Assembly (NCBI GenBank): GCA_003162875.1
Contig: PLUT01000108.1
Coordinates: forward strand, 2,215 to 44,717
Source of the DNA: Granulicella sp.
GTDB lineage: Bacteria; Acidobacteriota; Terriglobia; Terriglobales; Acidobacteriaceae
Direction of reading: 5' to 3'
DNA length: 42,503 bases
Shown: positions 1 through 42,503 of the stretch, one piece after another
Layout of the letters: every line of letters begins with the position of its first letter
Position numbering within the stretch: position 1 is the stretch's first letter
Made by a program: the position numbers and the translations under genes
The notes under the pieces: model-generated
What the model was told of the DNA's origin: nothing
The model's database searches: none
What the model saw: only the letters and a program-made list of their open reading frames with translations

Positions 1-408
1 CGCCTGTTCGCGCACCCGCGCCTCCATCAGCACCGCATGGATATGCCCCTCCAGGTGGTTCACCGCAATCAGCGGCAGGCTCCGGCCCAGCGCCAGCGCT
101 TTGGCATACGTGATGCCCACCAGCAGCGCCCCGGCCAGCCCCGGTCCCTCGGTGACGGCGATCGCATCCAAGTCAGCGAACCCGGCGCCCGCCTGCACCA
201 TCGCCGCCCGCACCACCGGGACGATGTTGCGCAGGTGCTCGCGGCTGGCCAGCTCCGGTACGACGCCACCATAGTTCGCGTGCAGTGCCATCTGCGACGC
301 CACCACGTTGGCCAGCACCTCGCGCCCGCCGCGCACCACTGCCGCCGCCGTCTCGTCGCACGAGCTTTCAATGCCTAAGATCAACCCACGCCCAGCGCTG
401 TTGGCCAC
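1..408 (-). CDS. tsaD: tRNA N6-adenosine threonylcarbamoyltransferase TsaD, N-terminal part (runs off left edge)
   Basis: This is the kinase-like subunit that transfers the threonylcarbamoyl group to A37 of ANN-decoding tRNAs (t6A). 136 codons are visible. They start at a GTG that follows an in-frame TAA by only three codons, so an upstream start is excluded. The N-terminus carries the family's GIESSCDET block (residues 12-20), then [12 protein letters not shown] (87-98) and the metal-binding HLEGH motif (H118 and H122). The gene continues beyond base 1 and would normally be about 340 residues. Its functional partner tsaE lies at 28265-28702. The TraB/GumN gene is upstream on the same strand, separated by a 93-bp spacer full of inverted repeats, so separate transcription is plausible. 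Confidence 0.93.
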
Positions 409-423
409 CCGTCTATCTTATGC

Positions 424-496
424 GTTCTACGTTGTACGTTCTCCGTTGTACGATGCAGCCGCCGCTCTCGTAGAACGGACAGCGCAGAACGTACAA
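424..496. repeat. Nested inverted repeats in the traB-tsaD spacer
   Basis: GTTGTACGTTCT (431-442) is perfectly complementary to AGAACGTACAAC (485-496). GTTCTACG (424-431) is perfectly complementary to CGTAGAAC (469-476). GTTGTACG also occurs twice directly (431 and 445). The two pairings interlock, so only one can form at a time without a pseudoknot. The block fills the spacer between two same-strand genes and may act as a terminator-like structure or be a dispersed repeat. Confidence 0.6.
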
Positions 497-501
497 CTGC
501 C

Positions 502-1491
502 CTACTCCCGCTGTATCTTCCAGCCGTCCTTCTCCAGCATCTTCAGCACGCTGTCCGGCCCGGCCAGGTGCCCTGCGCCCACCACCACAAACACCGTGCC
601 TGTACTCGGGTCCTTCAGCACGCTGTCCAGCGTCGCCGCCCATCTGGTGTTGCGGTCCACCACCATCCGCTTGTATTCGGCCGGATGCTTCACCGCCAGT
701 TCGCGGTTGTCGATGCCGGCGATCTTCTCCACGTCACCGCGCTCCCACGCCGCGACCAACTCGTTCATGTCCGCGGCTGACTTGTCCAGCTCGGTCAGTT
801 GTTCGTGGAGCATGGTCACCTGCTCGGCCTGGGGAACATCGGCCATCATGTGCAGCTGGTCGGACATGGTCTCGAAGCCGAGGATCCGCTTCTGCTCGCG
901 CTTGCTTTCGGCCAGCAGCTTCAGGTCGATGCCGCTGGCCGGATCGTATCCATCCTTCAGCATCGGCACCATCTCCAGCGTGGCCGAGACAAACCACGGT
1001 TGCATCGGCTCCAGCATTGCCTCGCCCGGCAGCCCAATGCCCTTGGCCACGGTATCCAGCAGCGCCACGTCATCCTTCGAAAGCTTGCTGGAAAGCGGAT
1101 GGTCCATGTCCATTCCGAACTGCAGCGCCAGCGGCGCCATGGCCGCGGAGTCGTCCGCATTCGCAATCTCCAGATACAATTCGTCGCTCGCGTCGAGCGC
1201 AGCCTTCAGCCTGGGGCTCTCCCACTGGACGTTCGGCTTCATCACATGCACCGACCCCAGCAGGTACACCGTTCCGTGCACACCCTTCACCTGCCACCAG
1301 GCCGGGTTTACAGCCGCCGGCGTCTCACCCGCCTTCGCCACAGCTCCATCCGCCGCAACTGCCGCGGCCTTGCCCGCACCTCCGCCCGGTCCCGCTGGCG
1401 CGGCCTGCTGGGCGGCGACGATTCCGATGCCCGTCCCCAGCCCGCATCCCCACGCTGCCAATATTGCAGCCACCCGCACCAGCTTCTTCAT
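502..1491 (-). CDS. TraB/GumN (TIKI superfamily) exported protein
   Basis: The 329-residue protein has a signal peptide (basic MKK, hydrophobic core, AA-QQ near residue 27) and an Ala/Pro/Gly-rich linker to about residue 60. The TraB/GumN hallmarks follow: GSVH (79-82) in the N-terminal half and GAGHL (305-309) near the C-terminus. These are the paired GxxH motifs of the TIKI/TraB superfamily, proposed metal ligands in the family members characterised as metalloproteases. The protein should act in the periplasm or at the envelope; its substrate cannot be read from sequence. The start is supported by GGAGG a few bases upstream. It is transcribed towards tsaD. A second, much smaller protein with the same paired motifs is at 30848-31450. 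Confidence 0.85.
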   Translation of the reverse strand: MKKLVRVAAILAAWGCGLGTGIGIVAAQQAAPAGPGGGAGKAAAVAADGAVAKAGETPAAVNPAWWQVKGVHGTVYLLGSVHVMKPNVQWESPRLKAALDASDELYLEIANADDSAAMAPLALQFGMDMDHPLSSKLSKDDVALLDTVAKGIGLPGEAMLEPMQPWFVSATLEMVPMLKDGYDPASGIDLKLLAESKREQKRILGFETMSDQLHMMADVPQAEQVTMLHEQLTELDKSAADMNELVAAWERGDVEKIAGIDNRELAVKHPAEYKRMVVDRNTRWAATLDSVLKDPSTGTVFVVVGAGHLAGPDSVLKMLEKDGWKIQRE

Positions 1492-1599
1492 CCTTACCCT
1501 CCGTCAGGAACCCTTCCCTATGAATCTATCCGCTTTCATCCCTTCGGTTGTCGATAGAATCCGTTTAGAGATTCGATACGGGGCAGTGGTACCCGCAGA

Positions 1600-3027
1600 A
1601 TGGCGCCGTCAGACCCAAAATACCGAGCCGCTCTGGCCATCGCGCAAACGCTGCGTGACGCCGGTGCTCAGGCGTTCTTCGCCGGCGGCTGCGTGCGCGA
1701 TCTGCTGCTCGGCGTCAGCCCCAAGGACTACGACATCGCGACCTCCGCCACGCCGGACCAGGTGGTTGGGCTGTTCCCGAAGACGGTTGCTGTGGGTGCC
1801 CACTTCGGCGTCAGTCTGGTCGGCCAGACCGTTTCGGACGGGACCGCAGTTGGCGCAGGTATCGAGATCGCCACCGAAGTTGCCACGTTCCGCAACGATG
1901 GCGCCTACTCCGACGGCCGCCGCCCGGACGCGGTTCGCTTTTCAACCGACGCGCGCGAAGACGTCCTGCGCCGCGACTTCACCATCAACGGGATGCTGCT
2001 GGACCCGCTCGCGTATGAGGCGACCGCCGGCGACGCCGCTGCGGCCGTAATCGACTATGTCCACGGTCGCGAGGACCTCGCCGCCGGCATCGTCCGCGCC
2101 ATCGGCGATGCCAAGCTTCGCTTCGCCGAGGACAAGCTGCGTATGCTGCGTGCCGCCCGGTTCGCCGCGCGCCTGAACTACCGCATCGATGACAGCACGG
2201 CCGCTGCCATCCACTGCCACGCCGCGGACATCCACCAGGTCAGTCACGAGCGCGTGCGCGACGAATTGACCCGCATCCTCACCGAGGGCGGTGCAAGCCG
2301 CGGCTTCGAGTTGCTGTATTCGCTCGGCCTGCTGGCGCGGGTGCTGCCCGAAGTCGTGCGCCTGCGCGGCGTTGCCCAGCCGCCCGAATTCCACCCCGAG
2401 GGCGACGTCTGGATTCACACCATGCTGCTGCTGGAGAAGCTGCCGCCGGGCTGCAGCGCGACGCTTGCCTGGGGCGCGCTGCTGCACGACATCGGCAAGC
2501 CGGCCACCTATCAGCCGCCCAACCCCAGGGTCCCGGGCGACCGCATCCGCTTCAACGGCCACGTCGAAGTTGGCGTCCGCATCGCCGAAGAGATTCTTGC
2601 CCGCCTGCGCTTCTCGAACGAGGACACCGCCCAGATCGTCGCCCTGGTAAAGAACCACATGCGCTTCGGCGACCTGCTGGAGATGCGCGAGTCGACGCGG
2701 AAACGCTTCCTGCGCCTGCCACGCTTCGACGAGCATCTGGAACTGCATCGCCTCGATGTCGAGTCTGCTCACGGCGACCTTACCCTTTATAACTTCGCCT
2801 GCCAGCAGTGCGGAGCCGACCCAGCCGAGGAGCTTCGCCCTGCGCCGCTGCTGACCGGTCGCGATCTGATCGCCGCCGGATACCGGCCATCGCCGCAGTT
2901 CAAAGTAATGCTCACGCTCGCCGAGGACGCCCAACTCGAGCATGCGGCAACCACCCGCGAAGAAGCGCTGGCGCTGGTCCAGGAGCGGTTCCCACTCATC
3001 CCGGCTGTTCCCAAAGCGGCGTCATGA
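1600..3027 (+). CDS. cca: CCA tRNA nucleotidyltransferase (class II) with HD domain
   Basis: This enzyme adds or repairs the 3'-CCA end of tRNAs. The 475-residue protein shows the class II nucleotidyltransferase head: GGCVRD (29-34), catalytic carboxylates in DYD (43-45), and RRDFTINGM beginning near residue 124, followed by the RNA-binding neck region. The C-terminal half contains an HD-domain motif, LLHDIGKP (HD at about 296-297), as in the CCA enzymes with added phosphohydrolase activity. It is divergent from the TraB/GumN gene (108-bp gap) and followed after 46 bp by the pectate lyase gene on the same strand. No strong Shine-Dalgarno precedes the ATG, but homology begins within the first 20 residues, so the start is probably right. 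Confidence 0.93.
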   Translation: MAPSDPKYRAALAIAQTLRDAGAQAFFAGGCVRDLLLGVSPKDYDIATSATPDQVVGLFPKTVAVGAHFGVSLVGQTVSDGTAVGAGIEIATEVATFRNDGAYSDGRRPDAVRFSTDAREDVLRRDFTINGMLLDPLAYEATAGDAAAAVIDYVHGREDLAAGIVRAIGDAKLRFAEDKLRMLRAARFAARLNYRIDDSTAAAIHCHAADIHQVSHERVRDELTRILTEGGASRGFELLYSLGLLARVLPEVVRLRGVAQPPEFHPEGDVWIHTMLLLEKLPPGCSATLAWGALLHDIGKPATYQPPNPRVPGDRIRFNGHVEVGVRIAEEILARLRFSNEDTAQIVALVKNHMRFGDLLEMRESTRKRFLRLPRFDEHLELHRLDVESAHGDLTLYNFACQQCGADPAEELRPAPLLTGRDLIAAGYRPSPQFKVMLTLAEDAQLEHAATTREEALALVQERFPLIPAVPKAAS

Positions 3028-3073
3028 CCCTGGGCCAGACAACTTCTCCCATCGTCGTGTATTGTTTTTCACA

Positions 3074-4402
3074 ATGAAATTCCGTCCAAATCACTCCGAT
3101 GTGTGCATTCTGACCCTGGCGCTGGGCTTGGCCGTCCCGCAGCTCCAGGCCAAGGTGATTGGTAACAATGTGCCCGCGCAGTCGCTCACACAGGAGCGTA
3201 TCGACAAGCTGCCCAAGAAAGAGCGCGCGGCCTGGGCCGCCTATCTGAAGCGCTCGGAAGAGCAGATGCGGGTGGACCGCGCGACGCTTGCCGCCGAGTT
3301 GAAGCCCGGCGAGGTCGCCCCACCGCAGCCTGCAGAAGGCCGCGGAGCGTTCGGCCAGGGAATGTCGCTGCGCCACGAGGACGCGTACTTCGGGACTGCG
3401 CCGGCAAGGCACATCGCCGACGTGATTGTCAGCTTTCAGACTCCGGCGGCCGGGTGGAGCAAGAACATGGGGTTTTCAGGGGCGCTGCGGCTGCCGGGCC
3501 AACCCTACGCGGCCAACAATCTGAACGCGTTCCCCGACCCGAGCGACTTCGATAAGCCCAGGGACCCCAAGTGGAACTACGTGAGTACGCTGGACAACGA
3601 CGCGACCAACACCGAGTTGCACTTCCTGGCGAAGGTCCAGGCGCAGACTCCGGGCAAGGATGGGGATGCGTACCGGGCGAGTTTCATCAAGGGCATCCAC
3701 TATCTGCTGGCCGCGCAGTACCCCAATGGCGGATTTCCGCAGGTCTATCCGCTGGAGGGTGGATACCACGACGCAATTACCTTCAACGACGACGCCGTCT
3801 CCGAGTCCGCGGAGACACTGACGGATGTCGCCGGGGGCAAAGGCGAGTACGCGTTTGCACCCGCAGATTTGCGCAAGCAGGCAGGCGAGGCAGCCGATCG
3901 GGCGCTGGCCTGCATTCTGAAGTCGCAGATTGTGATTGACGGCAAGAAGACGATCTGGGCGCAGCAGGAGGACATGCTCACCCTGGCTCCGGTTTCGGCG
4001 AGAAACTACGAGCCGGGAGCGCTGGCGGCGTCGGAGAGCGCGGACATGCTGGACTACATGATGTCGCTGCCGAATCCTTCCAAGGAGCTGATCGCCTCGA
4101 TCCAGGCAGCGGTGACCTGGCTGAAGGGTGCGGCCGTTAGCGGATTCGCGTATACCGGAAACCGCACCGACGGCCGGAAGCTTGTGGCCACCCCTGGCGC
4201 GGGCGCGCTTTGGTCGCGCTACTACAGTATTCCGGCGCAGAAACCGATCTTCGGCGATCGCGACAAGACGCTGCATGACGATGTGAACGATCTTTCGCTC
4301 GAGCGCCGGAACGGATACTCCTGGTGGAGCAATGGCGAGCAGAAGACCGTCGACCACTATGCGGACTGGGCCAAGGCGAACGGAGTTGCGATCGGCGGCT
4401 AG
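3074..4402 (+). CDS. Secreted pectate lyase, PL10-like
   Basis: The protein should cleave polygalacturonate by beta-elimination. The 442 residues begin with a signal peptide (MKFRPNHSD, hydrophobic core, cleavage after LQA near residue 26). The catalytic region has the PL10-type blocks: WSKNMGF, a YPNGGFPQVYPLEGGYHD segment directly followed by ITFNDDAV, ARNYEPGALAASES, and a C-terminal RYYSIPAQKPIFGDRD block ending in RRNGYSWW. I chose the ATG at 3074 because it gives a proper signal peptide. An upstream in-frame ATG at 2942 would overlap cca and lacks one. The presence of a plant-polysaccharide lyase fits a soil heterotroph. I see no other polysaccharide-utilisation gene next to it. Confidence 0.88.
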   Translation: MKFRPNHSDVCILTLALGLAVPQLQAKVIGNNVPAQSLTQERIDKLPKKERAAWAAYLKRSEEQMRVDRATLAAELKPGEVAPPQPAEGRGAFGQGMSLRHEDAYFGTAPARHIADVIVSFQTPAAGWSKNMGFSGALRLPGQPYAANNLNAFPDPSDFDKPRDPKWNYVSTLDNDATNTELHFLAKVQAQTPGKDGDAYRASFIKGIHYLLAAQYPNGGFPQVYPLEGGYHDAITFNDDAVSESAETLTDVAGGKGEYAFAPADLRKQAGEAADRALACILKSQIVIDGKKTIWAQQEDMLTLAPVSARNYEPGALAASESADMLDYMMSLPNPSKELIASIQAAVTWLKGAAVSGFAYTGNRTDGRKLVATPGAGALWSRYYSIPAQKPIFGDRDKTLHDDVNDLSLERRNGYSWWSNGEQKTVDHYADWAKANGVAIGG

Positions 4403-4427
4403 CAGCCAAGAGCAAGCCCGCCGATGC

Positions 4428-4458
4428 GCGGACGCATAGAGATGGGCGGACGCATAGA
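4428..4458. repeat. 13-bp direct repeat directly before the kdsA start codon
   Basis: GCGGACGCATAGA occurs at 4428-4440 and again at 4446-4458, the second copy ending one base before the kdsA ATG. The first copy is followed by GATGG, the second by ATGG, so the duplication almost recreates the initiation region. It replaces any recognisable Shine-Dalgarno sequence. Confidence 0.75.
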
Positions 4459-5328
4459 ATGGTTCTCGTGACTCATCAAAACCACTCCTTCGACATTGGT
4501 CCCGTGCACGTCGGCGGCGGCCGCCTCTTCCTGATTGCCGGACCTTGCGTCATCGAGTCGGAGACGCACGCTCGCACGCTCGCTGAGGCCATCCAGCGCA
4601 TCGCCGCCGACCTGCATATTCCCTATATTTTCAAGGCCAGTTACGACAAGGCGAACCGGACCAGCATCCGCAGCTTTCGCGGCCCGGGCCTGATCGAGGG
4701 CGCGCGCATCCTTCGCGCCATCGCACAAGGCACCGCCCTCCCAATTCTCACCGATGTGCACACGCCGGAGGATTGTCTGCGGCTCACCCGGGCGCTGGGC
4801 GACGTCGAAGCGGTGCTGCAAATTCCGGCCTTCCTCTGCCGACAGACCGATCTGCTGATTGCCGCGGCGCACACGGGCCGGGCGATCAACATCAAGAAGG
4901 GGCAGTTCGCGGCTCCCCACGACATGAAGCACGCGGTTGAGAAGGTGCGCGACTCAGCGCCGGCCCGGAGTGACGGCAAGCCGGCCCGCATCTTCGTTAC
5001 CGAGCGCGGAGCAAGCTTTGGCTACAACAATCTCGTCGTGGATATGCGTTCGCTGCCGATCATGCGCGGTTTCGCTCCAGTCGTCTTCGATGGGACCCAC
5101 TCGGTGCAGACGCCGTCGGCTGAGGGCGCGGTCTCCGGCGGGGAGCCGGAGTTTATTTCCGTGCTGGCGCGTGCCGCGGTGGCTGCCGGCGTAGACGGCG
5201 TCTTTCTGGAGGTCCACGACGATCCCGCCCACGCCAGGTCCGACGGCGCGAATGCGCTGCGTCTGGACAAGCTGAAAGGCGTGCTGGAAGAACTGCTGGC
5301 CGTGCAGGCGGCCGTCTCAGGCAAATGA
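4459..5328 (+). CDS. kdsA: 3-deoxy-8-phosphooctulonate synthase (KDO-8-P synthase), metal-dependent type
   Basis: KdsA condenses phosphoenolpyruvate with arabinose 5-phosphate to give KDO 8-phosphate, the precursor of the KDO of lipopolysaccharide. The 289-residue protein has IAGPCVIES (26-34), KASYDKANR (59-67), FRGPGL, and a late EVHDDPAHARSDGANAL block. Cys30 in AGPC is the residue that distinguishes metal-dependent KdsA (Aquifex type) from the metal-independent Escherichia coli type, which has Asn. An in-frame extension of 45 codons exists upstream but overlaps the pectate lyase gene and shows no family similarity, so the ATG at 4459 is preferred. The gene fits with lpxI, lpxA and fabZ further along the window. 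Confidence 0.95.
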   Translation: MVLVTHQNHSFDIGPVHVGGGRLFLIAGPCVIESETHARTLAEAIQRIAADLHIPYIFKASYDKANRTSIRSFRGPGLIEGARILRAIAQGTALPILTDVHTPEDCLRLTRALGDVEAVLQIPAFLCRQTDLLIAAAHTGRAINIKKGQFAAPHDMKHAVEKVRDSAPARSDGKPARIFVTERGASFGYNNLVVDMRSLPIMRGFAPVVFDGTHSVQTPSAEGAVSGGEPEFISVLARAAVAAGVDGVFLEVHDDPAHARSDGANALRLDKLKGVLEELLAVQAAVSGK

Positions 5329-5411
5329 AACAGGCAGAATGACCCGCGGCTTGCTCGAAGCACGCCGGCAGAGTCTATTCATCCATCCGCGCTAGAACTG
5401 GTTGAATCAAT

Positions 5412-5425
5412 GCTGGTCGACCAGC
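5412..5425. repeat. 14-bp perfect palindrome downstream of kdsA
   Basis: GCTGGTCGACCAGC is a perfect palindrome 83 bp after the kdsA stop. It has no T run, so it is not a canonical terminator. It belongs to a 218-bp spacer made almost wholly of short repeats. Confidence 0.6.
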
Positions 5426-5441
5426 GGCGAAATATCCCTCA

Positions 5442-5495
5442 GGGGCTAAAGCCCCAGATTTTATGCGCCTGTTACGGCACGACTAAAGTCGTGCC
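5442..5495. repeat. Twin TAAA-loop palindromes (putative dispersed acidobacterial repeat)
   Basis: Two hairpins share the loop TAAA: GGGGC-TAAA-GCCCC at 5442-5455 and GGCACGAC-TAAA-GTCGTGCC at 5476-5495, separated by 20 bp. The pair sits between the convergent kdsA and the receiver-like gene. The wording of the element (GGGGCTAAAGCCCC, then GGCACGACTAAAGTCGTGCC) matches what I remember of intergenic repeats in Acidobacteria. A genome-wide search would settle the copy number. Confidence 0.75.
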
Positions 5496-5504
5496 CTTTC
5501 AAAA

Positions 5505-5545
5505 CCCAGTCTACGCAAACCAGCACCCAGTTTATGCAAACCAGC
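5505..5545. repeat. 21-bp imperfect tandem repeat
   Basis: CCCAGT followed by four variable bases and GCAAACCAGC occurs at 5505-5524 and 5526-5545, immediately before the stop codon of the next gene. The four differing bases are CTAC and TTAT. Confidence 0.6.
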
Positions 5546-5546
5546 G

Positions 5547-6647
5547 CTACTGGTTGAAGTTGTCCTCTTCGTCCGGTTGCATGCCGTAGCGGCGCAGCAG
5601 GTTGGGCAGATTCTGCGAGAAGGCGGCGCGCGGGATTACTGCATCGCAACCTGCCTCGACCGCTTTGGCCTTCAGCTCTCCCTGCAGGTGAGAGAGGAAG
5701 CCGATGATCGAGGTGCTCTTCTTCAGCTTCGCCTTAAGCTTCGGAATCAGGGTCAGCGGCTTGACATTCGCATTGTTCAGGTCGAAGACAATCAGGCCGG
5801 GCCGGTCAGCTTCCTCGCCGGCGGTCAGCTCAGCGATAGCGTCTTTGTCATTCTTGACGAAGGCGACCTTGACCCCGAGCTTGCGCGCGGTCTCGGTGAT
5901 TTTGGCATTGAAAAAGAGATCTTCGATGAAGAAGAAGATCTTGGTCGGCGCGTCATCCGGGATTGGAACCGGCCGGCCAATCGAATAGTCGATCGGCTGC
6001 GAGTCGCTGACGTAGCTGCGTCCGCCGCCGTTGCTGCGGCCCTGGTAGTTGCCCTGCGCCTCGATGGTGGAAGGCGGCGTATCGGCGAAATTGCCGTTGA
6101 CCGCGCGGTAGCTGTGGTCCATCGGTCCGACAAAGCTTCTCGGCCCGCGCTCTCGCTGCTTGCCCTTGCGTTTAAATCCACCGGCGCTATTGCCCGGCTG
6201 ATGCGAATCCTTGTCGCGATACCCCGCTCCATTGCCATTGGCGAATCCGTTTGCCGTGGCCTGGTTGCCGGGATTCTCACTGGGGCGCTGACGGTCGCGA
6301 TCGCGGAACTTTTTCTTCCACCGCTTGGTCGACGGACCACCGCCCGCCTGCTGCTGCGGCGCGCCTGCCTGGGGATTCTGCGTCTGGGTGACGGGCGCGG
6401 CAAAACCCTGGCCGCCCTGAATCTCGCCTACAAACTGGCCGGCGCCCTGTTGGCCTGCATCCGGGCCTTTATTCTTGCGCTTGCGGCGGCGCCGGCGACT
6501 GCTCTTGGACTGCCCCATGCCATGGGGTATGCCGTGAGCTGCATCCTGGGAAAAGTCGGCTTGATCGATCTGGCCACCCGTTTGCTCGGGCGCCGGTGGC
6601 GGACCCTGGTGCTCTTGCACCTCGGGCACATTCTGCTCTGAACTCAT
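5547..6647 (-). CDS. Arg/Lys-rich disordered protein with C-terminal degenerate receiver-like domain
   Basis: I do not recognise a named family. The 366-residue protein is low-complexity and polar for about 230 residues (Gln, Gly, Asn, Pro rich), with basic clusters such as SKSSRRRRRKRKNKG near residue 50 and FKRKGKQRERG near 160, as in nucleic-acid-binding disordered tails. The last 130 residues alternate hydrophobic strands and helices like a CheY receiver: KIFFFIEDLFF, VKVAFVKN, GLIVFDL with Asp289 in the phosphoacceptor position, STSIIGFLSH, and AGCDAVIPRAAF. The usual acidic pair after strand 1 and the conserved Lys near the end appear altered, so phosphorylation is doubtful. A regulator that brings nucleic acid to a pseudo-receiver is one reading. 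It is convergent with kdsA. Confidence 0.7.
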   Translation of the reverse strand: MSSEQNVPEVQEHQGPPPAPEQTGGQIDQADFSQDAAHGIPHGMGQSKSSRRRRRKRKNKGPDAGQQGAGQFVGEIQGGQGFAAPVTQTQNPQAGAPQQQAGGGPSTKRWKKKFRDRDRQRPSENPGNQATANGFANGNGAGYRDKDSHQPGNSAGGFKRKGKQRERGPRSFVGPMDHSYRAVNGNFADTPPSTIEAQGNYQGRSNGGGRSYVSDSQPIDYSIGRPVPIPDDAPTKIFFFIEDLFFNAKITETARKLGVKVAFVKNDKDAIAELTAGEEADRPGLIVFDLNNANVKPLTLIPKLKAKLKKSTSIIGFLSHLQGELKAKAVEAGCDAVIPRAAFSQNLPNLLRRYGMQPDEEDNFNQ

Positions 6648-6840
6648 GTATCCACTTCCTATTGCTGGTTAGCGATTCGCGTTTCTTCCCCACGCCGCAG
6701 GTCTCGTTTCTCCCCACAGCGTTCGTGGAGATGGAACCAAACCGGATTTTGAAGCGTCGGTGGAAACGGTATCAAGTTGTACTCGAACCTGCGTTCCAAT
6801 GCATCGATTAGGATGCGACCAGTCGGCAAACTGCTCCTGC

Positions 6841-6918
6841 GCCACCTGAATTGCCAAAGCCACCTGGATTGTCACAAGCCACCGGGCTTGCCAAGAGCCA
6901 CCCCGGATAATGCCAAAG
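6841..6918. repeat. Fourfold imperfect tandem repeat, unit about 19 bp
   Basis: Units begin with GCCACC at 6841, 6859, 6878 and 6897. They read GCCACCTGAATTGCCAAA, GCCACCTGGATTGTCACAA, GCCACCGGGCTTGCCAAGA and a longer GCCACCCCGGATAATGCCAA. Unit lengths of 18-22 bp are not a multiple of three, which argues against coding. Confidence 0.75.
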
Positions 6919-7332
6919 TGTCGTCGCCAGTTATGGCAATCTCATTCACCCTTGCTGCTGGTTTTCGGACGCGTGCGGAACTCCTGGCGGACCCGACCCT
7001 CCGGCGCGTCCCAATTCCGACACATCGAATCCAGTAAGAGTTTGCCGAAATCCAGGAAATTAAGATGCAATCCGCAGCCTCAGAAACGCTAGCGATCGCA
7101 TGGTCGTCGGCACCCACAGCCGGTTCACAAGGCAACTCCAATAATACGCCGAAAGCCATGCCATGGCAAGAGAAACCTTTGCTTGGGACGCTTTTGCGCC
7201 GGCGCGCCAGTTCTCCGCGTGGGCGCTCCGCAGGGCTGCACGTGGGGCCGTTTTCTTCTCTCCGAGACCGGCAACGTCCGACGGGACGAACTGCGGATGC
7301 GGCTTGAAGGAAACTACCGGCCAAGACTGCAA

Positions 7333-7359
7333 GAGCCGCTCCCCGTGAGGGAACGGCTC
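7333..7359. repeat. Hairpin in the gene-free stretch
   Basis: GAGCCG (7333-7338) pairs with CGGCTC (7354-7359), and TCCC (7340-7343) pairs inside with GGGA (7349-7352), leaving a CGTGA loop. There is no T run after it on either strand, so it reads as a palindromic repeat more than a terminator. Confidence 0.55.
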
Positions 7360-7632
7360 GCTACAGAATGGCCAGTCAAAGGCCTCCTGAATGGGCTCCC
7401 TTGCGGGAGTGGAATCTGGATCATCCGGGGCGCACCTGCTGTGGATGCATCTTCTTCCGGCTCGGACATCGCGAGTGATCGCGCTACCCCTGCTGGCAAT
7501 GCTGCAATCCGAATGCCAAATCCGGCTTAGCAAGGCTTGCGGCAAATCCCCGATTCTTCCTCCGCTCCCCGAGGAGGGTTCACCATAAACCGGAGAACCG
7601 GCATGATTTGCTCCAGATTTCGGTAGATGGGT

Positions 7633-7661
7633 TTGACCCTCCACGATGGGAACCATATAAT
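7633..7661 (+). promoter_or_regulatory. Sigma-70 promoter for the OmpH pair
   Basis: TTGACC (7633-7638) is followed by a 17-bp spacer and a perfect TATAAT (7656-7661). Transcription would start near 7669, giving a leader of about 175 nt before the first OmpH-like start codon. The leader ends with GATCCCGAAG duplicated in tandem and an AAGGAG. Confidence 0.8.
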
Positions 7662-7844
7662 GGAGCCGTTGTGGCAGCCCTCCAGCTGCTATGTGATTCG
7701 TTGCCGATTGAGCGAAGCGATAGGGATTGGTTGCGCGCGAGCGTGGCCTTGGGTGGAGTGGATGCAGGACATGAAGGCGGGTTTATAGCCTGCCTCGATG
7801 ATAGGGACGATCCCGAAGGATCCCGAAGGAGCACCACACCTCAC

Positions 7845-8540
7845 ATGAACGTTAAGTCAGTACTCGTCTCCGCCCTGGTTGCGGGAGCAATGACCACCGC
7901 AGGCATGGCCCAGACGGCAGCACCCCAGGCCCCAGCAACTCCAGCGGCGACAGAGCCCAAAGCTCCGCCCCCACCCCAGGCCTTTAATGCAAGGATTGCA
8001 ATTATCGAGTTTGATGAGGTGGCCGCCGCGACCAACGAGGGCCAGAAGGCCGCCGCGGACATGCAGAAGAAATACGAGCCGAAGCGGACAGAGTTGGAGA
8101 CAGCGCAGACAGAGATCGACTCGTTGACCAAGCAACTGCAAAACGCGCCGGCCAGCATGACCGACGAGGAGAAGGCTTCGCGCGCCAGAACGATCGACAC
8201 CAAGCAAAAGCAACTGCAGCGCGATGCCGATGATGCGCAGAGTTCGTTTGCCGCCGACATGCAGGAAGTGATCGCGAAGATCGAGCCGAAACTTGGGCCG
8301 GTGGTGATGAAGTATGTGCAGCAGAACGGATTCACCATGCTGCTGAACAATACAGGCCCGCCGCAACAGGGCGGACTGGGGTTCCTATGGGCCCCGGGAA
8401 CGGACATCTCGGCGGCAGTGGTCGACGCCTACAACGCCACCACTCCAGGGATTGCGGCACCGACAGCGTCGCGTCCGGCCGCTGCAAAACCGGCCGCTGC
8501 AAAGCCGGCGGTTCCGAAGCCGGCCGCCCCGAAGCAGTAA
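7845..8540 (+). CDS. OmpH/Skp-family periplasmic chaperone, copy 1
   Basis: Skp-like proteins hold unfolded outer-membrane proteins in the periplasm. The 231 residues start with a signal peptide (MNVKSVLVSALVAGAMTTAG, cleavage after MAQ) and an Ala/Pro linker. The OmpH core begins with ARIAIIEFDEVAAATNEGQK, continues through a long charged coiled coil (about residues 65-135), and ends with VVMKYVQQNGFTMLLNN, the typical C-terminal strand. A tail of PAAAKPA-type repeats follows. AAGGAG lies about 13 nt before the ATG, a wide spacing also seen in copy 2. The sigma-70 promoter at 7633 drives it, and copy 2 follows 114 bp downstream, so the two probably form one transcript. Confidence 0.9.
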   Translation: MNVKSVLVSALVAGAMTTAGMAQTAAPQAPATPAATEPKAPPPPQAFNARIAIIEFDEVAAATNEGQKAAADMQKKYEPKRTELETAQTEIDSLTKQLQNAPASMTDEEKASRARTIDTKQKQLQRDADDAQSSFAADMQEVIAKIEPKLGPVVMKYVQQNGFTMLLNNTGPPQQGGLGFLWAPGTDISAAVVDAYNATTPGIAAPTASRPAAAKPAAAKPAVPKPAAPKQ

Positions 8541-8654
8541 GGTTACTGAGCCGCTGAATCGAAATTTGGGAGAAAGAAGCGGACCGTTCCGTATTGCTGG
8601 TGCGGTCGCCAACGTCGAAGAATCCAACCATTCTCCAAGGAGCTTTACCACCGC

Positions 8655-9395
8655 ATGAATCACAAGTCACTACTTCTCGCCGCGTTCATCGCGGGTCTCC
8701 TCCCCTTAGCTGCAGTTGCGCAGGCAGCTCCTGCCGCACCTCAACCGGCGGCCGCGGCCGCACCAGCCGCACCAGCCGCATCCGCCCCGGCTGAACAACC
8801 TCCGCCCGCCCCGGCGGCTTATCCTGCCAAGATCGCGCTGATTGCCTTTGAGCAGGCTGTACTTCAGACCAATGAAGGCCAACAGACCCTGGCGGAAGTG
8901 CAGAAGAAGTACGTGGGGAAGAAGCAGCAGCTCGACGCCCTGGCCGCCGAGATCGATACGCTGAAGAAGCAGTTGCAGGCCGCGCCGGCGACGCTCTCCG
9001 ATGCGGAACGCGCCGCGCGTCTGAAGACCATCGACACCAAGGACAAACAGTACCAGCGCGATGCGGACGACGCTTCGACCGCCTACAACGCAGACGTTCA
9101 GGAGGCCCTGAGCAAGGTGATGCAGAAGGTGGATGTTGTGCTGAGGGCGTACGTCCAGAAGAACGGCTATACCCTGCTGCTCGATGTGGGCGGCCAGCAG
9201 AGCCCAGTCATGTGGACCTCGCCCAATCCCAATGCAGATATAACCGATGCAGTGATCGCGGCTTATAACGTTGCTTCCGGTGTGGCGCCACCGCCGCCGG
9301 CAGCGCCAACGCCGACTGCCGCACCGAAGCCGGCAGCCACCCAGCCGAAACCGCCGGCAACGCATACCCCAGCGACGAAGCCCCCCGCCAAGTAG
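8655..9395 (+). CDS. OmpH/Skp-family periplasmic chaperone, copy 2
   Basis: This 246-residue paralogue of the preceding gene has the same order of parts: signal peptide (MNHKSLLLAAFIAGLLPLAAVAQ), Ala/Pro linker, AKIALIAFEQAVLQTNEGQQ, coiled coil with the shared block RLKTIDTKDKQYQRDADDAS, VLRAYVQKNGYTLLLDV, and an Ala/Pro/Lys/Thr-rich tail. Even the initiation region resembles copy 1 (AAGGAG about 12 nt upstream and CAC-rich spacer), which points to a tandem duplication that included the translation start. The core equals the usual Skp length; the extra size comes from linker and tail. A strong terminator follows 19 bp after the stop. Confidence 0.9.
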   Translation: MNHKSLLLAAFIAGLLPLAAVAQAAPAAPQPAAAAAPAAPAASAPAEQPPPAPAAYPAKIALIAFEQAVLQTNEGQQTLAEVQKKYVGKKQQLDALAAEIDTLKKQLQAAPATLSDAERAARLKTIDTKDKQYQRDADDASTAYNADVQEALSKVMQKVDVVLRAYVQKNGYTLLLDVGGQQSPVMWTSPNPNADITDAVIAAYNVASGVAPPPPAAPTPTAAPKPAATQPKPPATHTPATKPPAK

Positions 9396-9414
9396 CGCAA
9401 GCCGCATTTCCAGT

Positions 9415-9443
9415 AAAGGAGGCCCAATTTGGGCCTCCTTTTT
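9415..9443 (+). terminator. Rho-independent terminator after the OmpH pair
   Basis: The arm AAAGGAGGCCC pairs with GGGCCTCCTTT across a short AATTT loop, ending in a T run (TTTTT within 9439-9443). It is the clearest terminator of the window. Confidence 0.92.
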
Positions 9444-9742
9444 GCGCTTGTCTGAAAAGTCTTATAGCAATTCCGAGTCCGTTTATTCCTGTGGAAAACT
9501 TTGTGGATTCCCGGAAGCGGAAAATTCACAAACCGGACAAAACGCCGCCAAGTCGACCGGAGCCGCATCTGCCCGGCCTTCCAAGTTGCATGTTTTCATG
9601 TGCTTGGAAGGGTTTTGCGAAAATTCACCGAATTCGTTGCAAGTGCCCTGCAACTACTGGAAATAAAAGGCTTTCCACAGGAACCGGAAATCGGCGGAAC
9701 GCATCCGGCTGCGGTTTGGCCGCATCCGGGTGAAAGCTCCGG
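9444..9742. other. Convergent spacer between OmpH pair and lepA
   Basis: No gene is seen. It holds a large hairpin: CCTTCCAAG (9577-9585) with CTTGGAAGG (9603-9611), and an inner CATG-TTTT-CATG extension. A smaller one, GTTGCA with TGCAAC, lies at about 9637-9655. Neither has the T run on the lepA strand that a canonical lepA terminator would need. Confidence 0.55.
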
Positions 9743-11545
9743 CTATTCTTCGCCAACCTTCAGGACAGCCAGAAAGGCCTCCTGCGGGATGTCGACTTTG
9801 CCGATGCGCTTCATCCGTTTCTTGCCTTCCTTCTGTTTTTCCAGCAGCTTGCGCTTGCGGCTGATGTCTCCGCCATAGCATTTGGCGATGACGTTCTTGC
9901 GGATGGCCGTGATCGTCTCGCGGGCAATCACCTTGGCGCCGATGGCGGCCTGGATGGCGACCTCGAACATCTGCCGGGGGATGAGCTGGCGCATCTTGGA
10001 GACCAGGGCACGGCCGCGGTCGTAGGCAAAGTCGCGGTGCACGATGATGGAGAGCGCGTCGACCGGCTCGCCGCCGATCAGGATATCGAGCTTCACCATG
10101 GGCGACACCCAGCTCCCGGAGAGGACGTAGTCGAGCGATGCGTAGCCGCGGGAGACTGACTTGAGGCGATCGTAAAAGTCGAGGACGATCTCGTTCAGCG
10201 GAAGCTCATAGGTAATCATGACACGGGTGGAAGTGACGTACTCGAAGTTCTTCTGGCGGCCGCGTTTTTCCTCAACCAGTTTCAGGATGCCGCCGACAAA
10301 CTCCTCGTTGGTGAGAATCTTCGCAGTGATGACCGGCTCCTCGATGCTCTCGATGTTGGAAGGATCGGGCCAGCGCGAGGGGTTGTCGACTTCCAGCACT
10401 GAGCCGTCCGTCATGGTGAGCTTGTAACGCACGCCCGGCGCAGTGATGATCAGGTCGAGGTCGTACTCGCGCTCCAACCGCTCCTGGATGATCTCCAGGT
10501 GCAGCAGGCCGAGGAAGCCACAGCGGAAGCCGAAGCCGAGGGCGACCGAGGACTCGGGCTCAAACGTGAAACTCGAATCGTTGAGGCGCAGTTTTTCCAG
10601 CGCATCGCGCAGCAACGCGTGCTCGTGGGTGTCGACCGTATAGAGTCCGGCGAAGACCATGCTCTTGATGTCTTCAAAGCCCGGCAGGGCTTCCGCGCAG
10701 GGGCGGGCAACGTCGGTGATGGTGTCGCCGACCTTGGTATCCGCGACGTTCTTGATGTTGGCGACGAAGAAGCCGACCTCGCCGGCCGAGAGTTCCGCGA
10801 GCGGGACGGGCTTGGGCGTCATGACGCCCATACTCTCCACGTCGAACGTCTTGCCGTTCGACATGATCTTGATCTTCATGCCCTGGCGCAGGCGCCCGTT
10901 GATGATGCGCGCGAGCACGATGACGCCGCGATAGGGGTCGAACCAGGAATCGAATATGAGCGCCTGTAGCGGCGCGTCCGCGTCTCCATGCGGCGGAGGC
11001 AGGCGATGCACGACCGCTTCCAGGATTTCGGCGACGCCTTCGCCAGTCTTTGCGGAGACGGCCAGAGCATCGTCGGCAGGCAGACCCACAGCCTTCTCGA
11101 TCATCTCGCGGGTGCGCTCGATGTCAGCCGAGGGCAGATCGATCTTGTTGATGACGGGAATGACCTCGAGCCCGTGGTTGATGGCGAGATAGGCGTTGGC
11201 CAGGGTCTGTGCCTCGACCCCCTGGGACGCGTCCACCACCAGCAGCGCGCCCTCGCAGGAAGCCAGCGAGCGCGACACCTCGTAGCTAAAGTCGACGTGG
11301 CCGGGGGTGTCGATCAGGTTGAGCTGGTAGGTTTCGCCGTCGTGCGCCTTGTAGATCATGCGCACGGTGTGGGCTTTGATGGTGATGCCGCGCTCGCGCT
11401 CCAGGTCCATGGCATCGAGCACCTGGGCCTGCATCTCGCGCGCGGTCAGCGAGCCGGTAAGCTCCAGCAATCGGTCGGAGAGCGTGGACTTGCCGTGGTC
11501 AATGTGCGCGATGATCGCGAAGTTGCGGATGTGGCCTGGATCCAT
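9743..11545 (-). CDS. lepA: Elongation factor 4 (LepA) GTPase
   Basis: LepA is a translational GTPase that binds ribosomes and acts under stress or in initiation and assembly. The 600 residues match the usual 599-600. The start [20 protein letters not shown] contains the G1 loop [13 protein letters not shown] (G3) and NKIDLP (G4) follow, then domains II and V and the LepA-specific C-terminus rich in Lys ([19 protein letters not shown]), ending in [15 protein letters not shown] seven codons upstream would give a longer form, but the ATG at 11545 matches the conserved family start. It is divergent from mltD, with a 231-bp gap. Confidence 0.97.
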
Positions 11546-11776
11546 GCGGAGTGAGAACTGCCTCAATCATCGATGCTATCACTGTGCCGCGGGGCGCCGG
11601 TGTCCGCGGACGCGACGCTGACGGCGTATCGAAGCAGTCGCGAAACGTCTTACAATGAGCAGGGCTGCCACCAGCGAATTGCGCGGGACGGCTGCGACCG
11701 CGCCTGCGCGGCAAGAATGAGCGGGATTGGAAAACCGGTGCGGCAAACGCAGGCGAATGAGGGGACCAGAGTATTG

Positions 11777-13642
11777 ATGAAGAAAGCCAGCGGGTGCAGC
11801 GCGAACCGGTTGCGGCGGTGGATGACGGCGATTGCGTGCCTGCCACTGGCGATGCTGACGGGCTGCCCGCAGCAGCAGGCGGGCGCCCCGGGCCGGAGCG
11901 CGCCACAGGCCACTGCGCCTGTGATGGCCGCTCCCGCGCCGGAGCCTCCGATTTCGGCGGCGGCACAAGCGCAGGCGGACGAGGCTGCGGCAAAGGCGCG
12001 CAAGACGCAGCGGCTGATCGGTCAGGTTGAAAGCGCTTACAACAGCGGCGTCAACAACTACCGCGGCGGACGGCTGGAGGCCGCGCGAGCCGACTTCGAT
12101 CTGGCAGTGGACACGATGTTGACCAGCGGGATGGATTTGAAGACCGACCCGCAGCTTTCCGATGAATTCGAGCACCTGCTGAATTCGATTAACTCGCTGG
12201 AGATGGCTGCACTCAAGCAGGGATCGGGATTCTCAGAGCCCATCGAAGCCGCGCCGCTCGATGCGGCCGATGAGGTGACTTTTCCGGCCAACCCGGAGTT
12301 GAAGGCGCAGGTTGCGGCGGAGTTGAAGACGACGCAATCGGACTTTCCCCTGGTGGTGAACGATTATGTCGCCGGATTCATCAACTACTTTTCGAACTCG
12401 AAGAAGGGCCACGCCACCCTGATGCACTCGCTGGCGCGCGCCGGCAAGTACAAGGAAATGATCCAGCGCGACCTCACCGATGCGGGTGTCCCGCAGGACC
12501 TGATCTATCTTGCCGTGGCGGAGTCGGGATTTCAGACGCAGGCGGTCAACCCGCATAGCGGCGCGGGCGGGATGTGGCAGTTCATGCCCTTCCAGGGTGC
12601 CTACGGGCTGGCGAGAAACGGATGGGTCGACGAGCGCTTCGATCCGGAGAAGTCGTCGCTCGCCTACGCCCGGTACATGAAATTCCTGTACGAGCAGTTC
12701 GGCGACTGGTACCTCGCGATGGCTGCATACAACTGGGGACCGGGGAATGTGCAGCGCGCGGTGATGCGAACGGGATACGCTGATTTTTGGGAGTTGTACA
12801 AGAGGAATTCGCTGCCAACGGCGACCAAGAACTATGTGCCCGGCATCATCGCCGCGATCATCATGGCGAAGAATCCACAGCAGTATGGTTTGGAAGGACT
12901 CGTCCCCGACCTGCCGGTGGTCTCCGACACCGTGAGCGTCGATTACCCGGTCGATCTGCGGCTGGTGGCGGATGTGACCGACGCTTCGCTGGGAGAGATT
13001 GTCGAGTTGAACCCAAGTCTGCTGCACATGACGACGCCGCAGGATACGGACTTCGATCTCCATCTTCCGCCGGGCACGCGCGATGTCTATCTCAAGCGCA
13101 TCAAGGATATTCCAGAAGACAAACGGACGAGCTGGCGCTTCCACGTGGTGCGCGCGGGCGAGACGCTGGACAACATTGCGAGCAGTTTTCATGATCGCCC
13201 TGCGGAGATTGCCATCGCCAATGGCCTCGCCCCCGACGCTTTGCTTAACGCAGGCGATGAGTTGGCGGTTCCGGTGGCGATTGCCCTGGCGATGCCGCAC
13301 CCGCTGCACTACATCACGCGAGTGGGAGATACGCTGGTTACGGTTGCCGACCGGTTCAATGTTTCAGTGGAAGACCTAAGGCGCTGGAACCATCTTTCGT
13401 CGAGCAAGATCCAGCCGCGCCGGTCGCTGTATGTTTCTCAGCCAATCCATCTCGCACCGGTGGCCCGCGGGCATTCGAAGAGTTCCCGCGCGAAAGCCGG
13501 TGCCAAGGCGAAACAGCCCGCCGCGCCTGCGAAGTCCGCAGCGAAGTTGTCTTCGCTAAAGACGACCGCAGCGAAGCCGCCATTGCGCGGCGCGGCGGCG
13601 AAGAAACCCCCTCGCTCGAAGCAACATGGCTCGACTCCGTGA
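11777..13642 (+). CDS. mltD: Membrane-bound lytic murein transglycosylase D with two LysM domains
   Basis: The enzyme cleaves the glycan strand of peptidoglycan, forming 1,6-anhydro ends. The 621-residue form begins with a lipoprotein signal (MKKASGCSANRLRRW, hydrophobic core, lipobox LTGC with Cys30). A disordered Ala/Pro stretch and a helical region lead to the SLT domain with AVAESGF (catalytic Glu249), GAGGMWQFMP, and AAYNWGPGNVQRA. Two LysM repeats follow, starting near residues 455 (FHVVRAGETL) and 511 (HYITRVGDTL), and the C-terminus is a Lys/Ala-rich tail of about 60 residues. The frame is open for 68 more codons upstream, but only the ATG at 11777 yields the lipoprotein signal. The basic tail resembles the histone-H1-like protein encoded next. 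Confidence 0.92.
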   Translation: MKKASGCSANRLRRWMTAIACLPLAMLTGCPQQQAGAPGRSAPQATAPVMAAPAPEPPISAAAQAQADEAAAKARKTQRLIGQVESAYNSGVNNYRGGRLEAARADFDLAVDTMLTSGMDLKTDPQLSDEFEHLLNSINSLEMAALKQGSGFSEPIEAAPLDAADEVTFPANPELKAQVAAELKTTQSDFPLVVNDYVAGFINYFSNSKKGHATLMHSLARAGKYKEMIQRDLTDAGVPQDLIYLAVAESGFQTQAVNPHSGAGGMWQFMPFQGAYGLARNGWVDERFDPEKSSLAYARYMKFLYEQFGDWYLAMAAYNWGPGNVQRAVMRTGYADFWELYKRNSLPTATKNYVPGIIAAIIMAKNPQQYGLEGLVPDLPVVSDTVSVDYPVDLRLVADVTDASLGEIVELNPSLLHMTTPQDTDFDLHLPPGTRDVYLKRIKDIPEDKRTSWRFHVVRAGETLDNIASSFHDRPAEIAIANGLAPDALLNAGDELAVPVAIALAMPHPLHYITRVGDTLVTVADRFNVSVEDLRRWNHLSSSKIQPRRSLYVSQPIHLAPVARGHSKSSRAKAGAKAKQPAAPAKSAAKLSSLKTTAAKPPLRGAAAKKPPRSKQHGSTP

Positions 13643-13814
13643 GGCGCGATAGCTGCCGCACTAGCTACCTCGGCAAAAAGAGTGCTTGCTATTGCTGGCG
13701 TGGAGTTGCATTCTGTTGCTAGAATCCGTGCCGTGATGCAATTGCTTTTTTCGTTGCAGCGAATTAACGTTCAGAGGTAGTATCGCGATCAAGTGCGATC
13801 AAGAGGATGCGACG

Positions 13815-14612
13815 ATGACGTTCAATGAGCATGGTGGATTCGACGGACTCGATGAGAACATCAGGACCTATTCGGCTGCAGCCAATGGTGACGACCCTGC
13901 GGATGGATATGGCAACAGCCCCTTCGACGATGATGAGGAAGAAGAGGAGGTCGTCGTGGCGATGACCTCGGATGACGACGAGGATCTCGATCAGCTGGAG
14001 GATGAAGTCGACGACCTGCTGCGAAGCGCGTCTCATATTGAGGCGGCAATCATCGTGGCGGCTCCGCCGTCGCCGGCAGCAGGCTATACGCCCGCGGCGA
14101 AGCCTTCGAAGGTTCCCGAGAAGAGCACTGCGCCTCCCGCGCCAAAGAAGGCTGCGAAGAAAGCGTCGCCCGCGAAGAAAGCTCCAGCGAAGAAGGTTCC
14201 TGCGAAGAAAGCAAAGAAGGCCAAGAAGAAGGTAGCGATTAAGGCGGTTGCCAAGAAGGCCGTCAAGAAAGTGGCCAGGAAGGCCGCCAAGAAAGTGGTC
14301 AGGAAGGCCGCCAAGAAAGTGGTCAGGAAGGCCGCCAAGAAGGTGGTCAAGAAGGTTGCCAGGAAGGCGGCCAAGAAAGCTGCCAAGAAAAAGACATTGA
14401 AATCTGCCGCGAAGAAGGCGAGTGCTCGGCGCGGCGGTAAGGCCGCTTTGAAGAAAGCGGTCGGCAAGAAGAGCACTTCAAGAAGCAAAAAACCCAATAC
14501 GAGAGGTACTACCTTGGCAACTAAGAAAGCAGCAAAGAAGGCAGTCAAGAAGGCAGTCAAGAAGGCCCCAGCAAAGAAGGCTGCAAAGAAAGTCGCGAAG
14601 AAGAAGAAGTAG
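13815..14612 (+). CDS. Bipolar acidic / histone H1-like Lys-Ala-rich protein
   Basis: This 265-residue protein is split by charge. Residues 1-75 are very acidic (FDDDEEEEE, SDDDEDLDQLEDEVDDLL). Residues from about 90 to the end consist of PAKKA, KKAAKK and RKAAKKVV repeats, like bacterial histone H1-like (Hc1/AlgP-type) DNA-binding tails. Such basic tails bind DNA or RNA non-specifically; the acidic head could shield the tail or recruit a partner, which is inference. A 24-bp minisatellite encodes part of the tail. AGAGGA lies 7 nt before the ATG, and upstream GCGATCAAG is repeated (13785-13793 and 13795-13803). A terminator follows 28 bp after the stop, so it is probably monocistronic. Confidence 0.82.
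   Translation: MTFNEHGGFDGLDENIRTYSAAANGDDPADGYGNSPFDDDEEEEEVVVAMTSDDDEDLDQLEDEVDDLLRSASHIEAAIIVAAPPSPAAGYTPAAKPSKVPEKSTAPPAPKKAAKKASPAKKAPAKKVPAKKAKKAKKKVAIKAVAKKAVKKVARKAAKKVVRKAAKKVVRKAAKKVVKKVARKAAKKAAKKKTLKSAAKKASARRGGKAALKKAVGKKSTSRSKKPNTRGTTLATKKAAKKAVKKAVKKAPAKKAAKKVAKKKK
14253..14372 (+). repeat. 24-bp minisatellite inside the histone-H1-like gene
   Basis: Five 24-bp units run in frame. The units at 14277 and 14301 are identical, and the one at 14325 differs by one base; all three encode RKAAKKVV. The flanking units at 14253 and 14349 are diverged. Copy number may vary between strains. Confidence 0.85.
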
Positions 14613-14640
14613 TCACCGGTAGCAACCAGGCAAGCAAAAG

Positions 14641-14675
14641 GGCCCGGACTCCTCTCGAGAGGTCCGGGCCTTTTT
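14641..14675 (+). terminator. Rho-independent terminator after the histone-H1-like gene
   Basis: GGCCCGGAC pairs with GTCCGGGCC, with an inner CTCTCGAGAG palindrome, followed by TTTTT at 14671-14675. It stands between convergent genes. Confidence 0.9.
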
Positions 14676-14689
14676 GCGTCTGCTCGCAG

Positions 14690-15262
14690 CTAGAACGGCT
14701 TGGGTTCTACCTTCTGATCTCCATTCAAGCCTGCGATGGCGGCGAGAACGTCGTCGCTGTGAGTGTTCGGGTTGACTCCGGTCCAGACTTTTACGATCTT
14801 GCCGGCGGGCGAGATGAGGAAAGTGTCGCGGTTCGCGAACTTGACGGGGCCCATCCCGGAGATCGGCACACCGTACGCGTCGATGACCTTGTGGTCGGGG
14901 TCGGCGAGCAGCTTGAAGGTGAGCGAGTCCTTGGTGCAGAAGGTCTTGTGGCTCTCGACGGTGTCGAGCGAGACGCCGAGGACGACGGCGTTGAGCGCGT
15001 TGAACTTGGGCAGGTCGCGCTGGAAGTTGTGCGCCTCAATGGTGCAGCCGGTGGTCATGTCCTTGGGATAGAAGTAGAGGACGACCCACTTGCCCTTGTA
15101 CTGCGAGAGCGACACCGACGCGTCTTCCTGCGAGGGCAGGCTGAAGTCAGGGGCGGTTACGCCCGCCGCGAGGATGTCGCCGGCAGCGTGCGCTCTAATC
15201 CCGGCGCCGCATGCGGCTACGATGCCGATGATGACTGCGATCCATACACCTTTGCGAACCAT
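14690..15262 (-). CDS. Exported peroxiredoxin, PrxQ/BCP type
   Basis: Thiol peroxidase of the AhpC/TSA-BCP group that should reduce hydroperoxides. The 190-residue form starts at the ATG preceded by AAGGAG with a 6-nt spacer; an ATG seven codons upstream lacks one. An N-terminal hydrophobic segment ends in VAAC (Cys18), so it may be a lipoprotein or a cleaved exported protein. The active site PKDMTTGC contains the PxxxTxxC motif with peroxidatic Cys73. The resolving Cys usual five residues later in E. coli BCP is His78. Instead Cys109 lies 36 residues on, the spacing of the helix-3 resolving Cys in PrxQ of Xylella. It is convergent with the histone-like gene and lies 102 bp after lpxI on the same strand. 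Confidence 0.9.
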   Translation of the reverse strand: MVRKGVWIAVIIGIVAACGAGIRAHAAGDILAAGVTAPDFSLPSQEDASVSLSQYKGKWVVLYFYPKDMTTGCTIEAHNFQRDLPKFNALNAVVLGVSLDTVESHKTFCTKDSLTFKLLADPDHKVIDAYGVPISGMGPVKFANRDTFLISPAGKIVKVWTGVNPNTHSDDVLAAIAGLNGDQKVEPKPF

Positions 15263-15364
15263 CGTCTTCTCCTTGTCGTCCAAAATGTGAGTTGTGGCGA
15301 ACTTTTGGCGGCCCGTTCACGCCTTCGCGTATGGCTATAGTACCCTTTCGCGCTTAAGCGCGTG

Positions 15365-16342
15365 TCACAGAGATGTCTCAGCGGATTCCGCAACGACGGC
15401 GATGCCGACGCGGTCGGCAGCCGCGATGATGGCCGCGGCGTCGAACAGCAGCGTTGCGCCGGCCTGGACGGCGAGGCAGGTGGCGCCCGCCCGCGCCATG
15501 GCTTCAATGGTCGCGACGCCGATGACGGGCACGTCGAAGCGCATGTCCTGGTTTGGCTTGGCCACTTTGACGACGGTGAGCGAGCGGCTGAGGGTGGAAG
15601 CCGGGTCATTCAGGCGGCGCATCAGCGCGCCGGCACGTTCGATGGTGGCGTCGGTGCCTTCCATGGCTTCGACGGCAACGCAGGCCTGCGCGGCGATGAC
15701 GACGGTTTGACCGAGATCGTACTTCGCCAGGGCACGAGCAACCGTCTGACCGTAGGCGATGTCGTTGCGCTCATCTTCGGTGGGCGCGCGCTGGGTGAGG
15801 ACGCCGGGTTTGGCCAGCAGCGGCTCGAGGTAGTGGGTGGAGGAGATGAGTTCGATGCCTTCGTCCGCGAGGACTTTGGCGACCGCGCCGAGCAGCATGT
15901 CGGTATTCCGCGTGCGCAGGTTGAGGAGCAGTTTTGCGAGGCACCAGTCGGGGCGGATGGAGGAGAATATCTGGGTGTGCTTGACCTGGCCGGCCATTAC
16001 GGCTCGGGTGACGCCTTCGGCCTGGAAGGTTTCGATGAGGCGGGAGAGTTCGCCGAGCGACAACCAGTGGACCTGGATGGAGGAGTCGGCGGCGGCGCGG
16101 GCGTCGATCTCGGGGTCGGTCTCTTCCTTGATGGCGGCAACGACGACCGAAAGACCGTGGGCGCGAGCGGCGTCGAGCAGCAGGAACGGGAAGCGCCCGT
16201 TGCCGGCGATGAGGCCCAGGCGTTTTGCGCTGTCCTCGACCGCCTCGCGGTGAGAGTTGCCGGGTTGTGGGGATGGTTCCGGGGGGGGGAGGGGGTGGTA
16301 CCCCCCTATGATCTTGCGGGGAACTGATTGAGAATCAGTCAT
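15365..16342 (-). CDS. lpxI: UDP-2,3-diacylglucosamine pyrophosphatase LpxI
   Basis: LpxI hydrolyses UDP-2,3-diacylglucosamine to lipid X in lipid A synthesis and replaces LpxH in many non-gammaproteobacteria. The family core begins with LGLIAGNGRFP at residue 42, then GQVKH, the ACVAVEAMEGTDATI block, VVKVAKPNQDMRFDVPVIG, and a C-terminal nucleotide-site region. The core length is normal. The first 40 residues (Pro-rich, encoded partly by a run of nine C on the coding strand) are not typical of the family and derive from repeat-like DNA. No other ATG, GTG or TTG in frame lies between that tract and the core, so either this start is used or the enzyme starts at a rare codon. Confidence 0.93.
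   Translation of the reverse strand: MTDSQSVPRKIIGGYHPLPPPEPSPQPGNSHREAVEDSAKRLGLIAGNGRFPFLLLDAARAHGLSVVVAAIKEETDPEIDARAAADSSIQVHWLSLGELSRLIETFQAEGVTRAVMAGQVKHTQIFSSIRPDWCLAKLLLNLRTRNTDMLLGAVAKVLADEGIELISSTHYLEPLLAKPGVLTQRAPTEDERNDIAYGQTVARALAKYDLGQTVVIAAQACVAVEAMEGTDATIERAGALMRRLNDPASTLSRSLTVVKVAKPNQDMRFDVPVIGVATIEAMARAGATCLAVQAGATLLFDAAAIIAAADRVGIAVVAESAETSL
16281..16306. repeat. G9 homopolymer and G5/C6 hairpin at the lpxI 5' end
   Basis: Nine G in a row (16281-16289), one A, then GGGGG-TGGTA-CCCCCC (16291-16306). The tract lies within the first 25 codons of lpxI. A one-base slip would shift the frame before the enzyme core. Confidence 0.85.
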
Positions 16343-16801
16343 TTGTCGGCACCGCCTGTACCCAAATATAAGAATGCAAATGGGTTAGTCGCAAAATCGA
16401 GAAAACAAAGGGGTTCGCGGGAGCGGGCGTGGCTGCGAAGCGAACTTGTTTAGAGCCAGTTGTTCGGAATCTGCCCATCCGGCTGCTCTCCAGGTAAAAT
16501 GCAGAAACTAAATTTCTTATTGCTTCAAGCGCGACGTCGACGCGGCGTCGCGGGCATACTTCCCCTACTCTTTAAATTGTACGCTTTTTGAATAACTCGA
16601 CTGACACCTCTATTTCTTTTTGATTCAGTTAGATAGGCTATTTGGGGGCTTGACATGCGAATTTGCTGGGTCTTTTGGAAATATATTCTATAAGTGGCTG
16701 TTACGAAATTGTTTAGCAAGGGTGGGCGGAGCCCCGTCGCGTTTGAACCGTCGAACCAAGAACCGGAGATGTGGGGCACCCGGCGATTCGTTATTGCGGT
16801 A
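16343..16801. other. 459-bp spacer with AT-rich segment, no gene seen
   Basis: It contains the A-rich repeat units (16364-16420), a hairpin CGCGACG (16530-16536) with CGTCGCG (16546-16552), and a markedly AT-rich stretch at about 16555-16700 unlike the rest of the window. Short open frames exist in the AT-rich part, but none shows a family motif. The stretch could be a remnant of transferred DNA or a divergent regulatory region. Confidence 0.5.
16364..16420. repeat. Two A-rich units of about 29 bp upstream of lpxI (family shared with 23426-23484)
   Basis: The first unit (16364-16390) contains GCAAATGGGTTAGTC. The second (16391-16420) reads GCAAAATCGAG then AAAACAAAGGGGTTCG. The same kind of unit occurs as a pair at 23426-23484, where it also stands next to a TACCCCC tract. 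Confidence 0.65.
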
Positions 16802-17200
16802 TCAGTAAATCGACCAGACTCCCGGCGTGGCAACCTCGATGAGATGCCGGTCTGGATCTCTGAAATAGAGGCTGTGACCCCCGAGCTCCCAGGCACGTCG
16901 TTCTTCCACGGCGATTCCGCTTTCGGCCAGCCACGCTTCCCAACGCGTCAATTCGCCGGCGGCGATCGCGAAGGCAAGATGAAGCTCGCCATCGCCGTCG
17001 TGCGACGATACGATGTCGCGGGATCCACCCCTCTTGAACAGCAGCAAAACCTGGCGGACCCCAGCCTTCATGGCGCAGCTGCGCTCTCCGAAATCGCTGA
17101 TGACGCGAAAGCCGAAGATTGTCTCGTAAAACTCAACAGAATGGGCAACGTCGGCTACGTACAGCGAGGACTCCAGGATTCCCTCAGTGTTCGGATGCAT
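16802..17200 (-). CDS. VOC-superfamily (glyoxalase/bleomycin-resistance-like) protein
   Basis: The 132-residue single-domain protein has two beta-alpha-beta-beta-beta modules. Module one is SLYVADVAHSVEFYETIFGF ending in VLLLFKRG. Module two is HLAFAI, an alpha segment, and HSLYFRDPDRHLIEVATPG. The second-module ligands His (HLAF) and Glu (HLIEV) are present, but the usual His at the first strand is replaced by Ser-Leu-Tyr, so metal coordination may differ from glyoxalase I. The substrate is unknown. It stands alone, about 170 bp from the next gene. Confidence 0.88.
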   Translation of the reverse strand: MHPNTEGILESSLYVADVAHSVEFYETIFGFRVISDFGERSCAMKAGVRQVLLLFKRGGSRDIVSSHDGDGELHLAFAIAAGELTRWEAWLAESGIAVEERRAWELGGHSLYFRDPDRHLIEVATPGVWSIY

Positions 17201-17371
17201 ATTTGATCGCCACGATACAGGCTTTTCAAATCCTAACGCACCCTCTAGTTTGGGGGCGGGTCAGGGATTTGGCTGGTGACGCGGATTCGCGGCAGGCCAT
17301 TGTCGAGGCGAAGAGCAGGATTGAGACAACCGCGGCGAACGAACCGGTGCGCATGGATGTCGATTCGATCG

Positions 17372-18250
17372 CTAGAGGTTTAGCTTGCGCAGGTAGGCTC
17401 TGTTGACGGCCAGGCTCTGCGGAATGGGGAGGGAGGTCTCATCCTGGTCGACGAAGGCATATTTGACGCCTTCGGCGCGGGCCTGGACAAGAATAGAGGG
17501 CCAGTCGATTGTGCCTTTACCGAGTTCGGTGAAGTACTGCGGCGGGTCCATGGTGTAGCCGGTTTTGGCTCCAGCGAGGCGGTCTTTGAGATGGATGAGC
17601 CGGACGCGGCCTGCGTACTTCTTAAGCATGGCCATGGGATCCTGTCCGCCCTGAGTGAGCCAGTAGATGTCGAACTCAAGCTTCACCAGCGCGGGATCGG
17701 TGTGTTGCATGAGGTGGGCGAAGCCGGTGGTTCCGTCGATGGGACGAAATTCGTAACAGTGGTTGTGGAAGACGAACTCCATGCCCTGGGACTGCGCCTG
17801 CCGGCCGGCGCGGTTAAAGAGATCCGCAGCTTTGGAGAAGCCTTCGAGCGAGGTCCATTGATCTTTCGGAATCATGGGACAGACAACATAGGTGAGGCCG
17901 AGCTGATGGGCGAATTCAAGCTTGTCTTCGAGGCCAGCATAATCGAAGTGGCCTGCGACAGCTTCGATGCCTGCATCCTGCATCATGCGGCGAATCTCCG
18001 CGGCGGAATGGCTGTAGGCGATCGGGTAAAGCTCGACCTGGGGAAAGCCTGCATCGTGAATGGTGCGGAAGACGCCGGCAAGATCGGTCTGCGCCTGGCG
18101 GCGGAGCATGAAGAGCTGGACGCCGAAGGTGATTCCGGCGACATCGGCGAAGGCGCGGGCAGGCCGCAAGAGGCAGCCAGCCGCGGCTGCGGCGAGTGAG
18201 GCCTTCATGAAGTTTCGTCTCGAGGGAGTGGGGATGAGGGGTGTCTTCAT
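17372..18250 (-). CDS. Tat-exported sugar-phosphate isomerase/epimerase-like TIM-barrel protein
   Basis: The 292-residue protein starts with a twin-arginine signal (SRRNFMK at 10-16, Ala-rich core, cleavage near ARAFA). The xylose-isomerase-like TIM barrel shows FGVQLFMLR, AGFPQVELYP, GIEAVAGHFDY, MEFVFHNHCYEF, VKLEFDIYWLTQGG, VRLIHLKDR, KGTIDWPSI and AFVDQDE. HNH, E/D and H along the strand ends fit a divalent-metal site of sugar epimerases. Export of such an enzyme suggests a periplasmic sugar substrate; this is inference. It lies 78 bp downstream of a second Tat-type TIM-barrel gene on the same strand, and the two may be co-transcribed. Confidence 0.88.
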   Translation of the reverse strand: MKTPLIPTPSRRNFMKASLAAAAAGCLLRPARAFADVAGITFGVQLFMLRRQAQTDLAGVFRTIHDAGFPQVELYPIAYSHSAAEIRRMMQDAGIEAVAGHFDYAGLEDKLEFAHQLGLTYVVCPMIPKDQWTSLEGFSKAADLFNRAGRQAQSQGMEFVFHNHCYEFRPIDGTTGFAHLMQHTDPALVKLEFDIYWLTQGGQDPMAMLKKYAGRVRLIHLKDRLAGAKTGYTMDPPQYFTELGKGTIDWPSILVQARAEGVKYAFVDQDETSLPIPQSLAVNRAYLRKLNL

Positions 18251-18328
18251 CGCAAATGCTTACCTATCTTCTCTTTTTCTTTGTTGGGCTGCTTGCCGAA
18301 AGGAAGGCATGCTTCATGGACTGCAACT

Positions 18329-19258
18329 CTACTGCATTGGGCTGCCAGGGTCAAAGCATCGCAAGACCTGCTCGCGCGCGCTACGCAGGGTCGTAACGAC
18401 GTCGCCGGTTGGATAGAACTCCATCGCGATGGTGCCGGTGTAGTTCAGCTGGGCCAGCGTGCGATAGATGTTGCCGTAGTCCAACTCGCCGGTTCCGGGC
18501 TGATGGCGTCCCGGAACGTCTGCGACATGGATGAGACCAACAAGCGCGATGTTCTGTTGGAGCTTTTCGATCAGATTCCCGTGAGCACGCTGCTCATGGT
18601 AGAGATCGTAGAGGACGCGGAGACTGGGGCTGGAGACCGTCTTCACAATGGCGAAAGCTTCGGTGATGCCGTCGAGATAGATGGTGGGGTTCTCGAGGCG
18701 ATCGATGGGCTCGATGACGCCCTGGAGACTTGCAGCGCTAAGGAGTTCGGCTGCGCGCTTGAGGGTCTCGATGGACGCGGAGTGCTGAGCTGGATTCTCG
18801 TTTGCGCCTCCAGAGTCCGCGGTAGGGGCGGCTATTCGCTTTCCTGAGAGAAGGATGATCTGCCGACAAGCGAGCCGGTTAGCTATGGGGATCAGGGTCT
18901 TCAGTTCCGAGATGAAGGCATCGCTACCAGCGGGATCCGCGAAGCCAAGCGTCATCCCAGCCATCGCATCGACGCTGATCCCGAGTGCCTGCATGCGAGC
19001 GAGAATGCGCGCCATGTCCGACTGAGACCAGTTCTTGAACTCGCTGACAAGCTCAACCTGGTGGTATCCCGCCTGTGCGACGCGCTCCAGGTTTTGCTCG
19101 AAGGTTCCAGTTTTATTCAGCGTCCACATCATCACGGACGTCTTAGGTTTGGCTGCACGAGATTGGGACGGCAAAGTCTGGCCGTTCATGCGGCTGCCGA
19201 TCTGAGGGAAGGCGAGCGCGGCCGTGACGAGGCCGGTGAAGTCTCTACGAGTCAACAT
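18329..19258 (-). CDS. Tat-exported hydroxypyruvate-isomerase-like TIM-barrel protein
   Basis: The 309-residue protein starts with MLTRRDFTGL, a twin-arginine motif at residues 4-5. Its barrel strands resemble the hydroxypyruvate isomerase / IolE branch: VMMWTLNKTGTFEQNL, AGYHQVELVSEF, ISVDAMAGM, CRQIILLSGKR, GVIEPIDRLENP, LRVLYDLYHEQ, VGLIHVADVPGRHQPGTGEL and GTIAMEFYPTG. The E, D, H and E residues at the strand ends (EPID, DLYH, HVAD, EFYP) are the expected metal ligands. It differs from the downstream TIM-barrel gene too much to be a recent duplicate. Substrate unknown. Confidence 0.88.
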   Translation of the reverse strand: MLTRRDFTGLVTAALAFPQIGSRMNGQTLPSQSRAAKPKTSVMMWTLNKTGTFEQNLERVAQAGYHQVELVSEFKNWSQSDMARILARMQALGISVDAMAGMTLGFADPAGSDAFISELKTLIPIANRLACRQIILLSGKRIAAPTADSGGANENPAQHSASIETLKRAAELLSAASLQGVIEPIDRLENPTIYLDGITEAFAIVKTVSSPSLRVLYDLYHEQRAHGNLIEKLQQNIALVGLIHVADVPGRHQPGTGELDYGNIYRTLAQLNYTGTIAMEFYPTGDVVTTLRSAREQVLRCFDPGSPMQ

Positions 19259-19326
19259 GCCGAGAATGGTAGCAAAAGGAGGGTTCGGCGATCCTGAGAA
19301 TCGAGAATCGGCAGATTCACTGTCTT

Positions 19327-20181
19327 TTAGTTTGCTGGCGGCTTGGGGGATTTGGCGGTGGTGACGCGGATGACCTGGTAGGAGGCGGGGGTGGCGCCGA
19401 GGTTGCGCAGCGAGCGCTTGTCGTCGGCGGCCCAGAACATGACGGAGCCGGCATGCATGCGGGAGGAGACGCCGTTGACCTTGACCTCGACCGAGCCGGA
19501 CTTGATGAGGACGAACTCGTCGTTGTGGTCGATCATTTCCGCGGCGGTGCTCTGGCCGGCGCTGAGGGTGGTGATGTGGCTTTCGAGCGTGAGGAAGGTG
19601 AGGGTGGGCGAGTTGAGGACGCTGACGCGCGAGCCGGTGGGGGTGGGCGTTTGCGGGAGCGCGTTGCAGTCGATGACGGTGGAGGCGAGCTTGCCGGGGA
19701 CGGCGCGCTCGGCGGCGGAGGGGGCGGACTCGTTGTGCGAGAGGTCGCTGACGAAGTTGATGACGTAGTAGGTGGCGGGCGTGAGGCCGACGTTGGTGGC
19801 GTTGTGGGGATCGTTGGCGGCGAAGAAGACCAGCGAGCCGGGGCCGGCGTGCTGCTTGCGTCCGTTGATGGAGACTTCGAAGTCGCCCTGCGTGACGAGG
19901 AGGATCTCTTCCCAGGAGTGGCGATGGATGGGGTGCGACTGCATGCCGGGATTGAGGGTGGTGACGTGGACTTCGAGCTTGTCGAGGGTGCGGGTGGGGT
20001 TGTCGAAGATTTGGCGCACCTCGCCGGCGGGTGTGGGTTTGGCGGTGAGGGAGTCCCAGTCGACGAAGGTGCTGGCGAGGATGGTGGGATCCTTGGGCGG
20101 GGCGTAGGTGTTGAGGGCGATGGTCTGCGCCGAGGCCAGCGCGAGCGGAGCGAAGAGGAGGGTGAGCAGGAGAGGCTTCAT
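19327..20181 (-). CDS. Exported bicupin protein
   Basis: The 284-residue protein has a signal peptide (MKPLLLTLLFAPLALASAQ) and two cupin folds. Cupin 1 (about residues 65-150) has HPIHRHSWEE (His86, His88, Glu91/92), GDFEVSINGR and a late DPH with His126, so a metal site is likely. Cupin 2 (about 190-275) has the same fold outline (SAGQSTAAEMIDHNDEFVLI, SGSVEVKVNG, GSVMFWAADD) but has lost the first two His, so it is probably structural. Enzymatic role unknown. It follows the Tat TIM-barrel genes on the same strand, 68 bp upstream of them, which suggests a common periplasmic pathway. Confidence 0.85.
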   Translation of the reverse strand: MKPLLLTLLFAPLALASAQTIALNTYAPPKDPTILASTFVDWDSLTAKPTPAGEVRQIFDNPTRTLDKLEVHVTTLNPGMQSHPIHRHSWEEILLVTQGDFEVSINGRKQHAGPGSLVFFAANDPHNATNVGLTPATYYVINFVSDLSHNESAPSAAERAVPGKLASTVIDCNALPQTPTPTGSRVSVLNSPTLTFLTLESHITTLSAGQSTAAEMIDHNDEFVLIKSGSVEVKVNGVSSRMHAGSVMFWAADDKRSLRNLGATPASYQVIRVTTAKSPKPPAN

Positions 20182-20235
20182 GGAGCGGAACTATAGCAGG
20201 GTGAGGTGACCGCTGGGTACCGTGGTCGCCGGGCG

Positions 20236-20514
20236 CTAGGCCGCTTTCAGTTTGAGTTGGACTTTCCGGCCGAGGGCGGTGGCAATATTGACGAGCGCGT
20301 CGAGGGAGAAGCGATCGATGCGGCCGCGCAGGAGGTCGTTCATGCGGGGCTGGGTGACGCGGCAGCGTTTCGCCGCCTCCACCTGGGTCCAGCCACTCTT
20401 CTTGACGATTCGGGTGATTTGCATCATGAGCTCGGAGCGGGCGGTGAGGTTGGCGGCCTCTTCAGGGGTGTCGCATAGAGCGTCCCAGACGTTTGCGAAT
20501 CGTTTGCTTTTCAC
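20236..20514 (-). CDS. XRE-family antitoxin of a RelE/Gp49-type toxin-antitoxin pair
   Basis: The 92-residue DNA-binding protein has a helix-turn-helix in WTQVEAAKRCRVTQPRMNDL (about 42-61) followed by RIDRFSLDALVNIATALG, the pattern of HigA/XRE antitoxins paired with RelE-like toxins. It starts four bases inside the end of the toxin gene, so the two are translationally coupled, with the toxin first. It should bind and neutralise the toxin and repress the operon, probably through the palindrome at 20853-20876. Confidence 0.88.
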   Translation of the reverse strand: MKSKRFANVWDALCDTPEEAANLTARSELMMQITRIVKKSGWTQVEAAKRCRVTQPRMNDLLRGRIDRFSLDALVNIATALGRKVQLKLKAA

Positions 20515-20843
20515 AGCTTTGTCCTCGCGTCGATGAGTGCTTTCAATCGCTTTCGTGCAATTTCAATGTCGCGCTGCGCCGTTGCCTGCGTCTTCTTCTG
20601 GAAGGCGCGAAGAACGTAGACCGCATCTTGCAGACGGGCAATGTACAAGATGCGAAAAGTTCCATCACTATCCCAGATTCGCAATTCCTGAACGCCGGCG
20701 CCGACGGCAGGTATTGGCTTGCTGTCGCTCGGTTCAAGCCCCTGCTGCACCTGCCATAGCTCGAAACCAGCCTTTCGGCGAGCATTTTCTGGAAAGTCCT
20801 GGAGTTCCTTCAAGGAGTTTCCCAAGAATTCGACTTCTTTCAT
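20511..20843 (-). CDS. RelE/HigB-superfamily (Gp49-like) toxin
   Basis: The 110-residue protein matches the phage Gp49-like branch of RelE toxins: KEVEFLGNSLKELQDFPENA, a central VQELRIWDSDGTFRILYIAR, then AVYVLRAFQKKTQATAQRDI and RKRLKAL. RelE-type toxins cleave mRNA, usually on the ribosome. The Arg of RILYIAR and the Phe-Gln-Lys-Lys-Thr segment correspond to the family's conserved positions. The ATG at 20843 is used; a TTG three codons earlier is the only alternative. A perfect palindrome lies 10 bp upstream. Confidence 0.88.
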   Translation of the reverse strand: MKEVEFLGNSLKELQDFPENARRKAGFELWQVQQGLEPSDSKPIPAVGAGVQELRIWDSDGTFRILYIARLQDAVYVLRAFQKKTQATAQRDIEIARKRLKALIDARTKL

Positions 20844-20852
20844 CGGAGCCAA

Positions 20853-20876
20853 TCTTATATCAATTCCAATATAAGA
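20853..20876. promoter_or_regulatory. Predicted toxin-antitoxin operator
   Basis: TCTTATAT (20853-20860), an 8-bp spacer, and ATATAAGA (20869-20876) form a perfect inverted repeat 9 bp upstream of the toxin start. It contains TATA-like sequence that may double as the -10 element. Position and symmetry fit autoregulation by the XRE antitoxin. Confidence 0.65.
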
Positions 20877-20906
20877 GCAAGAGCCCGACGCTGGGTATGT
20901 CTCAGA

Positions 20907-21722
20907 TTACTTGATGATGCCGCGGGCGGCGGAGGCGATGAAGTCGGCGAGGTAGCGGACGTGTTCGGTGTCGGCGGGGTCCGGTGCGGGGGCGGATGAA
21001 TCGGAGGGGGCGAGGAGCGTGGCGCGGATGGCGGCGAGGGCGTCGGTGGTGTTGAGCTTGGAGGCCTGGAGCAGGCGGTAGGCCTGGCGCAGGGACTTGA
21101 GTTGGGCGGGGGTGAAGCCGCGGCGTTCCAGGCCGACCTTGTTGAGGCCGTAGGCGTGGTTGTTGCGCTCGATCGAGGTGAGCGAGTAAGGGAGGACATC
21201 CTGGGTGATGGTGGTTCCTCCGCCGATGTAGGCGTAGCGGCCAATGCGGCAGTGCTGGTGCACGGGACAGAGCGCGCCGACGACCGCGTAGTCCTCGACG
21301 GTGACGTGTCCGGCGAGCGTGGCGGCGTTGGCGAGGATGCAGCCGTTGCCGATGTGGGAGTCGTGGCCGATGTGTACATAGGCCATGATGAGGCAGCCGG
21401 AGCCGACCGTGGTGATGCCGCCGCCGCCAACGGTTCCGCGGGAGATGGTGACGTACTCGCGGACGGTGGTGTCGGCGCCAATGGTGCAGCGGGTGGGCTC
21501 GCCAGCGTACTTCAGGTCCTGGGGCGCGACGCCGAGGCAGGCGAACGGATGGACGGCGGCGCCGGAGCCAAGAGTGAGATGGCCGTCGAGAACGACGTGC
21601 GAGATGAGGCGGCAGTTCTCGCCGAGGACGACATTGGCGCCGATGGTGCACCACGGGCCGACGGTGCAGGATGCGGGGATTTCCGCGCCGGGGGAGACGA
21701 TGGCGGTGGGATGGATGGGCAT
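20907..21722 (-). CDS. lpxA: Acyl-ACP--UDP-N-acetylglucosamine O-acyltransferase
   Basis: LpxA performs the first step of lipid A synthesis, transferring a 3-hydroxyacyl chain to UDP-GlcNAc. The 271-residue protein is built of left-handed beta-helix hexapeptides (IHPTAIVSPGAEI, VGPWCTIGANVVLGENC and so on). It contains the active-site region AYVHIGHDSHIGNGCILANA, where a His corresponds to the catalytic base, then GGGTTITQDVLPYSLT, GLNKVGLERRGF and the helical C-terminus. Length is normal, with a short Ala/Pro insertion near residue 245. It follows fabZ on the same strand (76-bp gap with a palindromic repeat), the classic fabZ-lpxA order. The toxin-antitoxin pair sits immediately downstream. 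Confidence 0.96.
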   Translation of the reverse strand: MPIHPTAIVSPGAEIPASCTVGPWCTIGANVVLGENCRLISHVVLDGHLTLGSGAAVHPFACLGVAPQDLKYAGEPTRCTIGADTTVREYVTISRGTVGGGGITTVGSGCLIMAYVHIGHDSHIGNGCILANAATLAGHVTVEDYAVVGALCPVHQHCRIGRYAYIGGGTTITQDVLPYSLTSIERNNHAYGLNKVGLERRGFTPAQLKSLRQAYRLLQASKLNTTDALAAIRATLLAPSDSSAPAPDPADTEHVRYLADFIASAARGIIK

Positions 21723-21750
21723 AGCTAGGCGTGCGGGAACGAAATGCGGG

Positions 21751-21777
21751 GATTCTTCACTGCGTTCAGAATGACAA
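21751..21777. repeat. Palindromic intergenic repeat (GATTCTTC...CAGAATGAC type), fabZ-lpxA spacer
   Basis: ATTCTTCACTGCGTTCAGAATGAC-like sequence is a member of the family seen also at 22393, 24943, 25005 and 28779. A TTCTGAA-like stem is partly preserved, and the shared right end is (C/A)AGAATGAC or CAGGATGAC. Confidence 0.6.
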
Positions 21778-21798
21778 CATCAAACTGTGATGACACCA

Positions 21799-22326
21799 TC
21801 ATAATGCGGGCGGCTCGGGAGCGAGTGCGGGTTCGGGAGTGGGGGCGGCCTTGGGCTTGTTGCGGTTGGTGAGGGCGCACATCACGGTGGCTTCGCAGGC
21901 GACCTTGCCTTCGACGGTGGCAACGCCCTTCATGCGGACGGCGTTGGAACGCCAGTTGAGGACGGTGACTTCGATGCGGAGCTGATCGCCGGGAACGACG
22001 GGGCGACGAAACCTGGCGGAGTCGATGCCGGCGAAGACCGTCAGCTTGGAGTCGCGCTCTTCGGCAGTGTATTCAGTGAGCAGGAGCGCCGCGCCAGCCT
22101 GCGCGATGGCTTCCACCATCAGAACGGCGGGCATGATGGGAAAGTCGGGAAAGTGGCCGGCGAAATACGGCTCGTTGATGGTGACGTTCTTGAGGGCGAC
22201 GACGCGGGTTTTGCGCTCCATTTCGACGATGCGGTCGATGAGGAGAAATGGATAGCGGTGAGGCAGGACGGACATGATTTCGAGGATGTCCATCGTGTTG
22301 GCGGTTGGATTTGGCTGATCAGTCAT
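21799..22326 (-). CDS. fabZ: 3-hydroxyacyl-[acyl-carrier-protein] dehydratase
   Basis: FabZ dehydrates 3-hydroxyacyl-ACP in fatty acid synthesis and competes with LpxA for the shared 3-hydroxyacyl-ACP pool. The 175 residues contain LPHRYPFLLIDRI (21-33), YFAGHFPDFPIMPAVLMVEA with catalytic His58 and Glu72, and FRRPVVPGDQL. The C-terminus has an unusual Pro/Ala/Glu-rich tail of about 20 residues beyond the normal hot-dog fold. A second Met at residue 12 (MDILEIMSVL) is also a plausible start. Downstream is lpxA, upstream the LolA-like gene. Confidence 0.95.
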   Translation of the reverse strand: MTDQPNPTANTMDILEIMSVLPHRYPFLLIDRIVEMERKTRVVALKNVTINEPYFAGHFPDFPIMPAVLMVEAIAQAGAALLLTEYTAEERDSKLTVFAGIDSARFRRPVVPGDQLRIEVTVLNWRSNAVRMKGVATVEGKVACEATVMCALTNRNKPKAAPTPEPALAPEPPAL

Positions 22327-22344
22327 GCAGGGATGAGTATAAAC

Positions 22345-22373
22345 AAGTTGCTAGTTGCTAGTTGTCAGTTGAG
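22345..22373. repeat. AGTTG-type micro-repeat, fabZ upstream spacer
   Basis: AGTTGCTAGTTGCTAGTTG followed by TCAGTTGAG. The tail AGTTGTCAGTTGAG recurs at 26394-26407 in another intergenic space. Confidence 0.55.
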
Positions 22374-22392
22374 AAGCAAGGACAAATACCGA

Positions 22393-22419
22393 GATTCTGA
22401 CCCTTCGGGTCAGAATGAC
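22393..22419. repeat. Palindromic intergenic repeat GATTCTGACCC-TTCG-GGTCAGAATGAC
   Basis: ATTCTGACCC and GGTCAGAAT form a 9-10 bp stem around a TTCG tetraloop. A near-identical copy, with CTC/GAG in place of CCC/GGG, is at 25005-25031. The compensating change keeps the stem paired. Confidence 0.8.
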
Positions 22420-22437
22420 GAACGATTTGGTTGGGAG

Positions 22438-23283
22438 TCATTTCTTCTTCAACACGGCGGCAGGGTCGAACAAGGAGGGGTCGGCGGGGACGTTGTAGAT
22501 GATCTTGGTGAGGTAGCGCTGGCCGACCATGTCGCCGTTTTTGTAGCTGGTGACGGTGATGGCAGTGGGCAGGTTCTGGATGGTCTGGTAGTCGTCATAC
22601 TCCTCGACGTACTCGTCGAAGTCCTTGAACTGGGGGTTGCGCCACTGGAAGGTGCGGCGCATGGGGAGGTGCGAGTTGACGTCGAGTTCGAGGGTGACAG
22701 CGTCGTTGTTTGCGGTGAGGACAGTGACTTTGTCGGCGAGGCGGCGGCCGACCATGCTGGTGCCTTCGGCGACGATCATGACGCCGGGCGCATTGATCCA
22801 GTTGCGCACGACCTCTTCGATGGAGTGGGCGCGGCGGAGGTAGAACTCGTCGACCTGGTCCTTAGGCAGGTCGGTGGCGCCTTTGTAGGTGACCTCGTAG
22901 CCGTGGCCGTCCTTCCATATCTGGACGACGTCGATCTTCTTGCCGGGCATGATCATGCCGCGCGGGGTGAGGAAGCCGACGCGCTGGGCCCAGGGCTGGC
23001 CCGAACCGGGGAGGCGCTCGGTCTGCTGAAACTCGATGATGTAGGGGTCGGGTTCGTTGTGGAAGAAGACGGAGCCGTGGCCTTCGGTCTCGATGCTGGC
23101 GCGGTTGAGCCAGAGGTCGCCGCCAAGCGCGGCGATCATCTGGTCGATGAGCGCTCGGCCGCGCTGGTCAGGAGTTCCGGCGACGGTGGGCGGCGCGCCG
23201 CTGGGGATGTCCGCCGCCTGGGAGCGGGCGAGTTGCGGCGCGAGGAGAGTGGCGGCGAGGGTGACGAGAGCGAGGCGCTTCAT
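22438..23283 (-). CDS. LolA-like exported protein of unknown function
   Basis: The 281-residue form starts at MKRLALVTLAATLLAPQLARSQ, a good signal peptide; the frame is open 40 codons further upstream but without a plausible N-terminus. The mature part has the layout of acidobacterial LolA-like proteins: RALIDQMIAALGGDLWLNRASIETEGHG, then beta-strand-rich segments (YIIEFQQTERLPG, VQIWKDGHGYEVTYKG, ADKVTVLTANNDAVTLELDV), and a late strand pair PTAITVTSYKNGDM and YLTKIIYNVPADPSLFDPA. The DALGG-like helix followed by strands resembles outer-membrane lipoprotein-sorting proteins, but the similarity is only structural in outline. It is upstream of fabZ and lpxA on the same strand. Confidence 0.75.
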   Translation of the reverse strand: MKRLALVTLAATLLAPQLARSQAADIPSGAPPTVAGTPDQRGRALIDQMIAALGGDLWLNRASIETEGHGSVFFHNEPDPYIIEFQQTERLPGSGQPWAQRVGFLTPRGMIMPGKKIDVVQIWKDGHGYEVTYKGATDLPKDQVDEFYLRRAHSIEEVVRNWINAPGVMIVAEGTSMVGRRLADKVTVLTANNDAVTLELDVNSHLPMRRTFQWRNPQFKDFDEYVEEYDDYQTIQNLPTAITVTSYKNGDMVGQRYLTKIIYNVPADPSLFDPAAVLKKK

Positions 23284-23404
23284 GCGGGATTTATTTTTCG
23301 GGTGCGGCGGATGCAGCAGAGGTCCGGTGGTTGGACGTTGGCGGCGGGCCGGTTGGGTGCAGCGGCGGCGCGGTTTGTCTGCCTGGATCGCTGCTATCGG
23401 CATG

Positions 23405-23484
23405 TACCCCCTCCCCCCTAAATGCGCATAATCTTCAAAACAAATGACTTAGGATGCAATATCTTGTAAACACATGGGTTACCT
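23405..23484. repeat. C-tract plus two A-rich units of about 29 bp (family shared with 16364-16420)
   Basis: TACCCCCTCCCCCC (23405-23418) is followed by a unit beginning GCATAATCTTC and ending CAAATGACTTAGGAT (23426-23455), and one beginning GCAATATCTTG and ending CACATGGGTTACCT (23456-23484). The start of a third unit, GCAAAG, follows. Confidence 0.7.
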
Positions 23485-23641
23485 GCAAAGCGCTCCATCC
23501 ATTGCAGTTAGACGCGGCGGCGGGTGCAGACGCGACTGATGCGTGGTGGAAATGTTTTGTGGAAGCCCCTGTATCTATTGTAGTCGGGGTGTCAAGGGGA
23601 ATGGGGGAAATGGGGGTTGGGCGCGTCGAACCCTCGAGGGG

Positions 23642-24784
23642 TCAGATTGCGATGCCCTTCTTTTCGAACATCGTCAGAAACATCAGTCCGTATTCAATGG
23701 ACATATTCCTGAGCAGGCGTGCGAACTCACGTTCGGCGATTAGAGGATGCACGCCTTCGTCGCTCAAAAGCGCATAGAGGCCTCGTGCAAATTTGTTCTG
23801 CTGCTCCGTCAGAAACCCGCAGTTTCTCAAGAAGGTGAGGGTTGGGTCCCATTTATCAACGACGGTCTGGCTCGTGCTCTTCGCAATCGCCGCTCCGGAG
23901 TCAATGTGGAGGTGCTCTACGAAGCTGCGTATGTGGCCGATGCAGCTCTTGAGGTCGAACGCATCAGACGAGACGGCATACAGCTCATCGGCTTTTTTCA
24001 GTGCCGCAGTAAGCAGTGGGTTGAACCCGAGGGTGTCGAGGAAGCCCTCGACTCTCAGTTTGTCGCTGTCTATTTCGAGGTTCGGCAGTTCCTGCAGGAT
24101 TCCTTTAAGATAAAAATAGCGGCCCTTGCGGCATTCTTCCGTTATTCCGTCGATTGCTTCGACGATTTCTTTCCCGGTCTCCGAGTATCCCGGACGATAG
24201 TGCGGGTTTTCCTCCTTCGGCCCAGTGCGGAATCCACGCGTGTAACGAGCTTGCCAGGTTTGCCTTGCGGCTATCTCGCGGAGGTTGGCTAGTCGCTCAG
24301 GTATCAACACTAGTTCGCTATCGCTGAACAGATTGAAGTTAAGCGCGATCATCTCTTCGATCTCGATGAGCAGGTTCCCGAGAGCTGCGGTCGGCATCGT
24401 CGGAACGGTAGTTGCATCGAGCAGATTCTTTAGGTGGCCCGTGCGGATCATGAATTCGGTCAGAAGGGCAAGCGCCTTCGCGGAAGCGTGGTTTGGTTTG
24501 CGGACCAATTCCAGGAGTCGGTCGATGAGGATAAGACGGGAGTCCTCGGGAACTTGGCTCAGTATTCGAATAAGCAGGTCGAAATTAGTGCTTCGGAGCG
24601 CAAATTGCTTCGGGTCTTCATTGACGTGCCTTGGGCGGCGTTTCCGGTCGTCAAGCAGATTCCTTTGCGCAGCGACTCCGTCTGCGTGCCCGGCCTTCCA
24701 AACGTACGTATAACTTAGGGTCGGCGCGGCCTGTTCCTCCGCCAGGATCCTTGTGGCTTTCTCTAGCGCCTCATTTACGTCCAT
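23642..24784 (-). CDS. Uncharacterised 380-aa protein with HEPN-like C-terminal region
   Basis: I do not recognise a named family. The protein is almost all helical by pattern. Residues 1-60 are charged (AQRNLLDDRKRRPRHVNED), 70-175 are repeats of amphipathic helices, and 200-240 a Lys/Glu-rich segment. The last 110 residues (DLKSCIGHIRSFVEHLHID, then QNKFARGLYALLSDEGVHPL, and FARLLRNMSIEYGLMFLTMF) look like helical domains of the HEPN kind. RSFVEH (286-291) fits the Rx4-6H signature of HEPN nucleases, a loose match. GC content is visibly lower than in neighbouring genes. Both flanks are repeat-rich, and a palindrome CCCTCGAGGG ends one base before the stop. It stands alone; a defence or RNA-processing role is speculation. 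Confidence 0.6.
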   Translation of the reverse strand: MDVNEALEKATRILAEEQAAPTLSYTYVWKAGHADGVAAQRNLLDDRKRRPRHVNEDPKQFALRSTNFDLLIRILSQVPEDSRLILIDRLLELVRKPNHASAKALALLTEFMIRTGHLKNLLDATTVPTMPTAALGNLLIEIEEMIALNFNLFSDSELVLIPERLANLREIAARQTWQARYTRGFRTGPKEENPHYRPGYSETGKEIVEAIDGITEECRKGRYFYLKGILQELPNLEIDSDKLRVEGFLDTLGFNPLLTAALKKADELYAVSSDAFDLKSCIGHIRSFVEHLHIDSGAAIAKSTSQTVVDKWDPTLTFLRNCGFLTEQQNKFARGLYALLSDEGVHPLIAEREFARLLRNMSIEYGLMFLTMFEKKGIAI

Positions 24785-24840
24785 GAGCGGAAGGATATCA
24801 GTTGGCTCATGAAGAGGGCGGTCAAGCGGGGTTGATACTC

Positions 24841-24883
24841 CACCTTAGCGACGATGGGGCCGTCGCTAAGATGGGGCACCCGG
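24841..24883. repeat. CACC-stem-loop-GGGGCACCCGG intergenic element
   Basis: CTTAGCGACG (24844-24853) pairs perfectly with CGTCGCTAAG (24861-24870) around ATGGGGC. CACC precedes the stem, and ATGGGGCACCCGG follows it. The framework (CACC, stem-loop, GGGG, ACCC, CGG) is the same as in the three elements inside genes at 26806, 26993 and 29096, though stem sequences differ. It lies 56 bp upstream of the HEPN-like gene. Confidence 0.8.
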
Positions 24884-24942
24884 ATTGTGGCGATGCTGCG
24901 GAAGAAAGGGCCCAGATGTTGAGGTGATGCCGGCTTCGTCGG

Positions 24943-24975
24943 GGTCCTTCGACTGCGCGCTACGCTCAGGATGAC
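24943..24975. repeat. Palindromic intergenic repeat GGTCCTTCGACTGCGC...CAGGATGAC
   Basis: GGTCCTTCGACTGCGCGCTA then CGCTCAGGATGAC. Same family as the copy at 28779-28814, with which it shares both ends. Confidence 0.75.
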
Positions 24976-25004
24976 GGCGATAAAAAGGGCAAGGCAACTA
25001 CGGA

Positions 25005-25031
25005 GATTCTGACTCTTCGAGTCAGAATGAC
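25005..25031. repeat. Palindromic intergenic repeat GATTCTGACTC-TTCG-AGTCAGAATGAC
   Basis: ATTCTGACTC pairs with GAGTCAGAAT around TTC/TTCG. It is the partner of the copy at 22393, and both are preceded by related sequence ending in CGAGATT or GGAGATT. Confidence 0.8.
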
Positions 25032-25046
25032 GAGCAATGAGGCGGG

Positions 25047-25913
25047 TCAGCCGGTGAGGACGGCGCCGCCGTTGACGTTGAAGATTTCGCCGGAGATGAA
25101 GCCGGCGAGCGGAGTGCAGAGGAAGAGGATGGGGCCGGCGATCTCCGAGACGTGGGCGGGGCGCTGCAGCGGGATGGTGGGATTGGTGCGGGCGGCGACG
25201 GCGGGATCGTCGAAGACGGAGGCGGTCATCTCAGTGTGGGTCCAGCCGGGGGCGACGCAGTTGGCGTAGATGGCGTGCGGGGCTAGTTCGGAGGAGAGCG
25301 ACTTGGTGAGGGCGATGATGGCGCCCTTGGTAGTGGCGTAGTCGGCGTGAAAGCCTTCGCCGCGCTGGCCGGCCGCGGAGGCGATGAGGACGATGTGGCC
25401 GCGAGCGGTGGGTGCGGTGGGATAGGGAGAGCCAAGCGCGGTGCAGACGGGCGCGGGCGCGGGACGGGTGAGCATGTGGGCGGCGGCGGCGTGAACCAGG
25501 CCGAAGACGCTATCGAGGTTGGTGGCGATGGTGCGTTGCCACTGGGCGGAGGTCATTTGGGCGACGGCGGTGGGGGTGGGCGGCCAGATGCCGTGGTTGG
25601 CGATGAGGATGTCTAAATCTCCAAAGGCATTCAGAGTGCGAGAGACGAGGGCTTCGCCGTCCTCAGGCGTTTCCAGCGACTGCTGGATGGGAAGGCAGAG
25701 GTAGGGACCTCCGCAGGCGGCGGAGAGCGCGTTGGCCTGGCCGGCAGCCTGGCGATAGCTGAAGGCGACGCGGGCTCCGGCCTGGCGGAAGAGGCGGACC
25801 GTGGCGGCGCCGATGCCGCGCGAGCCGCCGGTGATGAGCGCGGTGCGGCCGGCAAGAGAGAGGGTGACGCCTGAGGTGGCGAAGGATGGGGCCTGCATGG
25901 ATTCATTTTGCAC
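25047..25913 (-). CDS. SDR-family oxidoreductase (FabG-like)
   Basis: NAD(P)-dependent short-chain dehydrogenase of 288 residues. It shows the cofactor motif TGGSRGIG (28-35), NHG (106-108), the helix-4 Asn in ATNLDS (Asn132), catalytic Ser179 in IASAAG, and YATTK (Tyr192, Lys196). The C-terminal FISGEIFNVNGGAVL is typical. An Ala/Pro-rich insertion of about 20 residues (150-170) precedes the catalytic Ser. The start could also be Met6. Substrate cannot be inferred: it resembles the 3-oxoacyl-ACP reductase group but is not next to other fatty acid genes. It is divergent from the small conserved gene at 25973. Confidence 0.9.
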   Translation of the reverse strand: MQNESMQAPSFATSGVTLSLAGRTALITGGSRGIGAATVRLFRQAGARVAFSYRQAAGQANALSAACGGPYLCLPIQQSLETPEDGEALVSRTLNAFGDLDILIANHGIWPPTPTAVAQMTSAQWQRTIATNLDSVFGLVHAAAAHMLTRPAPAPVCTALGSPYPTAPTARGHIVLIASAAGQRGEGFHADYATTKGAIIALTKSLSSELAPHAIYANCVAPGWTHTEMTASVFDDPAVAARTNPTIPLQRPAHVSEIAGPILFLCTPLAGFISGEIFNVNGGAVLTG

Positions 25914-25972
25914 CCTGCGGACGCTGCCTTACATCCGATGGGTGACATTCCAAGAGATTCCGGGAGGCACGA

Positions 25973-26380
25973 ATGGCAAACGCAGCGGGAACGAAGGAAA
26001 AACCGTGGAAACTTAAGACACCGCCGGGCACGGCCGAGTTTGAGGCGTATCGGGACGCGGCGGCTGACCCGCCCGCGCTGGTGGTGCAGGTAGGCAAGAC
26101 GCAGTTGAAGTATCAGCTACGGTGTATTGAGGACCTCCATGCGATGCTGAAGGCGCACGGCGACTGGATGCTGCTGGGCAGCGCGGACGAGCAGAAACCC
26201 GCGGCGGAGGGGACGGTCGAGGCGTGGGGACGGTCGGAGAAGAACCCGGTGGGCGGGTGGTATGGGTTGAAGAAGGGGCTGCGCGGACGGTTTGGGATGT
26301 ACGTTCCGCCGGTACTGAAGGAACTGGGGCTGGCCGAGGTGGAGGCGAATCCGAAGAGTAACCGGATGCGTGCGAAGTAG
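25973..26380 (+). CDS. Small conserved protein of unknown function
   Basis: The 135-residue cytoplasmic-looking protein has no signal peptide or membrane segment. Features are KPWKLKTPPGTAEFEAYRD near the N-terminus, LKYQLRCIEDLHAMLKAHGDW in the middle, and GGWYGLKKGLRGRFGMYVPP followed by LKELGLAEVE near the end. The tryptophan/glycine-rich block near residue 100 looks like a conserved core, and coding bias is normal. GGGAGG lies upstream of the ATG. It is divergent from the SDR gene with 59 bp between them. Confidence 0.7.
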   Translation: MANAAGTKEKPWKLKTPPGTAEFEAYRDAAADPPALVVQVGKTQLKYQLRCIEDLHAMLKAHGDWMLLGSADEQKPAAEGTVEAWGRSEKNPVGGWYGLKKGLRGRFGMYVPPVLKELGLAEVEANPKSNRMRAK

Positions 26381-26384
26381 GCGG

Positions 26385-26407
26385 GAAGTTGCGAGTTGTC
26401 AGTTGAG
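26385..26407. repeat. AGTTG-type micro-repeat
   Basis: AAGTTGCGAGTTGTCAGTTG plus AG. It shares AGTTGTCAGTTGAG with 22345-22373. Confidence 0.5.
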
Positions 26408-26529
26408 GGCGATGCTGCTTCTTCGATCTGGCCGCGAGGATGAGGGGTGGGCGGCGCGGACTTCGCGCTGTCAAGCGGAAACGTCGGCTTCGATTTGGCG
26501 TTGGCGGCGAATGCGCGTAGAAGGGACAC

Positions 26530-28209
26530 ATGGAAATATTGACCTCGGCGGAGATGGGTGCGGCGGACCGGCGGACAGCGGAGGAGTTTGGCGTGCCGCT
26601 GGAGACGCTGATGGAGAACGCGGGCGCTGCCGTGGCGGGGTTCTGCCTGAGACGGTATTCGGCGGCGGAGCGGGTGGTGGTGCTGTGCGGCAAAGGCAAC
26701 AACGGCGGCGACGGGTTGGTGGCGGCGCGGGGGCTGGCGGCCGCGGGCGTTGCGGTTGCGGTTGTGCTGCTGGGCCGCGAGGACGAGGTGAAGGGAGACG
26801 CGGACCACCCCAGCGAGCAAGCTCGCCGGGGACCCCGGGCGGGAGCGCTGCGACGGTTGCGCGCGGAGGCTCCGGAGGTTTTGCTGCGGGTGGTCGTCGA
26901 TGAGGCTGGGCTGGCAGCCGCGAAGCAGGCTATGGATTCTGCGGACCTGCTGATCGATGCGGTGTTGGGAACGGGATTCAAGCCGCCGTTGCCACCCCAG
27001 CGAGCGGAAGCTCGCCGGGGGCCCGGTCTGCGCGGGCTGGCGGTGGCGCTGCGCGAGCTGGTGGCGCAGACGAGTGCACCGGTGGTGGCGGTCGATCTGC
27101 CGAGCGGGTGGGACGCGGACTCGATGGCACAGACGGCGGAGGGAGCGTATCGCGCGGATGCGGTGGTAACGTTTACGCGGCCGAAGATGGCGCACGTGTT
27201 TGGCAACTTGACGGCAGGGCCGGTGGTGGTGGCGGAGATTGGGTCGCCGGCGGAGGCGGTGACTTCGGCGAGCGGGCTGCGCTGGGCAGGGGCGTCGAAG
27301 GCAATTGCCGAGCGGCCGCGGGATGTGAACTCGAACAAGGGAATGTACGGGCACGTGCTGGTGGTAGGCGGAAGCTATGGGACTTCGGGTGCGCCGGCGA
27401 TGACGAGCGTGGCGGCGCTGCGGGCAGGCGCGGGGCTAGTGACGGCGGCGGTGCCGAGGAGCATTGTGGACGCGGTCGCGGGAGTTGCGCCCGAGTTGAT
27501 GATGGCGGCGCTCGAGCAGGGGCGAGAGGGCGCGATATTGCTGCAGAACCTGGCGAGCGGCGGCCTGGAGAGGCTGATGCAGGAAAAGCACATCAGCGTG
27601 GCGGCGCTGGGGCCGGGACTTTCGACACGGGGCGAGGCGAGCGAGTTTGCGCGGGAGTTTGTGGCGAGGGTGAAGCTGCCGATGGTGGTGGATGCAGATG
27701 CGTTGAATGCGTTCGCAGGGCGCGCTGCGGAATTGAATGGCGAGGGGCGAGTGCTGGTGCTGACGCCGCATCCGGGAGAGATGGCGCGGCTGGCGGGGAT
27801 GACCGTGAAGGAGGTTGAGGCGGACCGGGTGGGGCTGGCGCGGAAGTTTGCGACCGAGCACCAGGTGACGCTGGTGCTGAAGGGATGGCGGACACTGGTG
27901 GCGCATCCGGATGGGCAAATCGCGGTGAATACGAGCGGGAACCCGGCGATGGCGAAGGGCGGGAGCGGGGACATCCTGACCGGGATTGTGGCTGCGATGC
28001 TGGCTCAGTTTCCGGATGATGTGGCGCGGGCGGTGGAGGCGGCGGTTTATCTGCATGGGCTGGCGGGGGATTTTGCGGCGCAGGCAATGGACGAGCATAC
28101 GGTGCTGGCGACGGATACGGTGATGCATTTGTCGGACGCGTTTCGCTACCGGGTGAAGGATGCGGGTGGAATGACGTGGATTTGTGGGTTGAACGAGACA
28201 AAGGCATAA
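26530..28209 (+). CDS. nnr: Bifunctional NAD(P)HX epimerase / ADP-dependent NAD(P)HX dehydratase
   Basis: This fused enzyme repairs hydrated NAD(P)H. The epimerase half (about 1-215) has GKGNNGGDG (54-62) and DLPSG (189-193). The dehydratase half (about 250-555) has GHVLVVGGSYGTSGAPAM, RAGAGLVT, a HPGEM motif and the AKGGSGDILTG nucleotide/catalytic loop near 475-485. Total length is 559, longer than the usual about 500-530, because two stretches in the epimerase half (about 92-106, HPSEQARRGPRAG, and 155-167, PPQRAEARRGPGL) are encoded by palindromic repeat elements. The second interrupts the conserved passage GTGFKPPL-RGLA. tsaE follows 55 bp downstream, a common genomic neighbour. Confidence 0.95.
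   Translation: MEILTSAEMGAADRRTAEEFGVPLETLMENAGAAVAGFCLRRYSAAERVVVLCGKGNNGGDGLVAARGLAAAGVAVAVVLLGREDEVKGDADHPSEQARRGPRAGALRRLRAEAPEVLLRVVVDEAGLAAAKQAMDSADLLIDAVLGTGFKPPLPPQRAEARRGPGLRGLAVALRELVAQTSAPVVAVDLPSGWDADSMAQTAEGAYRADAVVTFTRPKMAHVFGNLTAGPVVVAEIGSPAEAVTSASGLRWAGASKAIAERPRDVNSNKGMYGHVLVVGGSYGTSGAPAMTSVAALRAGAGLVTAAVPRSIVDAVAGVAPELMMAALEQGREGAILLQNLASGGLERLMQEKHISVAALGPGLSTRGEASEFAREFVARVKLPMVVDADALNAFAGRAAELNGEGRVLVLTPHPGEMARLAGMTVKEVEADRVGLARKFATEHQVTLVLKGWRTLVAHPDGQIAVNTSGNPAMAKGGSGDILTGIVAAMLAQFPDDVARAVEAAVYLHGLAGDFAAQAMDEHTVLATDTVMHLSDAFRYRVKDAGGMTWICGLNETKA
26806..26838. repeat. Palindromic element inside nnr, copy 1
   Basis: CACCCCAGCGAGC-AA-GCTCGCCGGGG then ACCCCGG. The arms CCCCAGCGAGC and GCTCGCCGGGG pair in 10 of 11 positions. 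It is translated in frame as HPSEQARRGPR. Confidence 0.85.
26993..27026. repeat. Palindromic element inside nnr, copy 2
   Basis: CACCCCAGCGAGC-GGAA-GCTCGCCGGGG then GCCCGG. Same arms as copy 1, loop two bases longer. The first half is therefore read in a different frame (PPQRA) and the second half in the same frame (ARRGP). Confidence 0.85.
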
Positions 28210-28264
28210 CACCGATTTGCGCCGACGGGCACCGATTTTATTTAGGGAAAGATGAAGGAGAGGA

Positions 28265-28702
28265 ATGAGGGAGCGGCGGTTCAGGACACGGTCGGTGGAG
28301 GGGACGCTGGAGTTGGGTGAGCGGATTGCGGAGATGCTGCAGCCGCCAATGGTGGTGATCCTGCGCGGCGAAGTGGGCGCAGGCAAGACGACGCTGGTGA
28401 AAGGGATTGCGGCGGCGCTGGGTGCGGCGGCCGAGGACGAGGTGACCAGCCCGACATTTACGATCGTCCACGAATACGTTGGGACTTCAGTGCGGCTGTT
28501 TCATCTGGACCTGTATCGGCTGGAGACGGAGGAGCAGGTTGCGGTGCTGGGGCTCGATGAGATGGCGGGATATCCGGACTCGCTGGTGCTGGTGGAGTGG
28601 GGCGAGCGGTTCGAGAGCATCGTGAAGCGGGCGGCCGCGGAGATTTACATGGAGCACGGCGAAGGCGATGAACGCGGGCTGATGGTGAGGTTGAAGGAGT
28701 AA
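28265..28702 (+). CDS. tsaE: tRNA threonylcarbamoyladenosine biosynthesis ATPase TsaE
   Basis: TsaE is the small ATPase that supports the TsaD-TsaB complex in t6A synthesis. The 145-residue protein shows Walker A GEVGAGKTT (35-43), TSPTF (61-65), HLDLYRL with Asp82 as the Walker B-like residue, and VEWGERF. Length is normal. AAGGAG lies four bases before the ATG. tsaD is at the left edge of the window on the other strand. nnr is just upstream, and transcription of the two together is likely. Confidence 0.95.
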   Translation: MRERRFRTRSVEGTLELGERIAEMLQPPMVVILRGEVGAGKTTLVKGIAAALGAAAEDEVTSPTFTIVHEYVGTSVRLFHLDLYRLETEEQVAVLGLDEMAGYPDSLVLVEWGERFESIVKRAAAEIYMEHGEGDERGLMVRLKE

Positions 28703-28778
28703 GGCGGGCAAATGGTTTACCTCCCGCATCAGGAGCGATGGGCCGCGCATGGCGAGCAGCCGCGCGGAGGAAACCGCA

Positions 28779-28814
28779 GGTCCTTCGACTCCGCTGCGCT
28801 CCGCTCAGGATGAC
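28779..28814. repeat. Palindromic intergenic repeat GGTCCTTCGACTCCGC...CAGGATGAC
   Basis: GGTCCTTCGACTCCGCTGCG then CTCCGCTCAGGATGAC, between the convergent tsaE and methyltransferase genes. Same family as 24943-24975. Confidence 0.75.
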
Positions 28815-28852
28815 AAATATTTTGGGAGTCGAGATCGTCCATCACCCACGGA

Positions 28853-29731
28853 TTATGCGGCGGGGGTGAAGATGAGGCTTTTGGCGCGGCCGGTATAGCG
28901 GTAGATGGCGCACTCTTCGTCGCCGGTGGAACCGTATTCGCGCTGGCGGGCGATGGCATCCAGGTCGGCGGCGTGGTCCTCCGGGGACATCTTGACGTTG
29001 TCGAGGAAGAGCTGGACGAAGGCCGGGTTGCGATCGAGGACGCTGGCGCATTCCGCGTTGACGTAGATGAGGTCTAATGCGGGCTCGCGGGCCTGCACCC
29101 CAGCGAGCAAAGACCGCTCGCCGGGGGCCCGGGATTTGGGGCGGGCGGCGAACTGGGTCTCGATGCGGCGCAGGAGTTGGCGGAGGACGGGCGCTTCGAA
29201 CGGGTGGAACAGGAAAAGGAGTGTGGGCGTGGCGGGGAGATCGAAGTCGAGCGCGTCGCCCTCGACGATCTGGATGGGTGCGAGGCGCGGTGAGGTTGGG
29301 TCTTCGGCGTGGGATGCGGTCCAGTGGGCGACGTTCTGACGAGCGATGGCGGCGAGCGAGGGGTTGAGTTCGATACCGACGACTTTGCGGAAGCGGAATT
29401 CGCTGGCGACGAGCAGGCCTCGGCCTTTGCCGGCGCCGACGTCGATGAAGGTGTAGCTGGAGATGGGGTGGGGCGGGATGGTCTCGCGCCAGTGGCCGAT
29501 GAGCGCGCGCAGGATGGAGGGCGCGACACCATAGTAGGCGGTGACGTGCTCGTCGTTGGCGTGACCGGTGATGAGGTGCCTGGCGGGGACCAGGCCGCTG
29601 GTGTCGACGCCGTGCGCCTGGTCGAAGGGATGGATCGGGAAGTCGGTGAGTTGGAGCCGGTCGCGCGGGCGGGTGGGCGCCGCGACGAGACTAGGTTTTT
29701 GCGCGATGGTCTTTGATCTGGACGAGGGCAT
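28853..29731 (-). CDS. Class I SAM-dependent methyltransferase
   Basis: The 292-residue protein carries the S-adenosylmethionine motif I FIDVGAGKGRGLLVAS (95-110), the acidic end of strand 2 in VVGIELNPS (Glu121) and a motif-III-like IVEGDALDF. The fold continues with TLLFLFHPFEAPVLRQLLRRI and DLIYVNAEC. Substrate unknown; the DUF43/PRMT-like layout with HPF after strand 4 is typical of uncharacterised bacterial members. Residues about 199-214 are encoded by a palindromic repeat element and split the link before DLIYVN. The start overlaps the end of the DUF59 gene by 41 bp, so the two are translationally linked. Confidence 0.85.
   Translation of the reverse strand: MPSSRSKTIAQKPSLVAAPTRPRDRLQLTDFPIHPFDQAHGVDTSGLVPARHLITGHANDEHVTAYYGVAPSILRALIGHWRETIPPHPISSYTFIDVGAGKGRGLLVASEFRFRKVVGIELNPSLAAIARQNVAHWTASHAEDPTSPRLAPIQIVEGDALDFDLPATPTLLFLFHPFEAPVLRQLLRRIETQFAARPKSRAPGERSLLAGVQAREPALDLIYVNAECASVLDRNPAFVQLFLDNVKMSPEDHAADLDAIARQREYGSTGDEECAIYRYTGRAKSLIFTPAA
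29096..29132. repeat. Palindromic element inside the methyltransferase gene, copy 3
   Basis: CACCCCAGCGAGC-AAAGACC-GCTCGCCGGGG then GCCCGG, read on the antisense side of the gene. The protein sees it as APGERSLLAGVQ. Same arms as the two copies in nnr, with a seven-base loop. Confidence 0.85.
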
Positions 29732-30125
29732 TCGGGGGCCGTTTCGATGTTAGATGATGGGCAAGGCGGGCGTAGCCCTCGGGCGAGATGCGATCGGGCG
29801 TCCAGACGGGATGGTTGAGCAGGGAGACTTCAGTGCGGTGGATGGTCTCGAACGCGGCGAGGCGGTTTTGAATCTGGGCGATGAGGGGGGCGGCGTCGGA
29901 TTCGGTGTCAGCGAGCCGGAGCGGAGTGAGGGCAATGCGGACGCGCTGGCGCGGCGGAACGCCGGGGATGCCCGCGCCGGGAGCGTCGGGGTCGGGCACG
30001 ATGGCGATGCTGTAGACGAGGCCGAGGTCGACGATGTTGAGGGGGCTTCCTGGGTCGTAGCAGTCGCGCAGCGCGGCGAGGACGTCGGCTTCGGTGAGGG
30101 GCGCGGCTGGGACGGCTGGGTGCAT
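29691..30125 (-). CDS. MIP18/PaaD-like (DUF59) protein, probably iron-sulfur cluster related
   Basis: The 144-residue form starts at MHPAVPAAPLTEADVLAALR, matching the family start; the longer open frame upstream has no similarity. The DUF59 core is LRDCYDPGSPLNIVDLGLVYSI with the conserved Cys in DCYDP, then VRIALTPL and TEVSLLNHPVWTPDRISPEG near the end (WTPDRIS is the usual block). SufT/PaaD-type proteins help in iron-sulfur cluster assembly. The usual late Cys of MIP18 is not evident. The gene overlaps the methyltransferase start by 41 bp and is divergent from higB with 106 bp between. Confidence 0.85.
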   Translation of the reverse strand: MHPAVPAAPLTEADVLAALRDCYDPGSPLNIVDLGLVYSIAIVPDPDAPGAGIPGVPPRQRVRIALTPLRLADTESDAAPLIAQIQNRLAAFETIHRTEVSLLNHPVWTPDRISPEGYARLAHHLTSKRPPNALVQIKDHRAKT

Positions 30126-30197
30126 GGGCTGCCTGGTTCGATGGTACAAGGGCGGTGAGGTGCGCGGGGAAATGATGTTCCAGTGGCAGAATAAGTG

Positions 30198-30223
30198 CGT
30201 ATAGCGTAGCGTTGCGGTATACG
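30198..30223. promoter_or_regulatory. Inverted repeat upstream of the HigBA-type module
   Basis: CGTATA (30198-30203) and TATACG (30218-30223) are inverted across 14 bp, 8 bp before the GTG start of the toxin gene. Both arms contain -10-like sequence, so promoter and operator may coincide and the message may be nearly leaderless. Confidence 0.5.
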
Positions 30224-30231
30224 ATGGTTGC

Positions 30232-30510
30232 GTGATCAAGAGTTTCCGGCATAAGGGCCTCGAGAAGTTCTTCCTTACGAAGTCGAAGGCGGGTATTCAG
30301 GCGCATCACGCCAAGAAACTGACGATCCAGCTCGGCGTGCTCCATACCATGGAGACCATTGATGAAATGGACGTATCGGGGTGGGGATTGCATCCACTGC
30401 ATGGCGACCTGGAGCATCACTGGGCTGTCAAGGTAAATGGAAACTGGCGATTGACCTTCAAGTTTGAAGGCCGGAACGTGTACCTCATCGATTATCAGGA
30501 CTATCACTAG
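30232..30510 (+). CDS. higB: HigB/RelE-family toxin
   Basis: The 92-residue protein matches HigB toxins: MIKSFRHKGLEKFF at the start, HHAKKLTIQLGVLHTMETI, WGLHPLHGDLEHHWAVKVNG, NWRLTFKFEG and YLIDYQDYH at the end. These toxins cleave mRNA at the ribosome. GTG is the start codon and gives the conserved N-terminus. The antitoxin gene follows 10 bp downstream, and the stop codon lies within its ribosome-binding sequence (TAGGAGA). Confidence 0.92.
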   Translation: MIKSFRHKGLEKFFLTKSKAGIQAHHAKKLTIQLGVLHTMETIDEMDVSGWGLHPLHGDLEHHWAVKVNGNWRLTFKFEGRNVYLIDYQDYH

Positions 30511-30520
30511 GAGAACCACC

Positions 30521-30832
30521 ATGCAGATGTATGATCCGCCGCACCCCGGAATGCTGATCGCAGACGTTTTGGAGAATGGAAACCTGAGAACAGGGAGCTC
30601 TGTGACCGCGTTGGCGAAGCATATGGGAGTTACGCGGGCGGCGCTGTCGCGCGTGATCAATGGGAAGGCTGGGATCTCGGCGGAGATGGCGCTGCGTCTA
30701 CAGGACGCGCTTGGTGTGAAGGCCGACTTGTGGTTGCGCCTTCAGATTCAGCGCGACTTATGGGTGGCTTCGCGGAAGAGGCGAAAGAAGGTGCGGAGCG
30801 TGGTGCTGCCGGAGCGGCGGAAGGCGGCTTAG
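30521..30832 (+). CDS. higA: HigA-family antitoxin
   Basis: The 103-residue protein has the HigA signature: HPGMLIADVLENGNL, helix-turn-helix SVTALAKHMGVTRAALSRVINGK (about 28-50), ISAEMALRLQDALGVKADLWLRLQ, and a basic tail (SRKRRKKVRS). It should bind the toxin and repress the operon. The ATG follows TAGGAG with good spacing; an upstream in-frame Met inside higB has none. A 200-residue TIKI-like gene begins only 15 bp downstream on the same strand. Confidence 0.93.
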   Translation: MQMYDPPHPGMLIADVLENGNLRTGSSVTALAKHMGVTRAALSRVINGKAGISAEMALRLQDALGVKADLWLRLQIQRDLWVASRKRRKKVRSVVLPERRKAA

Positions 30833-30847
30833 GGAGGCTGGTGGTAA

Positions 30848-31450
30848 ATGCTGCACCTCATTGGAGTGAATCACCGCGCTCAGGTCCGCGAACGAGGCTA
30901 TGAGGATACCCATTGCCAGAGGGAACTCGCTCGACGATTGCGTAGGGCCGTCAGCGATTTTAAGCTGAGCTTCGTTGCTGAGGAATACTACGAAGAGTTG
31001 CTGGTACAGCGGGGCGAGGAGTCCATCGCCAAGGAGATTGCGTTGGAAATTGGAATCGAACACAGGTTCTGCAATCCAAACAACGAAGAGCTATGCGAGA
31101 TCGGTTGTCTCGATCTCAACACGATTTATTGGATGCTAAGAAGGCCCAATAACGGGTGCCTTTCCCTTAGCGAGATTAAGGTTCAGGCGCAGGCCATTTT
31201 AACGGCCCGATATTCTCCTATACGGGAGCGGTTTTGGTTCGATCGGTTGGGGGAATTGCGTGGCCGCGACGGAGTATTCGTTTGCGGTGATGCGCATGTC
31301 GAAAGTTTTGCTCGCTTTCTTGGTGCCAACCAAATTGCCACGAACGTCGTGGCGCGTGGAATTGGATTTGTGCCGGGCGAGGGCGAGGAAACTCGAGAAA
31401 CGATGAAGTACCTATCGGAGCATCCTGAGCTCGCGAATTGGGAAGCGTGA
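30848..31450 (+). CDS. Small TraB/TIKI-superfamily-like protein, unrecognised family
   Basis: I do not know a named family for this 200-residue protein. It has two GxxH motifs, GVNH (6-9) near the N-terminus and GDAH (147-150) near the C-terminus. Between them are a Glu pair in FVAEEYYEE (45-46), SIAKEIALEIGIEHRFCNP (59-77), and an Arg-rich helix IRERFWFDRL (125-134). This order (GxxH, Glu, Ala-rich helix, Arg, GxxH) is that of the TraB/GumN/TIKI superfamily, but the protein has about two thirds of the usual length and no signal peptide, so it should be cytoplasmic. It begins 15 bp after higA, suggesting a three-gene operon, and is followed by a terminator-like hairpin. Confidence 0.65.
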   Translation: MLHLIGVNHRAQVRERGYEDTHCQRELARRLRRAVSDFKLSFVAEEYYEELLVQRGEESIAKEIALEIGIEHRFCNPNNEELCEIGCLDLNTIYWMLRRPNNGCLSLSEIKVQAQAILTARYSPIRERFWFDRLGELRGRDGVFVCGDAHVESFARFLGANQIATNVVARGIGFVPGEGEETRETMKYLSEHPELANWEA

Positions 31451-31474
31451 GGCACCCGACTTTGGTAGGGTGCC
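31451..31474. terminator. GGCACCC/GGGTGCC hairpin between convergent genes
   Basis: GGCACCC (31451-31457) pairs with GGGTGCC (31468-31474), beginning one base after the preceding stop codon. No T run follows. The GGGTGCCCGG end resembles the dispersed repeat at 24841, so this may be a repeat serving as terminator. Confidence 0.55.
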
Positions 31475-31487
31475 CGGATTGGTGGCG

Positions 31488-32864
31488 CTAGACGCCTAGT
31501 TCGGAGCGGATGGCGTTGGCGATGGTGTTGGCGTGGTGTTGCATGAGGGGTTCGGATTCGGCTTCGATCATGACGCGGGCGAGGGCTTCGGTGCCGGAGT
31601 AGCGGATGACGACGCGGCCGGAGTCGGCGAGTTCGGCTTCAGCGGCGGCGATGGCGGCGGCGACGGCGGGGAACTGGTCGAGCGGGCGCTTCTCGCGGAC
31701 ATGCACGTTGACGATGGTCTGAGGGAAGGTCTTGAGGTCGGCGGTGAGCTCGCCGAGGGTGCGGCCGGAGCGGTGGACGATGTCCAGCAGCAGCAGCGCG
31801 GTGAGCAGACCGTCGCCGGTGGTGCTTCGACCGCTGAAAATAATATGGCCGGATTGCTCGCCGCCGAGGGCTGCGCCGGTGGCGAGCATCTGCTCGAGGA
31901 CGTACTTGTCGCCGACCGGGGCGCGGAGCATTTTGATGTTGCTGCGCTTGAGCGCGGCTTCCAGGCCCATGTTGGACATGGTGGTGGCGACCACGGTCGA
32001 GTTCGAGAGCAGGCCGCGCTCGGCCAGGTCGCGGGCGGCGAGCAGCAGGACGGCGTCGCCGTTGACGACGCGGCCGCGTTCGTCGGCGAAGAGGGCGCGG
32101 TCGGCGTCGCCGTCGAAGGTGATGCCCATGGACGCGTGGCGGGCGAGAACTTCGGCGGCAACCACCTCAGGGTGGAGCGCGCCGCAGTTTTCATTGATGT
32201 TGCGGCCGTTGGGGCTGGAGTGGGTGAGGATGACGGTGCCGCCACCACGGCCGTTGAGCTGGTCGAAGAGCTCTGGTGCGATGGCGCTGGCGGCGCCGTT
32301 GGCGCAGTCGATGACAATGGTGCGGCCGTCGAGCGAGAGGCCGGGGACGGCGGCGAGGAGAAAGAGGACGTACTCCACGCGGGCGGCTTCGTTGACGAAG
32401 GGCGGAGTGGCCTCGGTGGTGAGCCGATGGCGGCGGTTGGCTTCCGATTCGAGGTGGCGGAAGATCTCGTCTTCGATGGCGAGTTCGGTGGAGTCGGGGA
32501 GTTTGTAGCCGTCGGGGCCGAAGAGCTTGATGCCGTTGTCGGCCCAGGGATTGTGCGAGGCGGAGATGACAATGCCGGCACTGCAGTTGTGAGCGCGCGC
32601 GAGGAAGGCGACCGCGGGGGTGGTGATGACGCCGGCGCTCTCGACCATGGCGCGACCGGCGGTAAGGCCGGCGGTGAGGGCGGCGTCGATCCAGCTTGAG
32701 GATTCGCGTGTGTCCTGCCCGATGATGACGCGGGGAGCCAGGTCCGGGGCGATCGGCGCCAGATGATGGGCGAGCGCCAGGCCTACGGCGTGGACGGTGG
32801 TGAGGTCGAGCGGGAACTGGCCGGCGACGCCGCGAATGCCGTCGGTGCCGAAGAGCTTCTTCAT
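31488..32864 (-). CDS. glmM: Phosphoglucosamine mutase
   Basis: GlmM converts glucosamine 6-phosphate to glucosamine 1-phosphate for UDP-GlcNAc, feeding peptidoglycan and lipid A. The 458-residue protein begins with KLFGTDGIRGVAG. It carries the catalytic phosphoserine loop ISASHNP (Ser103), the magnesium loop DGDADR (251-256), GEQSGHII for the sugar and the C-terminal RYSGTEALARVMIE phosphate-binding domain. It is the last gene of the nadD-xseA-glmM run on this strand. Confidence 0.96.
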   Translation of the reverse strand: MKKLFGTDGIRGVAGQFPLDLTTVHAVGLALAHHLAPIAPDLAPRVIIGQDTRESSSWIDAALTAGLTAGRAMVESAGVITTPAVAFLARAHNCSAGIVISASHNPWADNGIKLFGPDGYKLPDSTELAIEDEIFRHLESEANRRHRLTTEATPPFVNEAARVEYVLFLLAAVPGLSLDGRTIVIDCANGAASAIAPELFDQLNGRGGGTVILTHSSPNGRNINENCGALHPEVVAAEVLARHASMGITFDGDADRALFADERGRVVNGDAVLLLAARDLAERGLLSNSTVVATTMSNMGLEAALKRSNIKMLRAPVGDKYVLEQMLATGAALGGEQSGHIIFSGRSTTGDGLLTALLLLDIVHRSGRTLGELTADLKTFPQTIVNVHVREKRPLDQFPAVAAAIAAAEAELADSGRVVIRYSGTEALARVMIEAESEPLMQHHANTIANAIRSELGV

Positions 32865-32880
32865 ATAGGTACAGGGTACG

Positions 32881-32934
32881 AGGTTCGAGGGATGAGGGGC
32901 AAGGCGAGTGACTCGAATGCGGTACCTCGAACCT
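32881..32934. repeat. Inverted repeat in the xseA-glmM spacer
   Basis: AGGTTCGAGG (32881-32890) and CCTCGAACCT (32925-32934) are perfectly complementary, the second ending in the xseA stop codon. The loop is 34 nt. There is no T run. Confidence 0.6.
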
Positions 32935-34549
32935 AAGGTTCGGTTTTTGTGACCTCGGCTTCGAGGGCGCCTTTGGCTAGGCGGGCACGGATGGTGGAGC
33001 CGGGGTTGGTGCCGACGGAGCTGTGCAGGAGTTGGCCGGAGGAGTTGTAGACCAGGGCGTAGCCGCGATTGAGGACGGCGAGGGGCGAGAGCGCGCCCAG
33101 ACGGGCGGTGGCGCGGTCGAGGCGCGTGGCGCGGGCGGCGATGGCTCCGGCAGCGAGGCGGCTGAGGGACTGGTGCGCGGCGTCGAGCCGGCGGCCGACG
33201 AGAGCAAGGCGGACGGCGGGGTGGAGGCGCTCCAGGCGGACGGCGAGGGCGGCGAGTTGCGCGACGGGGGTGCGCAGGCGGCGGTTGGCGGTGACCTCGA
33301 TGCGGTGGTGGAGGTGGTCGAGGCGCTGGGCACGGCGGCCGATGAGAGTTTGTAACCGATTCTGGATTTGGCCGGTGGAGAGTGCGGCAAAGTGCTGGCG
33401 AACCAGCATGAGTTGGTACCGGATTGCCCGCCGGACGCGGGCGTCGAGGGCCTGCACGCGGTCCTCGATGCGGTGCTGGGCCGCGGTGATGAGTTCGGCG
33501 GCGGCGGAGGGGGTGGGGGCGCGCAGGTCGGCGACGAAGTCCGCAATGGTGAAGTCGGTCTGGTGGCCAATGGCGGAGACGACCGGGAGCGCGGAGGCGG
33601 CGATGGCGCGGGCGAGGGCCTCGTCGTTGAAGCCGGCGAGGTCTTCAATGGAACCGCCGCCGCGGGCGATGAGGATGAGATCGACCGGGGCGGCGTTCGC
33701 GTTGGGCTGGCGCCGATTGGGCTGGCGCTGATTGAACCAGCGAATGCCGGCGGCGACAGAGGCTGCGCATCCCGGACCCTGGACCGTGGCAGGATAGACC
33801 AGCAGATTGAGGCGCGCGTGACGGCGGCGGACGACCTTGACGATGTCGTGCAGGACCGCGCCCGCGGTGGAGGTGATGACGCCGACCGAGCGAGGGAATG
33901 CGGGCAGCGGGCGCTTGCGGGCCGGATCGAAGAGGCCTTCGGCGAGCAGGCGCGCCTTGAGCAGCTCGAAGGCGAGTTGCAGTGCGCCGGAGCCACGCGG
34001 CTCAAGGGTTTCCGCGATGAGCTGAAGCTGGCCGCGAGGTTCGTAGACGGAGACGCGGCCACGCGCGAGGACGGCAAGGCCATCCTGCGGGCGGAAGCGG
34101 AGGAGCTGGGCCTGGCTGCGGAAGAGCACCACCGCAAGCTGGGCGTCACCGTCCTTAAGCGTGAAGTAGGTGTGGCCGGAGGGCGCGTGACGGCAGTTGG
34201 AGATTTCGCCTTCGACCCAGATGTCCTGGTGTTCGCGCTCGAGTTGGAGGCGGATGCCGGTGACGAGGTCGCGGATGGTCCAGATGCGGCGTTCGATGGG
34301 CGGCGGAAAGGGCGCGTCCGGCAAATCGGCGGCGACAGCCTTGCGGCGTTTGCGGACAGGCGGACGCGGGGACGGCGCTGAGCCGGAGGATTGCGAGGAA
34401 AAGAGCAGATCCAACTGGGATTCGGACGGGGGATGTTTTGCCGCGGAGGTCGCGGGCTGCGGTTCGGGGTTCGCGGGCCGCGCGGGTTTGGATTTCAGCC
34501 AGAGGCCGGCCAGGGTCGCCGGTGCAGGATTGTCGTCGCGCTCGGCCAT
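32933..34549 (-). CDS. xseA: Exodeoxyribonuclease VII large subunit
   Basis: The large subunit of the single-strand-specific exonuclease VII. The 538-residue form starts at MAERDDNPAPATLAGL, 19 bp after the nadD stop; the open frame reaches further back but only through antisense-of-nadD sequence. The first 80 residues are Pro/Ala/Ser-rich and atypical. The OB-fold follows (IWTIRDLVTGIRLQLE, IWVEGEISNCRHAPSGHTYF), then the catalytic region with GVITSTAGAVLHDI, LILIARGGGSIEDL, VVSAIGHQTDFTIADFVADL and APTPSAAAEL. Long helices and SPLAVLNRGYALV follow near the end. I saw no xseB for the small subunit in the window. Confidence 0.95.
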   Translation of the reverse strand: MAERDDNPAPATLAGLWLKSKPARPANPEPQPATSAAKHPPSESQLDLLFSSQSSGSAPSPRPPVRKRRKAVAADLPDAPFPPPIERRIWTIRDLVTGIRLQLEREHQDIWVEGEISNCRHAPSGHTYFTLKDGDAQLAVVLFRSQAQLLRFRPQDGLAVLARGRVSVYEPRGQLQLIAETLEPRGSGALQLAFELLKARLLAEGLFDPARKRPLPAFPRSVGVITSTAGAVLHDIVKVVRRRHARLNLLVYPATVQGPGCAASVAAGIRWFNQRQPNRRQPNANAAPVDLILIARGGGSIEDLAGFNDEALARAIAASALPVVSAIGHQTDFTIADFVADLRAPTPSAAAELITAAQHRIEDRVQALDARVRRAIRYQLMLVRQHFAALSTGQIQNRLQTLIGRRAQRLDHLHHRIEVTANRRLRTPVAQLAALAVRLERLHPAVRLALVGRRLDAAHQSLSRLAAGAIAARATRLDRATARLGALSPLAVLNRGYALVYNSSGQLLHSSVGTNPGSTIRARLAKGALEAEVTKTEP

Positions 34550-34568
34550 ATCGGATGAGTGTAGAGCA

Positions 34569-35186
34569 TCAGCGGTAGAGGCGATGGGTCTGGATGTAGT
34601 CGGCGACGGCAGGGGGAAGCAGGCCGGGGCATGGATCTCCGGCGTGCAGGCGTTGGCGGAGTTCGGTGGCAGAGACGTCCTCGTGCACGGTGGTGAGGAG
34701 GTGGACGCGGCTGCGCTGTGCGGCGGTGAGGGCGAACTCGGGGCGTGTGAGGAACTCGGGCTTGAGGGGGAAGTCGGGGCGGCTGACGACGATCCATTCG
34801 GCAAGCTCGAGCAGGCGGTCGGGCGAGTGCCAGTTGCGCAGGCTGAGGAAGCTGTCGGCGCCGGTGAGGACGAAGAGGGTTGCGGCGGGAGCCTCGCGGG
34901 CAAGCGCGGCGAGAGTGTCGACGGTGTAGTTGGGGGCGCCGTCGGGGCGGGGCGCGTCGACGCTGGACACGGCGAAGCGGGGGTCGGCTGCGGAGGCGAC
35001 GGCGAGCATGGTCATCGCAAGGCGGTCGGCGAAGGTGGCGGGGGGGGACTCGGCCTTTAAGGGCTGGCGGCCAACCGGGGCGAAGAGGACGCGGTCGAGC
35101 GCGAAGGCACTGGCCGCCGCGGAAGCCAGTGCCAGATGGCCGCGATGAATGGGGTCGAATGTGCCGCCGAAGAGGGCTACGCGCAT
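34569..35186 (-). CDS. nadD: Nicotinate-nucleotide adenylyltransferase
   Basis: NadD adenylates nicotinate mononucleotide in NAD synthesis. The 205-residue protein starts with MRVALFGGTFDPIHRGHL (GGTFDP and HRGH are the nucleotidyltransferase signature), continues with FVLTGADSFLSLRNW, and ends with the VSATELRQRL block, equivalent to the (I)SSTxxR motif. Length is normal. An outer-membrane barrel gene lies 19 bp upstream and xseA 19 bp downstream, all on the same strand. rsfS, often next to nadD, is not here. Confidence 0.95.
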   Translation of the reverse strand: MRVALFGGTFDPIHRGHLALASAAASAFALDRVLFAPVGRQPLKAESPPATFADRLAMTMLAVASAADPRFAVSSVDAPRPDGAPNYTVDTLAALAREAPAATLFVLTGADSFLSLRNWHSPDRLLELAEWIVVSRPDFPLKPEFLTRPEFALTAAQRSRVHLLTTVHEDVSATELRQRLHAGDPCPGLLPPAVADYIQTHRLYR

Positions 35187-35205
35187 TCTGGTTATGCTAC
35201 GGCAT

Positions 35206-35907
35206 CTACCGGCTGTGGAAGTCGAAGCGGTAGGCGAGGCCGGTACGCAGCGTGATCAGGTAGTTGCTGGACTGGGAGTTTGGATTGGCTACGCATGGGA
35301 TGGCTACTCCGGCAAGGGTGTAACCACAGATAGCGCCTACCGGGCTGACAATGGTACCCGAATTGGAGTACATGCCCGCGCCGTAGTTGGCGAGGAAGCC
35401 GACGTTGACTTCCACCACGCGCCAGTCAAAGCTCTTGGAAATCTTGCGGTCTGCGCCGATGCCGAACTGATAGACGAAGTTGTTGGAGTAGTGGGTTGCG
35501 AAGGGAATCCTGGTGTGACCGATGCCGAATCCGCCCTCGACGAAGGGTGTGGTCTGCCAGAAGGCCCTTTTGCTGGCAACGCGAAGGCTGAAGATGCCGT
35601 CCTCGCGGTCAATCTGAGACCCGTAAATGTTGTCGCGGTAGACGTCTCCGCGGGCGTCGATGCCGACGACGATGGGGCCGGTGTTGAGCTTGCCGAGCCG
35701 GGGCAGATGAGTAACGTCATAGTAAACGCCATAGCTGGGCCCAAAGAGAAATGGACTGTCGACGTTGCCATGAGGCCCGGGATTTGCGTAGATGCCCGTC
35801 CGAGTGAATCGCTGGGCATCGAAGGTGACATAGACTCCGGATTGGGCATAAGCAGCGGCGGAAGCGAGGGCGATGGCGAGAACAGTAGCAATGGATCGCA
35901 GTTTCAT
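35206..35907 (-). CDS. Outer-membrane beta-barrel protein, paralogue 1
   Basis: The 233-residue protein has a signal peptide (MKLRSIATVLAIALASAAAYAQ) and alternating amphipathic strands: GVYVTFDAQRFTR, SYGVYYDVTHL, VVGIDARGDV, FSLRVASKR, PFVEGGFGIGHTR, VYQFGIGADRKI, and WRVVEVNVGFLANYG. It ends in a strand with aromatic residues (LRTGLAYRFDFHSR), as in OmpA/OmpW-like barrels. Two Cys near residues 190 and 206 may form a disulfide in a surface loop. It resembles the next gene upstream in its signal peptide, DWRVVEV/EWRVAEI block and end strand, so they are paralogues. Function unknown. Confidence 0.85.
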   Translation of the reverse strand: MKLRSIATVLAIALASAAAYAQSGVYVTFDAQRFTRTGIYANPGPHGNVDSPFLFGPSYGVYYDVTHLPRLGKLNTGPIVVGIDARGDVYRDNIYGSQIDREDGIFSLRVASKRAFWQTTPFVEGGFGIGHTRIPFATHYSNNFVYQFGIGADRKISKSFDWRVVEVNVGFLANYGAGMYSNSGTIVSPVGAICGYTLAGVAIPCVANPNSQSSNYLITLRTGLAYRFDFHSR

Positions 35908-36227
35908 CGGTGTTCCTTTTGCGAAGAGTTTGGGGCACCGATGAGCATATAGAACTAGAAGGGCAATGTCAGCAACAAATTTCTATAGCGGAAAGATTTC
36001 CGCGGCGGAAAATGGGCGGGGGGCCAGTTGTGGCGCGGCCTCCAACCGCTCCTTGCAGGAGTTTTCCGTTCTCCCGGGGCAGGATTCAAGCAGGCCCGAG
36101 GAGGCTCCTTTTCGGGGTCGGGGACGTGATGCCCGACCGGGCTTGCGGACGGGCCGAGACCCCGGCAATCTCCGAAGCGGGGCGATCGAACTGGTTGCCG
36201 GCTGCGCCCGCAGCCAGATTTGGAAGG
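35908..36227. other. 320-bp spacer between the two barrel genes, nothing recognised
   Basis: GC-rich apart from its first 90 bases. It has no open frame with family motifs and no repeat I could match elsewhere in the window. It should hold the promoter of the downstream barrel gene. Confidence 0.5.
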
Positions 36228-36836
36228 CTAAAAGCGGAAGACGAGGCCGGTGCTGAAGTTAACCAGCTTCGACGGGGGGATGGCAACGGTTCCCCCGGCG
36301 CCCACTGTGGCGCTGGAGACCGTCGTCAGAGCGCCGTAGCCGATCTCCGCCACGCGCCACTCGACATGCTTCGCGATGGTGTAATCGACCCCGCCGAAAA
36401 AGGCATAGTCGACTTTGCTGATGTGCAGGGTTGCGCTGGGGGGCTTGGTGACACCTTCGCCGATGGTGGCCTCGAGGTAAGGCCGGAAGGGCCGGCTGAA
36501 CGGCTTGCCGGAGACGCGCAGGCCTACCAGGAAGTTGCGCAGCATGGCGTTGTTGGCGTGCAGGTCGGAGAAGCGCACATCGAAGCCGGTGTCGAGCTTG
36601 CCGGAATGAAGGAAATCGTAGTATCCGCCCAGGTTATAGCCATAGAACACATTGGAGGTCGAGTTTTGGCCGAGGAAGGCATAGCTGTTGCCGTTGCCGT
36701 TGAGGTTGTCTCCGGTGTCGACGACCGAGTTGCTGACGCGAATGGCAATGGGGTTGAAGTAGAGGCCAACCTGGGCGTGGAGGGCGACCGTCGTCAAGGC
36801 GAACGCGACGACAGTGGCAAGGTACCGAAGCTTCAT
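36228..36836 (-). CDS. Outer-membrane beta-barrel protein, paralogue 2
   Basis: The 202-residue protein begins with a signal peptide (MKLRYLATVVAFALTTVALHAQ) and has the barrel pattern of its neighbour: VGLYFNPIAIRVSN, NVFYGYNLGGYYDFLHSG, LDTGFDVRFSDLH, FLVGLRVSGK, PYLEATIGEGV, DYAFFGGVDYTIAKHVEWRVAEIGYGAL, and a terminal strand FSTGLVFRF ending in Phe, the classic signal for BAM-mediated insertion. A Gly/Asn-rich loop follows strand 1. Function unknown. Confidence 0.85.
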   Translation of the reverse strand: MKLRYLATVVAFALTTVALHAQVGLYFNPIAIRVSNSVVDTGDNLNGNGNSYAFLGQNSTSNVFYGYNLGGYYDFLHSGKLDTGFDVRFSDLHANNAMLRNFLVGLRVSGKPFSRPFRPYLEATIGEGVTKPPSATLHISKVDYAFFGGVDYTIAKHVEWRVAEIGYGALTTVSSATVGAGGTVAIPPSKLVNFSTGLVFRF

Positions 36837-37101
36837 TAGGAATCCTCAAAAAGATTACGCTGACGCCGCCCACAGGACGGCACAGATACAAGTCTATAGA
36901 AAGATTTGCGAAAGCATGAGCGACTCCGGACGGAATCGCAGTTTACGGGCGGGGACAGGCGGATCAGGGCAGACGAAGAACGATGCCGGAACTGACCACG
37001 GCGCAGGCACAACGCGCGCGGGTCGCCGGGGCGCCAATTCATTGCCGGTGTCACGTGGGATGCGGCGCGCGACTCGAAGGGAGGCTTGCCTGCGCAGGAT
37101 T

Positions 37102-38235
37102 TTATCGGGCGCGGCCGCGGGCGTTGGGTCTGGGCGGGGGATAGGCAGGTTTGCGCTTGGCTGGCTTAACCGAGGCGGCTCGGGGTTCGTCGAGGTCGAC
37201 GGGCTTTGGGCGATGCACGGCGACCAAGTCGGCGATGGCGAACTTGAGCGGGTCGATGCCCTGGCCGGTGACGGCCGAGATAGGAAAGAACGGGAGCTTG
37301 CGGCGCTTGGCGAAGGCGGCGAGCTTCTTGAGCTTCGCCGGGTCGGCGACGTCTATCTTGGCGGCGACCAGCAGGGTGGGTTTGGCGGCCAGCGCCGGAT
37401 CGAAGGACTTCAGTTCGGCGGTGATGATGCGGAAGTCGGCGACGGGGTCAGGGCGGGCATTTCCTTCGGCCCCGGCGCTTGAGTCGGAGACATCGACCAG
37501 GTGGACGATAACCGAGGTGCGTTCGATGTGTTTGAGGAACTGGATGCCGAGGCCGTGGCCGAGGTGCGCGCCCTCGATGAGGCCCGGGAGGTCGGCGACG
37601 GTGAAGGACTCGGTGTGAGGAAAGTCGCCAACCTGGACGACGCCGAGGTTGGGTTCGAGGGTGGTGAAGGCGTAGTTGGCGACCTTGGGGCGGGCGGCGG
37701 AGAGGCGGGAGATGAGGGTTGACTTTCCGACGTTTGGATAGCCGACCAGGCCGGCATCGGCAAGCAGACGAAGTTCGAGGCGGTAGCTGCGCTCCTCGCC
37801 GGGGCGGCCGAGCTCGTGTTCGCGGGGGGCCTGGTGGGTGGGCGTGGCGAAGTGCTGGTTTCCGCGTCCGCCGCGTCCGCCGCGGGCGATGAGGATGGTC
37901 TCGCCGGGGTGGGCGAAGTCGTGGACCAGCTCGCCGGTCTGGTCGTCGTAGAGCATGGTTCCAACCGGGACATTGAGGATGGTGGGCTCACCGGACTGGC
38001 CGGAGCAGTTGGAGCCGAGTCCGTGTCCTCCGCGCTGGGCTTTGTGCTCGGGATTGAAACGAAAGTGGATGAGGGTGTTGTGGGAAAGTGAGGACGACAT
38101 GAGGATATCTCCGCCGTGGCCACCGTCCCCCCCGGAGGGTCCGCCGCGGGGAACGAACTTTTCCCTGCGAAATGCCATACATCCGTTGCCGCCGTCGCCG
38201 GCTTTGACGCGAATTCGAGCTTCATCGAGGAACAT
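37102..38235 (-). CDS. obgE: GTPase ObgE/CgtA
   Basis: Obg is a GTPase linked to 50S ribosome assembly and stress control. The 377-residue form starts at [18 protein letters not shown], the conserved Obg start, with GGAAAG just upstream. The glycine-rich Obg domain (1-158) is intact. The G domain has G1 GYPNVGKS (165-172), G3 DLPG (215-218) and G5 SAVTG (320-324). The G4 element, normally NKxD, reads AKID (292-295), so the guanine-contacting Asn is replaced by Ala. The C-terminal OCT domain is absent; a short basic Pro-rich tail replaces it. It is divergent from the large receptor gene. Confidence 0.95.
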
Positions 38236-38466
38236 TGTTTTCTTTCCAGTGTAACGGAAGCAGGATAGGCTTAGCGCATACCTTGATTTGCTGCAGCGTA
38301 ACCGGCGGGAACCTGTCCGCGAGGTGCGTATTTCCAATTTGGGCGATTTGAGCTCGATCGTAACCTCCTGTTGATTTGTAGATGCGAACATGGGATGCGA
38401 ATTGAGACAGCGAGTTACGAAGCAGTGTTGTTGAAGACGAGTCGAATGGAAGTTTTGGAGGAAGCG

Positions 38467-41400
38467 ATGCGAAAGAGTCTGTTGTTGTTGGTGTTCTCCG
38501 GTTTGTGTTTGTTCACGGTTTTAGCGAGGGGCCAGGCGACATTGGGCTCGCTCAATGGAACTGTTCTCGATCCTTCCGGAGCGGCCGTTCCCGCTGCCAC
38601 AATCACCGTTACGGACGCCGACATCAATGTGAGTCGAACCACAAAGTCGCAGGGCGACGGGTTCTTCCAGGTCTTCAACCTTCCTGTTGGCACCTACTCG
38701 GTTCAGGCTAGTCATGATGGATTCGAAACCCTCGATTTGATTGGTATTAGCGTGCAGGAGTCGCATGCGAGCACGGTGGCGGTCAATCTGAGGGTGGGCA
38801 AGACCACGACTTCCATCGAGGTTACGGCCAATCCCATGCTCAACGCGACCGATACCACCAACGGCTACACGCTGGACTCGCAACAGATCGGACTGACCCC
38901 CTTGGCGACGGGCAGCTTTACGCAGCTTGCGGTGCTGTCGCCGGGCGCTAACGCTGAATTACTGAGCGGTGTCGACACCAACGCGGGCCTGGGCAATCAA
39001 CCCATCTGGGCCAACGGCCAGCGCGACACGTCGAACACTTTTCAGGTGGATGGCGTGGATGCCAGCAACATCTTCAACGGCAAGACCTCCAGCAACGCAA
39101 GCTCGCAGCGCTACCAGTTCAACATCGGCCAGAGCACTGCGATCGGGGGCGAAACGCAGACCGGCACCTCGGCATACGGCTCGAACGGAAACAGTCTGCC
39201 GACACCTCCGCCGGAGTTCCTCCAGGAGTTGCGCGTCAACACCTCGATGTACGACGCCCAGCAGGGGGCAACCAGCGGGGCGCAGATCGATGCCAACACC
39301 GCAACCGGGACGAACAAGTTCCACGGCTCGGTCTATGGCGGATTCGCCAACAACTCGCTCAATGCCGACCCTATTTTCTTCAAGCAGGACGCCCTCCTCG
39401 CCCAGCAGGGTGTGGGCGCTTTTCCAAGCTATCTGGCGAACCCCGCGCTCCATCGTTGGAGCACGGGTGCCACGCTGGGCGGCCCGGTGCTGAGGGACAA
39501 GTTGTTTTTCTTTGTGGCCTATCAGCACCTCTACAACTCGGACCAGTCCACCGGCCTGAGCCAGATGAACGTTCCGATCGGCCTGACCAACGACCGCTCG
39601 GCCGCGGGTCTGACGGCAATGGAGAGCAATTACTACACCGAAAATGGGGCGTTGTATCCGCTTGGGACGCTGCCGAGCGGCTTCACATTGGACCCAACGG
39701 CGGCGGCGTTATTTCAGGCGACCCTGCCCAACGGCCAGTACCTGATTCCCACGGCTCAATCCACCGCGCTGTATGGGTACGGCGTTCCCGACGTCACGTT
39801 GGTCGGCACCTCTACGCTGGTCGGCGACCAGGCAACTGCGGCCTTGGATTACAACCTGTCCAAGACGGACCGTCTCTCATTCAAGTACTACTATCAGAAC
39901 GATCCGCTCAGTAAGCCCTTTGGCGTTTCCTCCTACGTCGGCGGATTTCCAGGCAGCACCTACAACGGCTCCAAAGTGGGCGCTATCGACAATACCATCT
40001 CCATCGGTCCGCGCCTGAACTGGGAGCAGCGGCTGGGCTATATCCGCATGGCAACCTACAGCTATTACAACCAGACGATCACCAACCCCGCCGGCACCGG
40101 ACCCACCTTCGGAATAACCAACCCGGTTCCCGGCGCACCCGCGCTCCTGCCAGCCTTTACCGTTTCCGAATTTGAGACCCCGGTCTCCGGCACGCCGACT
40201 ATGCGCATCGGACCCTACAGTAACTTCGCCAACACGGGGTATTACCAGAACCGCCTGAATCCCTCCACCAACGTGATCTTCACAATTGGACAGCACACCA
40301 TCGTTGCCGGGGGCGGATACAGCTATACGCAGATGAACGTCGAGAACAACCGCAACGGCATCATTCAGACTTCGGAATCCAACCTGACCAGTTTCCTCGA
40401 AGGGTCAGTGAAAAGTTCCAGTGTCCTGGAGACGATCGGCAGCGGACACAACCTTGCAGACCGCTACTATCGGACCAATGAGGGCGCGGCCTATGTGCAG
40501 GACAAATGGCAGGCAATGTCGAACCTGAGCATTACCGCCGGCGTTCGCTGGGACTATCACGGTGGATTTACCGAGAAGTATGGCAACTTCTTCAACTTCG
40601 ATCCCAGCGCCTATAGCGTCACCGGGACGGACCCGGGAGTGGGCGGCAGCGGCTTCACCGTGGTCAACGATGGTCTGGTGGTAGCCGGCAACAACCCAAC
40701 CGCTCCCACGCCCGGCACGAGTGCCTCCACCCTGAGCGGCCGCCAGTGGGGCATCTCGCCCCGCGTCGGGTTTGCCTGGTCGCCGGTGCGAGACCATGGA
40801 ACCGTCGTCATTCGTGGCGGCGCGGGCATTTACTACGACCGTGGGGAGTATTTCACCTACCTCTCGCCCCCGGCGGGCTCGGGTGTCGGCGGGCCGTTTG
40901 GCGTCACGCAACAATCTCCGCTGGTTGCCGCAGTTACTGGAGCCGGTACCAAGACGCTGGAGAATCCCCTGGGGACGGCTGGCGTTCTCACCTCCTCAAC
41001 AACCCCTCCCGCACCTGGAGTCAACCCAGCGATCCAACAGACTGCGCTGCAGAACGAGCTGAACTACATGACTCGAAGCGTAATCGTGAACCACAACAGC
41101 ATCCTGGGCTGCGGCGGCCCCGGAAACCTTGAGGACGATTGCACACAGACGCCGCTCTACCTGGGCGCGTACGACAAGAACAACGTCCTGCCCTACACCA
41201 TCAACTACACCCTGAACTTCCAGTGGCAGCCCAGGAATGACTTGGCGGTGACCATCGGTTGGACCGGAAACCGCGGGCGCCACGCTGTAATTCCGATTCC
41301 TTTCAACGAACCGCAGACCGCTACGCCCACCAATCCCGCGATGATTCAGGGAGCGCACCCGTACTCCAGCAACGAGACGTCGAGCTATGGCTATGACGTA

Positions 41401-42503
41401 CTGAACGGTACCACCACCTGCACCGGGTCGTATCACGACCCGTGCTCCATCCAGTCGGAACCCTGGTCGACCTACGACGGCGGCAACTCGGACTTCCGCG
41501 CCCCCTATGTCGGCTATAGCCCGTACTCCGCGCTGTTCGAGACGGTGGGCAACTCCGCCTACGACGCGCTGGAAACGCACGTGGACAAACGCATGTCCCA
41601 CAACTTCCTGGTGGGCGCGAGTTACACCTGGGGCCACTCTCTCGATGAACAAAGCGACCTCGGGATATTCTTCACCGGCAACGATCCGGCCCATTTGCGG
41701 AACTCATGGGCGTCCTCCGACTTTGACCGCAGTCAGGTGTTCTCAGCCAACTTCCAGGCGTTGATGCCCAACGTAATTCACGACCACTCGTGGATGTCCT
41801 ACGTAGCCAACGACTGGAGCTTGACCGGCATCGCCATTCTGCAGAGCGGCGAACCGTTCTCGCTGTATGAGTTCAACGGCGCCGTTGCGAGTGCTCAACT
41901 CGGCTACTATCCCAGCCTGGTCAATCCGATTCTTCCAATCAAGAATCCCAGCAATCCGAAGTCGGCTTTGACCGGAAACCCAGGCAGGTTCCGCGGGACA
42001 GGCGGTGCCTATATCCCGGCGATCGACCCGAACCAGATTGCCATTCAGTACCTTACTCCGGGGCAGAATGGCGTTCCTACCGCAGCCATGGGTGGGGCAA
42101 CCGATCCTGTTGACGCGTACGAGACGGCCTTTGCACCCGGCGACCAACGCAACATCTTCCGCCAGGCCGCGCAAAAGCGGGTAGATATCTCGGTCCGGAA
42201 GCAGTTCAAGGTTTCGGACAGGCTCAACCTGCAGTATGGCTTCAACGTCTTCAACCTGTTCAATACCACTAGCATGGATGTTCCCCAGAACAATACCCAG
42301 CTCGGTCAAGGAGGGGCGTGCGGGAACAATTACTTGACCGGAGGGTCTACGCCCAACGGGGACTGCACCGGTGGCTACGAGAAGTACGGCATGGTGGTTA
42401 CCGACCAGACCGATCAGACCAAGGCGACGCTGGGACCGGTCGGTAGCGGAACTGCCGGTACGAATCTGTACCAGTTGCCGTACACCAATGGAACTTCAGG
42501 CAA
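38467..42503 (+). CDS. TonB-dependent-receptor-like outer membrane protein with carboxypeptidase-regulatory domain (runs off right edge)
   Basis: At least 1345 codons are open to the window end. The ATG at 38467 follows GGAGGA with a 4-nt spacer and starts a signal peptide ([20 protein letters not shown]). ATG codons in frame at 38395 and 38446 lack this. Residues about 26-105 form a carboxypeptidase-regulatory-like fold ([20 protein letters not shown], then [22 protein letters not shown]). A plug region follows ([20 protein letters not shown]), then [14 protein letters not shown] and [17 protein letters not shown], typical of the large acidobacterial Oar-like receptors. No TonB box is evident before the plug. 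Barrel strands continue to the end, with [20 protein letters not shown] near the visible end. Ligand unknown, probably a polymer fragment. Confidence 0.93.

Follow-up and report, generated by a model that had tools for sequence, protein, structure and literature searches.

Pseudo-receivers are homologues of the receiver domain that lack at least one of its five catalytic residues (PMC12632262), and what switches the bacterial representatives on and off has yet to be settled (PMC12632262). One gene in a stretch of 42,503 nucleotides from Granulicella sp., called the window below, raises this question in a particular form. Located at 5547..6647 on the minus strand, it encodes a protein of 366 amino acids in which a basic, disordered region is followed by a pseudo-receiver domain. 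Has the site of this domain decayed or has it been specialised, and what might the basic tail contribute? In the literature, no study of this family was found.

The gene, its reading frame and transcription signals

The open reading frame fills positions 5547-6647 exactly, with the ATG at 6647 and the stop codon at 5547-5549, and a conserved AGGA-type ribosome site lies ahead of the ATG. Homologues were detected in nearly all searched genomes of the genus. The organism is an acidobacterium, and among named relatives the genomes of Granulicella and Edaphobacter are closest to it. The full protein of 366 amino acids matched no Pfam family at E<=1 and no NCBIfam model above its cut-off. Two NCBIfam matches below the cut-offs were discarded: TorS (E 2e-4, far under its cut-off), which reflects receiver resemblance, and a putative RNA-binding protein (E 0.16), which was attributed to chance. 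Many genome annotations probably call the protein hypothetical or a generic response regulator.

Between 100 and 140 bases ahead of the start codon, an upstream element (6747..6787, minus strand; TTCGAGTACAACTTGATACCGTTTCC) includes the sequence TTGATA-18-CAAAAT and shows 80-88% identity in 26 relatives, compared with about 40% immediately upstream of it. Since this is the sole site in the genome, even when up to 3 mismatches are allowed, a function as operator of a regulon was rejected and the element is read as a candidate promoter, probably the gene's own.

On the opposite strand, a plus-strand frame of 354 amino acids (5577-6641) was considered as a second, overlapping gene and rejected. 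It is regarded as a by-product of composition because its length varies among relatives, the longest stop-free stretch ranging from 126 to 389 codons, and because constraint tracks the minus-strand protein.

The C-terminal domain has a receiver fold

The C-terminal domain comprises residues 235-357 (5577..5945, minus strand). Modelled alone by AlphaFold with 41 diverse family members, it reached a pLDDT of 90.3 and a pTM of 0.86 and its strands and helices follow one another as in receivers, in a five-stranded alternating beta/alpha fold. A Foldseek search of the PDB with this model returned 241 chains at E<=1e-3, and among the 50 matches listed nearly all were receivers, with TM-scores mostly of 0.70-0.77. 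The CheY-like domain proposed in a preliminary description of the locus is thus borne out by structure prediction, at about residues 235-357. Sequence profiles point in the same direction: PF00072 matched the domain with an E-value of 2e-4 and 21.9 bits, under the curated cut-off of 30.2, and it matched 33 of the 41 family members at E<0.1 (best 1.5e-8). In the reverse direction, the family profile recovered CheY, PleD and others from the PDB.

The site is specialised

Conservation of the site was counted over 41 diverse relatives, and CheY equivalents were assigned by alignment. The acidic pair Glu242-Asp243 (5919..5924, minus strand), equivalent to CheY D12-D13, had been described as altered and is in fact kept: D243 occurs in 41/41 relatives, and position 242 is D or E in 38/41. 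Asp289 (5781..5783, minus strand) aligns with CheY D57 and is present in 41/41, as expected from its earlier assignment to the phosphoacceptor place, and at D+2 an Asn is found as in CheY (N291, 38/41). Ser319-His320 (5688..5693, minus strand) take the places of CheY T87 and T+1; Ser occurs in 40/41 relatives and His320 is invariant (41/41). The late Lys had correctly been called altered, since the equivalent of CheY K109 is Arg340 (5628..5630, minus strand), with R in 40/41 and K in 1/41. The K-3 position is the non-aromatic Val337, with V, I or L in 41/41. Three of these features, namely Ser319 for Thr87, the invariant His320 and Val337 at K-3, had been missed, as had the location of the gene on the minus strand.

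Of the features of a canonical receiver, the domain therefore has the acidic pair, the phosphoacceptor Asp and a Thr/Ser following strand 4, and it has Arg family-wide in place of the Lys following strand 5. With this one of the five catalytic residues replaced, the term pseudo-receiver is correct by the published definition (PMC12632262). The term degenerate, used in the preliminary description, is misleading, given that both the acidic pair and the Asp have been retained and that conservation within the domain peaks at the site (mean of 3.45 bits at site positions vs 2.38 across the rest; Mann-Whitney p 5e-5). The site is specialised, not decayed.

In receivers, T+1 is normally Ala or Gly, which gives access to the site, and K-3 is usually a Tyr or Phe that serves Y-T coupling (PMC12632262). 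Pseudo-receivers often lose both the small T+1 residue and the aromatic K-3, which is a tendency and not part of the definition (PMC12632262). Judged from the residues, the exchange of Lys for Arg, the invariant His at T+1 and the non-aromatic K-3 make canonical switching doubtful. Weak phosphorylation may nevertheless occur, since the domain retains both Asp289 and Asp243 as well as an acidic residue at position 242 and, in the Thr place, a Ser.

A working, if unusual, phospho-receiver would have Asp289 phosphorylated by an unlinked kinase or a small phosphodonor, with Arg340 and Ser319 replacing Lys and Thr and the tail serving as output. The invariant Asp243 and Asp289, the nearly always acidic position 242, the CheY-like Asn291 and the tolerated Ser fit this explanation, and substitutions at DD, T or K do not necessarily abolish receiver chemistry altogether (PMC12632262). 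We consider it unlikely in view of the Arg in place of the catalytic Lys, the bulky His at T+1, the missing Y-T coupling that follows from a non-aromatic K-3, and neighbouring genes without a histidine kinase among those examined.

Control by a ligand or by redox state without phosphorylation is another explanation, in which either the site pocket or Cys334 would act as sensor. Pseudo-receivers regulated by ligands or by cysteine exist (PMC12632262), the conserved pocket with its invariant His and its Arg differs from that of ordinary receivers, and Cys334 is found in 33/41 relatives; 41 of 43 proteins with the long tail contain no other cysteine. The Cys is, however, replaced by Ala in 7/41 relatives, and ligand families gave no match, so that this mode of control likewise appears improbable.

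The disordered N-terminal region contains conserved basic islands

Residues 1-230 (5958..6647, minus strand) form the polar, low-complexity region that had been noticed before. It is rich in Gly, Gln, Pro, Asn and Ser (36 Gly, 26 Gln, 22 Pro), contains neither Leu nor Cys and has 32 Arg+Lys vs 20 Asp+Glu, resulting in a net charge of +12 and a pI of 10.2. Disorder is predicted throughout: in an AlphaFold model built with a 33-sequence alignment as input, mean pLDDT is mostly 40-60 without secondary structure, and low confidence extends to about residue 228. A search for solved structures of the tail found none.

Across 33 homologues, the region consists of conserved islands separated by variable spacers. 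Basic clusters had been recognised before; their number is three (about 51-58, 108-119 and 159-170) and not two, and the motif FVGPMDHSYR has to be added. Cluster 1 (residues 51-58, RRRRRKRK; 6474..6497, minus strand), with R52-55 and R57 invariant in the 33 homologues, belongs to the island 43-58, GMGQSKSSRRRRRKRK, and the block 43-59 shows 95% identity while its synonymous sites are free. Cluster 2 (residues 108-119, KRWKKKFRDRDR; 6291..6326, minus strand) has R109, K111 and K112 invariant in A1 and lies in the block 107-119, TKRWKKKFRDRDR, with 90% identity. In cluster 3 (residues 159-170, KRKGKQRERGPR; 6138..6173, minus strand), K159, R160, R167 and R170 are conserved to at least 90%. It is followed by a near-invariant linear motif at residues 172-186 (FVGPMDHSYRAVNGN; 6090..6134, minus strand), which has the form FVGPMDHSYR..NGN with FVGPMDHSYR at 172-181 and shows 96% identity within the genus. 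A search for FVGPMDHSYR in further proteins of 26 genomes gave no convincing second occurrence.

In total, identity is 90-96% in the islands 43-59, 107-119 and 172-186, and 39-60% in the spacers, those between the first three islands showing 39-50%. Synonymous change is alike in both, with 0.36-0.58 of identical residues using a different codon; it is reduced in the first 8 codons only (0.17), as expected close to a start codon. High identity of the islands together with uniform synonymous change therefore indicates selection on the protein sequence, and the basic clusters are conserved at the protein level.

These results bear on a further explanation, in which the receiver has lost its function and is decaying while its low-complexity tail drifts. 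The Pfam score below threshold and the non-canonical residues could be taken as signs of decay. However, the gene is near-universal in its class, the site is under the strongest constraint and the tail carries islands with free synonymous sites; the conservation results thus refute this explanation, which we regard as highly improbable.

Distribution and origin of the tail

A full-length profile detected the pseudo-receiver, nearly always in one copy, in 189 of 200 genomes belonging to the class. With a core profile, matches at E<1e-20 came from about 40 genomes sampled from the phylum's other classes; weaker matches of this profile are not separable from ordinary receivers. Twenty of the matches from outside the class were retrieved, and most are stand-alone proteins of about 120 amino acids with the signature DLFF/DLMF, DLN, SHVQ and RSAF, which is drifting in the weakest of them. 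Plasmid-borne relatives in other phyla were rejected, as only generic receivers were obtained there (23-34% identity, E>=2e-4).

The tail is a feature of one family, f1, to which the protein of the window belongs. Both the Arg/Lys-rich tract and the PMDHSYR motif were present in 99 of its 101 sequences, a set that includes the same genomes twice and leaves 39 motif-bearing rows after removal of near-copies. The two exceptions are a shortened frame read (L041) and a sequence with a slightly less dense basic tract (L088). Outside the family, the motif was found in none of 59 sequences and the basic tract in one. In early genera of the family the tail is shorter, at about 70-100 amino acids, and contains both elements. 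An Arg-rich start that lacks PMDHSYR occurs in one neighbouring family (L089/L141). Tail bearers cluster on the domain tree; the best tree requires two changes for the tail, and a single origin is also possible. From these comparisons, the tail is best read as a module that would have been added to an older stand-alone pseudo-receiver and elongated later.

Some individual sequences deserve mention. In one genus a second, diverged copy of the protein occurs (L131), whose site is altered (RDVYY for EDLFF) and whose motif has decayed (GPTDESN for GPMDHSY). Two contigs labelled Rhodanobacteraceae (Gammaproteobacteria) bear the acidobacterial protein (L055 and L063), L063 as the N-terminal part only and L055 with acidobacterial synteny as well; most likely, these are mis-binned or mislabelled metagenome contigs.

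Genomic context

The gene and kdsA (stop near 5328; DAHP synthetase I family, PF00793) converge, and about 950 bases lie between the former and an oppositely read OmpH-like gene. The search for an operon partner revealed no neighbour conserved beyond close relatives or across the families of the class. Instead, neighbours vary by lineage and include kdsA, HIT and M48 protease genes, G6PD, lumazine synthase and PALP; none of those examined encodes a histidine kinase. The near-universal, mostly single-copy presence in varied neighbourhoods agrees with a housekeeping orphan rather than with a kinase partner tied to an operon.

Structured RNAs and tRNAs were also searched for near the gene, and none was found. 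At 5441-5495, the hairpins GGGGCTAAAGCCCC and GGCACGACTAAAGTCGTGCC stand in tandem ahead of two near-copies of CCCAGTYTAYGCAAACCAGC; the hairpin pair occurs once in the genome, and the core of the first hairpin reappears in a few of the other loci retrieved. Two tandem OmpH/Skp-like genes (7608-9395) each encode a Pro/Ala/Lys-rich tail; the first matched PF03938 and the second was assigned by similarity only. At 13815-14612 lies a gene for a further basic, low-complexity protein, which has an acidic N-terminus and a Lys/Ala-rich, histone-H1-like tail with AKKA repeats.

Proposed function

We tentatively favour, at somewhat less than even odds, the reading that this orphan pseudo-receiver is an adaptor or scaffold tethered to nucleic acid, with a receiver module regulated in a non-canonical way. 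Electrostatic contacts would let the basic Arg/Lys tracts hold RNA (or DNA). The receiver face would contact a protein or a small ligand rather than serve in a His-Asp phosphorelay of any efficiency, and the role of the PMDHSYR motif would be to recruit a partner or to dock onto the receiver. An ancestral receiver-linked function might in this way be brought to RNA or to the nucleoid, perhaps within a condensate.

Composition and the conserved basic tracts make an association with nucleic acid plausible, and the conserved basic disordered region is a feature shared with RNA-binding disordered proteins. The protein of 366 amino acids matched no known RNA- or DNA-binding family in the Pfam, NCBIfam and solved-structure searches. 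Arg-rich disordered tails can alternatively bind membranes, acidic proteins or polyphosphate. The partner of the tail might be DNA (nucleoid), a membrane or an acidic protein instead of RNA, which would make the protein a localisation factor. Arg/Lys tracts alone cannot separate RNA from DNA or other polyanions, and the window encodes a second Lys-rich, histone-like protein (13815-14612). Gln/Asn/Gly-rich spacers with Arg tracts are, however, closer to RNA-binding disordered tails than to Lys/Ala/Pro-rich histone-like proteins. The comparison is not decisive, and we judge the alternative of a localisation factor quite unlikely.

A more specific version of the tethered-adaptor reading combines a phylum-core family of the Acidobacteriota, having a fixed non-phosphorylation pocket (E/D-D-D-S-H-R), with the Arg-rich tail and the PMDHSYR docking motif of the Granulicella/Edaphobacter family into a signal-responsive RNA scaffold without a folded RNA-binding domain. 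This we put forward as a rather doubtful possibility.

The family is suited to structural and genetic tests, as it is near-universal in the class, is mostly encoded by one gene, has fixed substitutions and exists in a minimal form of about 120 amino acids. Furthermore, members with and without the tail offer a natural comparison for the question whether a disordered region can move a receiver module to RNA or DNA.

Comparison with known systems

The protein resembles bacterial pseudo-receivers, i.e. atypical response regulators of PF00072 (PMC12632262), in its receiver fold and orphan gene, in the one missing catalytic residue (Lys replaced by Arg) and in the altered T+1 and K-3 positions. In contrast to those, this family keeps the acidic pair and the Asp, has its own signature DLFF...DLN...SH...(P/A)RS and is without a DNA-binding output domain, and a disordered basic tail is present in one family.

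The idea of an RNA-binding pseudo-receiver has a precedent in the ANTAR antiterminators of the AmiR type, in which a pseudo-receiver is combined with an RNA-binding domain (PMC7496416). The expectation that a nucleic-acid-associated pseudo-receiver would be an uncommon regulator has to be qualified accordingly, though the known cases use a folded domain (PMC7496416). Both share the junction of a pseudo-receiver with a region for RNA binding, which for the present protein we infer. ANTAR is a folded three-helix domain, whereas the candidate region here is N-terminal and disordered, and the full protein gave no match to ANTAR (PF03861) in Pfam at E<=1.

Similarity to CheY-like stand-alone receivers is seen in the single domain of about 120 amino acids that prevails in most of the phylum, in the E/D-D pair, in the Asp and in the Asn at D+2. 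It differs from them in having Arg and Ser in the places of Lys109 and Thr87, a His at T+1 and no counterpart of Tyr106. Finally, the C-terminal region of RNase E, an RNA-binding disordered tail, is alike in having Arg-rich tracts and short linear motifs within low-complexity spacers. Its sequence is unrelated, and the tail described here, which may bind RNA, is joined to a receiver domain instead of an RNA enzyme.
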